Shown here in pieces: positions 1 to 64,000 of a DNA stretch of 64,000 nt (the stretch's first letter is position 1; every line of letters begins with the position of its first letter). The stretch is from Armatimonadota bacterium (GTDB lineage: Bacteria; Armatimonadota; Fimbriimonadia; Fimbriimonadales; Fimbriimonadaceae): NCBI GenBank assembly GCA_025360125.1, contig JANYCU010000013.1:62001-126000 (forward strand), in the 5' to 3' direction. Both the position numbers and the translations under genes were made by a program. The notes beneath the pieces are model-generated. The model did no database searches. It was given only the letters and a program-made list of their open reading frames with translations, and was not told the origin of the DNA.

Positions 1-94
1 TGCGACGGTTCTCCTCCGTTGGGGTGTATTTACTTGCGAAATTGGGGTTTTTGTGGGGGTCGCTCGCCCTGTTTTCAAATCACCGAGAAGCTAC

Positions 95-250
95 AGGAGC
101 GACCGTGGACTTCGGACTGTTTCGGTTCTTACCAGGGGTCTCCAATGCATTTTCGCTTGGGCTCAATGAATTGGCGACCACCTGGCTACTTGGGTGTGAC
201 CACTTCGTGGTCGGACTTGGGACGCCAAGAGATGGAACATGCAAAGCCAT
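95..250 (+). repeat. Structured dispersed repeat, family A, copy A1
   Basis: First copy of an intergenic element that recurs at 4607-4812, 4829-5000, 22053-22265, and in shorter form at 6843-6932 and 32573-32715. It carries the shared block GGACTTCGGAC near 109, CCAGGGGTC at 132-140, CCTGGCTAC at 181-189 and the closing GCAAAGCC at 241-248. A terminal hairpin, GACCAC-TTC-GTGGTC, sits at 198-212. The open frames at 19-269 run through this element and have no coding character. The rest of 1-94 and 251-320 shows nothing I can identify. Confidence 0.75.
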
Positions 251-321
251 AAGTGTTGGTCGAATTTGAGACTATTTTGGCGTCTTTTCCTAAGTATCGC
301 AATCAAACAACATTACTAAAA

Positions 322-405
322 ACCACCCCCTCCGTCGTCACGGCCACCAATGGATAGAACTTAGGAATGATCGTGACGACACCTTCCCAAGGGGCGAAGC
401 GTGGC
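322..405 (+). repeat. Palindromic dispersed repeat, family B, copy B1
   Basis: A CCACCCCCTCCGTC start is followed by a 9-bp inverted repeat, GTCGTCACG at 334-342 and CGTGACGAC at 372-380, and then an ACCTTCCCAAGGGG tail. The internal TTAGGAATGA at 361-370 recurs in the second copy at 18838-18920. It lies in the non-coding leader between copy A1 and the C39-like peptidase gene. Role unknown. Confidence 0.5.
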
Positions 406-529
406 CAATTCCCTTGCCAAATGTGTCGTGACTCCAGCTTCAATGTATTAAGTGACATTGAAGTACTCATGAAAATCGCCGTCGCAATCCAACGTAAAAA
501 ATCTTAGCGTTTTGAGGTAGAAATGACAT

Positions 530-1579
530 ATGGTTGGTGCGATTGCCTTGAGCTTAACGATGCTTACGAATACGCCATCGGTGGCTCGCCTCGTGAAGAT
601 TCCGTTGCGAATCAATTTTCCGGACGAGGGTGAAGTGGGAAAGGAGTTCAACGGCATCAAGCCTGGTTTCACTTTCAATGAGGTGATTCCGTCTTGGAAC
701 ATTGATGGAGCGGCGAATGGTGCGATTCGCGTCGAAATTCGGGTTAACACTCCGACAGGAAAGAGCAAATGGTTTGTCATGGGCGATTGGTCGGGAGACA
801 AGGAATGGTCTCCTCGGCAGAGTACCGATGGGCAAAAAGACGAATTTGGAAATGTTTTAACCGACACATTTCGGGCGGTGCAACCGACCGACTCAGTTGA
901 TTTGAAGATTACGCTTAAAACGCGTCAATCGCCGAAGAAGCCTCGATTGAAGCTATTGACCCTATGTTTTTCGGACACATTAAGCGTCCACGAATATGAA
1001 AGTTGGCCCAAGAGCGACTTTTGGGGGAGCTTGACGGATGTCCCTCAACGAGCGCAAAACAACTATCCGAATGGCGGTGTGCTTTGTTCGGCGACCAGTA
1101 CATCAATGATGCTCTCGCATTACGCCAAGTTATTGAACCGCCCGGAAATCGACCACGATGTTCCCGATGTTGAAGCGAGTGTTTGGGACCCAATCTATAA
1201 AGGCGCGGGCAATTGGCCGTTTAACACCGCATATTTTGGTTCCTTTGAAGGGCTTAAAGGGTGCGTTTCCAGGTTTACTTCCATCAACGATTTAGAGATC
1301 TTGACGAAAGCGGGCATTCCAGTGGTTTGTTCGGTGAGTCTTGATCTTCTTCAGGGCAAAGAAAGAGGTCGTGAGAATGGCCACTTGGTGATTGTCGTTG
1401 GTTTTGAGAACGACGGCACACCAATCTTTAATGACCCCGCATTTAAGGCGGGAGTCCGAAAGACCTATAAACGGGCTGATTTTGAAAAAGCGTGGTGTTA
1501 CTCGAAGCGAACGGTGTACTTAATGACTCCGGATCGGGCGAAGTTGCCAAGAGATCTCCACAAAGTTTGGGGATTTTAA
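530..1579 (+). CDS. Secreted C39-like (papain-fold) cysteine peptidase
   Basis: A 349-residue protein that probably cleaves peptides outside the cytoplasm. The first 19 residues are hydrophobic and look like a signal peptide. Residues 20-165 form a beta-rich N-terminal part of unknown role. The C-terminal part carries a peptidase C39-like pattern: Cys186 in GGVLCSATS, His285 in NGHLVIVVGF and Asp302 in FNDPAF, which would form the catalytic triad. The ATG at 530 is preceded by a GAGGT ribosome-binding site at 514-518. An overlapping ATG at 523 is in another frame and stops early. The gene stands alone, about 60 bases before the adaptor-permease pair. The family assignment rests on the triad motifs; the substrate is unknown. 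Confidence 0.8.
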   Translation: MVGAIALSLTMLTNTPSVARLVKIPLRINFPDEGEVGKEFNGIKPGFTFNEVIPSWNIDGAANGAIRVEIRVNTPTGKSKWFVMGDWSGDKEWSPRQSTDGQKDEFGNVLTDTFRAVQPTDSVDLKITLKTRQSPKKPRLKLLTLCFSDTLSVHEYESWPKSDFWGSLTDVPQRAQNNYPNGGVLCSATSTSMMLSHYAKLLNRPEIDHDVPDVEASVWDPIYKGAGNWPFNTAYFGSFEGLKGCVSRFTSINDLEILTKAGIPVVCSVSLDLLQGKERGRENGHLVIVVGFENDGTPIFNDPAFKAGVRKTYKRADFEKAWCYSKRTVYLMTPDRAKLPRDLHKVWGF

Positions 1580-1641
1580 TAGGACTTCGGACGCACTTGA
1601 AACCTAAGTTGCGTAATCACTATATTAGTTAAGGGAACGGG

Positions 1642-3318
1642 ATGTATAAGTATTCAAAGATTTGGGGAGCAAGCATTGTTGCGCTTGCAATTGTTGGCTG
1701 TGGAAAGCGTGAAGAGATCGTCGTCGAAGTGCCATATGCGGTGACTAAGGGCGATGTCAGCATTACTATTGTTGAGAACGGCACGGTCGATGCGGTCAAA
1801 ACGGTCGAAATCAAACCTCAAGTTACGGGGCGAATCGCGAAATTGCTGGTAGATGAAGGTTCGGTAGTGAAGGCGGGGGACCTGATTGCGATTATTGATC
1901 CGAAACCAACCCAGCTTCAATTGGACCAGAGTCGCGCTCAGCTGCTGGGTGCTCAAAGCTCGGTTGATCGTTCCTCGATTGAAATTGGTCAACGACGAAA
2001 GACGTCGCAAGCATCGCTGATGCAAGCTGCAGCAAGGGTCCGCCAACTCGAAATGGATGTTAAGGCAACTCCAGCCCTTTTACAGGCAGAAATTAACCAG
2101 GCAAATGCCAATCTGGAGTCTGCTGTTCAGGATCACGATCGACTCCTTTCGAACTCCCATCCGACCCAACGAGCTGCAGCGAAGGCGACACTCGATGAAG
2201 CTGTTCAAAGTTTAAAAAATGCTGAACTCGACTACAACCGACAGGTTGAGTTGGAGCAAAAAGGATTTATTCCAACAAAATCTTTAGAGAGTGCTTCCCT
2301 TGCGGTTGAACTGGCAAAAGCCCGACACAATAGTGCTAAGACGGCTTATGATCGAATCGAAGCAGGATTTTCTGCCGAATTGGCTCGGAGTGAAGAAGCA
2401 GTTAAGAATGCACGAGCTGCGGTGTCTCGGGCCAAGACAAACCTTTACACCTTGGATTCGAAAAAGCAAGATTTGAGAAGTGCCCGAGCAGAGCTTGAAA
2501 AGGCACAGGCGGGAATGTCTGATCCATCGGTTCTTGAGAAGTCGAAGCTCCAGAGCCAAGCGACGGTCATGCAGCTTCAATCGGCGATGCAGGAAACTGA
2601 GCGGTTGCTTCGGGAAACGGAAGTTCACTCTCAGATTTCTGGAATTGTCACTAAGAAGCTTTTGCAAGTCGGAGAAAACGCGACGGGGCTTGGTCAATTT
2701 AGTTCGGGTTCAACTATTGTAAGAATTGAAGATCGAACTCAGATGAGAGTGAAACTTGCAGTCAACGAAATTGACGTTGCCCGGCTTTCGATTGGAATGG
2801 AGGCAGAAGTGAATGTGGATGCCGTTCCGAATAAGACTTTGAAAGGAAAGATCAGTAAGATTGCTCCCGCTAAACAGACTCAGGAAGGACAAACTGCGTT
2901 GGTAGGAAGCGACACGGTGGTCAAATATGAAGTTGAGATCATGCTTGATGGAGTCGATGCAGGCCTGAAATCGGGCATGAGCGCGAAATGTACGATGCGA
3001 GTTGCGAACAAAAAAGACGTGGTCTTCTTGCCCGCTGAATACACCGAAAAGAAGGGAGATGCGTACTTTGCGTACTTCCCCATTGCTAACAAGAAGGACC
3101 CTAAAGCGGTGCCAACAGCGGTGCCGATTAAGGTTGGCCTGGTCACCTCAGGCAAGATTGAAATCCTTTCCGGGCTCAAGGTTGGCGACAAGGTCATCAA
3201 ACCAGAATTTAAGGGACCATCCAGAAAGGGCTTTATGCAGATGGGGCCGGATGACAGCAGTGACAGTAACGCAAGTAATAAGGATGCAAGCAACAAGAGC
3301 GGTGGGGAGAAGAAATGA
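1642..3318 (+). CDS. HlyD/MacA-type periplasmic adaptor lipoprotein
   Basis: A 558-residue membrane-fusion adaptor of the kind that couples an inner-membrane permease to an outer-membrane channel in tripartite efflux or secretion. The N-terminus is a lipoprotein signal with lipobox IVGC and modified Cys20. Residues about 35-90 form the first biotinyl-lipoyl-like half (VTGRIAKLLVDEGSVVKAGD). Residues about 95-310 are a long helical hairpin rich in Ala, Gln, Lys and Glu. The second lipoyl half (VHSQISGIVTKKLLQVGENA) and beta-barrel domains follow, and a Ser/Asn/Lys-rich tail ends the protein. The stop overlaps the start of the downstream permease by four bases (ATGA), so the two are translationally coupled. 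The hairpin is longer than in typical MacA. The substrate cannot be read from sequence. Confidence 0.9.
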   Translation: MYKYSKIWGASIVALAIVGCGKREEIVVEVPYAVTKGDVSITIVENGTVDAVKTVEIKPQVTGRIAKLLVDEGSVVKAGDLIAIIDPKPTQLQLDQSRAQLLGAQSSVDRSSIEIGQRRKTSQASLMQAAARVRQLEMDVKATPALLQAEINQANANLESAVQDHDRLLSNSHPTQRAAAKATLDEAVQSLKNAELDYNRQVELEQKGFIPTKSLESASLAVELAKARHNSAKTAYDRIEAGFSAELARSEEAVKNARAAVSRAKTNLYTLDSKKQDLRSARAELEKAQAGMSDPSVLEKSKLQSQATVMQLQSAMQETERLLRETEVHSQISGIVTKKLLQVGENATGLGQFSSGSTIVRIEDRTQMRVKLAVNEIDVARLSIGMEAEVNVDAVPNKTLKGKISKIAPAKQTQEGQTALVGSDTVVKYEVEIMLDGVDAGLKSGMSAKCTMRVANKKDVVFLPAEYTEKKGDAYFAYFPIANKKDPKAVPTAVPIKVGLVTSGKIEILSGLKVGDKVIKPEFKGPSRKGFMQMGPDDSSDSNASNKDASNKSGGEKK

Positions 3319-4544
3319 GTTTGATTCAGAGCGTGCTGGTCGCGCTCGACATGCTCAGACTGCATAAGCTTCGTGCGTTCCTGACTATGTTTGGCGTCAT
3401 CATCGGAGTCATGGCGGTGACGATCACCGTTATGATTTCGAACGGCTTCCAAAGCTACATGACGAACCAGTTTTCGAAGATTGGGGCCAAGACGATCACG
3501 GTCGTTTTTGATCCTGGCTTTCGCCAACGGGGGCAAAGCATGGGCAAAATGGACGGCTTGAAGACGGAAGACCTCAAGTACCTTCGTGACCGATGTTCGA
3601 GCCTTGATATCATTTCGCCGTCGGTTATGGTTCCAGCATCAAAGGCGACTTTTACGGATAAAACCCTCGACCAGCCACGGGTCTACGGTGGAAGCGTTGA
3701 GTCGTTTCGCCTGAATGGTACCGAGCTCGATACTGGTCGATTTTACACCGAAGAAGAGGTGAATAACCGAGCAAATGTGTGCGTCATTGGGATCGACGTT
3801 AAAGAGCAACTTTTTCCAAAATCAGCGGCCGAAGGCAACTTGATTACGCTTGCAGGCATTTCGATTGAAGTTATTGGAGTTGCGAAGAAGCAGACGGTTT
3901 TTGGCCAGAGCAATGGAAAGGATGTTTACCTTCCCTACACTTCGGCTCAGAGCAAATGGGTGGGTGGCGAGAAGCTGAACTACATCCAGGCGACGCCCAA
4001 GGATAACGTCAAACCGGAGACGGCGATGGATGATATTTGGAAGGCTTTGATGCTGAAGAGCGGGAACAAGAAGGTTTACCGAGTTGATAGTGCGGAGTCG
4101 ATTCTTGGCGTCTTTAACGGATTGATCGCTGCGGCTGGTAGTTTGCTTTCGGCGATTGCGGCCTTGAGCTTGCTGGTGGGCGGAATCGGAATCATGAACA
4201 TTATGTTGGTTTCGGTTACGGAGCGGACGAAGGAGATTGGGTTGCGGAAAGCGCTTGGCGCTCGGCGGAGCTTAATTTTGATGCAGTTCATCGTGGAGTC
4301 GGCGACCTTGGCGTTGGTTGGCGGTTTGATCGGAATGGGGATTGCCTACGGCTTTGGCACCGTGGTTACACTGCTGACAATGAAGATGAAGTGGCCGAAT
4401 GAGGCTGGTCTTGCGACTCCGTTTCCACTTTCGGCGGCGGTTGGAGCGATGGGCTTTTCGGCGTTCATTGGCGTGATCTTTGGGTTTTATCCGGCGCTTT
4501 CGGCGTCGAGGCTGGATCCGATTGTTGCGTTGCGTCGCGAGTAG
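3315..4544 (+). CDS. MacB-type ABC transporter permease (FtsX superfamily)
   Basis: A 409-residue inner-membrane permease. One membrane helix near residues 20-43 is followed by a periplasmic MacB core domain (about 45-260) and three C-terminal helices. The conserved segment GIMNIMLVSVTERTKEIG and the following LRKALGA, typical of FtsX/MacB permeases, are clear. Unlike full MacB, it has no fused ATP-binding domain, and no separate ATPase gene lies next to it: the downstream 580 bases are non-coding repeats. It overlaps the adaptor gene by four bases. It should act with that adaptor as an exporter or mechanotransmission pump once it finds an ATPase encoded elsewhere. Confidence 0.9.
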   Translation: MSLIQSVLVALDMLRLHKLRAFLTMFGVIIGVMAVTITVMISNGFQSYMTNQFSKIGAKTITVVFDPGFRQRGQSMGKMDGLKTEDLKYLRDRCSSLDIISPSVMVPASKATFTDKTLDQPRVYGGSVESFRLNGTELDTGRFYTEEEVNNRANVCVIGIDVKEQLFPKSAAEGNLITLAGISIEVIGVAKKQTVFGQSNGKDVYLPYTSAQSKWVGGEKLNYIQATPKDNVKPETAMDDIWKALMLKSGNKKVYRVDSAESILGVFNGLIAAAGSLLSAIAALSLLVGGIGIMNIMLVSVTERTKEIGLRKALGARRSLILMQFIVESATLALVGGLIGMGIAYGFGTVVTLLTMKMKWPNEAGLATPFPLSAAVGAMGFSAFIGVIFGFYPALSASRLDPIVALRRE

Positions 4545-4606
4545 GGGTTGGACAAGGTTGTTAAGTCAGGCAATTGTTTTGAGTTTCCAGATCGCCAATT
4601 AAAGAT

Positions 4607-4812
4607 GCGGCAGTAACTGCCGGGGTCGCTAAAGTCGACTGAGCATTTGAAACTGGGTAAGCGGCGACCTCGGACTTCGGACAGTTTCAAGCTATCCAGG
4701 GGTCATTTCTTCAATCTGCGCCGGAGGCTTGATTGGAGCAATGACGCCCTGGCTACTTTCTGTGATCCTCCGGATCAGGCCTTGGACATTCAGAGCATTT
4801 TAAGCAAAGCCT
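4607..4812 (+). repeat. Structured dispersed repeat, family A, copy A2 (full length)
   Basis: Complete-looking copy, 206 bases. The 5' block GCGGCAGTAACTGCCGGGGT starts at 4608 and is itself a small hairpin. GGACTTCGGACAGTTTC follows, then an outer stem CCAGGG...CCCTGG enclosing an inner CAATC/GATTG hairpin, the terminal TGATCC-TCC-GGATCA hairpin at 4763-4777, and GCAAAGCC at the end. It fills the gap after the MacB-type permease together with copy A3. The flanks 4545-4606 and 5001-5120 show nothing further. Confidence 0.8.
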
Positions 4813-4828
4813 TATCGTTTTCACTCTT

Positions 4829-5000
4829 CGGACTTCAGACAGCTTCGACCTAACCAGGGGTCTCCAATTCATTTTCGCTAGGGCTCAATGAATTTGCGTT
4901 GGCTGCTTCGCAACTCCCCTGGCTATTTTCTGTGATCCTCTGGACGCTCCGCGTCTCTGGGATCGGTTATGTAATTTCTAAATTCGGTCAATGCAAAGCC
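4829..5000 (+). repeat. Structured dispersed repeat, family A, copy A3
   Basis: Directly follows A2 in the same orientation and lacks the 5' GCGGC block. It keeps GGACTTCAGACAG, CCAGGGG...CCCCTGG and the ATGCAAAGCC end at 4991-5000. Its terminal hairpin is extended: GATCC (4934-4938) and GGATC (4960-4964) enclose GACGC-TCC-GCGTC (4943-4955). Confidence 0.75.
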
Positions 5001-5123
5001 TAGCAGCTAATTTGGATTTTACGCGCACTAAGATGTTAGGTAACGACAATCGATTGAGGTCAGGATTTGGTTGCGCATTTCGAGTCGGAACCTTTTTGAG
5101 GGTGTGAATCGTAACATTTCGTG

Positions 5124-6500
5124 ATGTTCTTCGCTCCCGTTTTACTCTTGGCTAGCCTGCAGGCAGTTGATCCGATTGATTCGTACGTAGAGGCCCAGAT
5201 GGCGGCGCAGCATATTCCGGGGCTTTGTTTGATCGTCATGAAAGACGGCAAGACGCTTAAGGAAAAGGCGTACGGGATTTCGGATATTGACTCGAAGCGG
5301 CCCGTGGTTTTGACGGATCGATTTGATATGGGTTCGATCGGGAAGACGTTTACGGCGACGATGATCATGCAGTTGGTGAACGAGAAGAAGCTTTCTTTGG
5401 ACCAGAAAGTGAAGGAGATATTGCCTGACTTTCCCGAGAAGTGGAGCGGGACGACGATTCGGCACTTGCTCTCTCACCAATCGGGCATTCCGGACTACGC
5501 ATTCGTTCCGGGAATTGGATTGTTGGATACTTATGATCAGAAGACTTGGATCGACAAAATGTACGTGTTGAACCTAGACTTCCCTACTGGGCGCCTGTTT
5601 CAGTATTCGAATTCGAATTTTGTCATCTTGGGGCTCGTTCTTGAGAAGATGCTTGGTAAGCCGTATCGGGAGATCATTCAGAATCGGATTTTTGATCCGG
5701 TTGGTATGAAAGACACGGGATTTAAGGAGGCGGGGAAAGGGCTTCCGGCAGGAAGCACGATGGGCTATTTCTTCATTGACGGAAAGCTGACCAATCTTGG
5801 CCCGGGCGGAGTTGCGGCGACACCTTCGGACGGTGGAGAATTTACAACCATTTCAGATTTGATGAAGTGGGCGCACGCGGTTCGCGATGGTAAGGTTTTG
5901 CCGAAGGGACTGGTTAGTCAAATGCAAACTCCGTCGGTGGTAGCAAGCGGTCGAAAGACTGGCTACGGGCTGGGCTGGATGACGGCGAAGATGGAAGGTT
6001 CACCCCAGATCACCCATGGCGGGAACTCGGTGGGATTTGCGGGCACGATTTCGACTTATCCTAATCAGTGCCTTGAGGTCTATATGCTCTGTAACGTATA
6101 CGATGTTGGCGGAGACGGGTTTGCGGCAGGCATCGCGAAACTTTTGGAACCGAGTTTGAATCGAAAGCCTCAGATTTCGACGACGGATCAGAATCCTTCT
6201 CTGGTTCCTAAGTTGATGGATGCGCTGAAGGAGTTGGCGAAGCCGAACATCAAGTTTGCGGGCTTTCATGAGGATATGCAGCTTCGGTTGGCGACTCAGA
6301 GGGGGCAGGCAGTTTTACCCGCGTACGCCAATTTTTCGACGGTCGGCAAAATGGAATATATTTCGAAGCGGGATGAGAAACCCGACACGGTTTTTCGGTA
6401 TCGAGTTTATGATGCAAAGACGTCGTGGATTGTCGATTTTCAGGTATCAAAGGAAGGTCAGATTTATTCCATTGGGAAGTCACCTGATATCGACAAATAA
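5124..6500 (+). CDS. Serine hydrolase, class C beta-lactamase fold
   Basis: A secreted penicillin-binding-protein-like hydrolase, 458 residues from the ATG at 5124; a GTG at 5121 is the only alternative and adds one residue. The first 15 residues form a short signal peptide. The three motifs of the fold are present: Ser71-x-x-Lys74 in GSIGKTF, Tyr161-Ser-Asn in FQYSNSNF, and His298-Gly-Gly in ITHGGNSVGF. After about residue 335 there is a C-terminal domain of the type often found on such esterases. Members are peptidases, esterases or D-amino-acid amidases; the sequence does not show which. The stop shares one base with the next gene (TAATG). Confidence 0.9.
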   Translation: MFFAPVLLLASLQAVDPIDSYVEAQMAAQHIPGLCLIVMKDGKTLKEKAYGISDIDSKRPVVLTDRFDMGSIGKTFTATMIMQLVNEKKLSLDQKVKEILPDFPEKWSGTTIRHLLSHQSGIPDYAFVPGIGLLDTYDQKTWIDKMYVLNLDFPTGRLFQYSNSNFVILGLVLEKMLGKPYREIIQNRIFDPVGMKDTGFKEAGKGLPAGSTMGYFFIDGKLTNLGPGGVAATPSDGGEFTTISDLMKWAHAVRDGKVLPKGLVSQMQTPSVVASGRKTGYGLGWMTAKMEGSPQITHGGNSVGFAGTISTYPNQCLEVYMLCNVYDVGGDGFAAGIAKLLEPSLNRKPQISTTDQNPSLVPKLMDALKELAKPNIKFAGFHEDMQLRLATQRGQAVLPAYANFSTVGKMEYISKRDEKPDTVFRYRVYDAKTSWIVDFQVSKEGQIYSIGKSPDIDK

Positions 6501-6832
6501 TGAACCGCTGGAACTACCTCGTTATACTCCGCCCGACCCGAGTTGAAATGTTGACGGTGGGTCCGACAGACGAGGAAGTTTCGGTGGTTGCCGAGCATTT
6601 TGCGTATTGCCAGTCATTGGTTTCTGAAGGCAAGATGTTGTTGGCGGGGCGCACGGTTGGGACTCTTTCGGAGACGATTGGGATTGCGATCATTGCGGCG
6701 GATTCAGATGAGGCGGCGCAGGATCTTGTGAATTGCGATCCGGCGATTTTGCACGGGGTGATGACGGCCGAGATTCAGCCGTATCGTCTTGCGCTTTTTA
6801 GCGAGAATCCGCATCGGATTGAGGAGGTTTAG
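6500..6832 (+). CDS. YCII-related domain protein
   Basis: A 110-residue cytoplasmic protein with the small alpha-beta fold of the YCII family. The HFAYCQSLVSEGKMLLAGRT segment is the typical helix-turn-strand region, with a His near the start and a conserved GR. Some family members act as dehalogenase- or dioxygenase-like enzymes, but most have no known role. The start codon overlaps the stop of the serine hydrolase by one base, so the pair is translationally coupled. No signal peptide or membrane helix is seen. Confidence 0.8.
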   Translation: MNRWNYLVILRPTRVEMLTVGPTDEEVSVVAEHFAYCQSLVSEGKMLLAGRTVGTLSETIGIAIIAADSDEAAQDLVNCDPAILHGVMTAEIQPYRLALFSENPHRIEEV

Positions 6833-6842
6833 ATAATTCGGT

Positions 6843-6932
6843 TGTGCGACCCACTTCGGGGTCGGCGGTTTAGCGATCTACCATGGGTGCACGCACCCAC
6901 GGCTACTTGTGTGCTACCGCTCCGCGGTAATG
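6843..6932 (+). repeat. Structured dispersed repeat, family A, short divergent copy A6
   Basis: Short relative of family A between the YCII and DUF899 genes. It keeps the CGGCTACTTGTGTG segment at 6900-6913 followed by a TACCGC-TCC-GCGGTA hairpin at 6915-6929, which matches copy A5 in architecture. A second hairpin, GGGTGC-AC-GCACCC, sits at 6885-6898 (approximate). Confidence 0.5.
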
Positions 6933-6981
6933 GCAAGCTTCTGGGTTGCGATTTTCGGTGGAAACCCGCACAATAGTTAGC

Positions 6982-7548
6982 ATGACCATCTCTGAACAAA
7001 TTGCCACCCTTGAAAAAGAAATTGAGGCCAAGAAGAAGGAAATTGTTGGCCTTCGACGATCTGTTCCGCCGACGCCAGTCGAGGATTACACGTTGGCAAA
7101 TCCTGATGGGTCGTCGGTTAGCTTGTCCGAACTTTTTGGAGAGTTCGACGAGATGATTTTGATTCACAACATGGGGACGGGTTGTTCATACTGCACCCTT
7201 TGGGCCGACGGGCTTAATGCTTTTTGGCCTTACTTCAAGAGCAAGTGCGCTTTTGTTTTAAGTTCTCCCGATCCGGTCGCGAAGATGGCCCAATTTGCGG
7301 TCAGCCGAGGGTGGGAGTATCCGGTCGTTAGCACTCATGGATCGACCTTAACGGCCGATTTTGGCATGTACACCGAGAAGGACGGCTACTGGCCTGGATT
7401 TACTACTTTGAAGAAGCATGCGGACGGGACGATTACGCGTCATGCTCAATCCTATTTTGGTCCGGGGGATGATTATTGTGCAATCTGGCCGATGTTTGAC
7501 CTGCTTCCGAGCGGGGTCGGGGATTGGGAACCGAATTATCAAATGTAG
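6982..7548 (+). CDS. DUF899-type thioredoxin-fold protein
   Basis: A 188-residue protein that I recognise as related to the DUF899 family. The N-terminus (residues 1-30) is a charged coiled coil (IATLEKEIEAKKKEIVGLRR). A thioredoxin-like core follows, with a CxxC motif in GCSYCTLW and the FxPYF pattern after it. Near the end, WPMFDLLPSG is typical of the family. Members are presumed redox or thiol proteins; no reaction is established here. A TTG at 6946 would give a longer reading, but the ATG at 6982 begins exactly where the family-like sequence starts. No convincing ribosome-binding site is visible. Confidence 0.8.
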   Translation: MTISEQIATLEKEIEAKKKEIVGLRRSVPPTPVEDYTLANPDGSSVSLSELFGEFDEMILIHNMGTGCSYCTLWADGLNAFWPYFKSKCAFVLSSPDPVAKMAQFAVSRGWEYPVVSTHGSTLTADFGMYTEKDGYWPGFTTLKKHADGTITRHAQSYFGPGDDYCAIWPMFDLLPSGVGDWEPNYQM

Positions 7549-7709
7549 CTAAGAAGCGCGGGAAGCAGGATTAGATTACAGGCGAGAACGCCTATGCTCC
7601 GAAGGGTGGCCGCACAAATCAAAATTCAATCTATCGTTTGAATGAAGCTCTTTCTTACACCTATGCGAATGGGCTTGATGGGTGATTTGGCGGTATCCTG
7701 TCTGCCTAT

Positions 7710-9584
7710 ATGATTCGGGCGATTGGGTTAGGTCAGGTTCGCAATATTGAAGGTTTTTGGGGCAATTACCTGGCTCAGCTTTCGGAGAGAGGGATATTGA
7801 GCCAATGGGATCAGATTGTGGCGACCAGTCGTCTGGAGAATTTTTACCGAGCAGCGCGGGGCGAGTTTGGCACTTACGAGGGATTGCGGTTTAACGATAG
7901 CGACCTCTATAAGTGGCTTGAGGGCGCGGTCTACATTCAGAAGCTTCGACCCAACGCGACGGTTGCTAAGGTTATCGAAACGGCGATTCGGGCGATCATC
8001 GAGGCTCAGGCACCGGACGGATATCTGAACACGTACGTTCAGGTGAATTACCCGGACTGGAAGTGGCGAAATCTTTGCAACATGCACGAGATGTATTGCT
8101 TTGGGCATCTTTTTGAGGCCGCGGTTGCGTTACAAGAGAACTTTGGTGATGCTCGATTGATCGAGGTTTCTCGGAAAGCGGTCGCGTGTATTACGGCGAT
8201 TTATGGCCCCGGGAAGAAAGTCGGGTTTTGTGGTCATCCGGAGATTGAAATTGCGTTGTATCGGTTGACTGAGGTCACGGGCGAATTGCAGTTTGCGGAG
8301 TTGGCAGATTGGATGATTGATGTTCGAGGTCAGCGCCCTTCCCCTTTTGAGGCAGAGATTGCGGATCCGACTTCGGAGACATTGTTTAGGGCGGCAAACG
8401 CTCTTAGCATGAAGAGCGGGAAGTACGACGGGGCATACGCTCAGGATGACAAGCCGATTCGAGAACAGACTCAGATTGTCGGACATTCGGTCCGGGCGGC
8501 GTACCTGTATGCGGCGGCAGCGATGAGTGCCAGTCGTCGCCAGGATGTTGGGCTTATGGGCTCGCTGACGACGATTTGGGAGAACCTGACTGAGAAGCGA
8601 ATGTACATCACGGGTGGGATTGGAAGCACAGGGGATAATGAAGGATTCTCGGACGATTACGACCTGCCGAACCTGAATGCCTATGCGGAAACGTGTGCGG
8701 GAATCGCCCTGGCGATGTGGGGACGGCGGATGTTTGAGGGTTCGGGTTCAGCGGAGTATCTGGACGTTTTGGAGCGAGTGACGTTGAACGGGGTTTTGAG
8801 TGGCGTTTCGTTGGACACGACGCTTTATTATTACGATAACCCGTTGGAGAGCCGGAACAATCACGAGCGAGAGCCTTGGTTCTTGTGTGCCTGTTGTCCG
8901 CCGAACGTCGCTCGGTTTGTGGGAAGCATTGTGCAGTATGCGATCTGGGAGTCGGATGATACGATTTTTCTGGGCATGCCGATTGCGGGCGAATTTGAAT
9001 TGTCGAACGGGCTGGTTCTGAAGATTGAGACCAAATATCCCCTTGATGGGCGGGTGTCGATTACGTTTTCTGGCAAGCCGACTCAGAAGAAGTTGGCGAT
9101 TCGGATTCCGGATTGGAGCGATGAGATCAACGTTGATTTTCCAAATGCGACGGAGGGAGCGGAATACGAGAACGGGTTTATGGTTTTCAACCATAAGTGG
9201 AGTGCGGTAACGAACCTGAAATTGGACCTTGAGATGACGGTGAAGCTCCATCGGTCCCATCAGTTGGTTTTGGATAACGCCGGACGATTGTCGGTCTCGT
9301 ATGGCCCTTCGATTTATTGCGCGGAGGATTGGAAAGTGGAATCTGCTCCTCAACTATGCGTAATTGACCTCGGCGAGGAGGTTCGGCCGAGTCAAAAGAC
9401 TGGTTTAGACGGTTCGCTTTTGTTGCAAGCGTCGATATTGCGAGATAAGGCTACGCATACCGAAGCACTCTACGAGGACTTTGCGGATGCCGACACGGTC
9501 GCGTCGACGATTAACTTGATTCCTTACCGATTATGGAACGGAAAAGGGAAAAGCTACATGCAAGTTTGGCTTCGCCACAATTGA
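7710..9584 (+). CDS. Glycoside hydrolase family 127-like beta-L-arabinofuranosidase
   Basis: A 624-residue enzyme with no signal peptide, so it acts inside the cell on imported oligosaccharides. The N-terminal two thirds form an (alpha/alpha)6 barrel. The zinc-cysteine active site of GH127 is visible as Glu327-x-Cys329 in YAETCAG and Cys395-Cys396 in CACCPPN, where one cysteine would be the nucleophile. A beta-sandwich C-terminal part follows from about residue 425. Known GH127 enzymes remove beta-L-arabinofuranose, and related families attack other furanosides or uronic acids, so the exact sugar is uncertain. The preceding 7549-7709 gap contains a small AGGCG-AGAA-CGCCT hairpin near 7588-7601 and little else. 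Confidence 0.85.
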   Translation: MIRAIGLGQVRNIEGFWGNYLAQLSERGILSQWDQIVATSRLENFYRAARGEFGTYEGLRFNDSDLYKWLEGAVYIQKLRPNATVAKVIETAIRAIIEAQAPDGYLNTYVQVNYPDWKWRNLCNMHEMYCFGHLFEAAVALQENFGDARLIEVSRKAVACITAIYGPGKKVGFCGHPEIEIALYRLTEVTGELQFAELADWMIDVRGQRPSPFEAEIADPTSETLFRAANALSMKSGKYDGAYAQDDKPIREQTQIVGHSVRAAYLYAAAAMSASRRQDVGLMGSLTTIWENLTEKRMYITGGIGSTGDNEGFSDDYDLPNLNAYAETCAGIALAMWGRRMFEGSGSAEYLDVLERVTLNGVLSGVSLDTTLYYYDNPLESRNNHEREPWFLCACCPPNVARFVGSIVQYAIWESDDTIFLGMPIAGEFELSNGLVLKIETKYPLDGRVSITFSGKPTQKKLAIRIPDWSDEINVDFPNATEGAEYENGFMVFNHKWSAVTNLKLDLEMTVKLHRSHQLVLDNAGRLSVSYGPSIYCAEDWKVESAPQLCVIDLGEEVRPSQKTGLDGSLLLQASILRDKATHTEALYEDFADADTVASTINLIPYRLWNGKGKSYMQVWLRHN

Positions 9585-9825
9585 CATAAGGTCTCAAAAA
9601 TATTTGTCAATTTGTGAGCCCCCAATAGGTCTTGACTGAAGTCGAGCATGTGAAGCTACTCCCTCGAATCGCCTGAACAATCCCATTTTCAAATCTCACC
9701 GGTTCAGGCTCTCCGTTTGGCCGCTCCGCTGCGTCTCTTTCAAAAAGGGACATCTCGTTTTGGAAGCCCCAAGACTCAGGATTGCTTCAAAGAAATCTCC
9801 TGCTAGTTGCAACCCTAAAATATCT

Positions 9826-10380
9826 TTAATGCTTGCCGCTATTGCTTGGCCCCATGAGGGCGGGCGAAAATTTTCGTGACGGCAAGTGGGCGAGGTCTGC
9901 GATTCTGACTAGCAGGACTCCTACGGCATCGCCAAAGTCGAAGGTCGATACTTTGCCGTCTTTGCCCGTGACGATTGGCCCGGTGGGCATCACGAATCCG
10001 TCTTTGATGAGTTTGCCGAGGGCGGCTTGATCAAGATCTTTTCGTAGCCGCTGGGGATTGAAATTGACGGGCGAGGCGGACCGTTTGAAAGTTGATTCGA
10101 CGCGGGTAACGATTTGTTTGAAGGCGACGAGGGTTTCGTTCTTGGTTATCGGATTCTTGTCGGATTTGAGGATGACTGGTGATGGGCCGGTGACTTTTAT
10201 TCCGGTGGTTAGCGACTTCCATGCAAGGTCCAGAACCGTTTTTGCTTCGGCATGAGTGACCGGAGCCGTGGTGGATTTGATGGGTTTGGCTTTTTGATGT
10301 TTGAGCTTATCAGCAGGTTTGTCTTGTGCAACGACTAGAGCTGCGGTTAGGACACCGATGACAAGCCAAACGGATTTCAT
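9826..10380 (-). CDS. Secreted protein of unknown function coupled to mreB
   Basis: A 184-residue protein with a clear signal peptide (residues 1-19, ending ALVVAQ). The mature part begins with a Lys-rich linker and continues as a mixed helical and beta segment; residues about 70-160 recall the spacing of an S-layer-homology-type domain, but I cannot confirm this. Its ATG overlaps the mreB stop by four bases (ATGA), so it is translated with MreB and may act at the growing cell wall. I do not recognise the family. The downstream 9585-9825 stretch has no gene. Confidence 0.7.
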   Translation of the reverse strand: MKSVWLVIGVLTAALVVAQDKPADKLKHQKAKPIKSTTAPVTHAEAKTVLDLAWKSLTTGIKVTGPSPVILKSDKNPITKNETLVAFKQIVTRVESTFKRSASPVNFNPQRLRKDLDQAALGKLIKDGFVMPTGPIVTGKDGKVSTFDFGDAVGVLLVRIADLAHLPSRKFSPALMGPSNSGKH

Positions 10381-11396
10381 AGTGCAGTCAGGGCTCCGCT
10401 GGACTTAATTTTGTCGAGGTTTTCGAGGGCTTGGCCGGTGCCGATGGCAACGCAGGTAAGGGCGTTGTCGGCGACTCGCACGTTGATTTGGGTGACGTCT
10501 TGGAGGTAGCGGTCGAGGCCACGAAGGAGTGCGCCACCGCCCGTGAGGGTTATTCCTCGTTCGATGACATCGCTTGCGAGTTCGGGTGGAGTTTCTTCGA
10601 GAACGTGACATAGCTTTTCGGCGATTTGTCGGACGGGCTCGTTGAGAGCTTCTCGGACTTCGACGCTGCTTATTTCGATGGTTTTAGGCAGACCATGGAT
10701 CATGTCTCGACCACGGACTTCCATTTTGGCTTCTTGGCTGGCGGGATATGCGGAACCGAGGCCGATTTTGACTTCTTCGGCGGTCATGTCGCCAATCATG
10801 AGGTTGTAGGCGTTACGGATATGCTTTTGGATTGCTTCATCCATTTTGTTTCCGGCGACGCGGATGCTTTGCGAGTTGACGATTCCGCCGAGGGAGAGCA
10901 CGGCAATATCGGTGGTTCCTCCGCCAATATCGACCACCATGTTGCCTCCTGCGGACTCGATGGGAAGTCCGGCACCGATTGCGGCAACGTAAGGTTCTTC
11001 GATGGTGTAGGCGATGCCAGCTCCGGCTTCTTTGGCGGCTTTGATGACGGCGCGGCGCTCAACATTGGTGACGCCAGCGGGGACACAAATGAGGGTTGTG
11101 GGGGCAAATTTGAAGGGAAGTTTTGAGCCGCAGGTTTTATTGATGATGTGTTTCAACATCAATAGAGTTGTGGTGTAATCTGCGATCACGCCATCTTTCA
11201 TTGGTCGAATGGCGACGATGTTGGACGGGGTCCGTCCGATCATTTCGCGTGCATCGTTTCCTACGGCAAGGACCTTGCCCGTTGACTTGTTCACGGCTAC
11301 AACAGTTGGCTCGGAGAGAACAATTCCCTTTCCGCTTCTGTACACGAGAAGGTTGGCGGTGCCGAGGTCAATAGCAATTTTCGGAACGAATCTCAA
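10377..11396 (-). CDS. mreB: Rod shape-determining protein MreB
   Basis: Actin-like ATPase that forms membrane-bound filaments guiding peptidoglycan synthesis along the cell side wall. The 339-residue protein has phosphate-1 motif IDLGTANLLVYRSGKG near residues 9-24, phosphate-2 motif VVDIGGGTTDIAVLSLGG in the middle, and the adenosine motif GITLTGGGALLRGLDRYL near residue 290. The start is a TTG at 11396 that places the phosphate-1 motif at the usual distance; a GAAGG lies about ten bases upstream. It follows murA by 25 bases and is coupled to the secreted protein downstream. No mreC or mreD lies in the window. Confidence 0.96.
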   Translation of the reverse strand: MRFVPKIAIDLGTANLLVYRSGKGIVLSEPTVVAVNKSTGKVLAVGNDAREMIGRTPSNIVAIRPMKDGVIADYTTTLLMLKHIINKTCGSKLPFKFAPTTLICVPAGVTNVERRAVIKAAKEAGAGIAYTIEEPYVAAIGAGLPIESAGGNMVVDIGGGTTDIAVLSLGGIVNSQSIRVAGNKMDEAIQKHIRNAYNLMIGDMTAEEVKIGLGSAYPASQEAKMEVRGRDMIHGLPKTIEISSVEVREALNEPVRQIAEKLCHVLEETPPELASDVIERGITLTGGGALLRGLDRYLQDVTQINVRVADNALTCVAIGTGQALENLDKIKSSGALTAL

Positions 11397-11421
11397 TATG
11401 ACTTTAGAGTACCTTCAGACC

Positions 11422-12678
11422 TTATGAATCCAGCACCCGGGAGATGTCTGCGCCGAGTGATTTCAGAGTGTCTTCGATTCTTTCGTAGCCACGGTCGATA
11501 AAGTGGATGTTTTTCACAATAGTTTCGCCGTGAGCGACGAGGCCAGCGAGGCAGAGAGCAGCTCCAGCTCGGAGATCTGAGGCGTAAACGGTTGCGCCTC
11601 GTAGTTCGGTGACGCCTTGGATGACGGCGCTGCTGCCGTCCTGTCGGATTTTGGCTCCCATGCGGCTGAGCTCAGAAATATGGCCAGTTCGACTTTCGTA
11701 AATGGTTTCATCGACGATAGAAGTTCCGTTTGCTACGCACAGGGTTGCGGCCATTGGCTGTTGCATGTCGGTGGGAAAGCCAGGATGTGGCATGGTGGTG
11801 ATGTTAACGGCTTCGAGCCGGGTTGGAGCACCAACGCTTACCCAATCGGATCCGATTTTGACTTCGGCACCGGCTTCGCGGAGTTTATTGACAACCGCGG
11901 TTTGGTCTTCGGGAATGATCTTGTTGACCCGGACAGTGCCGCCCGTGATGGCTCCAGCCAATAGAAAAGTTCCGGCTTGGATTCGATCGGCGGGGATACG
12001 ATATTCGCCTCCGCTCAATGTGGGTTTACCGTGAATGGTTATGCTCGAAGTTCCGGCTCCTTCGACCTTTGCTCCGATGCAGTTGAGGAATTCAGCGAGT
12101 GCGATGATTTCCGGTTCCATCGCGGCATTGGTGATGATTGTTGTGCCTTTGGCTAGGGCTGCGGTGCTCATGACGTGCTGGGTAGCACCTGCGCTTGGCT
12201 TATCGAGATAGACCTCGGTTCCGACGAGATTTTTGGCGCTGGCTTTGTACACTCCGCCATCTAGTTCGATTGTGGCGCCGAGCGCATGAAGTCCCTTGAG
12301 GTGAAGGTCGACAGGTCTGGCACCGATCATGCATCCGCCCGGAGCCGGCATTTCGAGATTGCCAATGCGGGCAAGGAGGGGGCCAACCATGTAGAACGAA
12401 GTTCGGATAGAGCGAACCATTTCTTCGTCAGCGTGACCTGCATTCAGGTTGGAGCAGTCGACGTGCATGGTGCTTCCTTCCCAGGTTACTTTTGCGCCAA
12501 AAACTTCGAGTAGCTGTCCTTTGATTTCGGTGTCGCTGATCTTGGGAACATTAAGCAGTGTGACGGGTTCTTCGGCGAGGACAACTGCAGACAGGATGGC
12601 TAACGCAATATTTTTGCTGCCGGATACTTCAATTTCTCCTGAGAGTTTACGCCCACCGCGAATAACTAATGAATTCAT
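11422..12678 (-). CDS. murA: UDP-N-acetylglucosamine 1-carboxyvinyltransferase MurA
   Basis: Catalyses the first committed step of peptidoglycan synthesis, adding enolpyruvate from PEP to UDP-GlcNAc in the cytoplasm. From the ATG at 12678 the protein has 418 residues, the usual length. Lys22-Asn23 in SGSKNIAL and catalytic Cys116 in PGGCMIGARP match the E. coli positions almost exactly; the cysteine predicts fosfomycin sensitivity. An in-frame ATG at 12723 would add 15 residues unlike the family, and GGGTG just upstream of 12678 supports the later start. It is co-directional with the HNH gene upstream and mreB downstream, a wall-growth cluster. Confidence 0.96.
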   Translation of the reverse strand: MNSLVIRGGRKLSGEIEVSGSKNIALAILSAVVLAEEPVTLLNVPKISDTEIKGQLLEVFGAKVTWEGSTMHVDCSNLNAGHADEEMVRSIRTSFYMVGPLLARIGNLEMPAPGGCMIGARPVDLHLKGLHALGATIELDGGVYKASAKNLVGTEVYLDKPSAGATQHVMSTAALAKGTTIITNAAMEPEIIALAEFLNCIGAKVEGAGTSSITIHGKPTLSGGEYRIPADRIQAGTFLLAGAITGGTVRVNKIIPEDQTAVVNKLREAGAEVKIGSDWVSVGAPTRLEAVNITTMPHPGFPTDMQQPMAATLCVANGTSIVDETIYESRTGHISELSRMGAKIRQDGSSAVIQGVTELRGATVYASDLRAGAALCLAGLVAHGETIVKNIHFIDRGYERIEDTLKSLGADISRVLDS

Positions 12679-12766
12679 ATCACCCGTACTTGATTGTCCC
12701 GGGAGCTTATCCATCAGGAACAAAATAGAATACCTTTTGGGTTCAGGGGTATTGCGTTAGATTGGC

Positions 12767-13306
12767 TTAAGCGACAGAAATCGATTGAACTTCAGGGAAA
12801 AATGGAAGGAAGTCTCGCCATTCATCACGAGCTTGGGCTTTGAGATAAATTGGCAAGGAAAGGTACGGGACGTAGCTTGGTCGTCGTGGCTTTCGACGCA
12901 GGTTCATGTTGGCTTGTTGGGGAGTTTTGTCGGCCTTTTTGAGGTTGCATCGTCGGCAGCAGGCTACAAGATTATCCCACGTGTGGGGTCCGCCCGCCCA
13001 GCGTGGTACGACGTGGTCAATCGTCATTTCTTTGGTCTTGACTCCGCAATATTGGCATGTATAGTGGTCCCTCGCTAGGACTGCGTGGCGTGATAGACGG
13101 AGTTGCGGCATTGGCCGTTTGACCTGATACTTCATGCGCAATACGGCGGGCGAGTCGAGTTCTCCGCCCGCGGAAATGATTGGTTCTTCTCGCTGGACGA
13201 TGATGTCGGCCTTGCCGAGAATCATGAGTGATACCGCACGCCGGGCATTGCAAACATTGAGGGGTTCGTAGTTACTGTTTAGTACCAATACATCGTGAAT
13301 CGCCAT
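12767..13306 (-). CDS. HNH endonuclease
   Basis: A 179-residue protein with a zinc-type HNH nuclease core: CQYCGVKTKEMTIDHVVPRW supplies the first CxxC and the Asp-His of the active site, and CCRRCN supplies the second zinc pair. The N-terminal 70 residues (VLVLNSNYEPLNVCNARRAV) are shared with a common stand-alone bacterial HNH family of uncertain physiological role, probably DNA repair or processing. A good AGGAAG site precedes the ATG at 13306. It lies 88 bases before murA on the same strand and is separated from the operon upstream by a strong terminator at 13351-13384. Confidence 0.85.
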   Translation of the reverse strand: MAIHDVLVLNSNYEPLNVCNARRAVSLMILGKADIIVQREEPIISAGGELDSPAVLRMKYQVKRPMPQLRLSRHAVLARDHYTCQYCGVKTKEMTIDHVVPRWAGGPHTWDNLVACCRRCNLKKADKTPQQANMNLRRKPRRPSYVPYLSLPIYLKAQARDEWRDFLPFFPEVQSISVA

Positions 13307-13350
13307 TTTCTCTTCCTGATTTCCAACCTTCCAGAAATGGGAGCCCTAAA

Positions 13351-13384
13351 GCAAAAAAGGCTCGGACACGTTAGTGTCCGAGCC
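13351..13384 (-). terminator. Rho-independent terminator of the Nup-PTPS operon
   Basis: Perfect 11-bp stem, GGCTCGGACAC at 13359-13369 and GTGTCCGAGCC at 13374-13384, with a 4-base loop. On the - strand it is followed by six T. It ends transcription from the five-gene operon that closes at 13545. Confidence 0.9.
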
Positions 13385-13544
13385 TGTTATCTAGGTGGGT
13401 TTGGTCTGGGCGACTATATGTGTCGCGCCACATTTGCGGCGGACATTTCCTCGTCACCTCTTTGCGTTGGTCTACCCAATTCACGGCAGCACTCATTTCC
13501 TTAATTGATTTGACGATGGAATTTAGGAATTCGACGCGCAAGAA

Positions 13545-14366
13545 TTACGAGATTTTACAAACTTCGAAAAGGCTCCGTGACGTTTCGTGCAATCGGATTC
13601 GTTCTAGGGTAGCTGGAACGGTGTTGACCAGGCGTTGAAAGATGGTTTGGGCGATCATCTCGGACGTCGTCGCCTTTCCATCAAATTCAGGCAGATCACA
13701 GTTGAAGTTCTTGTGATCGTACCGATCGACAACTTCGCGATTAACGGCTTCATCGACAGCGTTGATCGAGCAAATCATCCCGGTGGCTTCGTCTAACTTT
13801 CCGCTTACCGTGACTTCCAGAAGGTAGTTGTGGCCATGACCAGCTGGGTTATTACACTTGCCAAAGAGTTCAAGATTGCGCTCATCGGAGAGTGATGGCA
13901 CGTGAAGTCGATGCGCTGCGGCAAATTCGTAGGTGCGAGTGATGGTTGTTTTCATTCCGTCGTATTCTCCGTAAAAGCTGGGAAATTCTTCTAATTTGAT
14001 TTGGGTCAGGGTGACTTCAGAGGGCAATGTCGCCTCGTTGATTTCATCCCAAAGATAAGTTAAGAGGTTCTCGATCGATGGCGTTCGTTTTTCGAAATGG
14101 GGGATTTCGTCGTTGATGCTTTTTTGCGCAAATTGCGGCATTAGGCGGCTTTTGAGGACGGCATCGACATCTTTGATGTTGACGATCATTCCGGTGTCAG
14201 GGCTCACTTCACCCGCTACGGTTACATCGAGGACGTAGTTGTGGCCGTGGTTGTATTTTGAGCCCCAATTATCGAAAAGCTGGCGATTCTCGGCCTCACT
14301 CAAATGGTCAAACCAAAACCGATGGCCACTGCTAAACATTATTTTCCGGGTCATCGATACGCGCAT
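13545..14366 (-). CDS. Tandem 6-pyruvoyl-tetrahydropterin synthase/QueD-fold protein
   Basis: A single 273-residue chain with two PTPS-fold domains, residues 1-137 and 138-273. Such enzymes rearrange dihydroneopterin triphosphate, as in queuosine (QueD) or pterin synthesis, using a zinc held by three His. Domain 2 looks active: zinc ligands His152, His177 and His179 (GHGHNY), catalytic Cys171 (GKCNN), Asp217-His218 (YDHKNFN) and Glu261. Domain 1 keeps His15, His40 and His42 and a Glu near 126, but has no Cys where GKC should be (WGSKYNHGH) and reads QFAQKSIN in place of the Asp-His pair. It is the last gene of an operon with a nucleoside-type ABC importer, overlapping it by one base (TAATG). 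Confidence 0.88.
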   Translation of the reverse strand: MRVSMTRKIMFSSGHRFWFDHLSEAENRQLFDNWGSKYNHGHNYVLDVTVAGEVSPDTGMIVNIKDVDAVLKSRLMPQFAQKSINDEIPHFEKRTPSIENLLTYLWDEINEATLPSEVTLTQIKLEEFPSFYGEYDGMKTTITRTYEFAAAHRLHVPSLSDERNLELFGKCNNPAGHGHNYLLEVTVSGKLDEATGMICSINAVDEAVNREVVDRYDHKNFNCDLPEFDGKATTSEMIAQTIFQRLVNTVPATLERIRLHETSRSLFEVCKIS

Positions 14367-15229
14367 TATTGATTCTCTTTAAGTGGGAGGCCCAACGATT
14401 GTGGAGCTCTTGTTCCCTTTCCTACGACGATTAGGATGATAAGCGTAGCAACGTAAGGCAGAGCTAAGATGAGAGCTCGTGGAACTTGGCTTCCACTCAT
14501 TTGGAGTTCGAATTGTAGCACGTCAAAGAGGCCCAACATCAAGGCCGAGAGCAAAATTCCGATTGGTCGCCACCGGGCAAAGTTTACAAGTGCGATCGCG
14601 ATGAAGCCTCGACCTGCGACCATTCCGGCGGTAAACGACTGGTTGATTCCGATGGCCAGATAGGCTCCTCCGAGTCCGCCCATTATTCCGCCGATGATTA
14701 GGGCTTGGTATCGGAGTTTGGCGGGATTAAATCCGGCGGCCACGGTTGCATCGGGATATTCGCCCGTTGCCCTCAGTTTGAGTCCAAAGGGAGTTCGGTA
14801 CAGGAGGTATCCAATGTTGATTGCGCTGAGGATGAGGATACAGAGAATGATATCGACCGAGCCAAAAAGGTTTGGCAAGGCGGGCAAGTTTATTGATCGA
14901 CCAGTGGAGGTTTGTTTTTCGAAAAGGGTTCCACATGCCCCAAGGGCAAGGAGGTTGATGGCGGTTCCGACCACAATTTGGTCGAGGCCGAACTTGATGG
15001 TGAGCAGGCCCAGGAAGAGAGCGATGATGACGCCGATCCCGATTCCGGCGAGGAGTCCGAGCCAGAGGTTTCCGGTTGAAGAGGCGACCATCGTGGCGGA
15101 AAATGCGGAGCCGAGCATGAGGCCCTCGAGTCCAACATTGATGATTCCGGAGCGTTGGACAACGGATTCGCCGATTGCGCCGAAAGCGACGGGAGCAGAG
15201 AATTTGATGATTTGGATGATCGAGATCAT
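14366..15229 (-). CDS. Nup/BMP-type ABC importer permease, second subunit
   Basis: A 287-residue inner-membrane protein with about eight or nine hydrophobic helices, of the branched-chain permease superfamily branch used by nucleoside and simple-sugar importers (NupQ/YufQ-like). The segment RSGIINVGLEGLMLGSAFSA is diagnostic for this branch, and GFIAIALVNFARWRPIG is a typical later loop. It overlaps the upstream permease by four bases and the PTPS gene by one, so all are translated together. With the other permease it forms the membrane channel. Confidence 0.92.
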   Translation of the reverse strand: MISIIQIIKFSAPVAFGAIGESVVQRSGIINVGLEGLMLGSAFSATMVASSTGNLWLGLLAGIGIGVIIALFLGLLTIKFGLDQIVVGTAINLLALGACGTLFEKQTSTGRSINLPALPNLFGSVDIILCILILSAINIGYLLYRTPFGLKLRATGEYPDATVAAGFNPAKLRYQALIIGGIMGGLGGAYLAIGINQSFTAGMVAGRGFIAIALVNFARWRPIGILLSALMLGLFDVLQFELQMSGSQVPRALILALPYVATLIILIVVGKGTRAPQSLGLPLKENQ

Positions 15230-16242
15230 TCAACACCTCTGGCAGCGAGGCGTTTGTCGTTGATTGATCGAAACAAAAGGAGACCCAGGACGGTGGCGGC
15301 CTGGATGACGTAGACGAAATAGCTACCGATTCCACCAAAGCGCGACAGGTTACTGGTGGCGGCGAAAAGGCCGCCGAAAAGCACTGAGGATGGAATGACG
15401 GCAAAAGGATTTAGGGCCCCGACGAGGGCGACGGGGATTCCTAAGAACCCGTCCTGGTGGGAAAATGATCCGGTGATTTGCCCATTGATGCCCAGATACT
15501 GGATTCCTCCTGCGAGACCGCATACAGCGCCGCTGAGGATCATTGCTCGGAATTTGACTTGATTGGCATCGAGGCGATTGGAACGAGCGAACCGTGCGTT
15601 GGCTCCGACGATTCGGGAAAAATATCCGCTTCTGGTGCGAAACATCCAAATGCCGACCCCAATTGCCACAAGTAGCGCAATAAGGATTCCAAGGTGAAGA
15701 TCACTTTGCCGTGAGAATTTCGGCAGCATGAGGTCGTCCGGTAATTGATCGGTGATTGGACTGGTTTGGCCAGCTTTTCGGAGCGGGCCCCCGACGAAAA
15801 AGAGTAAGAGATTATCGGCAATGAAGTTGAGGAGGATTGTGCCGATGACGAGGTCAACACCCCGCTTTAAATAGAGCACACCCGCCAATCCTGACCACAG
15901 AGCACCACCAGCGGCAGCCCCTAACATCATCAGGAGACACCCAGCGAGCCCTAGATGCGTGTTGAGGATGACCTTACCGATTGTCGCGGCCAGAATAGCT
16001 CCCGCGAGAAGTTGACCTTCGCCACCGATGTTGAACGCTCCCGCTCGCCATGCGACGGTGATCCCGGTAGCGGTTAGGAGAACTGGCGTTGCTCGGACGA
16101 GGGATTGAGAGATCGCTACCTTATCGCCGAAGGCACCTTCGAAAAGGAGTTTTGATCCCTCGCCCAATGGGATTCCAAAAATGATGAAGCTTGCCGCGAT
16201 GACCACGAGGAGAAATAGTGCGGTCACAGCGAATTGTTTCAA
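15226..16242 (-). CDS. Nup/BMP-type ABC importer permease, first subunit
   Basis: A 338-residue inner-membrane permease of the NupP/YufP type. It has an N-terminal helix, the family segment AWRAGAFNIGGEGQLLAGAI, and the loop DGFLGIPVALVGALNPFAVI. It overlaps the ATPase gene upstream and the second permease downstream by four bases each. Its length is usual for the family, where this subunit is the larger of the two. Confidence 0.92.
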   Translation of the reverse strand: MKQFAVTALFLLVVIAASFIIFGIPLGEGSKLLFEGAFGDKVAISQSLVRATPVLLTATGITVAWRAGAFNIGGEGQLLAGAILAATIGKVILNTHLGLAGCLLMMLGAAAGGALWSGLAGVLYLKRGVDLVIGTILLNFIADNLLLFFVGGPLRKAGQTSPITDQLPDDLMLPKFSRQSDLHLGILIALLVAIGVGIWMFRTRSGYFSRIVGANARFARSNRLDANQVKFRAMILSGAVCGLAGGIQYLGINGQITGSFSHQDGFLGIPVALVGALNPFAVIPSSVLFGGLFAATSNLSRFGGIGSYFVYVIQAATVLGLLLFRSINDKRLAARGVE

Positions 16243-17648
16243 CTCGCGAGGGCCTCCTTTTCATCGGCAAAAAGTTTTCCCCTCGACAGGAACCACTTCT
16301 GGCTGCTTACTGCATAGAGTTCCTCTCGGTCAGTCGTTACTAGAATTACATAGGCTCCGTTTTGGGCAGATTCCAGCAATTTTTGATGGACAAACTGGGC
16401 AGCTTTCACATCGAGTCCCCGTGTGGGGTTTACGACGATTAAGATTTTGGGACTTTGATCAAGTACTCGGGCAAGGATTACCTTCTGCTGGTTTCCTCCG
16501 GAGAGCTGCTTGGCAAGGTCACGTTCAGATTTGGCCTTTATCGAGTACTTTTCGATGAGAGTTTTGGCGACTTTCTGGATTTCGGCTGGGCGGAATGTGA
16601 CACCGTTTATTTGGCCCGATATAGCTATGTTTTCTACCAAATTGAGGTCAACGGCGAGGCCATCGACCTGACGGTCTTGGGGGACGTATCCCACGTAGGT
16701 TTGATCGAAATTGAGTTCCTTGCCATCAACGGAGATCGTCCCTCGCTGGAACTGGCGCACTCCCGAGAGAGCTTCGGCCAGTTCAACTTGTCCATTGCCA
16801 TCGACTCCGCCGATTCCGACAATTTCACCCTGAATGATTTTGAGATTGACGCCCTGAACGGCGTTTTGACTTCGATCGTCCCGCACCCAAAGGTCTTTGA
16901 CCTCAAGTGTAGTTTGGGCTTGCTCAGATGCTTGGTGGGGCGAAAACTCAGGAATTGCGCCCCCGACCATCATATTGACCAGTTGATCGACAGTTGCTTC
17001 CGATCTTAGCAAGGTGCCGATGTAGTTGCCTTGGCGGAGAACCGTGATTCGGTCTGAAGCGGCAAGAACCTCTTCAATTTTGTGAGCGATTAGGATGACG
17101 ATTTTGCCTGCTTTGGCAAGCTGGCGCAGGAATTGGATGAGCTCGGCGACTTCGTCTTTGGCGAGGACGGCAGTTGGCTCGTCAAAGATAACAACCTGGG
17201 GATTCGTCGCCACGCACTTGAGAATTTCGACGCGCTGTTGGGTTCCAACAGAGACGTCTTGCACTCGCGAGTTCCAGGGGATTTCCCATCCAAATTGGGC
17301 GGCTTTGGCCTTTATTTCTTCGAGTCCGTGCTTGCGGACGCCAAGCTGACTCAGCGTCAGATTTTCTTCGATTGTGAATGCGGGAACAAGCTTGAAATGT
17401 TGGTGGATCATTTCGATACCCAGGCTTCGGGCTCGCTGGGGGTCTCCGGATGGGAGGTTCTTTCCGTCGAGGGTAATGGTTCCAGTTGTTGGCGACAAGA
17501 AACCCCCAAGTATGTTCATCAGGGTGGACTTCCCCGCGCCGTTCTCGCCGACAACGGCGTGAACTTCGCCAGGAGGGAAATCGACCGATAGCTTTTTGAG
17601 CGCCTCAAGGGACCCAAATTTCTTTGAGACGCTGGTTACGCTTAACAT
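16239..17648 (-). CDS. Nup/BMP-type ABC importer ATPase with two nucleotide-binding domains
   Basis: A 469-residue ATP-binding protein of the NupO/YufO type that powers the two permeases from the cytoplasmic face. Domain 1 has Walker A GENGAGKST (residues 34-42), Walker B VVIFDEPTAVL and the signature VGTQQRVEILK. Domain 2 has the degenerate Walker A GGVDGNGQVEL, signature LSGGNQQKV and Walker B-like ILIVVNPTRGLD, which are usual for this family. It follows the binding-lipoprotein gene by six bases and overlaps the first permease by four. At 469 residues it is slightly shorter than most members. Confidence 0.93.
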   Translation of the reverse strand: MLSVTSVSKKFGSLEALKKLSVDFPPGEVHAVVGENGAGKSTLMNILGGFLSPTTGTITLDGKNLPSGDPQRARSLGIEMIHQHFKLVPAFTIEENLTLSQLGVRKHGLEEIKAKAAQFGWEIPWNSRVQDVSVGTQQRVEILKCVATNPQVVIFDEPTAVLAKDEVAELIQFLRQLAKAGKIVILIAHKIEEVLAASDRITVLRQGNYIGTLLRSEATVDQLVNMMVGGAIPEFSPHQASEQAQTTLEVKDLWVRDDRSQNAVQGVNLKIIQGEIVGIGGVDGNGQVELAEALSGVRQFQRGTISVDGKELNFDQTYVGYVPQDRQVDGLAVDLNLVENIAISGQINGVTFRPAEIQKVAKTLIEKYSIKAKSERDLAKQLSGGNQQKVILARVLDQSPKILIVVNPTRGLDVKAAQFVHQKLLESAQNGAYVILVTTDREELYAVSSQKWFLSRGKLFADEKEALAS

Positions 17649-17654
17649 TCGAAC

Positions 17655-18674
17655 TTAGAACTTATCTTTTGGAACGACGAGTTTGCCACTCAGAATATCG
17701 TTCTTGACCACTTCGACCGCAGCAACCGCACCAGCAGGAAGATTGGCTCTCAGCTTCTCGTTAAAGACAAAGTCGATGGCTCCTTTTGCCATATCTAGTT
17801 GAATAACTCCTCCGTCGAATTTGCCCTCTTTGACTAGTTTCGCAACTTCGAGAAAGGCTGGTTTGGCAACGAGGGTTGCCGAACCAATTACGACGCCACT
17901 TTCGTTATCGTTCTGGTTGAGGTTCGCGCCAAGGGCCCACACTTTGCCCTCTTTGCAGGCATTGAATACGCCCTGTGCTCCGTTATTGGCTTGATGGATC
18001 AGCACATCGGCTTTCTTTTGGATCATTTGCTCGGCAGCTTGCTTGGCTTTGGCAACATCATCGTTGGAGCCAGTAAAGACTTCGAGGACTTGTATTTTCG
18101 GATTTGTCGCCATTGCTCCGGCGCGGAACGCTTTGAATGTTGATTTGATAGAGGGAACGTCTGGTCCGCCTACCATTCCGACGACTCCGGTCTTGGATGT
18201 CTTTGCGGCCAGGACTCCGGCGAGGTAGAACGACTGCTCTAGGTAGAACCGAATGGCTCCGGCGTTCCTTGAGGTTAATGATCCTGATGATGAGACGAAA
18301 ACGGTACCGGGGAAATCCTTGGCGACCTGCACACCGGGTTCGTTATATTCGTAACCGTGGCCAAAAACCAGTTTGAAACCCTTTTGGGCATACGATCTCA
18401 TTGCTTCTTTGATGTCGTTTCCGCTGGCAACTGAATTGGCGACTTCGACATCCATGTCTTTATGAATGCCTTGAAGGCCGTCGTAAGCTAGGGCGCACCA
18501 GCCGGAGTCGCTGATCGGACCTGGCGTGATTAGGGCGACCTTGAAGTCGCTCTTCGGAGCCGGATTGCCTGTTGCGGTGTTGGTCGTCGTTGCTTCGTTA
18601 TTGGCGGTTGGCGATCCGTTACAGCCCACCAAGAGCAATGCCGAAAGACTCAGAAGACCGAGTAACTTATTCAT
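17655..18674 (-). CDS. BMP-family substrate-binding lipoprotein
   Basis: A 339-residue lipoprotein with signal peptide and lipobox LVGC (Cys18), followed by an Asn/Thr-rich linker and a periplasmic-binding-protein core (ALITPGPISDSGWCALAYDG, FGHGYEYNEPGVQVAKDFPG). The BMP family (Med, PnrA, NupN) binds purine or other nucleosides. It is the first gene of the operon Bmp-ATPase-permease-permease-PTPS. Because the last gene makes pterin or deazapurine intermediates, the ligand could be a purine nucleoside, a pterin or a queuosine-type compound; this is inference. No riboswitch motif that I know is visible in the leader. Confidence 0.92.
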   Translation of the reverse strand: MNKLLGLLSLSALLLVGCNGSPTANNEATTTNTATGNPAPKSDFKVALITPGPISDSGWCALAYDGLQGIHKDMDVEVANSVASGNDIKEAMRSYAQKGFKLVFGHGYEYNEPGVQVAKDFPGTVFVSSSGSLTSRNAGAIRFYLEQSFYLAGVLAAKTSKTGVVGMVGGPDVPSIKSTFKAFRAGAMATNPKIQVLEVFTGSNDDVAKAKQAAEQMIQKKADVLIHQANNGAQGVFNACKEGKVWALGANLNQNDNESGVVIGSATLVAKPAFLEVAKLVKEGKFDGGVIQLDMAKGAIDFVFNEKLRANLPAGAVAAVEVVKNDILSGKLVVPKDKF

Positions 18675-18837
18675 GATCCAATTCTACAGCTTTTGGGGAA
18701 ATGATGTTAGCAAGGTTTGGGAGATTAGGGTTGGTGGTGAGTAAGTTCGGGCAAGGATTTATGGTCACCGCGATCCATGAATTTCGGTGGGAGGTCCGAA
18801 TTTGCATACTCGGATCATGTTGGCCAATGCTTACTCG

Positions 18838-18920
18838 ACCTCCCCCCTCCGTCACGCTCGTCATAAAAACAATCCAGATTTAGGAATGACTCGCGCGCCA
18901 CCTCCCCTCAGCTGAGGAGC
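18838..18920 (+). repeat. Palindromic dispersed repeat, family B, copy B2
   Basis: CTCCCCCCTCCGTCACG, then TTTAGGAATGA near 18880-18890 and CACCTCCCCTCAGCTGAGGAG at the end, in the same order as in copy B1. CTCAGCTGAG is a perfect palindrome. It lies in the gap between the operon start and the clpB end. The rest of 18675-18982 holds only the operon leader and no recognisable gene. Confidence 0.45.
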
Positions 18921-18982
18921 TTGGCTCTTTTCTCAACTATTAACTCGCTTGTACAATTCACTCATCGCTTTGATCTCAATTC

Positions 18983-21583
18983 TTAACCGACTTTGTCTTT
19001 GGCGATGAATGTGAATCGACCGTCGGAATAGTCCACATCGACTTTTTGGTTTTCCCTTAGTTCGCCTTTGAGGACGAGTTGGGAAAGCGGATTGATCAGT
19101 TCGTTTTGGATGGCGCGCTTGAGGGGCCTTGCGCCATATACCGGGTCAAATCCTTTGCTGGCTAAATTGCTCATCGCTTCATCGGTGATTTCCAGATCGA
19201 TTCGCTTATCTGCGAGGCGCTTTCGGAGATCTTCGAGCTGGATTCCAACGATTCCTTTGATTTGGTTTATGCCGAGCGATCGGAAGACTATGAGTTCGTC
19301 CAGGCGGTTCACGAATTCTGGTCGGAAGTGCATCTTCACCTCTTCAAGAACTCTTTGCTTTGTATCCTCAAAGTCAGTATCGCTGACGGGGTCGCCGTAG
19401 TAATGCGAGCCAAGGTTGCTGGTCATGATGATAACCGTATTTTTGAAGTCGACCGTCCTTCCCTGTCCGTCGGTGAGTCGCCCGTCATCGAGCACTTGGA
19501 GGAGGACGTTGAATACTTCGGGGTGGGCTTTTTCGACTTCGTCGAGGAGGATGACCGAATACGGTCGTCGTCGAACGGCTTCGGTGAGCTGTCCGCCCTC
19601 GTCGTAACCGACGTATCCCGGAGGGGCTCCAATGAGGCGGGAAACAGAATGCTTCTCGCCATACTCGCTCATGTCGATTCTCAGCAGAGCCTTTTCGTCG
19701 TTGAACATGAGCTCGGCGAGGGCCTTGGCGGTTTCGGTTTTGCCGACACCAGTTGGGCCGAGGAACATGAAGGATCCGATTGGTCGATTAGGGTCGGAGA
19801 GGCCACTTCGGCTTCGACGAACCGCATCCGAAATCGCAATTAGCGCTTCATGCTGACCAACGACTCGCTTTTCTAGCTGCTCTTCGAGGGTGAGGAGTTT
19901 GGCCATTTCACCTTGGAGCAGTCGGCTGACCGGGACGCCCGTCCACTTGCCTACGATTTCAGCGATGTCTTCGCTGTCGACTTCTTCTTTGAGCATTTTG
20001 CCGCCCTCTTGAACCTGGGCAAGAGCTTCGGAAGCCTCCGTGATCCGTTGATTTACTTTGGGAATTAGTCCATATTTGAGCTCGCTTGCTTGAGCATGTT
20101 CGTCGTTATTCGTTGCCGTTTCGAGTTCATGTTTTAGCCTTTCAAGTTCCGATTTTGCTTCTCGGACGATTTCGATCTGGCTTTTTTCCTTTTCCCAGAC
20201 GGCTCGGAGTCCGGTCGCGGTTTCGCTGAGCTCGGCGATGCGCTTTTCGGCAGTAGCGAGGCGTTCTTTTGATGCGGCGTCGGTTTCCTTTTTCAAGGCT
20301 TCGCGGTCGATCTGATGTTGGGTTATTTGGCGCTCGACTTCGTCGATCTCGGCGGGGACTGAGTCGATTTCGATTTTCAGTTTCGATGCGGCTTCGTCGA
20401 TAAGGTCGATGGCTTTGTCGGGCAGGAATCTGGCGGTGATGTAGCGGTTGGAAAGAGTTGCGGCGGCCACCAGGGCTGAATCCGTGATTCGCACGCCATG
20501 ATGGACTTCGTACTTCTCTTTAAGTCCGCGGAGAATTGAGATGGTTTCTTCGACGCTTGGTTCATCGACTAAGACCATTTGGAACCTTCGCTCGAGGGCT
20601 TTGTCTTTTTCGATGTACTGGCGGTATTCGTTGAGGGTTGTTGCGCCAACGCAGCGAAGCTCACCTCGGGCGAGCATTGGCTTGAGCATTTGGGCGGCGT
20701 CCATGCTTCCTTCGGCCTTTCCGGCACCGATGAGGGTGTGCATTTCATCGATGAACAGGATGATTCTTCCGTCGGATTTTTTGATGTCGTCGAGGAGGGC
20801 TTTGAGTCGTTCTTCGAATTCGCCGCGAAATTTTGAACCTGCAACCATGGCTCCAAGGTCGAGGCTGATGACGGATTTGTCCTGGAGAGACGTTGGAACG
20901 TCGCCTGCGATGATTCGCTGGGCGAGGCCCTCGACGACGGCGGTTTTGCCGACGCCGGGTTCGCCGATGAGCACTGGATTGTTCTTTGTTCGTCGGCTGA
21001 GGACGTGGATTACTCGTCGGATTTCTTCGTCACGTCCGATAACGGGGTCTAGTTTGCCGTTTCTGGCCTTTGCGGTGAGGTCAATTCCGTATTTTTCGAG
21101 TGCTTGGTAGGTGTCTTCTGCCCCTGGGTCGGTGACTCGTTTGCCGCCGCGGACATCTTCGATGGCGGCGAGTAGGTCGGCTTTGGTCGCTCCTTTTGCG
21201 CGGAGGGTTTTTCCAAGCCAGCCGTTCTCTTCGGAGAGGGCGATGAGAAAGTGTTCAGTGCTGATGTAGTCGTCTTTGAGTTTTTCAGCCTCAGTGAATG
21301 CGTTTTGGAAGATCGTCTGAAGTCGGGGCGAGATTGTGGCACCATAGGCGGCGGCACCGGATACTTTCGCTTGCTGGCCGACGTTGTCTTCTACTTCTTT
21401 GGTCAGGGTCGGGACGTCGATACTGAGTTTTTGGAGAAGGGGTTTGGTAAGGCCGCCGTCTTGCCACAGAAGGGCGAGCATCAGGTGTTCGGCATCGATG
21501 GTTTGGTGCTGCATTTTCTCGGCCACGGCTTGGGCGGATTGGAATGCGTCTTGGGCTTTTAGCGTTAATTTGTCAAATCTCAT
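18983..21583 (-). CDS. clpB: ATP-dependent chaperone ClpB
   Basis: A hexameric cytoplasmic disaggregase that, with DnaK, pulls proteins out of aggregates. The 866-residue protein has the full layout: N-terminal Clp repeat domain (1-145), first AAA+ domain with Walker [14 protein letters not shown] and Walker [10 protein letters not shown], a long coiled-coil M domain (about 410-525), and the second AAA+ domain with Walker [15 protein letters not shown] and Walker [15 protein letters not shown]. Length and motifs are normal. Its ATG at 21583 lies 25 bases after a small membrane-protein gene. I see no certain CIRCE or heat-shock promoter upstream. Confidence 0.97.
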
Positions 21584-21608
21584 ATGTGAGTCTCAGGCTA
21601 TCAAATGA

Positions 21609-22031
21609 TTATACGTTTACATGCTCATATACGTTTCGTCTTTGTATAATTTTCTGAACCCAGATCAATGTGGTCACTACGCACGTACTGATTACGCACG
21701 GAAGAATGATCAGTATGTTGACATTCGCCGCGTACAGTACCAGGATGGCGAGCCCGGAAGACCAGTAAAGGACCTTTCTTGTCTTGGCGGTCCACTTTTG
21801 ACCCATTCGATAGACCTTGACGAGGAGGCAAAGAGACGAGATCGCAAGGGCAAGTTCAATGCAGGTCGTTCCGACGAATTGCCCGAGTCCATAGAACCAT
21901 TCATTTGCTGGATAGGGCTGTTTCAAAAAATTGTAAAACCAGACCAAGGGGATTGGCGTCAGGACAAGAATAACGATCTGGAAAAGTTGGACCAATCTTA
22001 GCGTCCGAATGTTCTTTTCATGACTGGTCAT
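21609..22031 (-). CDS. Small four-helix membrane protein of unknown function
   Basis: A 140-residue protein from the ATG at 22031; an upstream ATG at 22046 adds five residues. Four hydrophobic helices are visible at about residues 14-35, 45-70, 84-104 and 107-126, and the C-terminal tail is charged. I do not recognise the family. It sits directly upstream of clpB, 25 bases away and on the same strand, but nothing indicates a shared role. Confidence 0.65.
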   Translation of the reverse strand: MTSHEKNIRTLRLVQLFQIVILVLTPIPLVWFYNFLKQPYPANEWFYGLGQFVGTTCIELALAISSLCLLVKVYRMGQKWTAKTRKVLYWSSGLAILVLYAANVNILIILPCVISTCVVTTLIWVQKIIQRRNVYEHVNV

Positions 22032-22052
22032 AAGTGCATGATACACATATAA

Positions 22053-22265
22053 GGAGCGGCTGTAACAGCCGGGGTTGCTCCATAAGGTCGATTCTGTTTT
22101 TGTTTGGCATCGAGCAACCTTGGACTTAGGACAATTTCGAGCTAACCAGGGGTCAACGCTGCAATCTTCGCCGGAGGCCTGATTGTCGCATTGACACCCT
22201 GGCTACATTCTGTGATCCTCCGGATCAAGTCAATAAATAGCTAGGGCGGTTGATGCAAAGCCATA
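22053..22265 (+). repeat. Structured dispersed repeat, family A, copy A4 (full length)
   Basis: Full-length copy. The 5' block GGAGCGGCTGTAACAGCCGG at 22053 is followed by GGACTTAGGACAATTTCGAG, an outer stem GGGGTCAA...TTGACACCC with an inner CAATC/GATTG hairpin, the terminal TGATCC-TCC-GGATCA hairpin at 22213-22227 and ATGCAAAGCC at 22253-22262. It occupies most of the 22032-22373 gap between two small membrane-protein genes. The remainder is plain intergenic sequence. Confidence 0.8.
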
Positions 22266-22373
22266 TTTAGTTGAACCTGACTATAGTCATTTGAATTGTG
22301 AATGCGAAGCGCGATCGCATCCTACGTGTGTTTTCCTCTGAAATTTGATCCTGTCTGCCCACTAATTATTAAA

Positions 22374-22841
22374 TTAGCTAGCTTTGGGAAGGGGCTGGTT
22401 TTCCGGACAGGAAATGTTAACTGTCTCGGCAGACGGTTGTTCATCGTTTGATTTGCGAGATTCTTTGACTATTTGTCGCTGAGCGATGATGCAAAAGAGG
22501 CCGCCGCCGAAGAAAATGATTGCAAAAGAAGTCGCGGAGCCGTAGATCGGGACGGTAGCAAACCCGATGAAGCAAGCGACCTGGGAGATGGCAAACCACA
22601 TCCAGTATATCGGCTTAATTTTCGGTCGCCAAAACGAAAGCACTTTTGCAAAAATCATCGATGAAAACCCAGCGAGCAGCCACGAAGACAACAAGATCGC
22701 CAGGGCGGCAAGGGCAATGAATTGCGTTTCTCGTTCGGTGCCCCGGTGTTCGAGTTGGAGTACCCAGTTGACCGGAAGTGCGGTTAGCGCGATGAGGCCC
22801 AACAGAGTGAACTGGCACTTCCTCAATGTTTTGACGGGCAT
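22374..22841 (-). CDS. Small membrane protein of unknown function
   Basis: A 155-residue protein from the ATG at 22841 (a GTG at 22844 adds one residue). Four hydrophobic segments lie at about residues 10-29, 42-66, 81-100 and 103-124, and a polar, acidic C-terminal tail of some 30 residues follows. I do not recognise it. It lies downstream of mnmE on the same strand after a gap of about 105 bases and could be transcribed with it. Confidence 0.65.
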   Translation of the reverse strand: MPVKTLRKCQFTLLGLIALTALPVNWVLQLEHRGTERETQFIALAALAILLSSWLLAGFSSMIFAKVLSFWRPKIKPIYWMWFAISQVACFIGFATVPIYGSATSFAIIFFGGGLFCIIAQRQIVKESRKSNDEQPSAETVNISCPENQPLPKAS

Positions 22842-22947
22842 CACAGGCTATTTCTTCCATTAATTGGGTCTGATTTGGGGTTACTTTATGGTGAATTCGA
22901 GAGTATATCTGGGCATTTTGCTGGCTTTAATTTGAAGCAGGAAGCCG

Positions 22948-24255
22948 TTATTTGCCAATACAGAATTCGCTGAAGATTCGATCTAACAAATCTTGTGATG
23001 CGGTTGAGCCGGAGATTAGTCCAAGTTCGAAAAGGGCAACGCGCAAGTGGGTTACAACGAGGTCACTGGGATGCTCCATGTTAAATCCGTCGATGGCACA
23101 GGTGAGAGAATCGGAGGCAGCTTGGAGGTGTTGGGTATGGCGGCGGTTGGGGATTGCTCCGCTGGTATCGACGGTGAGCCGGGCGACGGCGGTTGAGAGA
23201 TCGTTGATGCCGGCGCTAGTGATGGTAGATACCGGAAAAGTGACGCCGCTTTGGGTGGATGGGGGGGATTCGAGGAGGTCAATTTTGTTCGGGATGAGCC
23301 AAACGGGAGCCTCGAATTGGTCGATTTCTTCGTAATCCTGGTCGGTGAGACCGATGGTTGCGTCGACGACATACCAAATAATGTCGGCGTCGGCGGCTTG
23401 GGCTCGGCTTCGCTGGATTCCGAGACTTTCGATCATGTCTTGGGACTCTCGGAGTCCGGCGGTGTCGATGAGGATGCAGTTCAGGCCGCCGATCTCGCAG
23501 GACTCTTCGACGTAGTCACGGGTGGTTCCGGCGATGGGGGTGACGATCGCTCGCTGCATGCCCAGAAGCGCGTTAAGCAAGGAAGACTTCCCTGCGTTCG
23601 GGGGTCCGATGATGGCGATTCTGACGCCTTCGCGGACGAAGCGCCCGCGCTTGCCTCGGGTGATAAGACTGTCGAGCTTTTGACGACATTGCTCGAGCGC
23701 TTTGGTTGCGATTTCTGGATCAATGTCGCCGATTTCTTCACTGAAATCGACGCTGGCTTCGATTCCGGCGAGTTGGGAAATGATTAGGCTTTCAAGTTCG
23801 CCGAGTTCGCTGGTTAGCGCTCCGATTCGAGAGGAGTTTGCGCTGGCGAGTTGCTTGCGGGTGGCTGCGCGGACGGTGTCATTGACAGCTTCGGCTTGGG
23901 AGAGGTCCAATCCACCGTTTAGAAAGGCTCGTTCGGTGAATTCGCCGGGTCGGGCCATTCGGGCTCCGAGAGCGATGAGGTGCTCGACCAAGGTGGTTAG
24001 TGAGACCGATGATCCGTGCATTTGGAATTCGGCGGACTGTTCGTGTGTGAAACTTTTCTTTTCTTCGAAGAGGAGCATGAGACCGTCGTCGCCGTTCGCG
24101 AATGATCCGCGATAGAATCGGTAGCCCTTCGGGGCTTCAGGAAAGGGATAGAACGCGAGTTCGGCGAGCTTCCAGGAATCGGGTCCGGAAAGCCGGACGA
24201 TACCGACGGCGCCGCCTGTGGCGGTGATGGGGGCGACGATGGTGTCGAAGAGCAT
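22948..24255 (-). CDS. mnmE: tRNA modification GTPase MnmE (TrmE)
   Basis: With MnmG it modifies the wobble uridine of several tRNAs to carboxymethylaminomethyl-uridine, using formyl-THF. The 435-residue protein has the N-terminal folate-binding domain (1-115), a helical domain, a G domain with G1 GPPNAGKSS, a TTRDYVEE loop, G3 DTAGLRES and G4 NKID, and the diagnostic C-terminal FCIGK with its conserved cysteine. It is slightly shorter than most homologues but complete. It is divergent from the transaldolase gene, and a 16-bp palindrome lies between them. Confidence 0.96.
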   Translation of the reverse strand: MLFDTIVAPITATGGAVGIVRLSGPDSWKLAELAFYPFPEAPKGYRFYRGSFANGDDGLMLLFEEKKSFTHEQSAEFQMHGSSVSLTTLVEHLIALGARMARPGEFTERAFLNGGLDLSQAEAVNDTVRAATRKQLASANSSRIGALTSELGELESLIISQLAGIEASVDFSEEIGDIDPEIATKALEQCRQKLDSLITRGKRGRFVREGVRIAIIGPPNAGKSSLLNALLGMQRAIVTPIAGTTRDYVEESCEIGGLNCILIDTAGLRESQDMIESLGIQRSRAQAADADIIWYVVDATIGLTDQDYEEIDQFEAPVWLIPNKIDLLESPPSTQSGVTFPVSTITSAGINDLSTAVARLTVDTSGAIPNRRHTQHLQAASDSLTCAIDGFNMEHPSDLVVTHLRVALFELGLISGSTASQDLLDRIFSEFCIGK

Positions 24256-24368
24256 GGGAGTCGTGGTCGCAGATCAAGGTCGGGTACGCGAGATCGTATT
24301 CAATAGTATGTACTGTGCGACTGACCCTGGCACAAGAGAGTAAGTATTTGCCGAGATTCAAGAATTCA

Positions 24369-24384
24369 GCGAGATAAATCTCGC
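24369..24384. promoter_or_regulatory. 16-bp palindrome between divergent mnmE and transaldolase genes
   Basis: GCGAGAT at 24369-24375 and ATCTCGC at 24378-24384 form a perfect 7-bp inverted repeat with a 2-base centre, the shape of a dimeric regulator site. It lies 65 bases before the transaldolase start. A TATACT at 24436-24441 could be a -10 box, but it is very close to the GTG and has no clear -35. Confidence 0.35.
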
Positions 24385-24448
24385 AGCACAAAGCGCGAAC
24401 AAGTTCGAAGCACTCCACACAAGACATTCACCAGATATACTATTTCCC

Positions 24449-25105
24449 GTGAAGCTCTTTGTTGATACTGGTGATGTTGAAGAAGTCCGTATGGCGGCCG
24501 ATTGGGGAATTTTGGATGGAGTTACCACCAATCCAACCTTGATTGCGAAGACGGGAAAGGGTTTCAAAGAAACAGTTTTGAAGATTTGTGAACTGGTGCC
24601 GGGTGGAGCGATTTCTGCCGAAGTCGTCGCGACGGACTACGACACGATGTTGAAAGAAGCCCTTGAGATTTCAAGCTGGCATGAGCAGATTGTAGTGAAG
24701 GTTCCGTTGATTGAGCCGGGGATCAAGCTGGTTACGACGTTAGCCGATAAAGGCATTCGAACCAACGTTACGTTGGTGTTTTCGGTGAGCCAGGCGATGA
24801 TGGCAGCGAAGGCAGGCGCGACGTACATTTCTAACTTTGTAGGCCGAGTTGACGACCTTGGTGCCGAAGGGATGGAAGCCGTTCGCGATACAGTTGAGAT
24901 GATTGATACTTACGGTTTTGACTCGGAGGTTTTGGTTGCGTCCATCCGGCATCCGTTGCACATCCTTGAGTCAATTCGATGCGGAGCGCACGTTGCGACG
25001 ATGCCTTACTCGATCATGAAAATGATGTTTAAGCATCCGATGACGGACTCTGGTCTTACTCGATTCCTCGATGACTGGAACAAAGCTGGACTCAGCATTT
25101 TTTAG
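24449..25105 (+). CDS. tal: Transaldolase, fructose-6-phosphate aldolase type
   Basis: A 218-residue cytoplasmic enzyme of the short transaldolase class that moves a dihydroxyacetone unit in the pentose phosphate pathway, or cleaves fructose-6-phosphate. The family opening (KLFVDTGDVEEVRMAADWG) and the GVTTNPTLIAK motif are clear, and the Schiff-base lysine is Lys84 in IVVKVPLI. The start is a GTG at 24449 and no ribosome-binding site is apparent. It is followed after 11 bases by the sugar dehydrogenase-like gene. It complements the transketolase at the right edge of the window. Confidence 0.93.
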   Translation: MKLFVDTGDVEEVRMAADWGILDGVTTNPTLIAKTGKGFKETVLKICELVPGGAISAEVVATDYDTMLKEALEISSWHEQIVVKVPLIEPGIKLVTTLADKGIRTNVTLVFSVSQAMMAAKAGATYISNFVGRVDDLGAEGMEAVRDTVEMIDTYGFDSEVLVASIRHPLHILESIRCGAHVATMPYSIMKMMFKHPMTDSGLTRFLDDWNKAGLSIF

Positions 25106-25116
25106 GTTCGGTTGAC

Positions 25117-26292
25117 ATGATTATCCCGCTGTTCTATTTGGTGCTGCGGGATTTCCTTCCTGATCCGTCGAAGAGCGTCATTTTGGTGCCGAAGCTGGTG
25201 CCGTTTACCGCGCCTTTTTTGAAAGTTCCGGCCGGATATCGGGTGAATTTGTTCGCCGAAGGTTTGAAAGCGGTTCGGATGATTGCAGTCGCACCCAATG
25301 ACGACGTTTTTGTCGTTCAGACTCGGATTGAGGTCAAGGATCCGCACCTTCCCCACCAGGTTACGGTTTTGTGGGATGCGGATAAGGATGGCGTGGCTGA
25401 GGGCCGGCAGCTATGGTCGGACAAGCTTTTCATGCCGTTTGGGATTCAATTTGGCTACGGACATTTGTACGTTGCAAACACGGGTTCGATTGTTCGATGG
25501 CCGTATAAGGATGGGCAGCATGTTGCGGAAGGCGAGGCAGAGACGGTGCTGGACGGGATTCCTCAGAACGGGTATCGCAACCACTGGACCCGGAATATCT
25601 TGTTCGACCTACCAGCCAACAAGCTGTATTTGACGATCGGCAGCGAACAGAATGTTGCGGTCGAAGGCGAGCGGCGCGCGGTTGTTGAGTCGTACGATTT
25701 GGACTCTGGTGGTCTCATTTCGGGCAACAAGAACCTTTATGCTTCTGGAATGAGAAACCCAATCGGGCTTGCGTTTCAGCCCAAGACTCATGAGTTGTTT
25801 GCCAACGTGGTTGAGCGGGATTATTTGGGAGACGGATTACCGCCCGACTATGTGACTTCGATTCGGCAAGGAGATTATTTTGGTTGGCCGTATCGATATA
25901 TGGGGACGCACTTGGATTCGAGGATTAAGGTTCCGGGTCCTGATACTCCGGTGAAGGTTCCGGACTTTCCTTTGCAGGCGCATAGTACTCCGATCGACAT
26001 CAAGTTTGTGATGTCGCCGCAGTTTCCGGAATTGGCGGGAGATGCTTTGGTGAGCCTTCATGGATCGCAAAACCGAAGCCGATTGAACGGTTACCAAGTG
26101 ATCCGACTTAAATTTGACGCCAAGGGTAGACCGACTGGGCGGTTTGAGCCGTTTATTACCGGGTGGCTGCCGCGGGGATCGAATAAGGAGATTTACGGGC
26201 GTCCGGCAGGGATGGCGTTTCTGCACGATGGTTCGTTGTTGATCGCGGACGATTGGGGCGGGCGGATCTGGCGAGTAAGTCGGTCCAAGTAG
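25117..26292 (+). CDS. PQQ-type glucose/L-sorbosone dehydrogenase-like beta-propeller protein
   Basis: A 391-residue protein with a six-bladed propeller pattern related to soluble glucose/sorbosone dehydrogenases. Family segments include GIPQNGYRNHWTRNILF, SGMRNPIGLAFQP, GDYFGWPYRYMG and the closing GRPAGMAFLHDGSLLIADD. The N-terminal 15 residues are hydrophobic and could be a signal or anchor, so it probably works in the periplasm. Known relatives oxidise aldoses with PQQ, but no PQQ synthesis genes lie here and the real substrate is unknown. It follows the transaldolase gene by 11 bases on the same strand. Confidence 0.85.
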   Translation: MIIPLFYLVLRDFLPDPSKSVILVPKLVPFTAPFLKVPAGYRVNLFAEGLKAVRMIAVAPNDDVFVVQTRIEVKDPHLPHQVTVLWDADKDGVAEGRQLWSDKLFMPFGIQFGYGHLYVANTGSIVRWPYKDGQHVAEGEAETVLDGIPQNGYRNHWTRNILFDLPANKLYLTIGSEQNVAVEGERRAVVESYDLDSGGLISGNKNLYASGMRNPIGLAFQPKTHELFANVVERDYLGDGLPPDYVTSIRQGDYFGWPYRYMGTHLDSRIKVPGPDTPVKVPDFPLQAHSTPIDIKFVMSPQFPELAGDALVSLHGSQNRSRLNGYQVIRLKFDAKGRPTGRFEPFITGWLPRGSNKEIYGRPAGMAFLHDGSLLIADDWGGRIWRVSRSK

Positions 26293-26315
26293 GCTAGTTA
26301 GGCTACAATTCATTC

Positions 26316-26906
26316 ATGATGTTGCTTGCCTTAAGTTTGCCATTCGCTTTGACTTTTCAAACAACGGACCAGATCAAGGGCACGTTCAATAGTGCTTTAA
26401 TTCATTCCGATGGGGCGAAGCTTTATGCAACGTACTCTCCGACCGAATTGAATGGTGCTTCGGCTAAAGCTTGCACATCGTTTTTGCAACTCCTGACGAA
26501 GCCGAGAATTCCGCTGATTGGCACTTTCTCTGACCTCAAGCGGACCAAATTTTTGAGCATCCTCGATCCGAAATCTCCGATGTCGATCAAGTTCCTGCCG
26601 ACTGGCGGAGCCTCAATCAATATCGTTAAATCTCGAACATATGCATTTGAACCAGATGTTGTGCCATTTGGAAAGAGCCTACGAGTCAGCACCGGATTTG
26701 CGGTTCTCGCCTTTTGGGCAGCCCATGAGGATAAATCTAACCGAGCACTTGCAGCACACAATTTGGTTAAGTCTTGGGTTCCCCAATTCGAAAAAATGGG
26801 AATCAAGGGGAGCTTTGATCCAGACTCGAAGAAGTATATGAGCTGGCGAGAGATTATTAAGTCGAGCCAGGAAGAAATCGACAAGATGAAGTCAGGTAAG
26901 CCATGA
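26316..26906 (+). CDS. Secreted protein of unknown function
   Basis: A 196-residue protein with an N-terminal signal peptide (MMLLALSLPFALTF) and a mature part of mixed alpha-beta character with several Lys and Ser. No domain is recognisable. It starts 23 bases after the sugar dehydrogenase-like gene and is probably the last gene of the transaldolase transcript, which ends at a hairpin terminator at 26923-26966. Confidence 0.65.
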   Translation: MMLLALSLPFALTFQTTDQIKGTFNSALIHSDGAKLYATYSPTELNGASAKACTSFLQLLTKPRIPLIGTFSDLKRTKFLSILDPKSPMSIKFLPTGGASINIVKSRTYAFEPDVVPFGKSLRVSTGFAVLAFWAAHEDKSNRALAAHNLVKSWVPQFEKMGIKGSFDPDSKKYMSWREIIKSSQEEIDKMKSGKP

Positions 26907-26922
26907 TCGATTTCAGTTGACG

Positions 26923-26966
26923 CAAAAAAAGCTCCGCTCAGGTTATGAGCGGAGCCTTTGTTTTTG
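26923..26966. terminator. Bidirectional rho-independent terminator
   Basis: Ten-bp stem, GCTCCGCTCA at 26931-26940 and TGAGCGGAGC at 26946-26955, with an A-run before and a T-rich run after. It serves both convergent genes, at 26316-26906 (+) and 26970-27470 (-). Confidence 0.88.
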
Positions 26967-26969
26967 AAT

Positions 26970-27470
26970 CTAGTTGAGTGCAGGTCCGACTTTGCCGATC
27001 ATTCGCAATATACAATAGACGAGTTTGATGACGCCTACGGACAATCCAAACATTGCGCCCATGGCACCAGCACCTGCAAGTCCAGCTGCTCCCATTGCAA
27101 GACCAAGAATTAGGAAGACAATCGAAACGATAAATGCCCATTTCTTACCTTTGATCATGTTGACCCAAAGCAGAATCGAAATGCCGAGAATAACGACAAA
27201 TATGCAGCCAGTGGTGGCCATCATGATTGTTTGAAACATTTCATCGCTTGGCAATTTGGTCCCCGGTTTCGCATTCTCCTGGGTCCTCTTCAGGGTTTCT
27301 GCAAATACAGCAGGGAAATTGACGATGTTGATTCCAATGCCAATCAGGAACGCGATGAAATCGCCAATCACATAGATCTTATCGCCCTTGAAGGGACCTA
27401 TTGGGCCACTACTCCCGGGCGGAGGGCTCATATAGTTTTGCTGAGGTTGTTCTGGATTCATCTCACTCAT
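26970..27470 (-). CDS. Membrane protein with Pro/Gln-rich N-terminus, unknown function
   Basis: A 166-residue protein. Residues 1-28 are a Pro/Gln/Gly-rich cytoplasmic-type tail (PEQPQQNYMSPPPGSSG). Four hydrophobic segments follow at about 31-56, 80-105, 111-130 and 133-160, the third and fourth very rich in Gly and Ala. I do not recognise a family. It ends at the shared terminator. The 27471-27691 gap contains no gene that I can support. Confidence 0.65.
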   Translation of the reverse strand: MSEMNPEQPQQNYMSPPPGSSGPIGPFKGDKIYVIGDFIAFLIGIGINIVNFPAVFAETLKRTQENAKPGTKLPSDEMFQTIMMATTGCIFVVILGISILLWVNMIKGKKWAFIVSIVFLILGLAMGAAGLAGAGAMGAMFGLSVGVIKLVYCILRMIGKVGPALN

Positions 27471-27691
27471 TATAAAGAATCTGGCCGCATTACGCCAGTC
27501 ACCTCAAGGAATACAGATATTGAGCAGTTATAGGTTTCAAGAAATTGAAGAAGTTCGTTGGCTCTCGCAATTAGTTTGACTTTGTTGTCGTTCCGATTGA
27601 CCCTTTCACAACCTCAACACTACGGTCGCTGATACAATTGCTTAGGTTTGAATAAGTTCTTTCCTGGCTTGCTACCTGTTGAGGTGTCGGG

Positions 27692-28363
27692 TTACTTGAT
27701 TGAACTCTTTGAGGATCCTGGTTGATTGACGAGGAAGGGTTCGATGATTCCGGCCCAGATTTTGTAGCCTTTTGCGTTCATGTGGATTCCGTCTTCGACG
27801 AAGATATCGGCGATTGGGCGTCGGTCTTTGTCGAGCATGGCTTCCCAAACATCGATGAAGGTGAAGTTTTTGTCGGATGCGGCGACGTCTTTGATCCAGG
27901 CGTTGGCGGCGATCATTTTCGATCTGAACATCCAGCGGGTTGGGCTGGGTTTGATAGAAACGAAGCTGATTTGGGTGGTTGGCATCTTTCGGCGGATGTT
28001 GCCGTAAAGGGTCATAAATCGTTGGTACGTTTCGTAGGCTGACGGTCTGTCGGCCCCGGCAATGTCATTTTCGCCGCAGTAAATGACGACTTGGGCGGGC
28101 TGATAGGGGTCGATGACTTGGCTTTGGGACCGGATGACGTCGGGCAGGCTTGAGCCGCCGAAACCTCGATTGAGGATGTGGTGCTTAGGAAAATAGGTGG
28201 CGACATCGCTCCAACGCTGGAAGGATGAACTGCCGACGAAGAGAATTTGGCCTTTGGCGGGGGGATTCTTTTGGTCTGCGGCGCCGAATGCGGCGATTTC
28301 TTTGGCGAACGGGACTTCAATCGCTTTCGCTTGGGCAAAAAGTAAGACCAAATTGGCAATCAT
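27692..28363 (-). CDS. SGNH/GDSL-type esterase or lipase-like hydrolase
   Basis: A secreted hydrolase of the SGNH fold, 223 residues from the ATG at 28363, which opens a signal peptide (MIANLVLLFAQAKA). A GTG at 28393 would add ten residues ahead of it. Block I is VGSSSFQRW with the nucleophile serine, block II is RGFGGSSLPDV with the oxyanion Gly, block III is GENDI with the Asn, and block V is DGIHMNAKGY with Asp and His. Such enzymes deacetylate carbohydrates or cleave esters, which would fit a sugar-degrading organism. It lies just past the terminator of the rRNA genes. Confidence 0.88.
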   Translation of the reverse strand: MIANLVLLFAQAKAIEVPFAKEIAAFGAADQKNPPAKGQILFVGSSSFQRWSDVATYFPKHHILNRGFGGSSLPDVIRSQSQVIDPYQPAQVVIYCGENDIAGADRPSAYETYQRFMTLYGNIRRKMPTTQISFVSIKPSPTRWMFRSKMIAANAWIKDVAASDKNFTFIDVWEAMLDKDRRPIADIFVEDGIHMNAKGYKIWAGIIEPFLVNQPGSSKSSIK

Positions 28364-28441
28364 TCCCTTGATTATGGTCTCAAATCTGGACACGGTTCAG
28401 GCAAAATACTGCGCCTTAGCTTCTTTGCTAAATTTGACGCA

Positions 28442-28466
28442 ACAAAAAGGCCCCCTTTCGGGGGCC
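28442..28466 (-). terminator. Terminator of the 23S-5S rRNA operon
   Basis: Seven-bp GC stem, GGCCCCC at 28449-28455 and GGGGGCC at 28460-28466, with loop TTTC. On the - strand it is followed by five T and T-rich sequence. It stands 16 bases past the end of the 5S gene. Confidence 0.88.
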
Positions 28467-28481
28467 AATTTGAATATTTAG

Positions 28482-28599
28482 ACCCGGCAACACGCCTTTC
28501 TCGCGGCACCCTGCGGTGCAACTACCTCAGCCGAGGCGAAGCTTAACTGCTGTGTTCGGAATGGGAACAGGTGTGTCCTTCGCTCTATGGCCACCGGGA
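28482..28599 (-). rRNA. rrf: 5S ribosomal RNA
   Basis: About 118 bases with the 5S hallmarks on the - strand: the closing stem CCCGG at the 5' end with CCGGG at the 3' end, and CCCATTCCGAACACAG in the first arm (loop C). It follows the 23S gene by about 75 bases. Ends are estimated from the terminal stem. Confidence 0.93.
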
Positions 28600-28624
28600 A
28601 ATCTCATAGGGATTTAACCCTTTG

Positions 28625-28655
28625 AGAGCCACACATTGTAGAGAAGCGCAATCGA
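28625..28655 (-). other. 3' arm of the pre-23S processing stem
   Basis: GTAGAGAAGCGCAATCGA and its flanks pair with 31660-31688 (TCGATGCGCTTCTCTAC) over nearly 28 bases with few mismatches. This is the classic stalk that RNase III cuts to release 23S rRNA. It lies just outside the mature 3' end. Confidence 0.75.
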
Positions 28656-28675
28656 ATAACTTTGTAAGAGCTGAA

Positions 28676-31640
<2,965 letters not shown>

Positions 31641-31659
31641 TCAACTCTTACAGAGTTGC

Positions 31660-31688
31660 TCGATGCGCTTCTCTACTCTATGTGGCTT
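31660..31688 (-). other. 5' arm of the pre-23S processing stem
   Basis: Partner of 28625-28655. Because the arms flank only 23S, this gene matures as its own unit and is not part of a 16S-23S precursor. Confidence 0.75.
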
Positions 31689-31757
31689 TCAAAGAACTAA
31701 ATTTTCCGTCACTCGCTCAATCAAATTTCAACTTGCTTGGGTGAGTGGCGAAGAGAA

Positions 31758-31786
31758 GTTATACCCTTTCACCATCCCCATGTCAA
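31758..31786 (-). promoter_or_regulatory. Sigma-70-type promoter of the 23S-5S genes
   Basis: On the - strand, TTGACA (31786-31781) and TATAAC (31763-31758) are separated by exactly 17 bases. Transcription would begin near 31751, about 110 bases before the mature 23S 5' end. The rest of 31789-31993 shows nothing else. Confidence 0.75.
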
Positions 31787-31993
31787 GGTGCTATTAAACT
31801 ATTTGCAAAAATAGATTCTTTTTCCCTGGCCAAAACGTCTTGAATTTCTTGGCTGTCACGGTTATTGCCCTTAGATTTTGATGACAATTGAACCTAAAGC
31901 GCGTCATCAATGCCGAATTCTCCCGCTTTTCCCGATTTCAATTTGGTTTCGAAAATGCGACGATTATTTCCCCTTTTTAATTTGAAACGGCGG

Positions 31994-32494
31994 CTAGTCG
32001 TGTCTGGTTTTCCCTAGGTTTCGTCGGGCCAAAAGTGTCCGGACTGCGCTTTCCGTCCACCGAATCGACATCCAAACTGGAGAAATGGCGAGGGCGAGGG
32101 GCAAATTCTGGAGATGAAATTCTGGAAAGAAGACATAGGTCGGCCCTCCGAAGGGGCAACACGAGCCAACATGCAGCCAGATTTCTTGGGGGTGAACGAC
32201 AAATCCAAGGGTTCCGACGGCCAGAGCGGTGATCAAGAAAGTGATGAGGGACCGGAGAAAGGGCCGTTTGGTTTTGTCGAAAAGGTCTTTTCCGTAATAT
32301 ATGACCGCGGATTGGACGACTGCGCAGACGATTGAGAAGGCAAATGAGAGGCCGCCCCAAACGCCCAGTGGGATAAATGTGAGCGGAAATAGGACTCCGA
32401 CGCTTTGAACAAGAAGGAGCACGGGCCATTTGCCCGGCATGACTCCAGTGCCGGGATTTAATTTTCGCGCTGCGGTTTGTTGCCTTGAGATCAT
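31994..32494 (-). CDS. Membrane protein of unknown function
   Basis: A 166-residue protein with about four hydrophobic segments (near residues 24-44, 48-68, 84-103 and 130-148) and a basic C-terminal tail (ARRNLGKTRHD). A competing frame at 31977-32510 gives an Arg/Pro-rich shadow without protein-like features, so this frame is preferred. No family is recognised and no ribosome-binding site is visible. It stands alone, upstream of the 23S promoter. Confidence 0.6.
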   Translation of the reverse strand: MISRQQTAARKLNPGTGVMPGKWPVLLLVQSVGVLFPLTFIPLGVWGGLSFAFSIVCAVVQSAVIYYGKDLFDKTKRPFLRSLITFLITALAVGTLGFVVHPQEIWLHVGSCCPFGGPTYVFFPEFHLQNLPLALAISPVWMSIRWTESAVRTLLARRNLGKTRHD

Positions 32495-32572
32495 TTTTAT
32501 GGATGTTCATACGAATGTATGGAGTGCGAGTTCGGGTGCTGAGCCTGAGACTGATTCGACCACTTAACTATT

Positions 32573-32715
32573 TGCGGCTGTAACTGCCGGGGTCGCTCGC
32601 AAAGTTTTTCATTCAATTAGATGGTTGCCGGGGGTCTCCGGTTTGGCCCTCGCTTGAGGCTCGACAAACCTAATGACGCCCCGGCTACATGTGTGTGACC
32701 GCTCCGCGGTCGGCC
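32573..32715 (+). repeat. Structured dispersed repeat, family A, copy A5
   Basis: Begins with GCGGCTGTAACTGCCGGGGT at 32574, then the stem CCGGGGGTC...GACGCCCCGG around a GGTTTG/CAAACC inner hairpin, and ends with the GACCGC-TCC-GCGGTC hairpin at 32697-32711. It lacks the GGACTTCGGAC block. It fills the middle of the 32495-32925 gap; the remainder shows no gene. Confidence 0.7.
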
Positions 32716-32925
32716 TTGAAGTAGACAGAGGCCACAAATGTCATACCAGATTTTGCGTAGAGTCGGGACCTTGGAAGTTCAGGGTTTCTTCCGGTTCAGA
32801 AATGAGTTTTGAACCTCAATATTCCGCTCGCTGACGTTAGTTCTGGGTTCTAATCAACGTAAAAGGCGGCTCACTAAGTGCTGAGGTATCGATTCAATGT
32901 TCGTGGCGGCTTACTATTTCGAGCC

Positions 32926-34560
32926 CTAGACGTCGCCGCAGATGTGGACTTCGACTCCCATTGCGTGGAGCATCGTCGCTTTTGCTTCGAGTCCTTTTTT
33001 GGCCATTTCGGCGTTATCCGCGTAGACGACGTTGATATGGTTTGCCTTATGGCGAGCCATCATCTGGTCTCGGGTGACGCCGTGGAGCACGGCGTGCATG
33101 ATTGGCCAGGCGGGGGTGGTCATTTGCCATCGTCTTTCCGTTTCCTCGGCGGGTAGCGAGACTGCCGAAGCTATGCCGACATCGCAGTGCAAAGATCCGT
33201 CCATGACGTAGACCCGGCTCCAAACCACATCTCCTGGTTTCGAAATACCTTTGAGGGAGCCGCCGCCGAGGCGGAAGTAGACGGACGGTTGCCGCTCGCT
33301 GGACGCACCTGAGTATCCCCCCACAAAGTGCGACGCGGGAGCGGCTCCCGAGATTAAGAAGACCCAAACGAATTGGCCGTCGTACTCTTCGCCGTAACGA
33401 AGGTCGTGCAGCGTAGTGCTAGGATCCATTCCCATCGCCGTCCACACTCGGTTGGTGACGAAGGCGTCGAGACCGGCGCACTCGTCCACTTCATTGAAGT
33501 GGGGCAACGCTAATCCTTTATATAGCTCTTCTCCGGTTTCGCGATGGAATACAGGCGGGCGATCGGGATTATTGAGGAGTCCTTCGGCAAGGTCAGATGC
33601 GGGGGCCATGTCAGCGAGGCCCAGTTGATACTGGATTCCTATGGCGTCGCAGTTGTAGCGATCGGCCATGCGGACTGCGGCGATGTACATCTTGCATTGG
33701 CCGATGATGTGCTCTTCGACGAGATCGGTCACAGGATTCGTGCCCGTCATAAACTTCATTCCTCGGTCTCGCAGCCAATGGTAAACCGCATCGGCTTCGA
33801 CAATGTCGACCAGTTGCATTTCAGCAAGCAAGGCTGACTGGCTGAGTCGCTCTTTATAGATGCCGCACTTATTGAGCATTTCGTCGTCGATAATGGCGTT
33901 GTACATTCCCATGCAGCCTTCGTCGAAGATTCCGAAGATCGCGAGTTCATGCTTGACTTGAGCGGCAAGCGCCATACCGAGGGAGACTTCATCGACGGAA
34001 CAGTGGCGGGAGCCAAGGGGCTTGACGTGGCTGGCGTCATGGCTGATTTTGCCAAGGGTTAGCCACTGGTGAATTCCGTGGCGGAAGAAGCTATCGGTAA
34101 AATCTTCGCTCCAGATTGAGCTGTATTTCACTCCCATTTTGGTGAGTGAGCCGTTGAGGTTGAGCAAACCGACGAGGCCGGGCCAGGTGCCGCTCCAGTT
34201 AGCGATGGTTAAAATTGGTCCTTGGTGCTTTCTCAGGCCCGCGAGAACGTGGTGGCTATATTGCCAAACGGCTTCGGCAACGACGATTTTCGCTTTGGGG
34301 TGAATGCCCTCGAAGACTTCCATTCCCATCTTTTGGCAATCGATAAAGCCGTGGCCTTTTACCGGGTCCACCGGGTTCGCTCGCCGAATGGTGAATCCTT
34401 CTTCGGCAAATGCGGCGGCAATTTGGGCTTCCATTTTGCTTTGCGCCGCCCAACCGTTTTTGTTGGCTACGAGTCGGGAGTCGCCGCTGGCGATGAGGAT
34501 GACTTCGTTGGCTTTTGGCTCGGCGGGAACGGAGATGTCGGGGATTCGATAAGTGCTCAT
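32926..34560 (-). CDS. L-fucose/D-arabinose isomerase-family protein
   Basis: A 544-residue cytoplasmic enzyme resembling the L-fucose/L-arabinose isomerase superfamily, which converts an aldose to a ketose with Mn2+. The N-terminal Rossmann-like part (EVILIASGDSRLVANKNGW), the middle part (AIFGIFDEGCMGMYNAIIDD) and the C-terminal substrate region (GAAPASHFVGGYSGASSER) fit that architecture; I did not map individual metal ligands. L-fucose isomerases also act on D-arabinose. It is the last gene of a - strand operon that supplies a permease, a sugar-binding protein and a large secreted protein, and lies three bases after the latter. The true sugar is not known. Confidence 0.8.
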   Translation of the reverse strand: MSTYRIPDISVPAEPKANEVILIASGDSRLVANKNGWAAQSKMEAQIAAAFAEEGFTIRRANPVDPVKGHGFIDCQKMGMEVFEGIHPKAKIVVAEAVWQYSHHVLAGLRKHQGPILTIANWSGTWPGLVGLLNLNGSLTKMGVKYSSIWSEDFTDSFFRHGIHQWLTLGKISHDASHVKPLGSRHCSVDEVSLGMALAAQVKHELAIFGIFDEGCMGMYNAIIDDEMLNKCGIYKERLSQSALLAEMQLVDIVEADAVYHWLRDRGMKFMTGTNPVTDLVEEHIIGQCKMYIAAVRMADRYNCDAIGIQYQLGLADMAPASDLAEGLLNNPDRPPVFHRETGEELYKGLALPHFNEVDECAGLDAFVTNRVWTAMGMDPSTTLHDLRYGEEYDGQFVWVFLISGAAPASHFVGGYSGASSERQPSVYFRLGGGSLKGISKPGDVVWSRVYVMDGSLHCDVGIASAVSLPAEETERRWQMTTPAWPIMHAVLHGVTRDQMMARHKANHINVVYADNAEMAKKGLEAKATMLHAMGVEVHICGDV

Positions 34561-34563
34561 GAT

Positions 34564-37368
34564 TTATTCGGTGCGGATATTGCCGACATTGATATGTCCC
34601 CAGCCACCTGCTTCTTCGTCAACAATTCGGATTTGAAGCGTTTGCCCTTTATAGGCTGATACGTCCCAGGTGCGCTCATCCATTCGTTCGGAGTTGTTTC
34701 CGTGCTCTACGTGTAGTTGTTTTTTGGTTTTGACATCGATGAGTTCGACGTAGACGCCCTTGCCTCCGCCTCCGCCGACCAATAGTTTGATGGATGATTT
34801 GGTGACGCGGAATCTGGGTGATTCGATGGTTCCGCGGTATTCATCTTTGAATCCGTTGTGGCCGTTTTCGCTGGTTCCGATGAAGTTGAGCTTTCCTGCT
34901 CCAAAGTTGTAGCGGGTTGAGTTGGTTGGAATTTCGGGGACGTCGCCTTCGATATGCCAGCCTGGCATGGTCCAGTCGCTGAAGTCAAATTTAGGATCCG
35001 TGAGTTGTCCTTTGCGGCGGAGCATGTCGATGCCAGCAAATCCGCCGTCGACGATCACGGTCCAAGGCTTAAAGATGGTTGAGATATTTCCACTATCCTG
35101 ACGGTCCGGTTCATGCTTTCCAGTACGCAGAATGTCTTGTATGTGAACGTAAATTCGTCCATATTTATCCAAAAGCAACGCCATCGAAGTCAGACCCGAT
35201 CCTTCTCCCCAGTCGAATCCAGATCGACCGGCTTGCGAATCGTCACCCCCATGCCCACAATTTTCCGGCTCGATGCCGAGCGGATAGTTGGGGTTCGGAT
35301 AAATGTTGTATTCGTCGTGAAGCGGATGATTGATCAATGTCAAGGCTGCCCTTGTGGCGGCAACCCCTCGTTCAAAGTAGTCCTGGCGATCTAATTCCTC
35401 TCCAAAGCTGCACAGCGTTTCGCCAAATTGGGCTTGGCGCGCATCGTCGTACTCCCCGTCCGAGTTTTGCACTCCAAATCCGCCATAGGTATACGCCGTC
35501 GTTCGATAGCTGATCGGCCACACGTTCTGATAAAGACACATTATGTCCAGCGCGCTCAGCGCATAGGGCATGTATCTCTTATCGCCCGTTTGCTTCGAAA
35601 CCGCGCGCAACGCTTCGGCCGACCATTGCATGCACAGGGTGTTTTGAGGTGGGGACAACGTATGCGGATCCCACATTGACTTATCGTCCAGTACCGGCCC
35701 CGATTGCAGACAAACCTTCGGCGAACACGAAAAGAACGTCTCGAAATCGTAGTATCGTTGCTGATCCACAACCTCCTTGATCAAGAAATCGGCCCCCTTC
35801 CTCGCTGACACCGCGTAATTCGACTGAACCTTAGGCAGCTTCGCCATCTCGCTAAGGAACCAAACCGGAAGCGCGGACTGGGCGCTGTGATCGAGAATGG
35901 GAATAACGTTTAGGTCTTTGTCGAGCCAGGTCGGGAACGAACCATCAGCGTTCTGATGCTTCATCATACAGAGAGCCATCGCTCGGCATTGATCGTAAAT
36001 TTCTTCTCGTCTAGGACAATCAGGAAGGGCGGCGAACTTAAGCAGCCATATTCCCTTCCAGGCCATGTTCGTCAAATCGTAATAGCAATCCTTTCGGGGA
36101 GTGATGAGGCAGCCGCGCCACACTTTTTCTTTGGATTGATAGGTTGTTGGGCAGGCACCGTTGTCCATAGGGGCGGCAAGGGCAAGATTGAGCATCTTAT
36201 CGCCTTTTTCGACCCAATCGGCGTTGCCGAGCTTTTTGCCCCACCAGCGGATTCCGTAAGCACTTCGGAGGTTATTGAACCAGCATTGCCAGCTGACCCA
36301 TCCTTCTTGCCAACCCCAGCCGGAGTGGACGCCGCCGCACGGCTTGCCGTCAATTGTGACGTCGAACCAGCCGTTCTTTTGGTTGCCATAGTGCTCGTCG
36401 AAGACGGCGGGATAGCAAACCTTGGCGTAATCGGCGAATGGCATGGCCTGGGGGAGGATCTTGTCAAAATACTTGTGTCCAACTTCCCATGAGGCGTCGG
36501 CGGCAAGTTGGTGAGCGGAAAATGGACGGGTGTTCGCGTTGACCAGGACTGCCATTCGCAAATGGATGTCTTGCGGCACGTGGCGGGTCATGGTGTTGTC
36601 GTGCGAGAACCAAATGTGTCCGGCAATGCGATAGTCGCAGAATCCATAGGACATGAGGGTGGCGTCAACGACTCCGTTTTGGGCATCGAGGTCGAGAACG
36701 GTGGGCATGACCCGATCTTGGGCGAGCGACTCGACGTTTGGAATGATGACGGCGGAAATGGTTCCTTTCTGGGCTGAAATTGCGGGTGAACGGAAGAAAT
36801 GGTCGCCGACTACTTGGTCGCTTTCTTTTCGCAGGCCCGGGCTGAAGGTTGAATCAGGCAGTCCTCCTTTTGCGATGGCTTTTCCATCGGGAGTGAAGGC
36901 GTAGGAGTTGAATAGATATTCGATGGACGGCCTATTCACCCCAAACCTTGCGCTTAGGTTAATGGTGATGTTGTTGCCGTGCTCGGGAACTTCGATCAAT
37001 TTGCTGATCATGGTTCCGTTGTAGTTCGACATCAGAGTGATGGTGCGGGGATTCGCTGCGCGTTCTTTGGACGCGGTCATAAACCGGAAGGTTGGGGCAG
37101 AAGCGAATAAGGAACTAGATGACGGACTGGAAAGGGCGCTGACCACGACACTTCCATCGTGCAATGGCAATCCGGGAGAAGTTGGTGACTTCAGCACCTC
37201 GCGAAACTTCCCTTTGGCATCCTTAGCCAAGAATGTTTCGATGTATTCCCCGTTGATGAAATCGACATGGACGGCAACGTCCGAGGCTTCGATCACAACG
37301 GGAGGATGGGCATTCTGACCGCTTGAGGCGACCAGAATGCTTTGTAACGCGAGGACTGGAATCAACAT
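34564..37368 (-). CDS. Large secreted carbohydrate-active-enzyme-like protein
   Basis: A 934-residue protein with a signal peptide (residues 1-17). Residues about 25-300 look like a beta-sandwich, residues about 310-730 like an alpha/alpha toroid of paired helices rich in Trp, Tyr and Gly (GWGWQEGWVSWQCWFNNLRS), and the last 150 residues like a galactose-binding-type beta domain ending GWGHINVGNI. This layout is typical of glycoside hydrolases and polysaccharide lyases, but I cannot assign a family or catalytic residues. It lies between the sugar-binding protein gene (9 bases) and the isomerase gene (3 bases) and probably releases the sugar that the operon imports. Confidence 0.75.
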   Translation of the reverse strand: MLIPVLALQSILVASSGQNAHPPVVIEASDVAVHVDFINGEYIETFLAKDAKGKFREVLKSPTSPGLPLHDGSVVVSALSSPSSSSLFASAPTFRFMTASKERAANPRTITLMSNYNGTMISKLIEVPEHGNNITINLSARFGVNRPSIEYLFNSYAFTPDGKAIAKGGLPDSTFSPGLRKESDQVVGDHFFRSPAISAQKGTISAVIIPNVESLAQDRVMPTVLDLDAQNGVVDATLMSYGFCDYRIAGHIWFSHDNTMTRHVPQDIHLRMAVLVNANTRPFSAHQLAADASWEVGHKYFDKILPQAMPFADYAKVCYPAVFDEHYGNQKNGWFDVTIDGKPCGGVHSGWGWQEGWVSWQCWFNNLRSAYGIRWWGKKLGNADWVEKGDKMLNLALAAPMDNGACPTTYQSKEKVWRGCLITPRKDCYYDLTNMAWKGIWLLKFAALPDCPRREEIYDQCRAMALCMMKHQNADGSFPTWLDKDLNVIPILDHSAQSALPVWFLSEMAKLPKVQSNYAVSARKGADFLIKEVVDQQRYYDFETFFSCSPKVCLQSGPVLDDKSMWDPHTLSPPQNTLCMQWSAEALRAVSKQTGDKRYMPYALSALDIMCLYQNVWPISYRTTAYTYGGFGVQNSDGEYDDARQAQFGETLCSFGEELDRQDYFERGVAATRAALTLINHPLHDEYNIYPNPNYPLGIEPENCGHGGDDSQAGRSGFDWGEGSGLTSMALLLDKYGRIYVHIQDILRTGKHEPDRQDSGNISTIFKPWTVIVDGGFAGIDMLRRKGQLTDPKFDFSDWTMPGWHIEGDVPEIPTNSTRYNFGAGKLNFIGTSENGHNGFKDEYRGTIESPRFRVTKSSIKLLVGGGGGKGVYVELIDVKTKKQLHVEHGNNSERMDERTWDVSAYKGQTLQIRIVDEEAGGWGHINVGNIRTE

Positions 37369-37377
37369 GTTCTTAAC

Positions 37378-38364
37378 CTACTTTTCGAGGTTTGGATTGT
37401 CGGTCAGATACTTATCGGCCGATGCTTTGTCCACGAGAACGGTTGGCAAAATGATGCGTCGTTCTTTAGGCTTATTTCCCTTGAGGAGTTCCGCCGCGAC
37501 CTGGATTCCCATTGCGCCGGGGGTTGGATATTGGAACGTGGCGTCCATTTTTCCGGATTTGATCATGTCGACGACTTCTTTTTGACAGGCATCGATTCCG
37601 ACAAACAGAGGAGCCTTGCCTTTTGGATTTGCATCCCAAGCCAATCGGGCTCCGATAGCCATTTCGTCGTTGTGGGCGTAAACGCAATCGATTGCTTCGC
37701 CTTTTTGGAGGAATGACTCCATATAGTCGCGGGCTTTCTTGCGTTGGAAGCTGCAGTCATCGCCAGCGATAACTTTGATTCCGGGGAAGGTTTTGATGAC
37801 TTCCATGAATCCGTCGGCTCGATCCTTGGTTGCGGTGACGTTGGCCAATCCTTGAATCATGAGAACTGTTCCCTTTCCGTTGAGCTTGGTGGCAACATAT
37901 TTTCCGGCTTCGCGACCAATTTGCTTGTTATCGCCTCCAATGTAGCAAGTGTATTTTTCGCCGCTGATGTCTCGGTCGAGGAGGATGACGGAAACGCCCT
38001 TGTCGAAAGCCTTTTCGACGGCTTTGGTAACCGAAAGATCATTGGGTGAGACGAGCATGACCTTGGGATTTTTGACCATGAAGGTGTCGATGATGTTGTT
38101 TTGATTTTCGGACTTACCGGACGCGTCTTGGGCTTCGTAGGTGAAGTCGGCGGCATGCTTGTCAGCCTCAGCTTTGGTGGTAGCATCAAAAACCTTTCGC
38201 CAAGGGTCTTGCGAGTTGGCTTGGGAGAATACGACGAGGGGCTTATCGCCCGATGACGCTTGAGGAGAGTTGCCGTTTGATGGGGTTGAAGTGTTGTTTC
38301 CATCGTGTCCAGACGAACATCCGGCGATGAAGAGAAGGGCTAAGAGTGGTAAGAGATTTTTCAT
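37378..38364 (-). CDS. Ribose-type sugar-binding lipoprotein
   Basis: A 328-residue periplasmic sugar-binding protein of the RbsB family, anchored as a lipoprotein (lipobox IAGC, Cys16). After an Asn/Ser/Gly-rich linker the first lobe begins with LVVFSQANSQDPWRKVFDA; later segments LLDRDISGEKYTCYIGGDN and VYAHNDEMAIGARLAWDA are characteristic. It presents its sugar to the permease encoded directly upstream, whose stop overlaps its ATG by four bases. No ATPase gene is found in this cluster. Likely ligands are pentoses or deoxyhexoses, judging from the neighbouring isomerase. Confidence 0.92.
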   Translation of the reverse strand: MKNLLPLLALLFIAGCSSGHDGNNTSTPSNGNSPQASSGDKPLVVFSQANSQDPWRKVFDATTKAEADKHAADFTYEAQDASGKSENQNNIIDTFMVKNPKVMLVSPNDLSVTKAVEKAFDKGVSVILLDRDISGEKYTCYIGGDNKQIGREAGKYVATKLNGKGTVLMIQGLANVTATKDRADGFMEVIKTFPGIKVIAGDDCSFQRKKARDYMESFLQKGEAIDCVYAHNDEMAIGARLAWDANPKGKAPLFVGIDACQKEVVDMIKSGKMDATFQYPTPGAMGIQVAAELLKGNKPKERRIILPTVLVDKASADKYLTDNPNLEK

Positions 38365-39317
38365 GAGTCTTTGTTGCGTCCTATGCTCTGTAAATAGACA
38401 GCGACGAGAATGACGATTCCTTTCCAGCCCATTGACATATAGGTGTTAACCCCTTTGAGAACGAGCAGGATGTTGAGGCACACGATGAAGAGTGCTCCCA
38501 AAAATGTTCCGATGATGTTGCCGTTGCCACCGACCAAGGATGTGCCGCCAACAACGACTGCGGTGATGGCATCGAGTTCAAATCCGACGCCTCCGTCAGG
38601 ACTACCATTGGTATTCCTTGCGGTGTAGATAAGACTGGCGGCAGCAACGCATAAACCATTGATAGCATACGCCCCTATCCGCACTTTCGTCAAAGGAATT
38701 CCGGCATACCGGGCGGCTTGCTCGTTGCCTCCGAGCGCGTAAACGTAGCGACCAAAAACGGTTCTCCATAGGACAATGAGGGCAAGAATGGTGATGGCGA
38801 GCATTACCCAAGCGTTGGTTGGGACTCCGAAATGGGGGGCGAGGAGAAAATCGAGTTTGTCACCGAGTCCGCTGACGTTGGCATTGTTCGTATAAACGTA
38901 CGCGAAACCGCGAAGACTAACCATAGCGGCGAGGGTCACGACGAACGGCTGCATCTTAGTGATGCTGATGAAACCGCCGATACAAGCGCCGACGGTTGTT
39001 CCAAGTACAAGGACAAATGTGATCGTTGCGGGAGTCGAATGACCAGCAACGAGCCAGGTGGCGCAGACGCAGTTGAGCAAACCGAGCAAGGAACCGACGC
39101 TTAGGTCAATGCCACCAGTTAGGATGACGAACGTCATTCCGACGGCGAGGAGTCCGGGGACGGCCAATTGATTGAGAATATTAGCGAAGTTTGAAGCCGA
39201 AAAGAATTGCGGCCTGACTAAGATTGCGGCGGCGGCCAAAAGGGCGGCAAGGCCGACAAAGCCCTGATATTTTTGGAATATTGAAATCCAACTGCTTTGT
39301 TGGGATCGTGACCGCAT
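38361..39317 (-). CDS. Ribose-type ABC sugar permease
   Basis: A 318-residue inner-membrane permease of the RbsC family from the ATG at 39317; a TTG at 39359 gives a longer reading with a polar N-terminus unlike the family. Eight to ten hydrophobic helices are visible. VILTGGIDLSVGSLLGL and DAITAVVVGGTSLVGGNGNI are the signature segments. It is the first gene of the operon and is divergent from the GH172 gene, sharing a 64-base control region at 39318-39381. The two-domain RbsA ATPase normally encoded next to it is absent. Confidence 0.92.
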   Translation of the reverse strand: MRSRSQQSSWISIFQKYQGFVGLAALLAAAAILVRPQFFSASNFANILNQLAVPGLLAVGMTFVILTGGIDLSVGSLLGLLNCVCATWLVAGHSTPATITFVLVLGTTVGACIGGFISITKMQPFVVTLAAMVSLRGFAYVYTNNANVSGLGDKLDFLLAPHFGVPTNAWVMLAITILALIVLWRTVFGRYVYALGGNEQAARYAGIPLTKVRIGAYAINGLCVAAASLIYTARNTNGSPDGGVGFELDAITAVVVGGTSLVGGNGNIIGTFLGALFIVCLNILLVLKGVNTYMSMGWKGIVILVAVYLQSIGRNKDS

Positions 39318-39381
39318 GGTTGTGAGTTTCGAGGATTCTACCCATCGCGTTCTATGCAAGAATGGATTTTAGAGATTAACC

Positions 39382-41016
39382 ATGCGTCGTTCTTCATTTG
39401 TAATCATATCCATACTTTCAATTGCCTTTTTGAGTCGCGGGGCTCATGGCCAAGTCAGTACGGGGCCGTTGGGCAATTTAATTCAACCTCAGGACGGAAT
39501 TAGCCGTCGAGAGTCTTCTACTTTTCGATTGGGAAAAGACGGCAAGTACGACCGAAATGCGCCACCACTTGGCGACAACACCGAGCGTAGCAACCGCGAC
39601 AACTTTCGGGTTGAACCGGGCCAAACTCATGTATTGATGGACCAAAAGGGGCCAGGGATTGTGACCCATATGTGGTTGACGTTCTTGGGTCCGGAGGTTC
39701 AGCAGTGGGCTCCTCAGGGTTCTGCGAATCATCAGGAAATGTTGTTGAGGATTTATTTTGATGGGGCAAAGAAGCCGCAAGTGGAAGCTCCGGTTGGAGA
39801 CTTTTTTGCCAATGCGTTTGGAAAGCGATCGGAAGTCATCAGTTTGCCCGTGATTGTGGACGATGGCGACGCTTATAACAGTTTCTGGCAGATGCCTTTT
39901 CGCAAGTCGTGTCGAATCGAGATTGTCAACCAGAGCACAAAGAACATTAACCTACTCTATTACAATATCGACTGGATTCAGAAGACGAGCTTGCCGAAGG
40001 ATACGCCTTACTTTCACGCTCAGTACCGCCAGGAATACCCGGCTGAGCACGGCAAGGATTACACCATTTTAGAAACCACAGGCAAGGGCCACTACGTCGG
40101 AACTGTATTGTCGGTCCGAACTCGGAGTCCGAGTTGGTTTGGCGAAGGCGACGAAAAGATCTACATTGACGGTGAGAAAACTGCCTCGATATGGGGCACA
40201 GGCACTGAGGATTACTTCCTGGCGGCCTGGGGACTTCAGAAGAACTCGACGCCGTACTTTGGCACTCCGTATTTTGACCAATGGGGGATCGTCGGTGGGC
40301 ACACCAGCGCATATCGCTGGCATTTGAATGATCCTATTGTCTTTCAGAAAGGGATCAAGGTTACGATTGAGCACATGGGATGGATGTCGCCCGACGAAAA
40401 TCCTGAACACAAGTCGAACAGTTGGAACGAGCGAGAAGATGACTTTTCGAGCGTCGCGTTTTGGTATCAGCAGGGAGAATCGACGTTTACTGCTCGGGCA
40501 CCTGGTGCGAAAGAACGCACTTTGCCAAGTCTTGAGCGGGTGACGGCATACGCAGCGAATAATCCGGCGGTTAAGCATGGCGATGGAACGGCGGGACCTC
40601 AGAACCTGGACATGTTCGACCATCCTCAGCTGCTGTATCAACCAAAAAGCGAGCGCGGGGCTTTCGTCGAAATTCCAATTTCGGTTAAGACCAAGGAGCC
40701 GCTTCGGCTGTTGCTCAACTGCTGCACGTCGTACGACTTTGGCATTTATCAGCCTTATTTGAACGGAGTGAAGATCGGCGGTCCGGTTGACTTGTATGCC
40801 GCAAAGACGGCCGACAAGGAGATTCATCTTCTCGACTTTTGGCCAGAGCCGGGGGACTACACACTTCGGTTAGAGTGCGTTGGCAAGAATCCGGCAGCAC
40901 AGGGTTATTTCCTGGGAATTGAGTCGGTACGATTGCGCGAGCGTCGGCCGAGGGTTAAGACGATGGGTTGGGAGAAAGACGTGGATTGGCGTAAGGATCA
41001 GCGATTGGGCGGATAG
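39382..41016 (+). CDS. Secreted DUF2961 / glycoside hydrolase family 172-type enzyme
   Basis: A 544-residue secreted protein (signal peptide 1-23). The family core is clear: RDNFRVEPGQTHVLMDQKGP with PGIVTHMWL, VGDFFANAFGK, and the catalytic-region motif GTGTEDYF with Glu276. GH172 enzymes cleave or transglycosylate furanosides, including alpha-D-fructofuranosides and D-arabinofuranosides. A C-terminal jelly-roll domain (about 400-544) distinguishes it from the shorter paralogue at 46252-47337, and its last 16 residues recur exactly in a decayed remnant at 44017. It is divergent from the sugar-transport operon. Confidence 0.9.
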   Translation: MRRSSFVIISILSIAFLSRGAHGQVSTGPLGNLIQPQDGISRRESSTFRLGKDGKYDRNAPPLGDNTERSNRDNFRVEPGQTHVLMDQKGPGIVTHMWLTFLGPEVQQWAPQGSANHQEMLLRIYFDGAKKPQVEAPVGDFFANAFGKRSEVISLPVIVDDGDAYNSFWQMPFRKSCRIEIVNQSTKNINLLYYNIDWIQKTSLPKDTPYFHAQYRQEYPAEHGKDYTILETTGKGHYVGTVLSVRTRSPSWFGEGDEKIYIDGEKTASIWGTGTEDYFLAAWGLQKNSTPYFGTPYFDQWGIVGGHTSAYRWHLNDPIVFQKGIKVTIEHMGWMSPDENPEHKSNSWNEREDDFSSVAFWYQQGESTFTARAPGAKERTLPSLERVTAYAANNPAVKHGDGTAGPQNLDMFDHPQLLYQPKSERGAFVEIPISVKTKEPLRLLLNCCTSYDFGIYQPYLNGVKIGGPVDLYAAKTADKEIHLLDFWPEPGDYTLRLECVGKNPAAQGYFLGIESVRLRERRPRVKTMGWEKDVDWRKDQRLGG

Positions 41017-41041
41017 TGGTGGGCGCCATAGCGGCAATTAA

Positions 41042-41109
41042 CTGATGGCTTGACTAGGTCTCTCACGGTTAACAACTACTTCATAGCTGGTTGTTAACCG
41101 TTCCATCAG
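41042..41109. repeat. Long imperfect hairpin after the GH172 gene
   Basis: A perfect 12-bp inverted repeat, ACGGTTAACAAC at 41065-41076 and GTTGTTAACCGT at 41090-41101, is framed by CTGATGG (41042-41048) and CCATCAG (41103-41109). A TCGGGC-TTC-GCCCGA hairpin follows near 41112-41126. No T-run follows the main stem, so it is not a standard terminator. It lies about 100 bases before the next gene. Confidence 0.6.
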
Positions 41110-41207
41110 GTTCGGGCTTCGCCCGACACAACTGCCTCTCCCCAACATTGCTAGGGTTGGTGACCCTATCATTCCTGATAGACTTGCATCCTCGGTAACT
41201 GGGCTCT

Positions 41208-43718
41208 ATGTTAATTGTTGTTTGTTCAATCCTTTTCAATTCTGCGCCAGCGACGCGGGTTCAGACCATGGATGCGAGCATCCTCATCGATGGGCGAGGA
41301 TTTGTTACTTCCCTTCAGTCTCGGAAAACGGGTCAGGAGTACGCTCCAAAAGGTCACTCTTCCCCACTATTGAGTCTGCAGGACCACGGCAAATTGATCG
41401 AGCCTACTCGGGCGGACTTTCTGAATTCTCACCGAGAGGTCAAACTTTCGTATCCCAACGGCTCGATCGCAACGGTCAAGATCGCAGACAAAGATCGGTA
41501 TTTCAGGTTTGAATTGTTATCCCTCAAGAACCGTGGCGCGGTAGACGACATCGTTTGGGGGCCATTGCATACCAAAGTTTCCCAGTTCATTGGCGACATC
41601 ATCGGGGTAGTCCATGACGACCAGTGGGCAATTGGAATGGTTGGCCTAACTGACAATACGATTGCGGGACCTCCGATTGATGGCGATTGCTACGGAATGG
41701 CGTACTTCGTCCATTCTCCAGACCCGGCAAAGATTCCCGTCAGGGCTCCATTTAAGGAGGGGCAGCGCTTTAATATCGGTGGCGATGGGGTCAATGATGT
41801 TGCGTTTTATTCGCATCCCGAGGAATATTTCCAGCAGGTGTTTGGTAGTGGTGCACAGTTAGAACCAGAGTTTGGGTCTTCCATCGCCTTTAACTCTCGT
41901 GACCGTCGAAAGCCAAAGACTCACTTCTTTTCCCTTCTTCCGGGGTTCAAAGGGTCTCGCCCGCGCAACCAAATTTCTGACCCAGTGAATGTTGATTTTA
42001 TCGGTTCAGGGGTTGCGCTATATGCTTGCCCTGCAGCGAATGCGTTGTCAGCAATTGAGAATATTCAGATCGCCGAAAAATTGCCTCATGTGATGATGGA
42101 CGGCAAATGGGTGCGGGATCCGAGCGGTCAGAAACCAGACATCCCGTGGTATGGGGCGCATGACAAGTTGATTGAGTATGCGGACGCACTCGGGTTAAAA
42201 GCGGTTCAGGATGAAAGTCAGGGTGAATATTACGCTAACCCAGCCGACCACTGGCAGGGCAAACGTGTGAGGTTTTCCAACGGTAAGAACCAAACGTACA
42301 AAGAGTTTACGACTCAACTAAGCCAGCATGGGATCAAGTACGGTCTGCACACGCTATGTCTTTTTTTACAACCTGGACGCTGCACCGACATTTCGCCCGT
42401 TCCCAGCCGAAACCTCCAAACCGTTTTGCGCACCAAGCTGGCAAAAGCGGTGTCAGCTTCAGATACGGATATTGAGGTCACAGATCCTTCGTTTTTGGCA
42501 GAGGATGGCACTTGGCCGATGCGGGACGGCTCGAACACGCTTCGAATTGGAGACGAATTGCTGATTTACGCCGGGATTAGCGACAGTAGTCCGCACGTTT
42601 TGAAAAGGGTAAAGCGAGGTCAGTTTGGTACGAAACCTCACGCCCATAGTTCGGGAGACGAACTATCTAAACTGCAAATGAACTGCTACAACGGTTTCGT
42701 TCCGGACATGGAAGGAATGTTGCAATATGCCGATTACTATGCGAATGTCCTAGCCGAGAATGGGATGGAGTACATCGATTTCGACGGATTGGAGAGCACG
42801 GTTTATCAGAATCACGGCTACTTCGGGGTTCGCCGATTCTTCCGACGTCTGTTCGATACTTACGCCGCCAAGACGGGCGGAAAAGCTCTTCGCGTGATGG
42901 GCTCAAATGTGTTTTCGGGAGGTTGGGAGTACATGAGTGTGTGCAACATGGGGGGAGATAACAATATGTTTGATCCCGTCCTCAATCGCTGGGGAATTGA
43001 GGGCAAGGACGTTCGAAACGGGTTTAGCAACAGCTACTTACCTGCGACATTCGGCATTCAGAATTTGCACCGCGACTGGTCGGTGTTTGATGCAGAGAAC
43101 CTCCAGGCCAAGTCAATTGGTTGGGATGCGACCTATATGTTGGGATTGAGCCAAGACACCGTCGAGCATTGCGGCGAAAAGGAATCGATCTTTAAGGCGT
43201 TTCGGACGTGGGAAGTCGCACGGTCTTTGGGTGTTTTTACTCAGTCAATAAAGAATGTCTTGAAGGATATGAGTTTGAAGTTTCACTTGGAGCGGTCGGT
43301 TGGTGGCTCCTTTCTTTTGACTCCGATCAAGGAGAGTCGAGGTTCGCTAACTGGTCAGGGTGAGATGAGCTTGGCGAATGAGACCGCGGGCCATTCGTTA
43401 GGGTTTTCGATTCGATTTCTCGGCCCAGTAGTGTCATGCAGAATTAATTTGCCGGGAAGGAAGTCGGTAGTTTGCAATCGGGCTATTGAGGCAGGTCAGT
43501 TCGTTTACAGCTATGGTGATCATGTCTATTTGGCAGACAAGAATCGCCAGGTAGTTGCTGAATTGAGTGTCGGCCGAGCGGCCATTGCTCCGGCTGGGAA
43601 ATCGAAAATTGAAGTGAATGCGGTCCCCCAAGCCCCTTCACTTGCCAAGATGGACGTTGTGGTTTGGGTTGAAGGCAAACCCGTTCGGATTGGCCCAAAT
43701 CCGCGCCTCAGAAATTGA
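41208..43718 (+). CDS. Unclassified secreted glycosidase-like protein
   Basis: An 836-residue protein with a short hydrophobic N-terminus. Residues 20-290 look like a beta-sandwich. A TIM-barrel-like region follows with WYGAHDKLIEYADALGL and, at its core, EYIDFDGLES (Asp524 and Asp526), resembling the nucleophile strand of alpha-galactosidase-type barrels. A beta insertion of about 80 residues (near 400-485, including LRIGDELLIYAGI) interrupts the barrel. The tail (about 700-836) is another beta domain. I recognise no named family. It is co-directional with the GH172 gene, 190 bases away. The function is inferred only from fold-like patterns. Confidence 0.7.
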   Translation: MLIVVCSILFNSAPATRVQTMDASILIDGRGFVTSLQSRKTGQEYAPKGHSSPLLSLQDHGKLIEPTRADFLNSHREVKLSYPNGSIATVKIADKDRYFRFELLSLKNRGAVDDIVWGPLHTKVSQFIGDIIGVVHDDQWAIGMVGLTDNTIAGPPIDGDCYGMAYFVHSPDPAKIPVRAPFKEGQRFNIGGDGVNDVAFYSHPEEYFQQVFGSGAQLEPEFGSSIAFNSRDRRKPKTHFFSLLPGFKGSRPRNQISDPVNVDFIGSGVALYACPAANALSAIENIQIAEKLPHVMMDGKWVRDPSGQKPDIPWYGAHDKLIEYADALGLKAVQDESQGEYYANPADHWQGKRVRFSNGKNQTYKEFTTQLSQHGIKYGLHTLCLFLQPGRCTDISPVPSRNLQTVLRTKLAKAVSASDTDIEVTDPSFLAEDGTWPMRDGSNTLRIGDELLIYAGISDSSPHVLKRVKRGQFGTKPHAHSSGDELSKLQMNCYNGFVPDMEGMLQYADYYANVLAENGMEYIDFDGLESTVYQNHGYFGVRRFFRRLFDTYAAKTGGKALRVMGSNVFSGGWEYMSVCNMGGDNNMFDPVLNRWGIEGKDVRNGFSNSYLPATFGIQNLHRDWSVFDAENLQAKSIGWDATYMLGLSQDTVEHCGEKESIFKAFRTWEVARSLGVFTQSIKNVLKDMSLKFHLERSVGGSFLLTPIKESRGSLTGQGEMSLANETAGHSLGFSIRFLGPVVSCRINLPGRKSVVCNRAIEAGQFVYSYGDHVYLADKNRQVVAELSVGRAAIAPAGKSKIEVNAVPQAPSLAKMDVVVWVEGKPVRIGPNPRLRN

Positions 43719-43819
43719 CCACGGCAGCAAATTTGAACAGAGGGCTGACCTACGCATAGGCGTTGCCGTTGAATAAATCGGACGAACCTCCGGCATTGAA
43801 GATCGAGAGGCGAATTTTT

Positions 43820-44017
43820 TTGCCACCCCGAATCCGCCTATATAAGTATCCTTTTTCAGACCATATCGCACTCTCCGTCAACGTTATAAAGCATGCGGGT
43901 CAAGGCTGTGTCTTAAGAATCGAATCGGTTCGCCATCGCTAACGAACGCCAAGAGTTAACGCCAAGGGTTGGGAGAAGGACGTGGATTGGCGCAAGGATC
44001 AGCGGTTGGGCGGCTAA
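43820..44017 (+). pseudogene. Decayed C-terminal remnant of a DUF2961/GH172 gene
   Basis: Read in the frame that ends at the TAA at 44015-44017, the DNA encodes IESVRHR, a stop (43940-43942), then RTPRVNAKGWEKDVDWRKDQRLGG. The intact GH172 gene ends IESVRLRERRPRVKTMGWEK and so on, with the last 16 residues identical; the base differences there are all synonymous. Upstream, IRLYKYPFSDH...NVIKHAGQG can also be aligned with the intact jelly-roll end. There is no start codon or longer frame, so it is a relic of a lost paralogue. The rest of 43719-44148 shows nothing else. Confidence 0.75.
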
Positions 44018-44148
44018 CTGCCTCAAGCCCAGCACGAAAGGAGAGTCGTTAGAAAAGACAACCACAATGTCCACGTCTTACTCGGGATCGGCGGCAACAC
44101 ATGTGCTCGAGCCTTGCCGCCAAGATATCGAACGTGGAAGAATGAGGA

Positions 44149-44736
44149 ATGGAATATGCCAATATTTTTGCCGAGCTACGAAGTGAACTCGAAACCCTAA
44201 GGAACCGTTTGAGTGAGTTGGAGAATCGACAATTCACCAACGGGCCCCCCATCGAATGTACAAAGTTGACAATCGTCGATTCGCAAAATACGACGGTCGC
44301 AGTAATTGATGAAACCGGATTTCTACGATGCTCGAAATTATTGATCGAAAAACCAGGGGCAGGGTCTTGGCTCGCATATGATCCTCAGTTTGGTGAATTC
44401 ACGATTTTCGGGAGCGGTTACGAGGGGTCTCATCCGGTAAAGCTTGTCGCACTGAATGAAAATGGTCTTGGGAGAATTACTCTCTACCCACCGTCTCATC
44501 ACCAATCACAGTCATTTGTTAGGGTCACACCAGATTCAAATGGAGGTCGTATGGAGTTAGGCGACGCATTTGGTAAAACTATTTGTGATATCAACACGAG
44601 CAGTGCTGGATCAACCATGTTCCTTAAGTCCAATGACCCGCAAATGGGCAGTGTCACTTTGGGGGTAGATGGTTCCGGCAACGGGAATCTGGTCACCAAG
44701 AATGCCATCGGATTAGAAAGTGGTTCAGTTCCGTAA
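44149..44736 (+). CDS. Protein of unknown function with N-terminal coiled coil
   Basis: A 195-residue protein. Residues 1-27 are a leucine/glutamate coiled coil (FAELRSELETLRNRLSELEN). The remainder is a series of short beta strands separated by Gly, Asp and Asn, without membrane helices or signal peptide, and could form a trimeric or solenoid-like fibre. I do not recognise it. It is the first of three small proteins of unknown function between the carbohydrate genes. Confidence 0.6.
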   Translation: MEYANIFAELRSELETLRNRLSELENRQFTNGPPIECTKLTIVDSQNTTVAVIDETGFLRCSKLLIEKPGAGSWLAYDPQFGEFTIFGSGYEGSHPVKLVALNENGLGRITLYPPSHHQSQSFVRVTPDSNGGRMELGDAFGKTICDINTSSAGSTMFLKSNDPQMGSVTLGVDGSGNGNLVTKNAIGLESGSVP

Positions 44737-44998
44737 ATCAAAATCAAATTTACGGGGGTAACTTAGTGTTCGACTAGCAACTGTATGGACGGGACAAGTC
44801 CCGAACGCAAAAGAGGTGACATGTCTTATCGTCAATGCGAGATGCTCCGAGCTTAAGCAGGGAAGGTTAAGATTTGGACGTCCGAATTCAATACACTGAT
44901 TTCTCCCCCTTCACGTCGCTTAGCGCGGAAATCGTCTCCAGTGCCAAACAAGGTGCAGTGGCCCACCCCGCAAAATGCATAGGTAGAATGGCCATAAA

Positions 44999-45721
44999 GT
45001 GGAAGATCTTGATACAAGCTGTTCGGAGCAAAAACCCCCTACGTCTTCGCCCCAGAAGACAAGCCTCACATGGCGCATCGCGCGGTATCTCCTTCTCGTT
45101 GTCATCTCAGCCGCCATGTCAGAATTTTTACACGTGGAATTCATCCACAAGGTAAGCGACAAATTCACAGAATATGCAAGGGAAGTCCAGCCTTTAGCAT
45201 TAGTGGAGGACTTCCTTTCGGTCCTCACTTCGGGCCAAGAACCAGTGGCCAAGCATTCGACTTTTGGGAATCGTACGCTCGCTGAGCAAGCCCAAGATTT
45301 GAGCGATTCATCAAAGGTGTCCCCGACTTCGGGGCATGGCACAATAGGAGTTCTGACTCAGATCCCTCACGCTACATGGTATGTCTTGCGGAAGTCATTC
45401 TCCCAAGGGTGGGTGTCCTTTGTCATCATTGTCCTCGCAATTGGGCTCGCCTATCGTGCGGCAATTCGAAATACTGATGACGGAAATCTCACTCGGGCGT
45501 ACCGAATTGTTATTGCCCCCATGGTTGGCCTCGTCATGATGGGCATTCTCATGCTAGTTGCCGTGGGAATTGCTGCGCTGACAACAACAGTAATTTCGTT
45601 TTTTTCGATCATTTTCTCACCCGCAGTCCTCGTGGGTTCGTTGAAAGAAGAGCGAATTCATCGTTTAACCGAACAGATTGCGCATCGGCTGCCGCACAAT
45701 CCAACTAATCCGAATGCGTAG
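44999..45721 (+). CDS. Membrane protein of unknown function
   Basis: A 240-residue protein starting with GTG at 44999, with an AGGTAG 12 bases upstream. A polar, Ser/Pro-rich N-terminus of 24 residues precedes one hydrophobic helix (27-45). A loop of about 90 residues follows, then two or three helices (about 136-153 and 168-213) and a basic tail. The loop may lie outside the membrane. No family is recognised. A small CGGGAC-AA-GTCCCG hairpin sits at 44790-44803 in the gap before it. Confidence 0.6.
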   Translation: MEDLDTSCSEQKPPTSSPQKTSLTWRIARYLLLVVISAAMSEFLHVEFIHKVSDKFTEYAREVQPLALVEDFLSVLTSGQEPVAKHSTFGNRTLAEQAQDLSDSSKVSPTSGHGTIGVLTQIPHATWYVLRKSFSQGWVSFVIIVLAIGLAYRAAIRNTDDGNLTRAYRIVIAPMVGLVMMGILMLVAVGIAALTTTVISFFSIIFSPAVLVGSLKEERIHRLTEQIAHRLPHNPTNPNA

Positions 45722-45847
45722 TGACGGGCCATTGCCACCCAAGAAACTATTTTCACTCAAAAATATATATCCGTGACTTATGGGAGTAAGAAAGGTTATT
45801 AGGCTAGGCAATTTAGTTTTGCTGGACTGCTTTAGAGGAAAAAATTT

Positions 45848-46189
45848 ATGAGTGATCGATATGTTAAAGAAGTAGACGTCGTTGAGTCATCGAGCTCCAA
45901 CGCCCTGATAATCTTGGTTGTCGCCATTATTGCCATCGCCGTTATTGCAATGGTTGTTTGGCAACCGTGGGCTGCGCCACAAGCGCCAACCAATACAACG
46001 ACTATCATTCACGACAATCAGGCGAAAGCACCAGACAATCGTCCGATTATCATCAACCCGCCACCTGCCAAGCAAGGGGATACGAAGATTGACATTCATA
46101 ACGATGTGACTCCGCCTCCGACCAAGACTGATACCAACAGTAATAACGGAGCAGCGAATAACGACGCTGGGGCCAACAACTCAGCTTAG
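45848..46189 (+). CDS. Small single-helix membrane protein with Pro/Asn-rich tail
   Basis: A 113-residue protein with one hydrophobic helix at residues 19-42 (ALIILVVAIIAIAVIAMVV), and then a Pro/Thr/Asn-rich, low-complexity tail of some 70 residues ending in GANNSA. The strong AGAGGAA site before the ATG suggests good expression. The topology would place the tail outside the cytoplasm. No family is recognised. It ends at a very strong terminator. Confidence 0.7.
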   Translation: MSDRYVKEVDVVESSSSNALIILVVAIIAIAVIAMVVWQPWAAPQAPTNTTTIIHDNQAKAPDNRPIIINPPPAKQGDTKIDIHNDVTPPPTKTDTNSNNGAANNDAGANNSA

Positions 46190-46202
46190 TTGGGTCTTGA
46201 AG

Positions 46203-46240
46203 CAAAAAAAGGGGATGCCAAGTGGCATCCCCTTTTTTTT
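46203..46240. terminator. Bidirectional rho-independent terminator
   Basis: Near-perfect stem: seven A plus GGGGATGCCA (46211-46220), then AG, then TGGCATCCCC and eight T. It separates two convergent genes ending at 46189 (+) and 46252 (-). Confidence 0.93.
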
Positions 46241-46251
46241 GCCGTCGAATG

Positions 46252-47337
46252 CTATTTGCCGCCAGGAAGGTCTAGCAGCGATGGGATTCGCTTCGAATAG
46301 GGAGCGATAGCATCCCCGTCTCGTTCGGCGTGGTCCACATAATAAAGTCCGACCGTTGTGTAATGATTGCGTAACGGGCTACGGTCTTCATCCCAGCCGC
46401 CTCGTCCATGCTCAAGGGTAAAGAGCAGGCTCTTGGTGAATGGAATCGTATCGAGGATATGCCATCGGTAGCACGTGTTGTTGATTCCCCGTTTTTCGCC
46501 GCCCTTGGTCGGGTTGTCGTAAAACGTCACGCCAAAGTAGGGGGTTTGGAAAGTGTGGCCAAAGTCCCAGGCTCCGCAGAAGTAGTCTTCTGAGCCCGTA
46601 CCGGATGAAGATGGCTTGACTTCGCCGTCAACGTAGAAGTTGTCGTCACCTTCGCCCCACCAACCGTTGCTGTTAGCCAGGACTGACACCACGGTGCCCA
46701 CAAAGTGGCCCCGACCTTTCACTTCGGTTATGGTGAGCGGCACTCCTTTTGGTGCAGGAAAATAGTTCTTATATTGTGTGTGGAAGTAAAGGGCGTCTCG
46801 CTGTGGCCGATCGAAGAGGCGATAGTCAAAATTATAATAGTAGGCCCCGACTGGCTTAGGACCCTCGTTGGTCACTGTAATAACCGCGTGCTTTTTGAAC
46901 GGCATTGGCCAATAACAGTTGAGTGCCATCTGACCACCAACCGAGACGGGTGCGCTATGAAACTCGACATAGGGGTTTGGAACCGACGATCCGGGACCTT
47001 GGGCAAAGAAATCGCCGATCGGGCATTCGACCGCCGGAGTCGGCGCATCATCCCACGTCATTCGAATCACGAGTTCTCGCAGGTGGTCATTTGATTCGGC
47101 AGCAATGGTCATCCATAGGTGAGTGAATTCACCGCTTCCTTTGACGTCGGCGACGGTCAGGGTTTGACCTGGGGCAATTGCTCGAGCATCTCCGTTCTTG
47201 CCAGTTGGGTCGGCGCTGGAGACCTTGAGTGCTTTGAATGACTTGGCATTCGCCAAGTCTTCGGGAACTTGGGCCAGGGATAGACAACATCCTAGGGCCG
47301 TCAAAATGGTGAGAACCGATCGCTTCGCAATATTCAT
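46252..47337 (-). CDS. Secreted DUF2961 / GH172-type protein, short form
   Basis: A 361-residue secreted protein (signal peptide 1-22) with the DUF2961 core: GEFTHLWMTIAAESNDHLRE, CPIGDFFAQGPG, and GTGSEDYF with Glu250 as the likely catalytic residue. It lacks the C-terminal jelly roll of the longer paralogue at 39382-41016 and ends with a Leu-Pro-Ser-Leu-Leu segment. The two probably attack different linkages of the same class of furanoside. It is a single-gene unit ending at the terminator beside it. Confidence 0.9.
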   Translation of the reverse strand: MNIAKRSVLTILTALGCCLSLAQVPEDLANAKSFKALKVSSADPTGKNGDARAIAPGQTLTVADVKGSGEFTHLWMTIAAESNDHLRELVIRMTWDDAPTPAVECPIGDFFAQGPGSSVPNPYVEFHSAPVSVGGQMALNCYWPMPFKKHAVITVTNEGPKPVGAYYYNFDYRLFDRPQRDALYFHTQYKNYFPAPKGVPLTITEVKGRGHFVGTVVSVLANSNGWWGEGDDNFYVDGEVKPSSSGTGSEDYFCGAWDFGHTFQTPYFGVTFYDNPTKGGEKRGINNTCYRWHILDTIPFTKSLLFTLEHGRGGWDEDRSPLRNHYTTVGLYYVDHAERDGDAIAPYSKRIPSLLDLPGGK

Positions 47338-47414
47338 CGTTGAATCCCGCCCAATCTTTGACTGGGCTGAAGCGGGATGTTACCCGTACATTTTTGAGGA
47401 ATGGAATCGAGGGT

Positions 47415-47642
47415 TCAGTTCGATGGATTGGGAATCCAAAATGCGCGATAGAGTACGCCATCGGTTCCGAATCTATCGGCGGTGATGAATTGGGGTGCCT
47501 TGTTTACTAGGTCGGTTACCCGTTCATTTTTCTGATCTTGACTCAATTGCTTAAACTCAAGAGCCTCGTCGGTGGTCCACCTTCTACCTTCTGCGGCGAT
47601 AAAAAGGTCCTCGAAACTGAAGCAACATTCCGGGCCACGCAT
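47415..47642 (-). CDS. Small protein of unknown function
   Basis: A 75-residue reading frame with balanced composition and a plausible fold (alternating charged and aromatic residues, no membrane helix). A weak AGGGT precedes the ATG. It lies 77 bases upstream of the short GH172 gene on the same strand. No family is recognised; it could be a chance frame. Confidence 0.4.
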   Translation of the reverse strand: MRGPECCFSFEDLFIAAEGRRWTTDEALEFKQLSQDQKNERVTDLVNKAPQFITADRFGTDGVLYRAFWIPNPSN

Positions 47643-47849
47643 GACCCTATTTTACAGTTGTTTCGGTGGTGAAAAACCGGATTCGATGTGGAGTAAATGT
47701 TGCTTCGGTTTCCGTTCTGTCATTCAAATATGCTCCTCAGCAGAAAAACCTGGTGCTTTTTACAGGTTTATTTCGTAAAATTAATGAGGAAAAGGTACCG
47801 AGTACCGATACTTAATGACTGTACCAGGTAACTTTACTGGGAGGAAACT

Positions 47850-49736
47850 ATGCGACTAAGACACATTTGCTTTGGAATAGCACTTGCCATTCTCGCTGCT
47901 CTGCTTACAGGATGTGGCGGAAGCGGCGGCGGAACTTTAATTACGACGACATCACGCGTCCTTGCCGGGTTCGTTTACGCGAAGGGAAATGCCTTAGGCT
48001 CAGGTCCCGCAGTTGTAATAACGAATTCTGCAACTGCCCCAACCGGATACTTTGCTCCAACGAGCGGTACGGTTACTTTATCCGTTGCCAACGGATCTTT
48101 GACACGTTCTCCAGACGCAGAACCATTTGACATGTCGGTCAGCAACGTAATTGTTGTTACCGCAGTTGCAGCTCCTAGCTCAACTGTAAACGTCACTGGT
48201 TCGAACTTGGTGTTGAACGGTGTTTCAAAGGCACTTACACCTTACAGTGTAAACCTTGGCGTCCTTGCCTTGTCGGGAACGGTTGAAGTCATCCCTTCTA
48301 CGGATGCTCCAAGCTACACTCCTGGTCCAGCATTGACCTTGAAATACACGATTAACGGTAATGCGCCAACCACTCCTAAAGAGTTGTTCATTGCTGGTGC
48401 GTCTGCTAATTCTGGATTCGGACCAAAGAGCCTTTCGCTTGTCGGTCTTGACTCCAATGGAGTTATCAATCCAGCTGCTACATTCACCATTTCAAATGGT
48501 GCGGTAACCCCAAGCGTCTTGCTTAGCGGTTCAGGTGCAGCATATACGTTGAGCCCTGATTCAGCTGCGAACTCCGCACCTGAAGCAGACAACACGTTCA
48601 CAATTGCTCTTGTTGGTGGAAATGGTCAAAGCACCATGGATACGAACTTCAGCTACGGAACTATCACAACTGTTGCAGTCACTCCGGCTGCCACCTCAAT
48701 TGTTTGGAAAACCTCTGGTGTTGTAAACACGATGGCGGTCAACACCGTCGTGACAAATCAGTACGCAGCGCCAATGTTTGGCAAAACCGTAACGTTTACT
48801 GACCCAGGTAAGACTGTGGCAAACGTTTGGATTGCGGCTCAAGGCAATGCGTTCACTGTCACATCAGGCGTCACAAGCACGACTGGTACGGTTGCAAATA
48901 CTCTCTCTGCCCCAACGTCTGCTGTCGCTCCGGCTGCAAACAAGACTCCGAAAGGCGCCAATACTCTCACTGCAACATGTGGTGCGGTTGTTGGAACGAC
49001 TTCGGTCAAAGTCATTCGACCTCTGAATACGGTCGTCATTACGGGCCCGACAAAGGTTTATGTTGGAACGACAACTCCGGCAACATCCCTTACAAACGGT
49101 GCCTACTTGATCGATGCCAACGGTGTTGACGTAGACGGTGATTCAGCTCCTCTCAGTGACTACCCAGCGGGTACGTTCACTTACACCTGTACGAATACTG
49201 CAGGCGGCGCAACATTCGGTAACACTGGCGACACAGGTGTCACAAGCACTTCAGTCTCCGCTCTTACTGGTGCAAATAGCAACCAAGTTGTTGCTGGTGC
49301 AACTGCTGGTAAGTACACGATGCAAGTTACTGGTGGCGTTTTGACTCCGTCAAACATCATCACAACGGATGTCTATGGAGGTCCTACAAAGATCTTCTTG
49401 AATCCTAACACAAACACAACAGCGGTCATTGCTGGTGCAAGTGGTAACTACACTGGTGCTCAGGGTGCAATCATCAACCCTACGTTCTCATTCCTTGACT
49501 CAGCGAACCACCCGGTTCCTGCAGGAGAGGTCACCTACACATCGCAATTCGCGATTGACGGTGGAACGAATGGCAACATCACCTCCGGTGGTTCAAACGT
49601 TGGCAACTTTACGTTGACCTTCGGAAACAACCCTGGTCTGATTCACCTGGTAATTACAAACGGAACTTGGAGCCCATCAGTTGGTGGAAGCTTCGCGTTC
49701 AACGTCAGTAAGAACGTTGGCCACGACGGTTCATAG
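47850..49736 (+). CDS. Large surface lipoprotein, beta-rich, Ig-like repeats
   Basis: A 628-residue lipoprotein with lipobox LLTGC (Cys22) followed by a Gly/Ser linker. The mature protein is almost all beta strands in Thr-, Ala-, Val- and Asn-rich segments, reminiscent of bacterial Ig-like or invasin-type repeats; Cys is rare and there are no membrane helices. The excellent GGGAGGAAAC site and the strong terminator after it point to high expression, as for a surface-layer or adhesion component. The leader at 47797-47832 contains four TACC/GTACC words in a near-palindromic array. The role is unknown. Confidence 0.75.
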   Translation: MRLRHICFGIALAILAALLTGCGGSGGGTLITTTSRVLAGFVYAKGNALGSGPAVVITNSATAPTGYFAPTSGTVTLSVANGSLTRSPDAEPFDMSVSNVIVVTAVAAPSSTVNVTGSNLVLNGVSKALTPYSVNLGVLALSGTVEVIPSTDAPSYTPGPALTLKYTINGNAPTTPKELFIAGASANSGFGPKSLSLVGLDSNGVINPAATFTISNGAVTPSVLLSGSGAAYTLSPDSAANSAPEADNTFTIALVGGNGQSTMDTNFSYGTITTVAVTPAATSIVWKTSGVVNTMAVNTVVTNQYAAPMFGKTVTFTDPGKTVANVWIAAQGNAFTVTSGVTSTTGTVANTLSAPTSAVAPAANKTPKGANTLTATCGAVVGTTSVKVIRPLNTVVITGPTKVYVGTTTPATSLTNGAYLIDANGVDVDGDSAPLSDYPAGTFTYTCTNTAGGATFGNTGDTGVTSTSVSALTGANSNQVVAGATAGKYTMQVTGGVLTPSNIITTDVYGGPTKIFLNPNTNTTAVIAGASGNYTGAQGAIINPTFSFLDSANHPVPAGEVTYTSQFAIDGGTNGNITSGGSNVGNFTLTFGNNPGLIHLVITNGTWSPSVGGSFAFNVSKNVGHDGS

Positions 49737-49777
49737 TTCAAACCTTCTCTTCCTCACTATGTGAGGTAGGGAACGAG

Positions 49778-49812
49778 AAAGGGCAATGGAGAAATCCATT
49801 GCCCTTTTTTTG
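49778..49812 (+). terminator. Rho-independent terminator of the surface lipoprotein gene
   Basis: Stem GGGCAATGGA (49781-49790), loop GAAA, and TCCATTGCCC (49795-49804), followed by T7. Confidence 0.92.
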
Positions 49813-49823
49813 TTTGGGAATAT

Positions 49824-49869
49824 ACATGCTTAGACTCTCAGCTTCGCAGATGTCGGCTAAGCATGCCAC
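49824..49869. repeat. Palindromic repeat, family D, copy D1
   Basis: ACATGCTTAG...GGCTAAGCATGCCAC, in which CATGCTTAG and CTAAGCATG are 9-bp inverted arms. A second copy with nearly the same sequence is at 57484-57529. It lies between the lipoprotein terminator and tRNA-Thr. Confidence 0.7.
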
Positions 49870-49889
49870 GTCCATACACGATGAGAGGC

Positions 49890-49964
49890 TGGAGCCAATG
49901 AGCGGAATCGAACCGACGACCTGCTGTTTACGAAACAGCTGCTCTACCACTGAGCTACATTGGC
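49890..49964 (-). tRNA. tRNA-Thr (anticodon CGU)
   Basis: A 75-base cloverleaf on the - strand including an encoded CCA end. The acceptor arms GCCAATG and CATTGGC pair perfectly. The D stem is GCTC/GAGC and the anticodon stem GCTGT/ACAGC around loop TTCGTAA, giving anticodon CGU for ACG codons. The T arm, GTCGG-TTCGATT-CCGCT, has one U-C mismatch and one G-U pair. The gene is single, not in an array. Confidence 0.92.
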
Positions 49965-50060
49965 CTTAACAAGATCGTGAATATACCATTTTTGGGCACA
50001 AAATCGGAACTCATACCGTCTAAACTTCACAGGAACGTTGAATTTGGGGAAACGGGAAAA

Positions 50061-51344
50061 ATGGACGAGCAAGCTTCACAACCACCGCAGGTAGGCGGAG
50101 AGCAACGCACGCTTGCGTCGATCATGTTCACGGACGTGGTCGCATTCAGTAAGCACAGTGCAATCAACGAAGAGCGGACCTATCGGGCCCTCAACCGCGA
50201 TTTCGACCTCATATACAAAGCGGTAGCCGAGCACGATGGACAAGTGCTCAATACAATGGGCGACGGCATGATGGTCATCTTCATGAGCCCGGTGCAATGC
50301 ATGAGATGCGCCCTCCTGATCCAGGGAGAGTTGTATCGGCAATCGCTCAATAAGCCTGTAGATGGGGTACTACAGCATCGCCTGGGGCTTCACCTTGGCG
50401 ATATCATTCTCAACGGCAAGAATACAATGGGTGACGGCGTTAACCAAGCCGCCCGGATTCAGGCCTTGGCTCGTCCTGAAGCGATTGCGATGTCGCGTGA
50501 ATTTCACGACATGGTCCTCAATAAGCTTCCATTTTCGGCTAAGTACTTGGGCCCTCAACGGGCAAAAAACATCCACGACGCGATCCCGATCTGGGAGATT
50601 TCGCCGATTGATGACATGATTCGCCAGAAAGCTGCGGAAGCACTTTTTACCCCAACTGCATCTGAGTCATCAGACGGGGCCACCGGGCGAAGAAGTGCGT
50701 TCATACTCCTCGCGGTACTGGTTTTGGTTGGCTTCGCATCGGCCCTTATCTTCATGGTGAAGACGGCCAATCAGGCGAAGACATTGATGCCGCCCGGAAA
50801 ATCGACGCAAGCCGAACTGGAAGCAAATGCTCGGAAGTTTCCGGGCTTACGCAAGGGCAACAATACACCGACACCGCCAGCTAATAAGCCAAATAACCCG
50901 TCGACCAAGCCTACTTCCCTTCTCCTCAACGCAACCGAAGTCGCCGATGTTGCCGCGAAAACCATCAGCTATGACTATGCTGGCGTCTCGGATATTCTTA
51001 AAAAAGCCATTGGGGCCGACTCGGACGAAGGCAAGGCGATGATCAAGAAATTTGACGACCTAGCGCTCTTTAAACATTGGCTTGAGACCGAAGTTTCCGC
51101 CGCTAAAGAAACGGCTCCGCTCATGGGGCAGCTTGAGGGTGTGGCGATCAAGGTTTATTCGACCGCGGACGGAACGATGATCGACAATGGCACGCCAGTG
51201 GTGAAGAACCTTTGGGAATTTAAACCCTCTACTATCTCGGCGGTAGCCGAAGCCGCCGCGGCAAAGCCTCCGACTGGGGCGGGACTACCTCCAGAGGCGA
51301 CTGGCTGGCTGGCGACATTTAAAGATGTTCACAAAATTTCGTAA
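50061..51344 (+). CDS. Membrane-anchored class III nucleotidyl cyclase
   Basis: A 427-residue protein from the ATG at 50061 (a GTG at 49977 would add 28 unlike residues). The N-terminal catalytic domain (20-190) has metal ligands Asp25 (MFTDVVAFS) and Asp68 (MGDGMMVIF) and the transition-state pair Asn128-x3-Arg132 (GVNQAARIQ), so it should make cAMP or cGMP. One membrane helix at about 215-238 follows, then a Pro/Thr-rich linker and a C-terminal domain of some 130 residues of unknown type, probably outside the membrane. That order, cyclase inside first and sensor outside last, is the reverse of the common layout. It converges with the TPR gene with no bases between the stops. Confidence 0.85.
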   Translation: MDEQASQPPQVGGEQRTLASIMFTDVVAFSKHSAINEERTYRALNRDFDLIYKAVAEHDGQVLNTMGDGMMVIFMSPVQCMRCALLIQGELYRQSLNKPVDGVLQHRLGLHLGDIILNGKNTMGDGVNQAARIQALARPEAIAMSREFHDMVLNKLPFSAKYLGPQRAKNIHDAIPIWEISPIDDMIRQKAAEALFTPTASESSDGATGRRSAFILLAVLVLVGFASALIFMVKTANQAKTLMPPGKSTQAELEANARKFPGLRKGNNTPTPPANKPNNPSTKPTSLLLNATEVADVAAKTISYDYAGVSDILKKAIGADSDEGKAMIKKFDDLALFKHWLETEVSAAKETAPLMGQLEGVAIKVYSTADGTMIDNGTPVVKNLWEFKPSTISAVAEAAAAKPPTGAGLPPEATGWLATFKDVHKIS

Positions 51345-53099
51345 TCACGGATCAATCGTGATTCCGTTCTCTTTCGCCCGTTGGACCAATGCTTTGAATT
51401 CGCCTATCCGGTTTTGGGCCTTAAGCAATTCGCCGTAACCCCAGTAACTTTGCTTGCTCTTCGGGTTCAAATCAACACATTTCTTTAGAAGTGGTTCGGC
51501 TTCATCGTATCTTTTTTGCAGGAATAGGAGGCCACCAAGATTGCCCATTGCTCGCCAATTTCCGGCATCAAGTTCAATGGATTTTCGGTACATCTTTTCG
51601 GCTTCCGGGAGCTTTTTTAACCCAAATTGGTAAAGGCGGCCAAAGTTATAAAACGCGGCTTCATCCTCGGGATCGAGCTCGACACCTTTGAGAAACATTT
51701 TTTCTGACTTGGCGTACTCTTTCTCTTCGAACAGTGCCAGCCCGAGAGACCAGTATCCGCGACCAAATTTTGGATCCGCTTCGGTGGCTTTTCGGTACCA
51801 CGTTTCAGCGTCGGCGTAGTCTTGTTGGTCCAGATAGATATTGCCCAGATTGACAAAGCTTACGCCACTTTTGGGCTCCAATTTAATCGCTTGTTGGAAG
51901 TATTTGATAGCCTCTTCAGCCTTGCCATGTTCAGAGTAAAAGATTCCGACCATATCGCAATAGCTGGCTAACTTTGGATTTAACTCGCGGGCTTTTAGGA
52001 GTGTCTTTTCAGCCTCTTCGGGTTTGCCCATCTCATCGAAGATTTGACTGAGCCACATCCAGGCGTCATCACGATTGGGCTCAATCTCAACAACTTTCTT
52101 CAGCATTGCCTCCGTTTTTTCAGGGTTTCCCTGTGAGTGAAATATCCGGGCGAGGCTGAAGCAAACCTCGGCTGAATTCGGATTGATTGCTAGGGCCTTT
52201 TCGTATTGTTTTTGGGCGTCGGGGAGATTCCTCATCGCCAGAAAGAGATCCCCAAGTCGTTCGCTGGCGGTTGAGCTTGTAGGGTCAATTTCTTGGGCTT
52301 TCTTCAGAATTTTCTCGGCTTCGGCGTACTTTTGCTTGCTGGTCAGCAGCTCTCCGAGAGCATTGTAAGCGTCCAATGCCTTGCTATCGACTTCAATTGC
52401 CTTTCGGTACATTGCCTCCGCTTTGACTTCATTATTCATCGCCTCGTACAAGGTGCCGAGATCATAGTAAGTTGTTGGTTCCTTCGGGTCGATTGCGGCA
52501 GCGCGGAGATACAGCTTTTCCGCTTGAGCAAATTCACTTCGACCTTGGAGGATGAGGGCCAAACTGACTAGCGAAAACCCATTTTTCGGGTCGAGCTCGA
52601 TTGCCTTACGAAACATTTTCTCGGCTTCGACATCTCTCTTCATGTCGGTCATGACATCGCCAAGACGATCATACGTTTCACTATCTTTCGGAGAAATCTC
52701 GATGGCTTTGCGGAAGGCAGCTTCGGCTCCCTTCAAATCATTCTTTTCGGTGTGCAATAAGACGCCTAAATGGACAAATGCCAAGGCATTTTTCGGATTT
52801 AACAAGATGGCATGGCGGTACCAGCTCTCGGCTTTGTCGAGGTCTCCTAAGTAATCCAGCATCCTTCCGAGCAACATGGCGGCTTTGCTCGACTTTGAGT
52901 CTTCGACCACGGCTGCCTCCAGCAAAGTTTTTGCCCGCGTCGTCGCTTCTTTGTCGAGATTTTTGTAGGGGTGTTCACCAATAATAGCGACCGCCTTGAC
53001 AAGCGAGGGAGATTTTTCTGGTGCTTGAGGTGGAACAGCGTAGCAGAGTCCAACGGTGGCAATAGTCAAAGATGCGATAAGGATTCGGAGAAGCTTCAT
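51345..53099 (-). CDS. Secreted TPR repeat protein
   Basis: A 584-residue protein from the ATG at 53099, which opens a signal peptide (MKLLRILIASLTIATVGLCYA); the ATG at 53138 adds 13 polar residues. The mature part is a run of about a dozen or more 34-residue tetratricopeptide repeats (A-W-Y-R-KAIELDPKN-type), uninterrupted from about residue 60 to 560. Such solenoids hold partner proteins in periplasmic or outer-membrane complexes. No catalytic domain is attached. Its 3' end touches that of the cyclase gene. Confidence 0.88.
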   Translation of the reverse strand: MKLLRILIASLTIATVGLCYAVPPQAPEKSPSLVKAVAIIGEHPYKNLDKEATTRAKTLLEAAVVEDSKSSKAAMLLGRMLDYLGDLDKAESWYRHAILLNPKNALAFVHLGVLLHTEKNDLKGAEAAFRKAIEISPKDSETYDRLGDVMTDMKRDVEAEKMFRKAIELDPKNGFSLVSLALILQGRSEFAQAEKLYLRAAAIDPKEPTTYYDLGTLYEAMNNEVKAEAMYRKAIEVDSKALDAYNALGELLTSKQKYAEAEKILKKAQEIDPTSSTASERLGDLFLAMRNLPDAQKQYEKALAINPNSAEVCFSLARIFHSQGNPEKTEAMLKKVVEIEPNRDDAWMWLSQIFDEMGKPEEAEKTLLKARELNPKLASYCDMVGIFYSEHGKAEEAIKYFQQAIKLEPKSGVSFVNLGNIYLDQQDYADAETWYRKATEADPKFGRGYWSLGLALFEEKEYAKSEKMFLKGVELDPEDEAAFYNFGRLYQFGLKKLPEAEKMYRKSIELDAGNWRAMGNLGGLLFLQKRYDEAEPLLKKCVDLNPKSKQSYWGYGELLKAQNRIGEFKALVQRAKENGITIDP

Positions 53100-53329
53100 G
53101 GCGGTGGAGATCCAGTAGTTCGACGAATTTCCGATCAAACTAGATAGCTTTTTGGCGTGAGCTCATTGTATTCCTTTTGGAATCGTGATGGAATGGAGGT
53201 TTTGCGTTCCATCAAAAATCTTTGTCGTTGGTGAAATTTTGTATTCGGATCATGGAGTAAAAAATCCCTCCAATCTGCCTGCCGAAGGGCCACGAAGTCC
53301 AAGTACACTGTTACCAAAAGGAAACTGCG

Positions 53330-54418
53330 ATGTTGCAAGATAACTTCCCTATTCGAAAAGTTGACCATATCCGACACTATGTTGGCAATGCCCGGCAGTC
53401 GGCGTATTTTTATCGAAGCATTTTTGGCTTTGATATGACCATGTACCACGGCCTTGAAACGGGTTTGAAGCATGAAGTTGACTACCTGCTTGAGCAGAAC
53501 GACGTCAAGCTGCTGTTTACCGCGCCGGTTCGACCTGGTCACCCGATCGCCGAAGCGTTGGCGATCCACGGCGACTTTGTTCAGGACATCGCGTTTGAAG
53601 TCGACGATGTCGATTGGTCGTTCCATGAGGCAGTCCGGCGGGGGGCTAAGCCAGCCCGAGAGCCGTTTTCGCTCAAGAATGACGAGGGCGAAGTAAGACT
53701 AGCTTCGATCCATATTTACGGCGACACCATTCACACGTTCCTCAATCGCGATAATTTTAAGGGTCATTTCCTTCCAGGTTTCCGAGAGCGATTTGAACCA
53801 GGTGTAGGTATCGGAATTCAAGAGATTGACCACTGCGTCGGCAACGTGGCACTTGGGCAAATGAATGTTTGGGTCAAGTGGTACGAGGATATTCTTGGAT
53901 TCAAAAACATCATCAGCTTTGATGACAATGACATCTCGACCGATTACACGTCTTTGATGTCCAAGGTGATGGCGTCCGGGAACGGACGGGTTAAGTTCCC
54001 GATCAACGAACCTGCCCCGGGCAAGAAGAAGAGCCAGATCGACGAATATCTGGAGTTCTTTGGCGGCCCTGGAGTCCAGCACGTTGCTTTGCGAACCGAT
54101 GACATTATCGACACAGTCAAGAAGCTCAAAGCGAAAGGAATGGAGTTCCTTCGAGTGCCGAAGACTTACTACGAAATGCTGTCCGACCGAGTCGGTGACA
54201 TCGACGAAGACATCGAAGTGCTGAGCGAGCTTGGCATCTTGGTTGACCGAGATGACGAAGGTTATCTCTTGCAGATCTTCACCAAGCCGATTACCGACCG
54301 TCCGACGTTGTTCTACGAGATCATCAACCGAAAGGGTGCTACGAGCTTTGGAAAAGGCAACTTTAAGGCCCTGTTTGAGTCTATCGAGCGCGAGCAAGAG
54401 GTTCGCGGAACACTTTAG
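53330..54418 (+). CDS. hpd: 4-hydroxyphenylpyruvate dioxygenase
   Basis: Converts 4-hydroxyphenylpyruvate and O2 to homogentisate in tyrosine breakdown, using Fe(II). The 362-residue protein has two vicinal-oxygen-chelate halves. The iron ligands of the C-terminal half are visible: His168 (EIDHCVG), His251 (GVQHVAL) and Glu330 (FYEIINRKGA). The C-terminal GNFKALFESIEREQ is the conserved gate helix. An AAGGA-like site (AAAGGAAAC) precedes the ATG. Homogentisate dioxygenase is not in the window. It is divergent from the TPR gene and co-directional with dsbD. Confidence 0.96.
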   Translation: MLQDNFPIRKVDHIRHYVGNARQSAYFYRSIFGFDMTMYHGLETGLKHEVDYLLEQNDVKLLFTAPVRPGHPIAEALAIHGDFVQDIAFEVDDVDWSFHEAVRRGAKPAREPFSLKNDEGEVRLASIHIYGDTIHTFLNRDNFKGHFLPGFRERFEPGVGIGIQEIDHCVGNVALGQMNVWVKWYEDILGFKNIISFDDNDISTDYTSLMSKVMASGNGRVKFPINEPAPGKKKSQIDEYLEFFGGPGVQHVALRTDDIIDTVKKLKAKGMEFLRVPKTYYEMLSDRVGDIDEDIEVLSELGILVDRDDEGYLLQIFTKPITDRPTLFYEIINRKGATSFGKGNFKALFESIEREQEVRGTL

Positions 54419-54466
54419 TCGGTTAAATTGGAACCCTTTGAAGGTTAGAACCCTTATATAAAAGCG

Positions 54467-56356
54467 ATGCGAAAAATCCTGAGTCTTGTCTTACTCGTCT
54501 TCATGTCAACCCTGGCATGGGCAAAGGGCGAGGTGGCATGGTCAGTTTCGCAGATCGAAGGCTCGACGAGCGGTAAGGCGGTTGTTGTGGTTCAGGCGGC
54601 AATCCAGCCGGGATGGCACCTTTATAGTGTTGTCCATGTCGATGCTGGTCCGTACGCGACGAAATTCATTGGCGAAGATTTAACTTTGACTGATCCCATT
54701 ATCGAGCAGCCGCTCTACCGGGAGTTTGACAAGGGTTTCAGCAAGGAAATTAACCTGTTCAAAGACAAAGCGACTTTCTGGGTCCCAGTGCAATTTGGTC
54801 CCAAAGGCGTTGAAGGCAAGCTCACGGTCCGATACCAAGTGTGCAAGGACGGTGTCTGCATTCCACCCCAGCCCGTCGATCTTGACCTGAAGTCAGCGAA
54901 AGTAGTTACGGAATCAACCAAGCCAGCGACCCAAGCAGAGCCGATCAAGGAAGCTGGCGCGACTAATACTCCTGTGATGGAGCCGGGGCCAACTGCTCCA
55001 CCTAAGTCCGGCGAATTAGGCAGCATCGAAGATGCCAAGAAAAAAGGCTTGCTCGCCTACCTGTGGCTCGCCATCTCAGCCGGATTTCTCGCACTTCTCA
55101 CCCCTTGCGTCTTTCCGATGATTCCAATCACGGTTAGCTTCTTCAGCAAGCAAAAGAAAGAAGGATCGGGACTGAAGCCGGCGTTCCTCTACTGTGGCGG
55201 CATCATCGGAACCTTTACGATTTTGGGAATTGTAGCGTCCGTCATTTTCGGAGCAACGGGGCTCTCGCAGTTGGCCAACAATGCTTTCGTTAACCTTGGC
55301 CTTGCCCTCATCTTCATCGTTCTCGCCCTGTCGCTGTTCGGGGTATTCGAGATAGGCCTGCCGAGTAAGTTCGTTAACAAATTTGATTCTACGGGCAAAT
55401 CGGCAACCCTCGCGCCTATCCTCATGGGATTGACGTTCAGCTTGACTTCCTTCACTTGTACGCTCCCATTCGTCGGCGCGGTTTTGGTCGGAGCATCGAA
55501 AGGTGAATTTTTCTATCCCATTGTGGGAATGATCGCATTTTCTACCGCTTTCTGCTTCCCATTCTTTCTTCTCGCCCTCTTCCCGCAAGCTCTGAGCAAG
55601 CTGCCGAAGTCGGGAGCATGGATGGTGACGGTGAAGGCTTACATGGGGTTCATCGAACTCATGGCCGCGGTCAAATTCCTCAGCACTTTTGATCTGCAAT
55701 ACCGATTTGGCCTAATCACCCGAGAAGTCAATCTCGCCCTATGGTTCATCTTACTGGTGCTTCCCGCGATTTACCTCTTCGGCTGGATCCGGTTACCAAA
55801 GGTCCACGACGGCAAAATTGGTGGACTTAGAATCGCCTTTGGTGTGGTAACCATGCTGCTGGCCCTCAAGTTGGTCGTCGCTCTTAACGGAGGAGCACTT
55901 GGCTCGCTCGAGGCATTCCTGCCCCCGTCGCCGTATCCGGGAACAAAGGCAGCGGTCAGCGACGAAAAGAACGGTTGGGCTAAAGACTTCTTGCCCGACT
56001 ATGATGCGGCCCTGGCAAAAGCCAAGGAAAATGGTAAGCCGATCTTTATCGATTTCACCGGCGAATTCTGCGGCAACTGCCGCGTGATGGAGCGCACCGT
56101 CTTCCCCGCCGACAAGGTTCAAGCCGCGTTTGCGAAGTTCAACAAAGTTTCGTTGAAGACGGACCGCAAAGACGATGCGATTTACCGCGACGCCGATGCC
56201 AAGAATTCGGCTCTGCAGCAGAAGTTGGTTGGGGTTGTTACTCTGCCAACGTACGTTGTGGTGAAACCGGATGGCACAACCGTCCTTGGTTCAACTCCGT
56301 TCCTGAACGACATCGACGGCTTTGCGAAGTTCTTGGACGAGACTGCGGCAAAGTGA
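54467..56356 (+). CDS. dsbD: Thiol:disulfide interchange protein DsbD
   Basis: Moves reducing power from cytoplasmic thioredoxin across the membrane to periplasmic proteins. The 629-residue protein has a signal peptide (1-19), an N-terminal DsbD-alpha domain with Cys126 and Cys131 (VCKDGVC), a membrane domain of eight or so helices with Cys214 (LTPCVFPMIP) and Cys331 (TSFTCTLPF), and a C-terminal thioredoxin domain with Cys535-Gly-Asn-Cys538 (EFCGNC). All six functional cysteines are present, so it should be active. It starts 48 bases after hpd and may share its transcript. Confidence 0.95.
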   Translation: MRKILSLVLLVFMSTLAWAKGEVAWSVSQIEGSTSGKAVVVVQAAIQPGWHLYSVVHVDAGPYATKFIGEDLTLTDPIIEQPLYREFDKGFSKEINLFKDKATFWVPVQFGPKGVEGKLTVRYQVCKDGVCIPPQPVDLDLKSAKVVTESTKPATQAEPIKEAGATNTPVMEPGPTAPPKSGELGSIEDAKKKGLLAYLWLAISAGFLALLTPCVFPMIPITVSFFSKQKKEGSGLKPAFLYCGGIIGTFTILGIVASVIFGATGLSQLANNAFVNLGLALIFIVLALSLFGVFEIGLPSKFVNKFDSTGKSATLAPILMGLTFSLTSFTCTLPFVGAVLVGASKGEFFYPIVGMIAFSTAFCFPFFLLALFPQALSKLPKSGAWMVTVKAYMGFIELMAAVKFLSTFDLQYRFGLITREVNLALWFILLVLPAIYLFGWIRLPKVHDGKIGGLRIAFGVVTMLLALKLVVALNGGALGSLEAFLPPSPYPGTKAAVSDEKNGWAKDFLPDYDAALAKAKENGKPIFIDFTGEFCGNCRVMERTVFPADKVQAAFAKFNKVSLKTDRKDDAIYRDADAKNSALQQKLVGVVTLPTYVVVKPDGTTVLGSTPFLNDIDGFAKFLDETAAK

Positions 56357-56400
56357 TTTGGAGGGCAGGAAGCTTGGGAGTTCCACTCCTCCCCTCCATA

Positions 56401-57426
56401 TTAAAGCTCGACTGGTTCGGCTTTGAACTGCTCAAGGAATCGAAGGTCGTTCTCCATGAAGTGGCGCAGATCGTCGACGCCGTACGACATCATCGGGATG
56501 CGTTCGACGCCGAGCCCAAAGGCAAAGCCGGAATACTTTTCGGTATCAATCCCGTAATTCTCTAAGATATTTGGATGGATCAATCCGGCGCCACCAAGCT
56601 CGACCCAACGGCCGTTGAACAGCTTAGGCGTCGAGATGGCATAGTCGACTCCTGGTTCGACGAACGGGAAGAAGTCAGGGCGGAAACGGACGGTTACGTC
56701 TTTGCCGAACATTTGGCGGGCAAAGATGCCCAGCGTCCCTTTCAGGTTCGCCATGGATACTTTTTCGTCGACCATGAAGCAGTCGACCTGGTGAAAGGTG
56801 TGGCTGTGGGTGCGGTCCACGGCTTCATTTCGGTATGTTCGACCAACCGTAAAGACCCGTAAAGGCAACGGTCGTTTTCCGTCGCGGACCTCTTCAAAAA
56901 TGTGGCCTTGAAGGTCGGTGCATTGGGTGCGAAGGAGAAAGTCATCGTCGATGTAAAACGTATCTTGATCATCCATTGCCGGATGGTCTGGCGGATAATT
57001 GAGCGCCCCAAAGTTATAGCTGACTGTTTCAATCTCCGAGCTCTCTTGATACTCGAATCCGAGTCCGCCGAGTACACGCTTGATCTTGTTCGTGGTTTGT
57101 TGCAGGATGTGTTCGAAGCCGACTCGGGTTGCCCGAGCGGGCATCGTCACGTCGATGCGCTCTCGTTCGAACTGGGCGGCCATTTCGCCACCCTTGAGTT
57201 TCCCTTCTTGAGCTTCTAATGCGTCTTCAACGGCCTTTTTGGCGGCGTTGACCGCTTGGCCGAAGGCTTTCTTGTCGCCAGGGTATGAGCCGACCTCGCG
57301 GAGCTTGCTTGAAATCAGCCCGCTGTTGCCGAGGAACTTGATTTTCAAGTCTTTGAGCTCGCCCGTTGAGGTTGCCGATTGCACTTCGGCGAGGGCTTGG
57401 GTTTGGAGGGCGGCAACTTCTTGCAT
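56401..57426 (-). CDS. pheS: Phenylalanyl-tRNA synthetase alpha subunit
   Basis: Class II synthetase catalytic subunit that charges tRNA-Phe together with PheT. The 341-residue protein has the N-terminal coiled coil (1-85), motif 2 (FTVGRTYRNEAVDRTHSHTF) and motif 3 (GFAFGLGVERIPMM), with the usual length. The stretch normally reading RT(H/Q)TSxxQ is RTQCTDLQ here. Most bacteria place pheT directly downstream, but the next gene there is dsbD on the other strand, so pheT must be elsewhere. Confidence 0.96.
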   Translation of the reverse strand: MQEVAALQTQALAEVQSATSTGELKDLKIKFLGNSGLISSKLREVGSYPGDKKAFGQAVNAAKKAVEDALEAQEGKLKGGEMAAQFERERIDVTMPARATRVGFEHILQQTTNKIKRVLGGLGFEYQESSEIETVSYNFGALNYPPDHPAMDDQDTFYIDDDFLLRTQCTDLQGHIFEEVRDGKRPLPLRVFTVGRTYRNEAVDRTHSHTFHQVDCFMVDEKVSMANLKGTLGIFARQMFGKDVTVRFRPDFFPFVEPGVDYAISTPKLFNGRWVELGGAGLIHPNILENYGIDTEKYSGFAFGLGVERIPMMSYGVDDLRHFMENDLRFLEQFKAEPVEL

Positions 57427-57483
57427 GAACTAAATGAGTTTAGCATTTTGGTGACTGGAGCGAAACATGCCACAACAATGGAA

Positions 57484-57529
57484 ACATGCTTAGTCTCGCA
57501 GCTTTGCTGTTGTCGGCTAAGCATGCCAC
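57484..57529. repeat. Palindromic repeat, family D, copy D2
   Basis: Second copy of the element at 49824-49869, with the same CATGCTTAG/CTAAGCATG arms and a nearly matching 28-base centre. It lies between pheS and a membrane-protein gene. Confidence 0.7.
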
Positions 57530-57546
57530 TACAGTGCCGTTTAAGA

Positions 57547-58125
57547 TTACTGGCCCGTCTTCATATCACGGACGCCTTCGCGGTTCTTTACTTGAACCTT
57601 TAACCGTTCGGCGAGTCGGTCGGTGTATTTGCGAGCCTCAGACTCATTAAAAAAGGCTTCTGGCGCATTCATCGCTTCGAACCGCATGGGTGGCGACGTA
57701 AGCTCTCGAACGCAAACCCAGGTCGTGAAGCATGTTGTTGGCGTGTTTCGCATTTTTCCGGTGTACAACACTTCTCGCCCAAAATCGAGGTGGGTGATCG
57801 ACGAGTTCTCGCCCTTCCATCGCTTAACAAAAGGCAGGATTCCGGACACAATTTCATATCGTTCGATGTGCAGAACCATTTCTTGGCGGTAACCCGCCAG
57901 TGCGCCACCGAACAAGAGAAAAATTCCCCCTGCGATCCCCAGCCCTATTGGGCTGCCTAGTGACATTATCATCGGCAAAATGATAAGCACGAGCCCGACA
58001 AAGGCGAAGCCTCCACCGTAAACGGTTAGCCGCGGATTTGAAATGCTACCGATGACCCGCGCACTCAATCGCTGATCCATCGTCTCTTTGTAAGCCGCTC
58101 GGTAAATATCCCCTGCTTTCGACAT
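57547..58125 (-). CDS. Membrane protein of unknown function
   Basis: A 192-residue protein with two adjacent hydrophobic helices at about residues 35-55 and 57-80, and a cytoplasmic C-terminal domain of some 110 residues that begins like a PH-type beta domain (EMVLHIERYEIVSGILPFVKRWKGENSS). No family is recognised. The following 58126-58279 gap is empty. Confidence 0.65.
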   Translation of the reverse strand: MSKAGDIYRAAYKETMDQRLSARVIGSISNPRLTVYGGGFAFVGLVLIILPMIMSLGSPIGLGIAGGIFLLFGGALAGYRQEMVLHIERYEIVSGILPFVKRWKGENSSITHLDFGREVLYTGKMRNTPTTCFTTWVCVRELTSPPMRFEAMNAPEAFFNESEARKYTDRLAERLKVQVKNREGVRDMKTGQ

Positions 58126-58279
58126 AATCCCCTCGTCACTCTACAGGAAAGCACCGATTGGCGCAAGTCGAATGTTGGTTAAGCGGTACGAAAGATTTAA
58201 GCTTTATAGTACTTTTGTTCGCTTCGAAATTATTGGATGGCATCCAATGGCACGCTTGGATGCGAATGACGAAAACATC

Positions 58280-59173
58280 CTAGCCTGGGTCGGCCGAAGA
58301 CTTCCAAAAACTAACGCGGTTTCGGTCAGCCGGATCGACTTTGACCAGCAAAGTTTGTCCCACTTGATAGTTCGGCCACGATCGCTCACTAATAACTCCC
58401 ACCGCCTCGGCGAGATAAGGGTCCTGGTCGGACGGCATAACGGTCAGCTTAATGCGCACGCCCTGGTTATTGCCGTTTACGCTGATCCCCAAATTCTGAA
58501 GCTCGACCACCAGCGCTTTCGTCTGCACCCCGCTCACGCGAAGCTCCTGCAATTGGTCTTCGGCGGTTTGCAACATTGTCGAAGCGGCGACCGGATCCAT
58601 CGTCGTTGAGTAGACCAGCGATTGCCCCGATTCGACGGCCTGAGACAGTCCCTGCTGATTCATAAAATCCACGATTTGCGCTTGATTGGGGATCTTCGCC
58701 ATTTGGGTTGGGGCCATTTGTGGTGACTCGCCCACCGAGATTGAATCTCCTACCATCACGACATGGCCAGGCTTTGTCGGGTCATATTTGACTCGAATAT
58801 GTCCACCTACCGGGGCACCGGACCCTCGCTGAAAGGGCATTTCAATACTCGAATCAAAAGGAGCGGCGCCCTTGGGCTCGACCCTTAGGTGAAGCTTGAG
58901 CACATACGAGAGACCATCAAGGGTGATGCCAGTGTCGGTGACTTTCACAATCGTGGCGTCGGCTTCGATTCCGTCATGCATGATGTGCTGGTCACCCTTC
59001 GAAGGCTGGCGGATCGCATAAGCCGAATACACCGCATATCCCCCGATGAGGAGCACGAGCACAGCCAGCGCAGGTGCGCCACCAAAGAAATGCATCACTA
59101 TTCCGGCGATCACCATCGCCGCGACGATGACGAGGAACATGAGGGCGAACAAAACATAAAACTTACGAGCCAC
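58280..59173 (-). CDS. Membrane protein with two DUF3592-like domains
   Basis: A 297-residue protein with two N-terminal helices (4-27 and 34-52) and then two similar beta domains: ADATIVKVTDTGITLDGLSY...IRVKYDPTKPGHVVM at about 73-145 and TKALVVELQNLGISVNGNNQ...LLVKVDPADRNRVSF at about 220-290. Each resembles the DUF3592-type fold in which a signalling or transport-associated domain ends with a KVDP-like strand. They are linked by a helical segment. An ancient duplication is likely. The function is unknown. Confidence 0.7.
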   Translation of the reverse strand: MARKFYVLFALMFLVIVAAMVIAGIVMHFFGGAPALAVLVLLIGGYAVYSAYAIRQPSKGDQHIMHDGIEADATIVKVTDTGITLDGLSYVLKLHLRVEPKGAAPFDSSIEMPFQRGSGAPVGGHIRVKYDPTKPGHVVMVGDSISVGESPQMAPTQMAKIPNQAQIVDFMNQQGLSQAVESGQSLVYSTTMDPVAASTMLQTAEDQLQELRVSGVQTKALVVELQNLGISVNGNNQGVRIKLTVMPSDQDPYLAEAVGVISERSWPNYQVGQTLLVKVDPADRNRVSFWKSSADPG

Positions 59174-59330
59174 GCCGCATTGTAACAGAAAGCGAAAACC
59201 TTGATCGGCACATCAGGCTCGGAGTTCTTGAGGACATATTGCTGGTTTACAGCAAATTGATCAAATGAGGCAAGGAGATTTCTCTCTCTGCTCATGTCTG
59301 AGAACTCCCATCCCAACCCTTCCTCCTCTT

Positions 59331-59381
59331 CGATTTGGCCAGAATGACTGTCTAAATCACTGGGCATCGTTGGCCAAATCG
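59331..59381. repeat. 11-bp inverted repeat
   Basis: CGATTTGGCCA at 59331-59341 and TGGCCAAATCG at 59371-59381, framed by C-rich and G-rich runs (CCCTTCCTCC and AAGGGGAAGG). It has the general architecture of family B but little shared sequence. It lies just after the S9 peptidase gene. Confidence 0.5.
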
Positions 59382-59401
59382 ACAAGGGGAAGGGGGCATT
59401 T

Positions 59402-61585
59402 CTACGGCGTATTCAGCTTGTTGAACAGGTATCGCATGACCGTCGACATGACGTGCGGTCGTGAGGTTTCCTTTCCGATCGAGTGGTCGTCGCGGGGGTA
59501 AAACATGATGTCCGGATGTGCGCCACCGTCGATCATCTTCTGCACTAGGCGAGCCGTATCTTGGAACAAAACGTTGTCATCGAGGATGCCATGGACCAAA
59601 AGGAGGTTATCCTTCAGGTTTGCGCCATAGGTGACCGGAGATGACTTTTCAAACCACTCCTTGTCTTCCTTGGCGAGGCCAATTCGACGTCGGGTGTACC
59701 ACTCGTTATAGCTCTTCCAATCAGTAACGCTCGCAACTGCGACACCCGCGTAGAATTCGCCCGGATGGGTTAAGAGGGTCATGCATGTGAGATAGCCGCC
59801 GTAGCTCCAACCCCAGATTCCGATTCGGTCAGGCCGAACATAGGATAGTCCAGCCAAGTAATTCTTGGCCGACACTGCTTCGTCGGCATCGATGATGCCC
59901 ATCTTGCGATAGTAGCCACCGTTAAAGTCGCCGTCATAGCCCCAGCTCGACCGGAAGTCGACGCTCAGAACCACCATGTCGAGGTTCATCGCCGCGTAGT
60001 TCTCCATGTAGCCCGACCAAGCGGCCTTGCCGGAATCCGCATAGATATTGCTAAGAAATGCAGGGTGCTTCTTCGTCATGTCGAGCCCCGGCCGCGTATA
60101 GAGCAGACCGTGGATAGATCGACCATCTGGCCCAGGAAACGAGACTTGCTTGATGTTCGCCCATTTGACGTTCAAAAACTCGGCTGTCTGACTCAAGGTC
60201 ATGCGTCGAATGGAAGGCTCAACCGCATACAATTCGGAATTGACGGTTCGGTCGTTGGCCATGGTGGCGATCTTGGTTCCGTCTTCGCTGACCAGCGGCA
60301 ATTCTGCCCAGTTAAATGCTTTCGGAGTTGAATATCCGTCCGGCATCACCACGTGGGTGGTTTCCGAGCCATTCGGTTCAAGAATCTTGATTTCGGTCGT
60401 CAGCGGACTTCGCGCCGCAGTCGCCATGATGATTCGGTCGCTGTTCTTGGGTCGCATAAAGCCGCCAACATCAAAGAACTTTGAGTAGACGGGCTTGAGT
60501 CCCGTTCCATCGGGGTGAACCGAGAAGATTGATCGATTGATGAGGGCGCCGTCTTTGATGTCTGTTCCGAAGAGGATTTGACTCGAATCTCGGCTCCAGG
60601 TTACGTCGCGCCAGTCGTTGATCGTGTTCTTTGGTGCCTTTTCGTGATGGGCATCCTTCTTGGTGGCGGTGGCTGGATCGACGACTGAAATCGTGTATTC
60701 CATGAAGTCATCCTTAATCCAACCGACTTCGAAATGCTTGCTGTCAGGTGACCAAGATGCGCTCTTGATCCAGCAGTAGCGAGGGATATCGGGGACGAAT
60801 TTGATAAGTCCGCCCGAGGACGGGACGATACCAATTTGGTGGTCTTCGGAGAGTTCGCCGTTCCAGGTCCGCTGAATCGGAACAACCGTCGCGCGCTCTT
60901 TGCTGTAGTCCATCATCTGGTAGTTGCCTACCTTGCTGCTGTCGCTCCATTGGACTGCCAGCCACTTGCCGTCGGGCGAAAAGTCATAGTCGTCAATGCT
61001 GGTGTTTGGCTTTGAAATGAAGGTGAGCTGTTTGGTATCGCCCGTTTTGCGATCTCTCAAAAAGACGTTTTGGCCGTTGCTGTAGCTGAATGACATGCCG
61101 TCTTCGGTGTACTTGATCGCCGCGAATCCGCTTGCGCCATCGAACAACGTTCGGAGGTCGGTGCCGTCGGCTTTGACAAGCCATACTCGCCCTTTGTAGT
61201 TGAACATCAGTTCGTGTCCGTCGGGTGCCCACTGGGCTCCGGCGATTCCGCCGTCGTAGAGTTCGGCCTCGGTTTTGACTTGCTCGGTTCGAGTGTCGTC
61301 TTGGCGAGGCAAATCCTTGATGCTCTTGGCTTCGACGATGCGCTTTGGCTTGCCATTCGGAAAATCGATGACATAAAGGTCGAGCTTGCGCTCACCCGTT
61401 TGGTTCCAACCGAAGACGATCTTCGATCCATCGGCCGACATGGCCGGAGTCGACGGCGACCGCCCGTGAATCAGGGGATAGCTGCTTAGTCGCTCGATTG
61501 ATATGTCGGCTTTCGGAAGTGGTTGAGCGAACGCCGCTGTGGTTAGGGCGAGGGCTAATGTCGCAATGAAGTTTCGAGTATTCAT
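59402..61585 (-). CDS. S9 family peptidase (dipeptidyl-peptidase IV-like)
   Basis: A 727-residue secreted serine peptidase with a signal peptide (1-20). An N-terminal beta propeller of PD40-type blades (SADGSKIVFGWNQTGERKLD, WAPDGHELMFNYKGR) spans about 40-470 and filters substrates to small peptides. The C-terminal alpha/beta-hydrolase carries Ser594 in GWSYGG, Asp669/670 in GILDDNV and His701 in RDDHSIG. It should release dipeptides or oligopeptides, probably after proline or alanine. It ends before a small inverted repeat and is the last gene of a unit that may include the small membrane-protein gene upstream. Confidence 0.94.
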   Translation of the reverse strand: MNTRNFIATLALALTTAAFAQPLPKADISIERLSSYPLIHGRSPSTPAMSADGSKIVFGWNQTGERKLDLYVIDFPNGKPKRIVEAKSIKDLPRQDDTRTEQVKTEAELYDGGIAGAQWAPDGHELMFNYKGRVWLVKADGTDLRTLFDGASGFAAIKYTEDGMSFSYSNGQNVFLRDRKTGDTKQLTFISKPNTSIDDYDFSPDGKWLAVQWSDSSKVGNYQMMDYSKERATVVPIQRTWNGELSEDHQIGIVPSSGGLIKFVPDIPRYCWIKSASWSPDSKHFEVGWIKDDFMEYTISVVDPATATKKDAHHEKAPKNTINDWRDVTWSRDSSQILFGTDIKDGALINRSIFSVHPDGTGLKPVYSKFFDVGGFMRPKNSDRIIMATAARSPLTTEIKILEPNGSETTHVVMPDGYSTPKAFNWAELPLVSEDGTKIATMANDRTVNSELYAVEPSIRRMTLSQTAEFLNVKWANIKQVSFPGPDGRSIHGLLYTRPGLDMTKKHPAFLSNIYADSGKAAWSGYMENYAAMNLDMVVLSVDFRSSWGYDGDFNGGYYRKMGIIDADEAVSAKNYLAGLSYVRPDRIGIWGWSYGGYLTCMTLLTHPGEFYAGVAVASVTDWKSYNEWYTRRRIGLAKEDKEWFEKSSPVTYGANLKDNLLLVHGILDDNVLFQDTARLVQKMIDGGAHPDIMFYPRDDHSIGKETSRPHVMSTVMRYLFNKLNTP

Positions 61586-61607
61586 GAGAAATTTATAAAA
61601 GCTCGGA

Positions 61608-62060
61608 CTAGATTACCGCCGAAGGGGGCTCGGATGGTTCCTGGTTAGCAGATTGATTTCCCTGAGATTTTGGAAGCAAGACTTCGAACCGCATGACTAA
61701 CAATGGCGTGAAGAAGAATGCGTAGATTGCAGGAATGGTGATCAGCCCCATCGTGACTCGAAGGTCCTCTTGCAGAGCCGAAAGGACGATAACGAACACT
61801 TCGGCAATGGCAAATGCGAGTCCGAAGAAGGCGAGGATTCGAAATGGGGTCGCCCGGGAAAATTGGCGGAATTCTTTGTTGAAAAGCACGATATAGAAGA
61901 TGAGAAGACTCATGCCCCAACCAATAAGTCGTGGAACCAAATCCACCTTAGGTGAATCGACAACTAGGGCAGCCCAATCAAGATAGCCGAGAAATATCAA
62001 AGGCGTATAGAGCCAGACACGGAAGAGAAACAGGGGAATACCATGCAACGGTTTTTTCAT
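61608..62060 (-). CDS. Small membrane protein of unknown function
   Basis: A 150-residue protein with four hydrophobic segments (about 12-30, 43-63, 74-95 and 104-124) and a Ser/Pro/Glu-rich polar tail. No family is recognised. It is 22 bases upstream of the S9 peptidase gene on the same strand and is likely co-transcribed with it. Confidence 0.65.
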   Translation of the reverse strand: MKKPLHGIPLFLFRVWLYTPLIFLGYLDWAALVVDSPKVDLVPRLIGWGMSLLIFYIVLFNKEFRQFSRATPFRILAFFGLAFAIAEVFVIVLSALQEDLRVTMGLITIPAIYAFFFTPLLVMRFEVLLPKSQGNQSANQEPSEPPSAVI

Positions 62061-62131
62061 GGCTTTAGTGAATGGACGGCCGCGAATCTATGAAGAGTGC
62101 AATCAATCTGGGCAATTTATTCCGAACTTAA

Positions 62132-62200
62132 GCCCCAAAGGGGCAAGCCAAGTTAGCCCAATCCGAAGGGCTGGGCTAACTTGAATCGGACCTTCGGCCC
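62132..62200. repeat. Palindromic repeat, family C
   Basis: GCCCC-AAA-GGGGC at 62132-62144 is followed by an 11-bp inverted repeat, AAGTTAGCCCA at 62150-62160 and TGGGCTAACTT at 62172-62182, and then GGACCTTCGGCCC. The whole unit is a string of hairpins in the gap between the small membrane protein and the transketolase gene. It resembles intergenic palindromes I have seen in other phyla, but I cannot verify that here. Confidence 0.6.
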
Positions 62201-62291
62201 AAAAGAAGTTGCTCTATGAAGGTAGCTGATTTGGTCAACCTGTGATGGAGCCCGAATGGATCTGACTTAGTTGGCTTTAAAATCAGCCTTA

Positions 62292-64000
62292 CTATCCCAG
62301 CAATTCTCTTGCCTTTGCCGCAACGTTTTCAGCCGTGAAGCCGAACTCCTTGAATAGGGCGGGAGCGGGGCCAGAGACGCCGAAGTGGTCGATGCAGACC
62401 TGAGCATCGGAATACTTGTGCCATCCCATCGAGGCACCTGCTTCGACCGCAAGGGTTGGAGTTCCCTTTGGCAAGACGGTTTTTTTGTATTCCGAAGTTT
62501 GCTTTTCGAACAAGAACCAGCTAGGCATCGAGACGACACGAGTTGGAACTCCTTCGCCTTCGAGTTGTTTCGCCGCTTCGACGCACCATTGCACTTCCGA
62601 GCCAGTTCCGACAAGGATAACTTTGGCGGATGAAGATGCTTCAACCAAAACGTACGCTCCTCGTTCGAGAGGATGGTTGGCCACAGTATTCGGCGAGACA
62701 GCGGGAAGGTTTTGTCGAGAGAGGGCCAACAACGTTGGCGTGTGAGTCGATTCAACCGCGACCTTATAAGCGGCGGCGGTTTCGTTTCCGTCGCACGGAC
62801 GAATAGTATTCAAATTCGGCATCGCTCGCAAGGCGGCTAAGTGTTCAATAGGTTGATGGGTCGGACCATCTTCGCCCAAGCCAATCGAGTCGTGAGTAAA
62901 CACGAACAGCGATGGACATTCCATGAGGGCGGCAAGTCGAATCGATGGGCGGCAATAGTCGGTGAACTGCAAGAACGATGCGGCAATTGCTTTTAGCCCG
63001 CCATGAAGAACAATTCCGTTGACGGCAGCGGCCATCGCGTGCTCTCGAACGCCGTAGCAGAAGTTTCGGTTCTCAAAGTGTCCCGGTTGAAATGAATGCT
63101 CGCCGTGAATGGCGGTTAAGTTCGACTCGGCGAGGTCGGCACTGCCGCCCAGCAAACCAGGCAAGACCTTTGCAATTGCGTTTAAAACGTCAGAGCCACT
63201 TTTTCGCGTGGCCACGGATTCGGTAAATGAAGGCAAGGCCGATGTCCAACCTGAGGGAAGCTTTCCGTCGATCATGGCTTGCAACTCGGCGGCTTCGGCG
63301 GGATAGGCAACAGTATATTCTTGCCATCGAGTGTTCCAGTCCATCTCCGCCATCTGCCCAGTTGCTCGGTTGCACATCCATTCGCTGACTTCATCGGAAA
63401 CATAAAATGCTGGTTCAAGTGGAATTCCGAGGGCTTCTTTTGCAAGAATGACTTCATCGGGTCCGAGTGGGGCACCGTGGGCTTTGCAAGTTCCTTCTTT
63501 GTTTGGCGAGCCAAAACCGATGACGGTTTTGCACATGATTAGGCTCGGTTTGTCGGAGACCGACTTTGCGGCTTCAATCGCATTGGAGACTTCTTCAACG
63601 TTCATGCCATCGACTCGTTGGACATGCCAACCGAATGCGGAAAACCGTCCGAAAACATCTTCGGTGAAGGCGAGCGACGTCGAACCGTCGATCGAAATTC
63701 CGTTGTCGTCGTACAGGTAGATCATTTTGCCAAGTTGCAAATGACCCGCGAGCGACCCCGCTTCGGAGGAGATGCCTTCCATGAGGTCACCGTCGGAGAC
63801 TAATGCGTAGGTGTAATGGTTAATCACCTCATGTCCCGGGCGATTATAGCGAGCGGCCAGGTGGGCTTCCGCGATTGCGAATCCGACTCCGTGAGCAAAA
63901 CCTTGTCCGAGGGGTCCGGTGGCCATTTCGACTCCAGCGGTCATTGTATTCTCGGGGTGACCAGGCGTTTTGCTGTGTGCCTGACGAAATTGTTTCAAAT
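62292..64000 (-). CDS. tkt: Transketolase (5' end beyond the window)
   Basis: Thiamine-diphosphate enzyme that transfers two-carbon units in the pentose phosphate pathway. About 568 C-terminal residues are in the window; the first ~100 residues lie beyond position 64000. The ThDP pocket is visible as [18 protein letters not shown] through [12 protein letters not shown], followed by the pyrimidine-binding domain ([39 protein letters not shown]) and the C-terminal domain ([15 protein letters not shown]). It works with the transaldolase at 24449-25105. Confidence 0.95.

Follow-up and report, generated by a model that had tools for sequence, protein, structure and literature searches.

Five genes in the 64,000-nucleotide stretch of Armatimonadota DNA analysed here (the window) may form a biopterin-pathway operon with a dedicated ABC importer that recaptures a pterin of the pathway, a reading of the sequence to which we assign a probability of about 0.45. 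The cargo of the importer is probably a pterin or a related base. Slightly more tentatively, this BMP-family ABC transporter could be a dedicated importer of unconjugated, biopterin-type pterins, which is encoded and inherited together with the biopterin pathway across Armatimonadota.

For this organism we infer each catalytic step, the imported ligand and which way the benefit runs as follows. The operon would be the local version of an Armatimonadota-wide pterin cluster, in which the importer and a tandem PTPS are followed by FolE and/or a short-chain reductase (SDR). FolE2, encoded elsewhere in the genome, would convert GTP to dihydroneopterin triphosphate, and the C-terminal PTPS domain, with the N-terminal domain as its non-catalytic partner, would convert this to 6-pyruvoyl-tetrahydropterin. 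A reductase would then yield a tetrahydrobiopterin-like cofactor for use by the phenylalanine hydroxylase of the genome. The importer would recapture biopterin, dihydrobiopterin or an oxidised pterin that the cell itself had lost or its neighbours had released, and GTP would be spared.

The operon and its conservation

All five reading frames are open and run in the same direction, on the minus strand. They encode, in transcription order, a substrate-binding lipoprotein of the BMP family with a non-canonical pocket (17655..18674; PF02608, 9e-48), the double-domain ATPase of the importer (16239..17648; two ABC_tran domains in Pfam), ABC permease A (15226..16242; BPD_transp_2, TTG start), ABC permease B (14366..15229; BPD_transp_2) and a tandem PTPS of COG0720 (13545..14366; PF01242 twice). 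The intergenic spacings are +6, -4, -4 and -1, so that permease A overlaps the ATPase gene by 4 bases, permease B overlaps permease A by 4 bases and the PTPS gene overlaps permease B by 1 base. The gene order and spacings given in the initial annotation are thus reproduced exactly by the reading frames and Pfam domains. The strong terminator that it described is borne out as well: an intrinsic terminator (13358..13385, minus strand) lies 160 nt beyond the PTPS stop and, read from 13385 to 13358, consists of a 12-bp stem (AGGCTCGGACAC, loop TAAC, GTGTCCGAGCCT) followed by TTTTT. The folding energy of the 66-nt stretch around it is -29.7 kcal/mol versus a shuffle mean of -11.9 (z = -6.7). A promoter search against shuffles gave no signal above the shuffled background. 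A riboswitch in the leader was rejected, because Rfam gave no match in the window at the gathering score and none in 18600-18990 at E up to 1.

The pairing of importer and PTPS was surveyed in 113 genomes of the order, 67 of which were testable, that is, carried the BMP and PTPS genes on one contig. The two genes lie about 3.3 kb apart in 60 of these 67 genomes, an arrangement far beyond chance, and permease B is immediately 5' of PTPS in 73 of 91 loci. Four further families of the phylum repeat the gene order. The arrangement therefore recurs widely beyond this genome in the kind of survey that the initial annotation had proposed, and the link that it drew between importer and PTPS gains from this long conservation within the order and in other families. 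Downstream of PTPS, relatives carry FolE (GTP cyclohydrolase I) and/or the SDR, with FolE following in 7 loci and SDR in 36. The full importer–PTPS–FolE–SDR order is found in f2 genomes (G001, G003 and G007, as well as G004, where BMP is on a separate contig). Other families show importer–PTPS–FolE (G155, G157, G166, G167), importer–PTPS–SDR (G217), importer–PTPS (G208) or the last with inserted genes (G115), and importer–FolE is found without PTPS in G158 and G160. Outside the order, the BMP subfamily and the tandem PTPS are both present in 31 genomes, one alone in 10 and 8, and neither in 129 (Fisher p ~9e-19, uncorrected for relatedness). Both are present in families f10 and f11, mostly at non-adjacent positions.

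A shared neighbourhood is linkage, not function. The importer could carry a cargo unrelated to pterins, such as a vitamin or a sugar, within a neighbourhood that is conserved for no metabolic reason. In family f1 the wider neighbourhood (HNH, MurA, MreB) is likewise conserved, so synteny by itself is weak evidence there; moreover, PTPS is retained without a neighbouring transporter in several near-complete genomes (G036, G060, G071 and those of f3), and the nearest curated names are NCBIfam 'putative B6 transporter' models, far under their cut-off. However, the importer–PTPS link persists amid different flanking genes in f2, f6, f13, f26 and f31, the reading frames overlap, and the presence of BMP coincides with that of PTPS phylum-wide, which makes an unrelated cargo quite unlikely. 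The old, conserved pairing of an importer with a biopterin-type enzyme suggests uptake of pterins or of a close relative such as guanine.

The tandem PTPS and its pathway

The N-terminal PTPS domain (aa 1-138) lacks the catalytic Cys and the Asp-His, and the C-terminal domain (aa 139-273) carries CNNPAGHGH, YDHKN and HET. D217 and H218, which we take to be the catalytic Asp-His, and E261, presumably the pterin anchor, are all in the second domain; among 46 homologues D217 and E261 are invariant and H218 is kept in at least 90%. CNNPAGHGH conforms to CxxxxxHGH, the signature of biopterin-type PTPS (PTPS-II) (PMC5041015). The QueD (PTPS-I) signature CxxxHGH is absent, and neither WGSKYNHGH of the first domain nor CNNPAGHGH of the second has the folate-bypass (PTPS-III) form ExxHGH. 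A role in folate bypass was rejected because that motif is absent and searches of the genome with FolK and FolB profiles gave no match. Structurally, the C-terminal domain is closest to human PTPS (Z 18.5, rmsd 1.4 over 135 residues), a likeness that is by itself non-diagnostic, since a counter-example is known (PMC5041015). The assignment was therefore made from motif and context.

Besides FolE2, the genome has a gene for phenylalanine hydroxylase. The latter enzyme is found in 98 of the 113 genomes of the order and adjoins PTPS in one (G111), and a few genomes have PTPS without it (G018, G083, G084). The SDR was assigned from context, as no curated model names it, and the cluster-type SDR was not found in the window's genome, where the best match reaches 150 bits over a partial profile versus 310 and 255 in relatives. 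Because the motif is of the biopterin type, FolE, SDR and phenylalanine hydroxylase occur as PTPS neighbours, and FolE2 and phenylalanine hydroxylase are present in the genome, the PTPS most likely serves tetrahydrobiopterin-type synthesis with a substrate from inside the cell. This agrees with the initial view of PTPS as an enzyme of a GTP-derived pathway, as far as membership of the pterin pathway is concerned. The suggestion that the importer supplies the PTPS precursor is not supported. The known substrate, dihydroneopterin triphosphate, is made intracellularly from GTP, FolE2 is in the genome and FolE in the operons of relatives, and PTPS persists in near-complete genomes with no adjoining transporter.

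The tandem PTPS is the sole PTPS in a genome in which QueE and QueC lie side by side, and TIGR03367 (QueD) exceeds its cut-off once both domains are summed. The protein could thus be mainly a QueD for queuosine, with the importer salvaging a 7-deazapurine (queuine, preQ1 or preQ0). This is highly improbable, because the C-terminal motif is CxxxxxHGH rather than CxxxHGH, the genes next to PTPS are FolE, SDR and phenylalanine hydroxylase with no QueE or QueC seen adjacent, and, where a full QueC is lacking (17 genomes in the order), the tandem PTPS is still present in 14 and phenylalanine hydroxylase likewise in 14. Since it is the only PTPS in a genome with QueE and QueC, the biopterin-type enzyme apparently must also act as QueD and supply QueE, barring an unknown enzyme. 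QueC is nearly universal among families with the cluster, and FolK, missing in the window's genome and its close relatives, is present in most other cluster carriers. The importer thus does not track these losses, and the correlation with missing queuosine or folate genes that had been proposed as a check was not observed.

The pocket of the binding lipoprotein

The lipobox (LVGC, Cys18) is invariant across 47 orthologues. Profile and paralogue alignments place W59, S130, N204, N251 and L268 at the positions of BmpA Phe27, Asp98, Phe176, Asp225 and Lys242. In BmpA, the base is stacked by two aromatics, Phe27 and Phe176 (PMC13325309). The first stacking position is Trp59, identical in 52 of 52 orthologues, whereas at the second, Asn204, nearly all orthologues have Asn, Gly, Glu or Asp, so the pair of aromatics of nucleoside-binding BMP proteins is not retained. 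In place of the Asp, Asp and Lys that contact ribose, the orthologues have Ser130 and Asn251 (52/52 each) and Ile (50/52; Leu268 in the window). A nucleoside cargo is therefore unlikely. Another BMP protein of the same genome has a near-canonical nucleoside pocket, and the initial label of a Nup-type nucleoside importer is not supported for the system encoded here.

The predicted model gives Z 35.5 to Lbp and 34.2 to PnrA. Because its Z scores against all BMP structures fall within 29-35 and the fold thus does not discriminate, structure was dropped as a guide to the ligand. The existence of a riboflavin binder with the same fold (RfuA, 4iil) counts for the pterin reading, as does the profile match to the guanine binder AtzT described below. 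B6 was also rejected: besides the distance to the cut-off, the nucleoside-type paralogue matches the same model.

The same biopterin operon could instead import a purine base (guanine-like) or a nucleoside and so replenish the GTP pool that is drawn on for pterin synthesis. The nearest solved structure by profile is AtzT (3e-48), followed almost level by guanosine-bound Lbp and then by adenine-bound 3s99. AtzT is a guanine-binding BMP protein (PMC6834077), and its guanine contacts are only partly retained, N230 matching Asn220 but S175 standing in place of Glu165 and N204 in place of Trp194. In two f13 genomes the importer is paired with FolE and not with PTPS, which is consistent with a purine cargo. 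Against this stand the order-wide replacement of the ribose contacts, the nucleoside-type paralogue and the fact that bulk purine supply needs no tie to a single minor branch, and we regard a purine cargo as somewhat unlikely.

Significance and known systems

To our knowledge, no ABC importer for pterins has been described in bacteria. A search of the open-licence literature found none, and in that literature 'BMP family ABC transporter' and 'pterin' occur together in no paper, with 'biopterin transporter' apparently referring mainly to eukaryotes such as Leishmania. If the cargo is a pterin, this would be the first ABC transporter assigned to pterins, as far as we found, and bacteria would compete for, or recycle, an expensive redox cofactor. 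The cluster offers a concrete, testable list of ligands. Phenylalanine hydroxylase and a pathway of the biopterin type are also placed across an order of a phylum that has been little studied, in which Fimbriimonas ginsengisoli is a cultured relative (PMC4072686), and the question arises of how a single PTPS of the biopterin type can feed the queuosine pathway as well.

The importer resembles the PnrA/TmpC, BmpA/BmpD and Lbp systems in the fold of its binding protein (Z 34-35 with Lbp, BmpD and PnrA), in the lipoprotein anchor and in the combination of a double ATPase with two permeases. It differs from them in the second stacking Phe and the ribose contacts. Like the purine-base binder AtzT, the binding protein lacks equivalents of the nucleoside Asp98 and Lys242 in the alignment and keeps one base-contacting Asn. 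Unlike AtzT, it has Ser, Gly and Asn for Glu165, Ser97 and Trp194, the last position retaining Trp or Phe in most other armatimonad families. As in bacterial tetrahydrobiopterin synthesis (FolE, PTPS-II and sepiapterin reductase), FolE or FolE2, a CxxxxxHGH PTPS, an SDR and phenylalanine hydroxylase share genomes, and among relatives FolE, PTPS and SDR often share one operon. What sets the present operon apart is the tandem form of its PTPS, whose first domain is catalytically degenerate, the inclusion of an ABC importer and, in the window's genome, the lack of an adjacent SDR. Tandem PTPS is found elsewhere as FolE–tandem PTPS–SDR in Bacilli, PTPS–FolE in Calditrichia and PTPS–SDR–phenylalanine hydroxylase in Chloroflexi. 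The Bacillus/Paenibacillus operons have the same partner enzymes and a tandem PTPS about 40% identical to the one described here, but there both domains carry the catalytic Cys, no importer is seen alongside and signalling-like genes follow.

Conservation of the importer–PTPS operon

Five minus-strand genes at 13545–18674, encoding a BMP-family lipoprotein, a double ATPase, permeases A and B and a tandem PTPS, have been proposed in the initial annotation to form an operon. This proposal is correct, and the genes, their strand and their spacings are all confirmed exactly. The terminator consists of a 12-bp hairpin and a T tail and lies 160 nt 3′ of the PTPS stop codon. The nearest named relative of this PTPS is that of an uncultured Fimbriimonas (73% identity), which places the host genome, a 4.13-Mb draft with 98.6% completeness, in the Fimbriimonas group of Armatimonadota. 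The 23S and 5S rRNA genes lie together at 28482–31637 and a 16S gene was not found across the 64-kb window; the 16S gene is apparently unlinked to them in this genome.

Among the 113 genomes of the order, 102 encode the tandem PTPS and about 80 a clear BMP orthologue. The two genes lie on the same strand about 3.2–3.8 kb apart in 60 of the 67 genomes having both on one contig, and three transporter genes fill the interval. Permease B is immediately 5′ of PTPS at 73 of the 91 PTPS loci read, and the gene immediately 3′ encodes a short-chain reductase (SDR) at 36 and GTP cyclohydrolase I (FolE) at 7 of them. The complete series BMP–ATPase–permease–permease–PTPS–FolE–SDR is seen in three genomes of family f2 (G001, G003 and G007). 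Of this series, the host carries just the importer and PTPS genes; its best match to the cluster-type SDR is partial. In family f1, the wider neighbourhood of HNH, MurA and MreB is kept as well. PTPS occurs without an adjoining importer in near-complete genomes (G036, G060, G071 and those of family f3). In the order's three main cases of an importer without PTPS (G013, G057 and G075), the contig ends within or near the transporter genes, and so these cases are no evidence against the importer depending on PTPS.

Profiles detect the BMP subfamily in 121 and PTPS in 140 of 291 armatimonad genomes. Among genomes outside the order, both are present in 31, the importer alone in 10, PTPS alone in 8 and neither in 129 (p = 9e-19, relatedness ignored). 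At about 40% protein identity, the importer–PTPS order is found again in families f6, f13, f26 and f31, followed in several cases by FolE or SDR, and two f13 genomes pair the importer with FolE without PTPS. In f10 and f11, PTPS is usually accompanied by FolE or a FolE2-like protein, and the importer is located elsewhere. Because the flanking genes outside the cluster vary among these families, the importer–PTPS link is not a mere by-product of general synteny. Given this link, an unrelated importer substrate is rather unlikely. In the f6 genome G115 (L235, 3820–6356), inspection by eye shows two additional genes separating the importer's ATPase gene from its permease genes; one of the two resembles a restriction-modification methyltransferase.

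The tandem PTPS and its product

The two PTPS domains share 40 identical residues over 134 aligned, and the predicted model of the tandem protein has a pLDDT of 96.5. The C-terminal domain carries the motifs CNNPAGHGH, YDHKN and HET, and human PTPS is the structure closest to it (Z 18.5). CxxxxxHGH, which CNNPAGHGH fits, is the signature of biopterin-type PTPS-II, CxxxHGH that of QueD and ExxHGH that of the folate form (PMC5041015). The N-terminal domain retains the HGH histidines, with Cys replaced by Trp and DHK by AQK; judged from these replacements, it is probably non-catalytic and structural. Bacilli tandem PTPS proteins keep the catalytic-position Cys in both domains, and hence loss of the N-terminal Cys belongs to the armatimonad branch and some others. 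Tandem proteins with both Cys residues are encoded within FolE–PTPS–SDR operons in Bacilli (L057, L059, L061, L064 and L066) and also in L063 and L065. By eye, phosphatase- and STAS-like genes lie within a few kb 3′ of the operon in L057, L061 and L064, and PTPS is followed directly by a gene for a sensor-like protein (about 845 aa) in L063 and L065. Such arrangements may represent a pterin-linked signalling cassette.

The cyclohydrolase has been swapped between families: FolE lies inside the operon in most f2 genomes, whereas FolE was not found in f1, the host genome included, and FolE2 is present there unlinked to the operon (contig C26 in the host). Phenylalanine hydroxylase is found in 98 of 113 order genomes versus 1 of 14 control genomes, and its gene adjoins PTPS or its SDR in G111 (f4) and in one Chloroflexi contig. 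The intact host gene lies 4 bases 5′ of a gene for a 2-oxoacid dehydrogenase E2 acyltransferase (contig C22, L217:3765–5958), a pairing that suggests a role in amino-acid breakdown. Of the 17 order genomes without a full QueC, 14 have PTPS and 14 have phenylalanine hydroxylase. Taken together, these observations suggest that PTPS mainly serves the production of a tetrahydrobiopterin-type cofactor, and the pterin link proposed earlier is borne out.

QueE adjoins QueC in the host genome (contig C42, L108:6901–8580), and no second PTPS gene was found there, the sole one having the biopterin motif. Therefore, the same PTPS must feed the queuosine pathway, barring an enzyme yet to be recognised. 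A queuosine-centred role, which this dependence would favour, nevertheless ranks as the least likely reading and is improbable given the genomes that keep PTPS without full QueC. FolB and FolK profiles gave no match in the host genome, making a folate role unlikely for PTPS. FolK is absent from the host and its close relatives G019, G022, G024, G026, G031 and G032 and present in other members of the genus; folate synthesis has apparently been lost in this subclade. The expected correlation of the operon with missing Que or folate genes is unsupported.

Ligand and role of the importer

Known nucleoside binders of the BMP family use two stacking Phe residues and Asp98, Asp225 and Lys242 (BmpA numbering; PMC13325309). 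Sequence alignment with Lbp, and with PnrA and BmpA via a host paralogue, identifies the equivalent residues as Trp59, Asn204, Ser130, Asn251 and Leu268, of which Trp59, Ser130 and Asn251 are invariant among 52 orthologues. The paralogue, also a lipoprotein (contig C19, L216:1755–2792), is closest to guanosine-bound Lbp (1e-69), and its nucleoside pocket, with Phe, Asp, Trp, Asp and Lys retained, is near-canonical, indicating that a nucleoside-type receptor is encoded elsewhere in the genome. With the pocket residues replaced and such a paralogue present, the designation of the operon's importer as Nup-type is not supported.

By profile, the operon's BMP subfamily matches AtzT best among solved structures, a protein with 110 nM affinity for guanine (PMC6834077), and guanosine-bound Lbp is almost level with it. 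Position 204 is Trp or Phe in most other armatimonad families, which creates an aromatic sandwich lacking the ribose contacts, a pocket suited to a flat ligand that resembles a base. The 2-amino-4-oxopyrimidine ring is common to guanine and pterin, and a riboflavin binder with the BMP fold is known (4iil). Our best guess, from genomic context and residue loss, is a pterin or guanine-like ligand. Purine supply by the importer, the second most likely role, would accord with the guanine affinity of AtzT; the altered pocket and the nucleoside-type paralogue count against it.

Contrary to what had been suggested, PTPS is apparently not supplied by the importer, because the enzyme acts on a triphosphate formed intracellularly, because a cyclohydrolase is encoded in the genome and often in relatives' operons, and because PTPS persists past the importer in some genomes. 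The best reading, to which we assign a probability of roughly 0.45, is that the importer would recapture pterins lost by the cell or take up those of its neighbours. No description of this combination was found in the open-licence literature; its parts are known.
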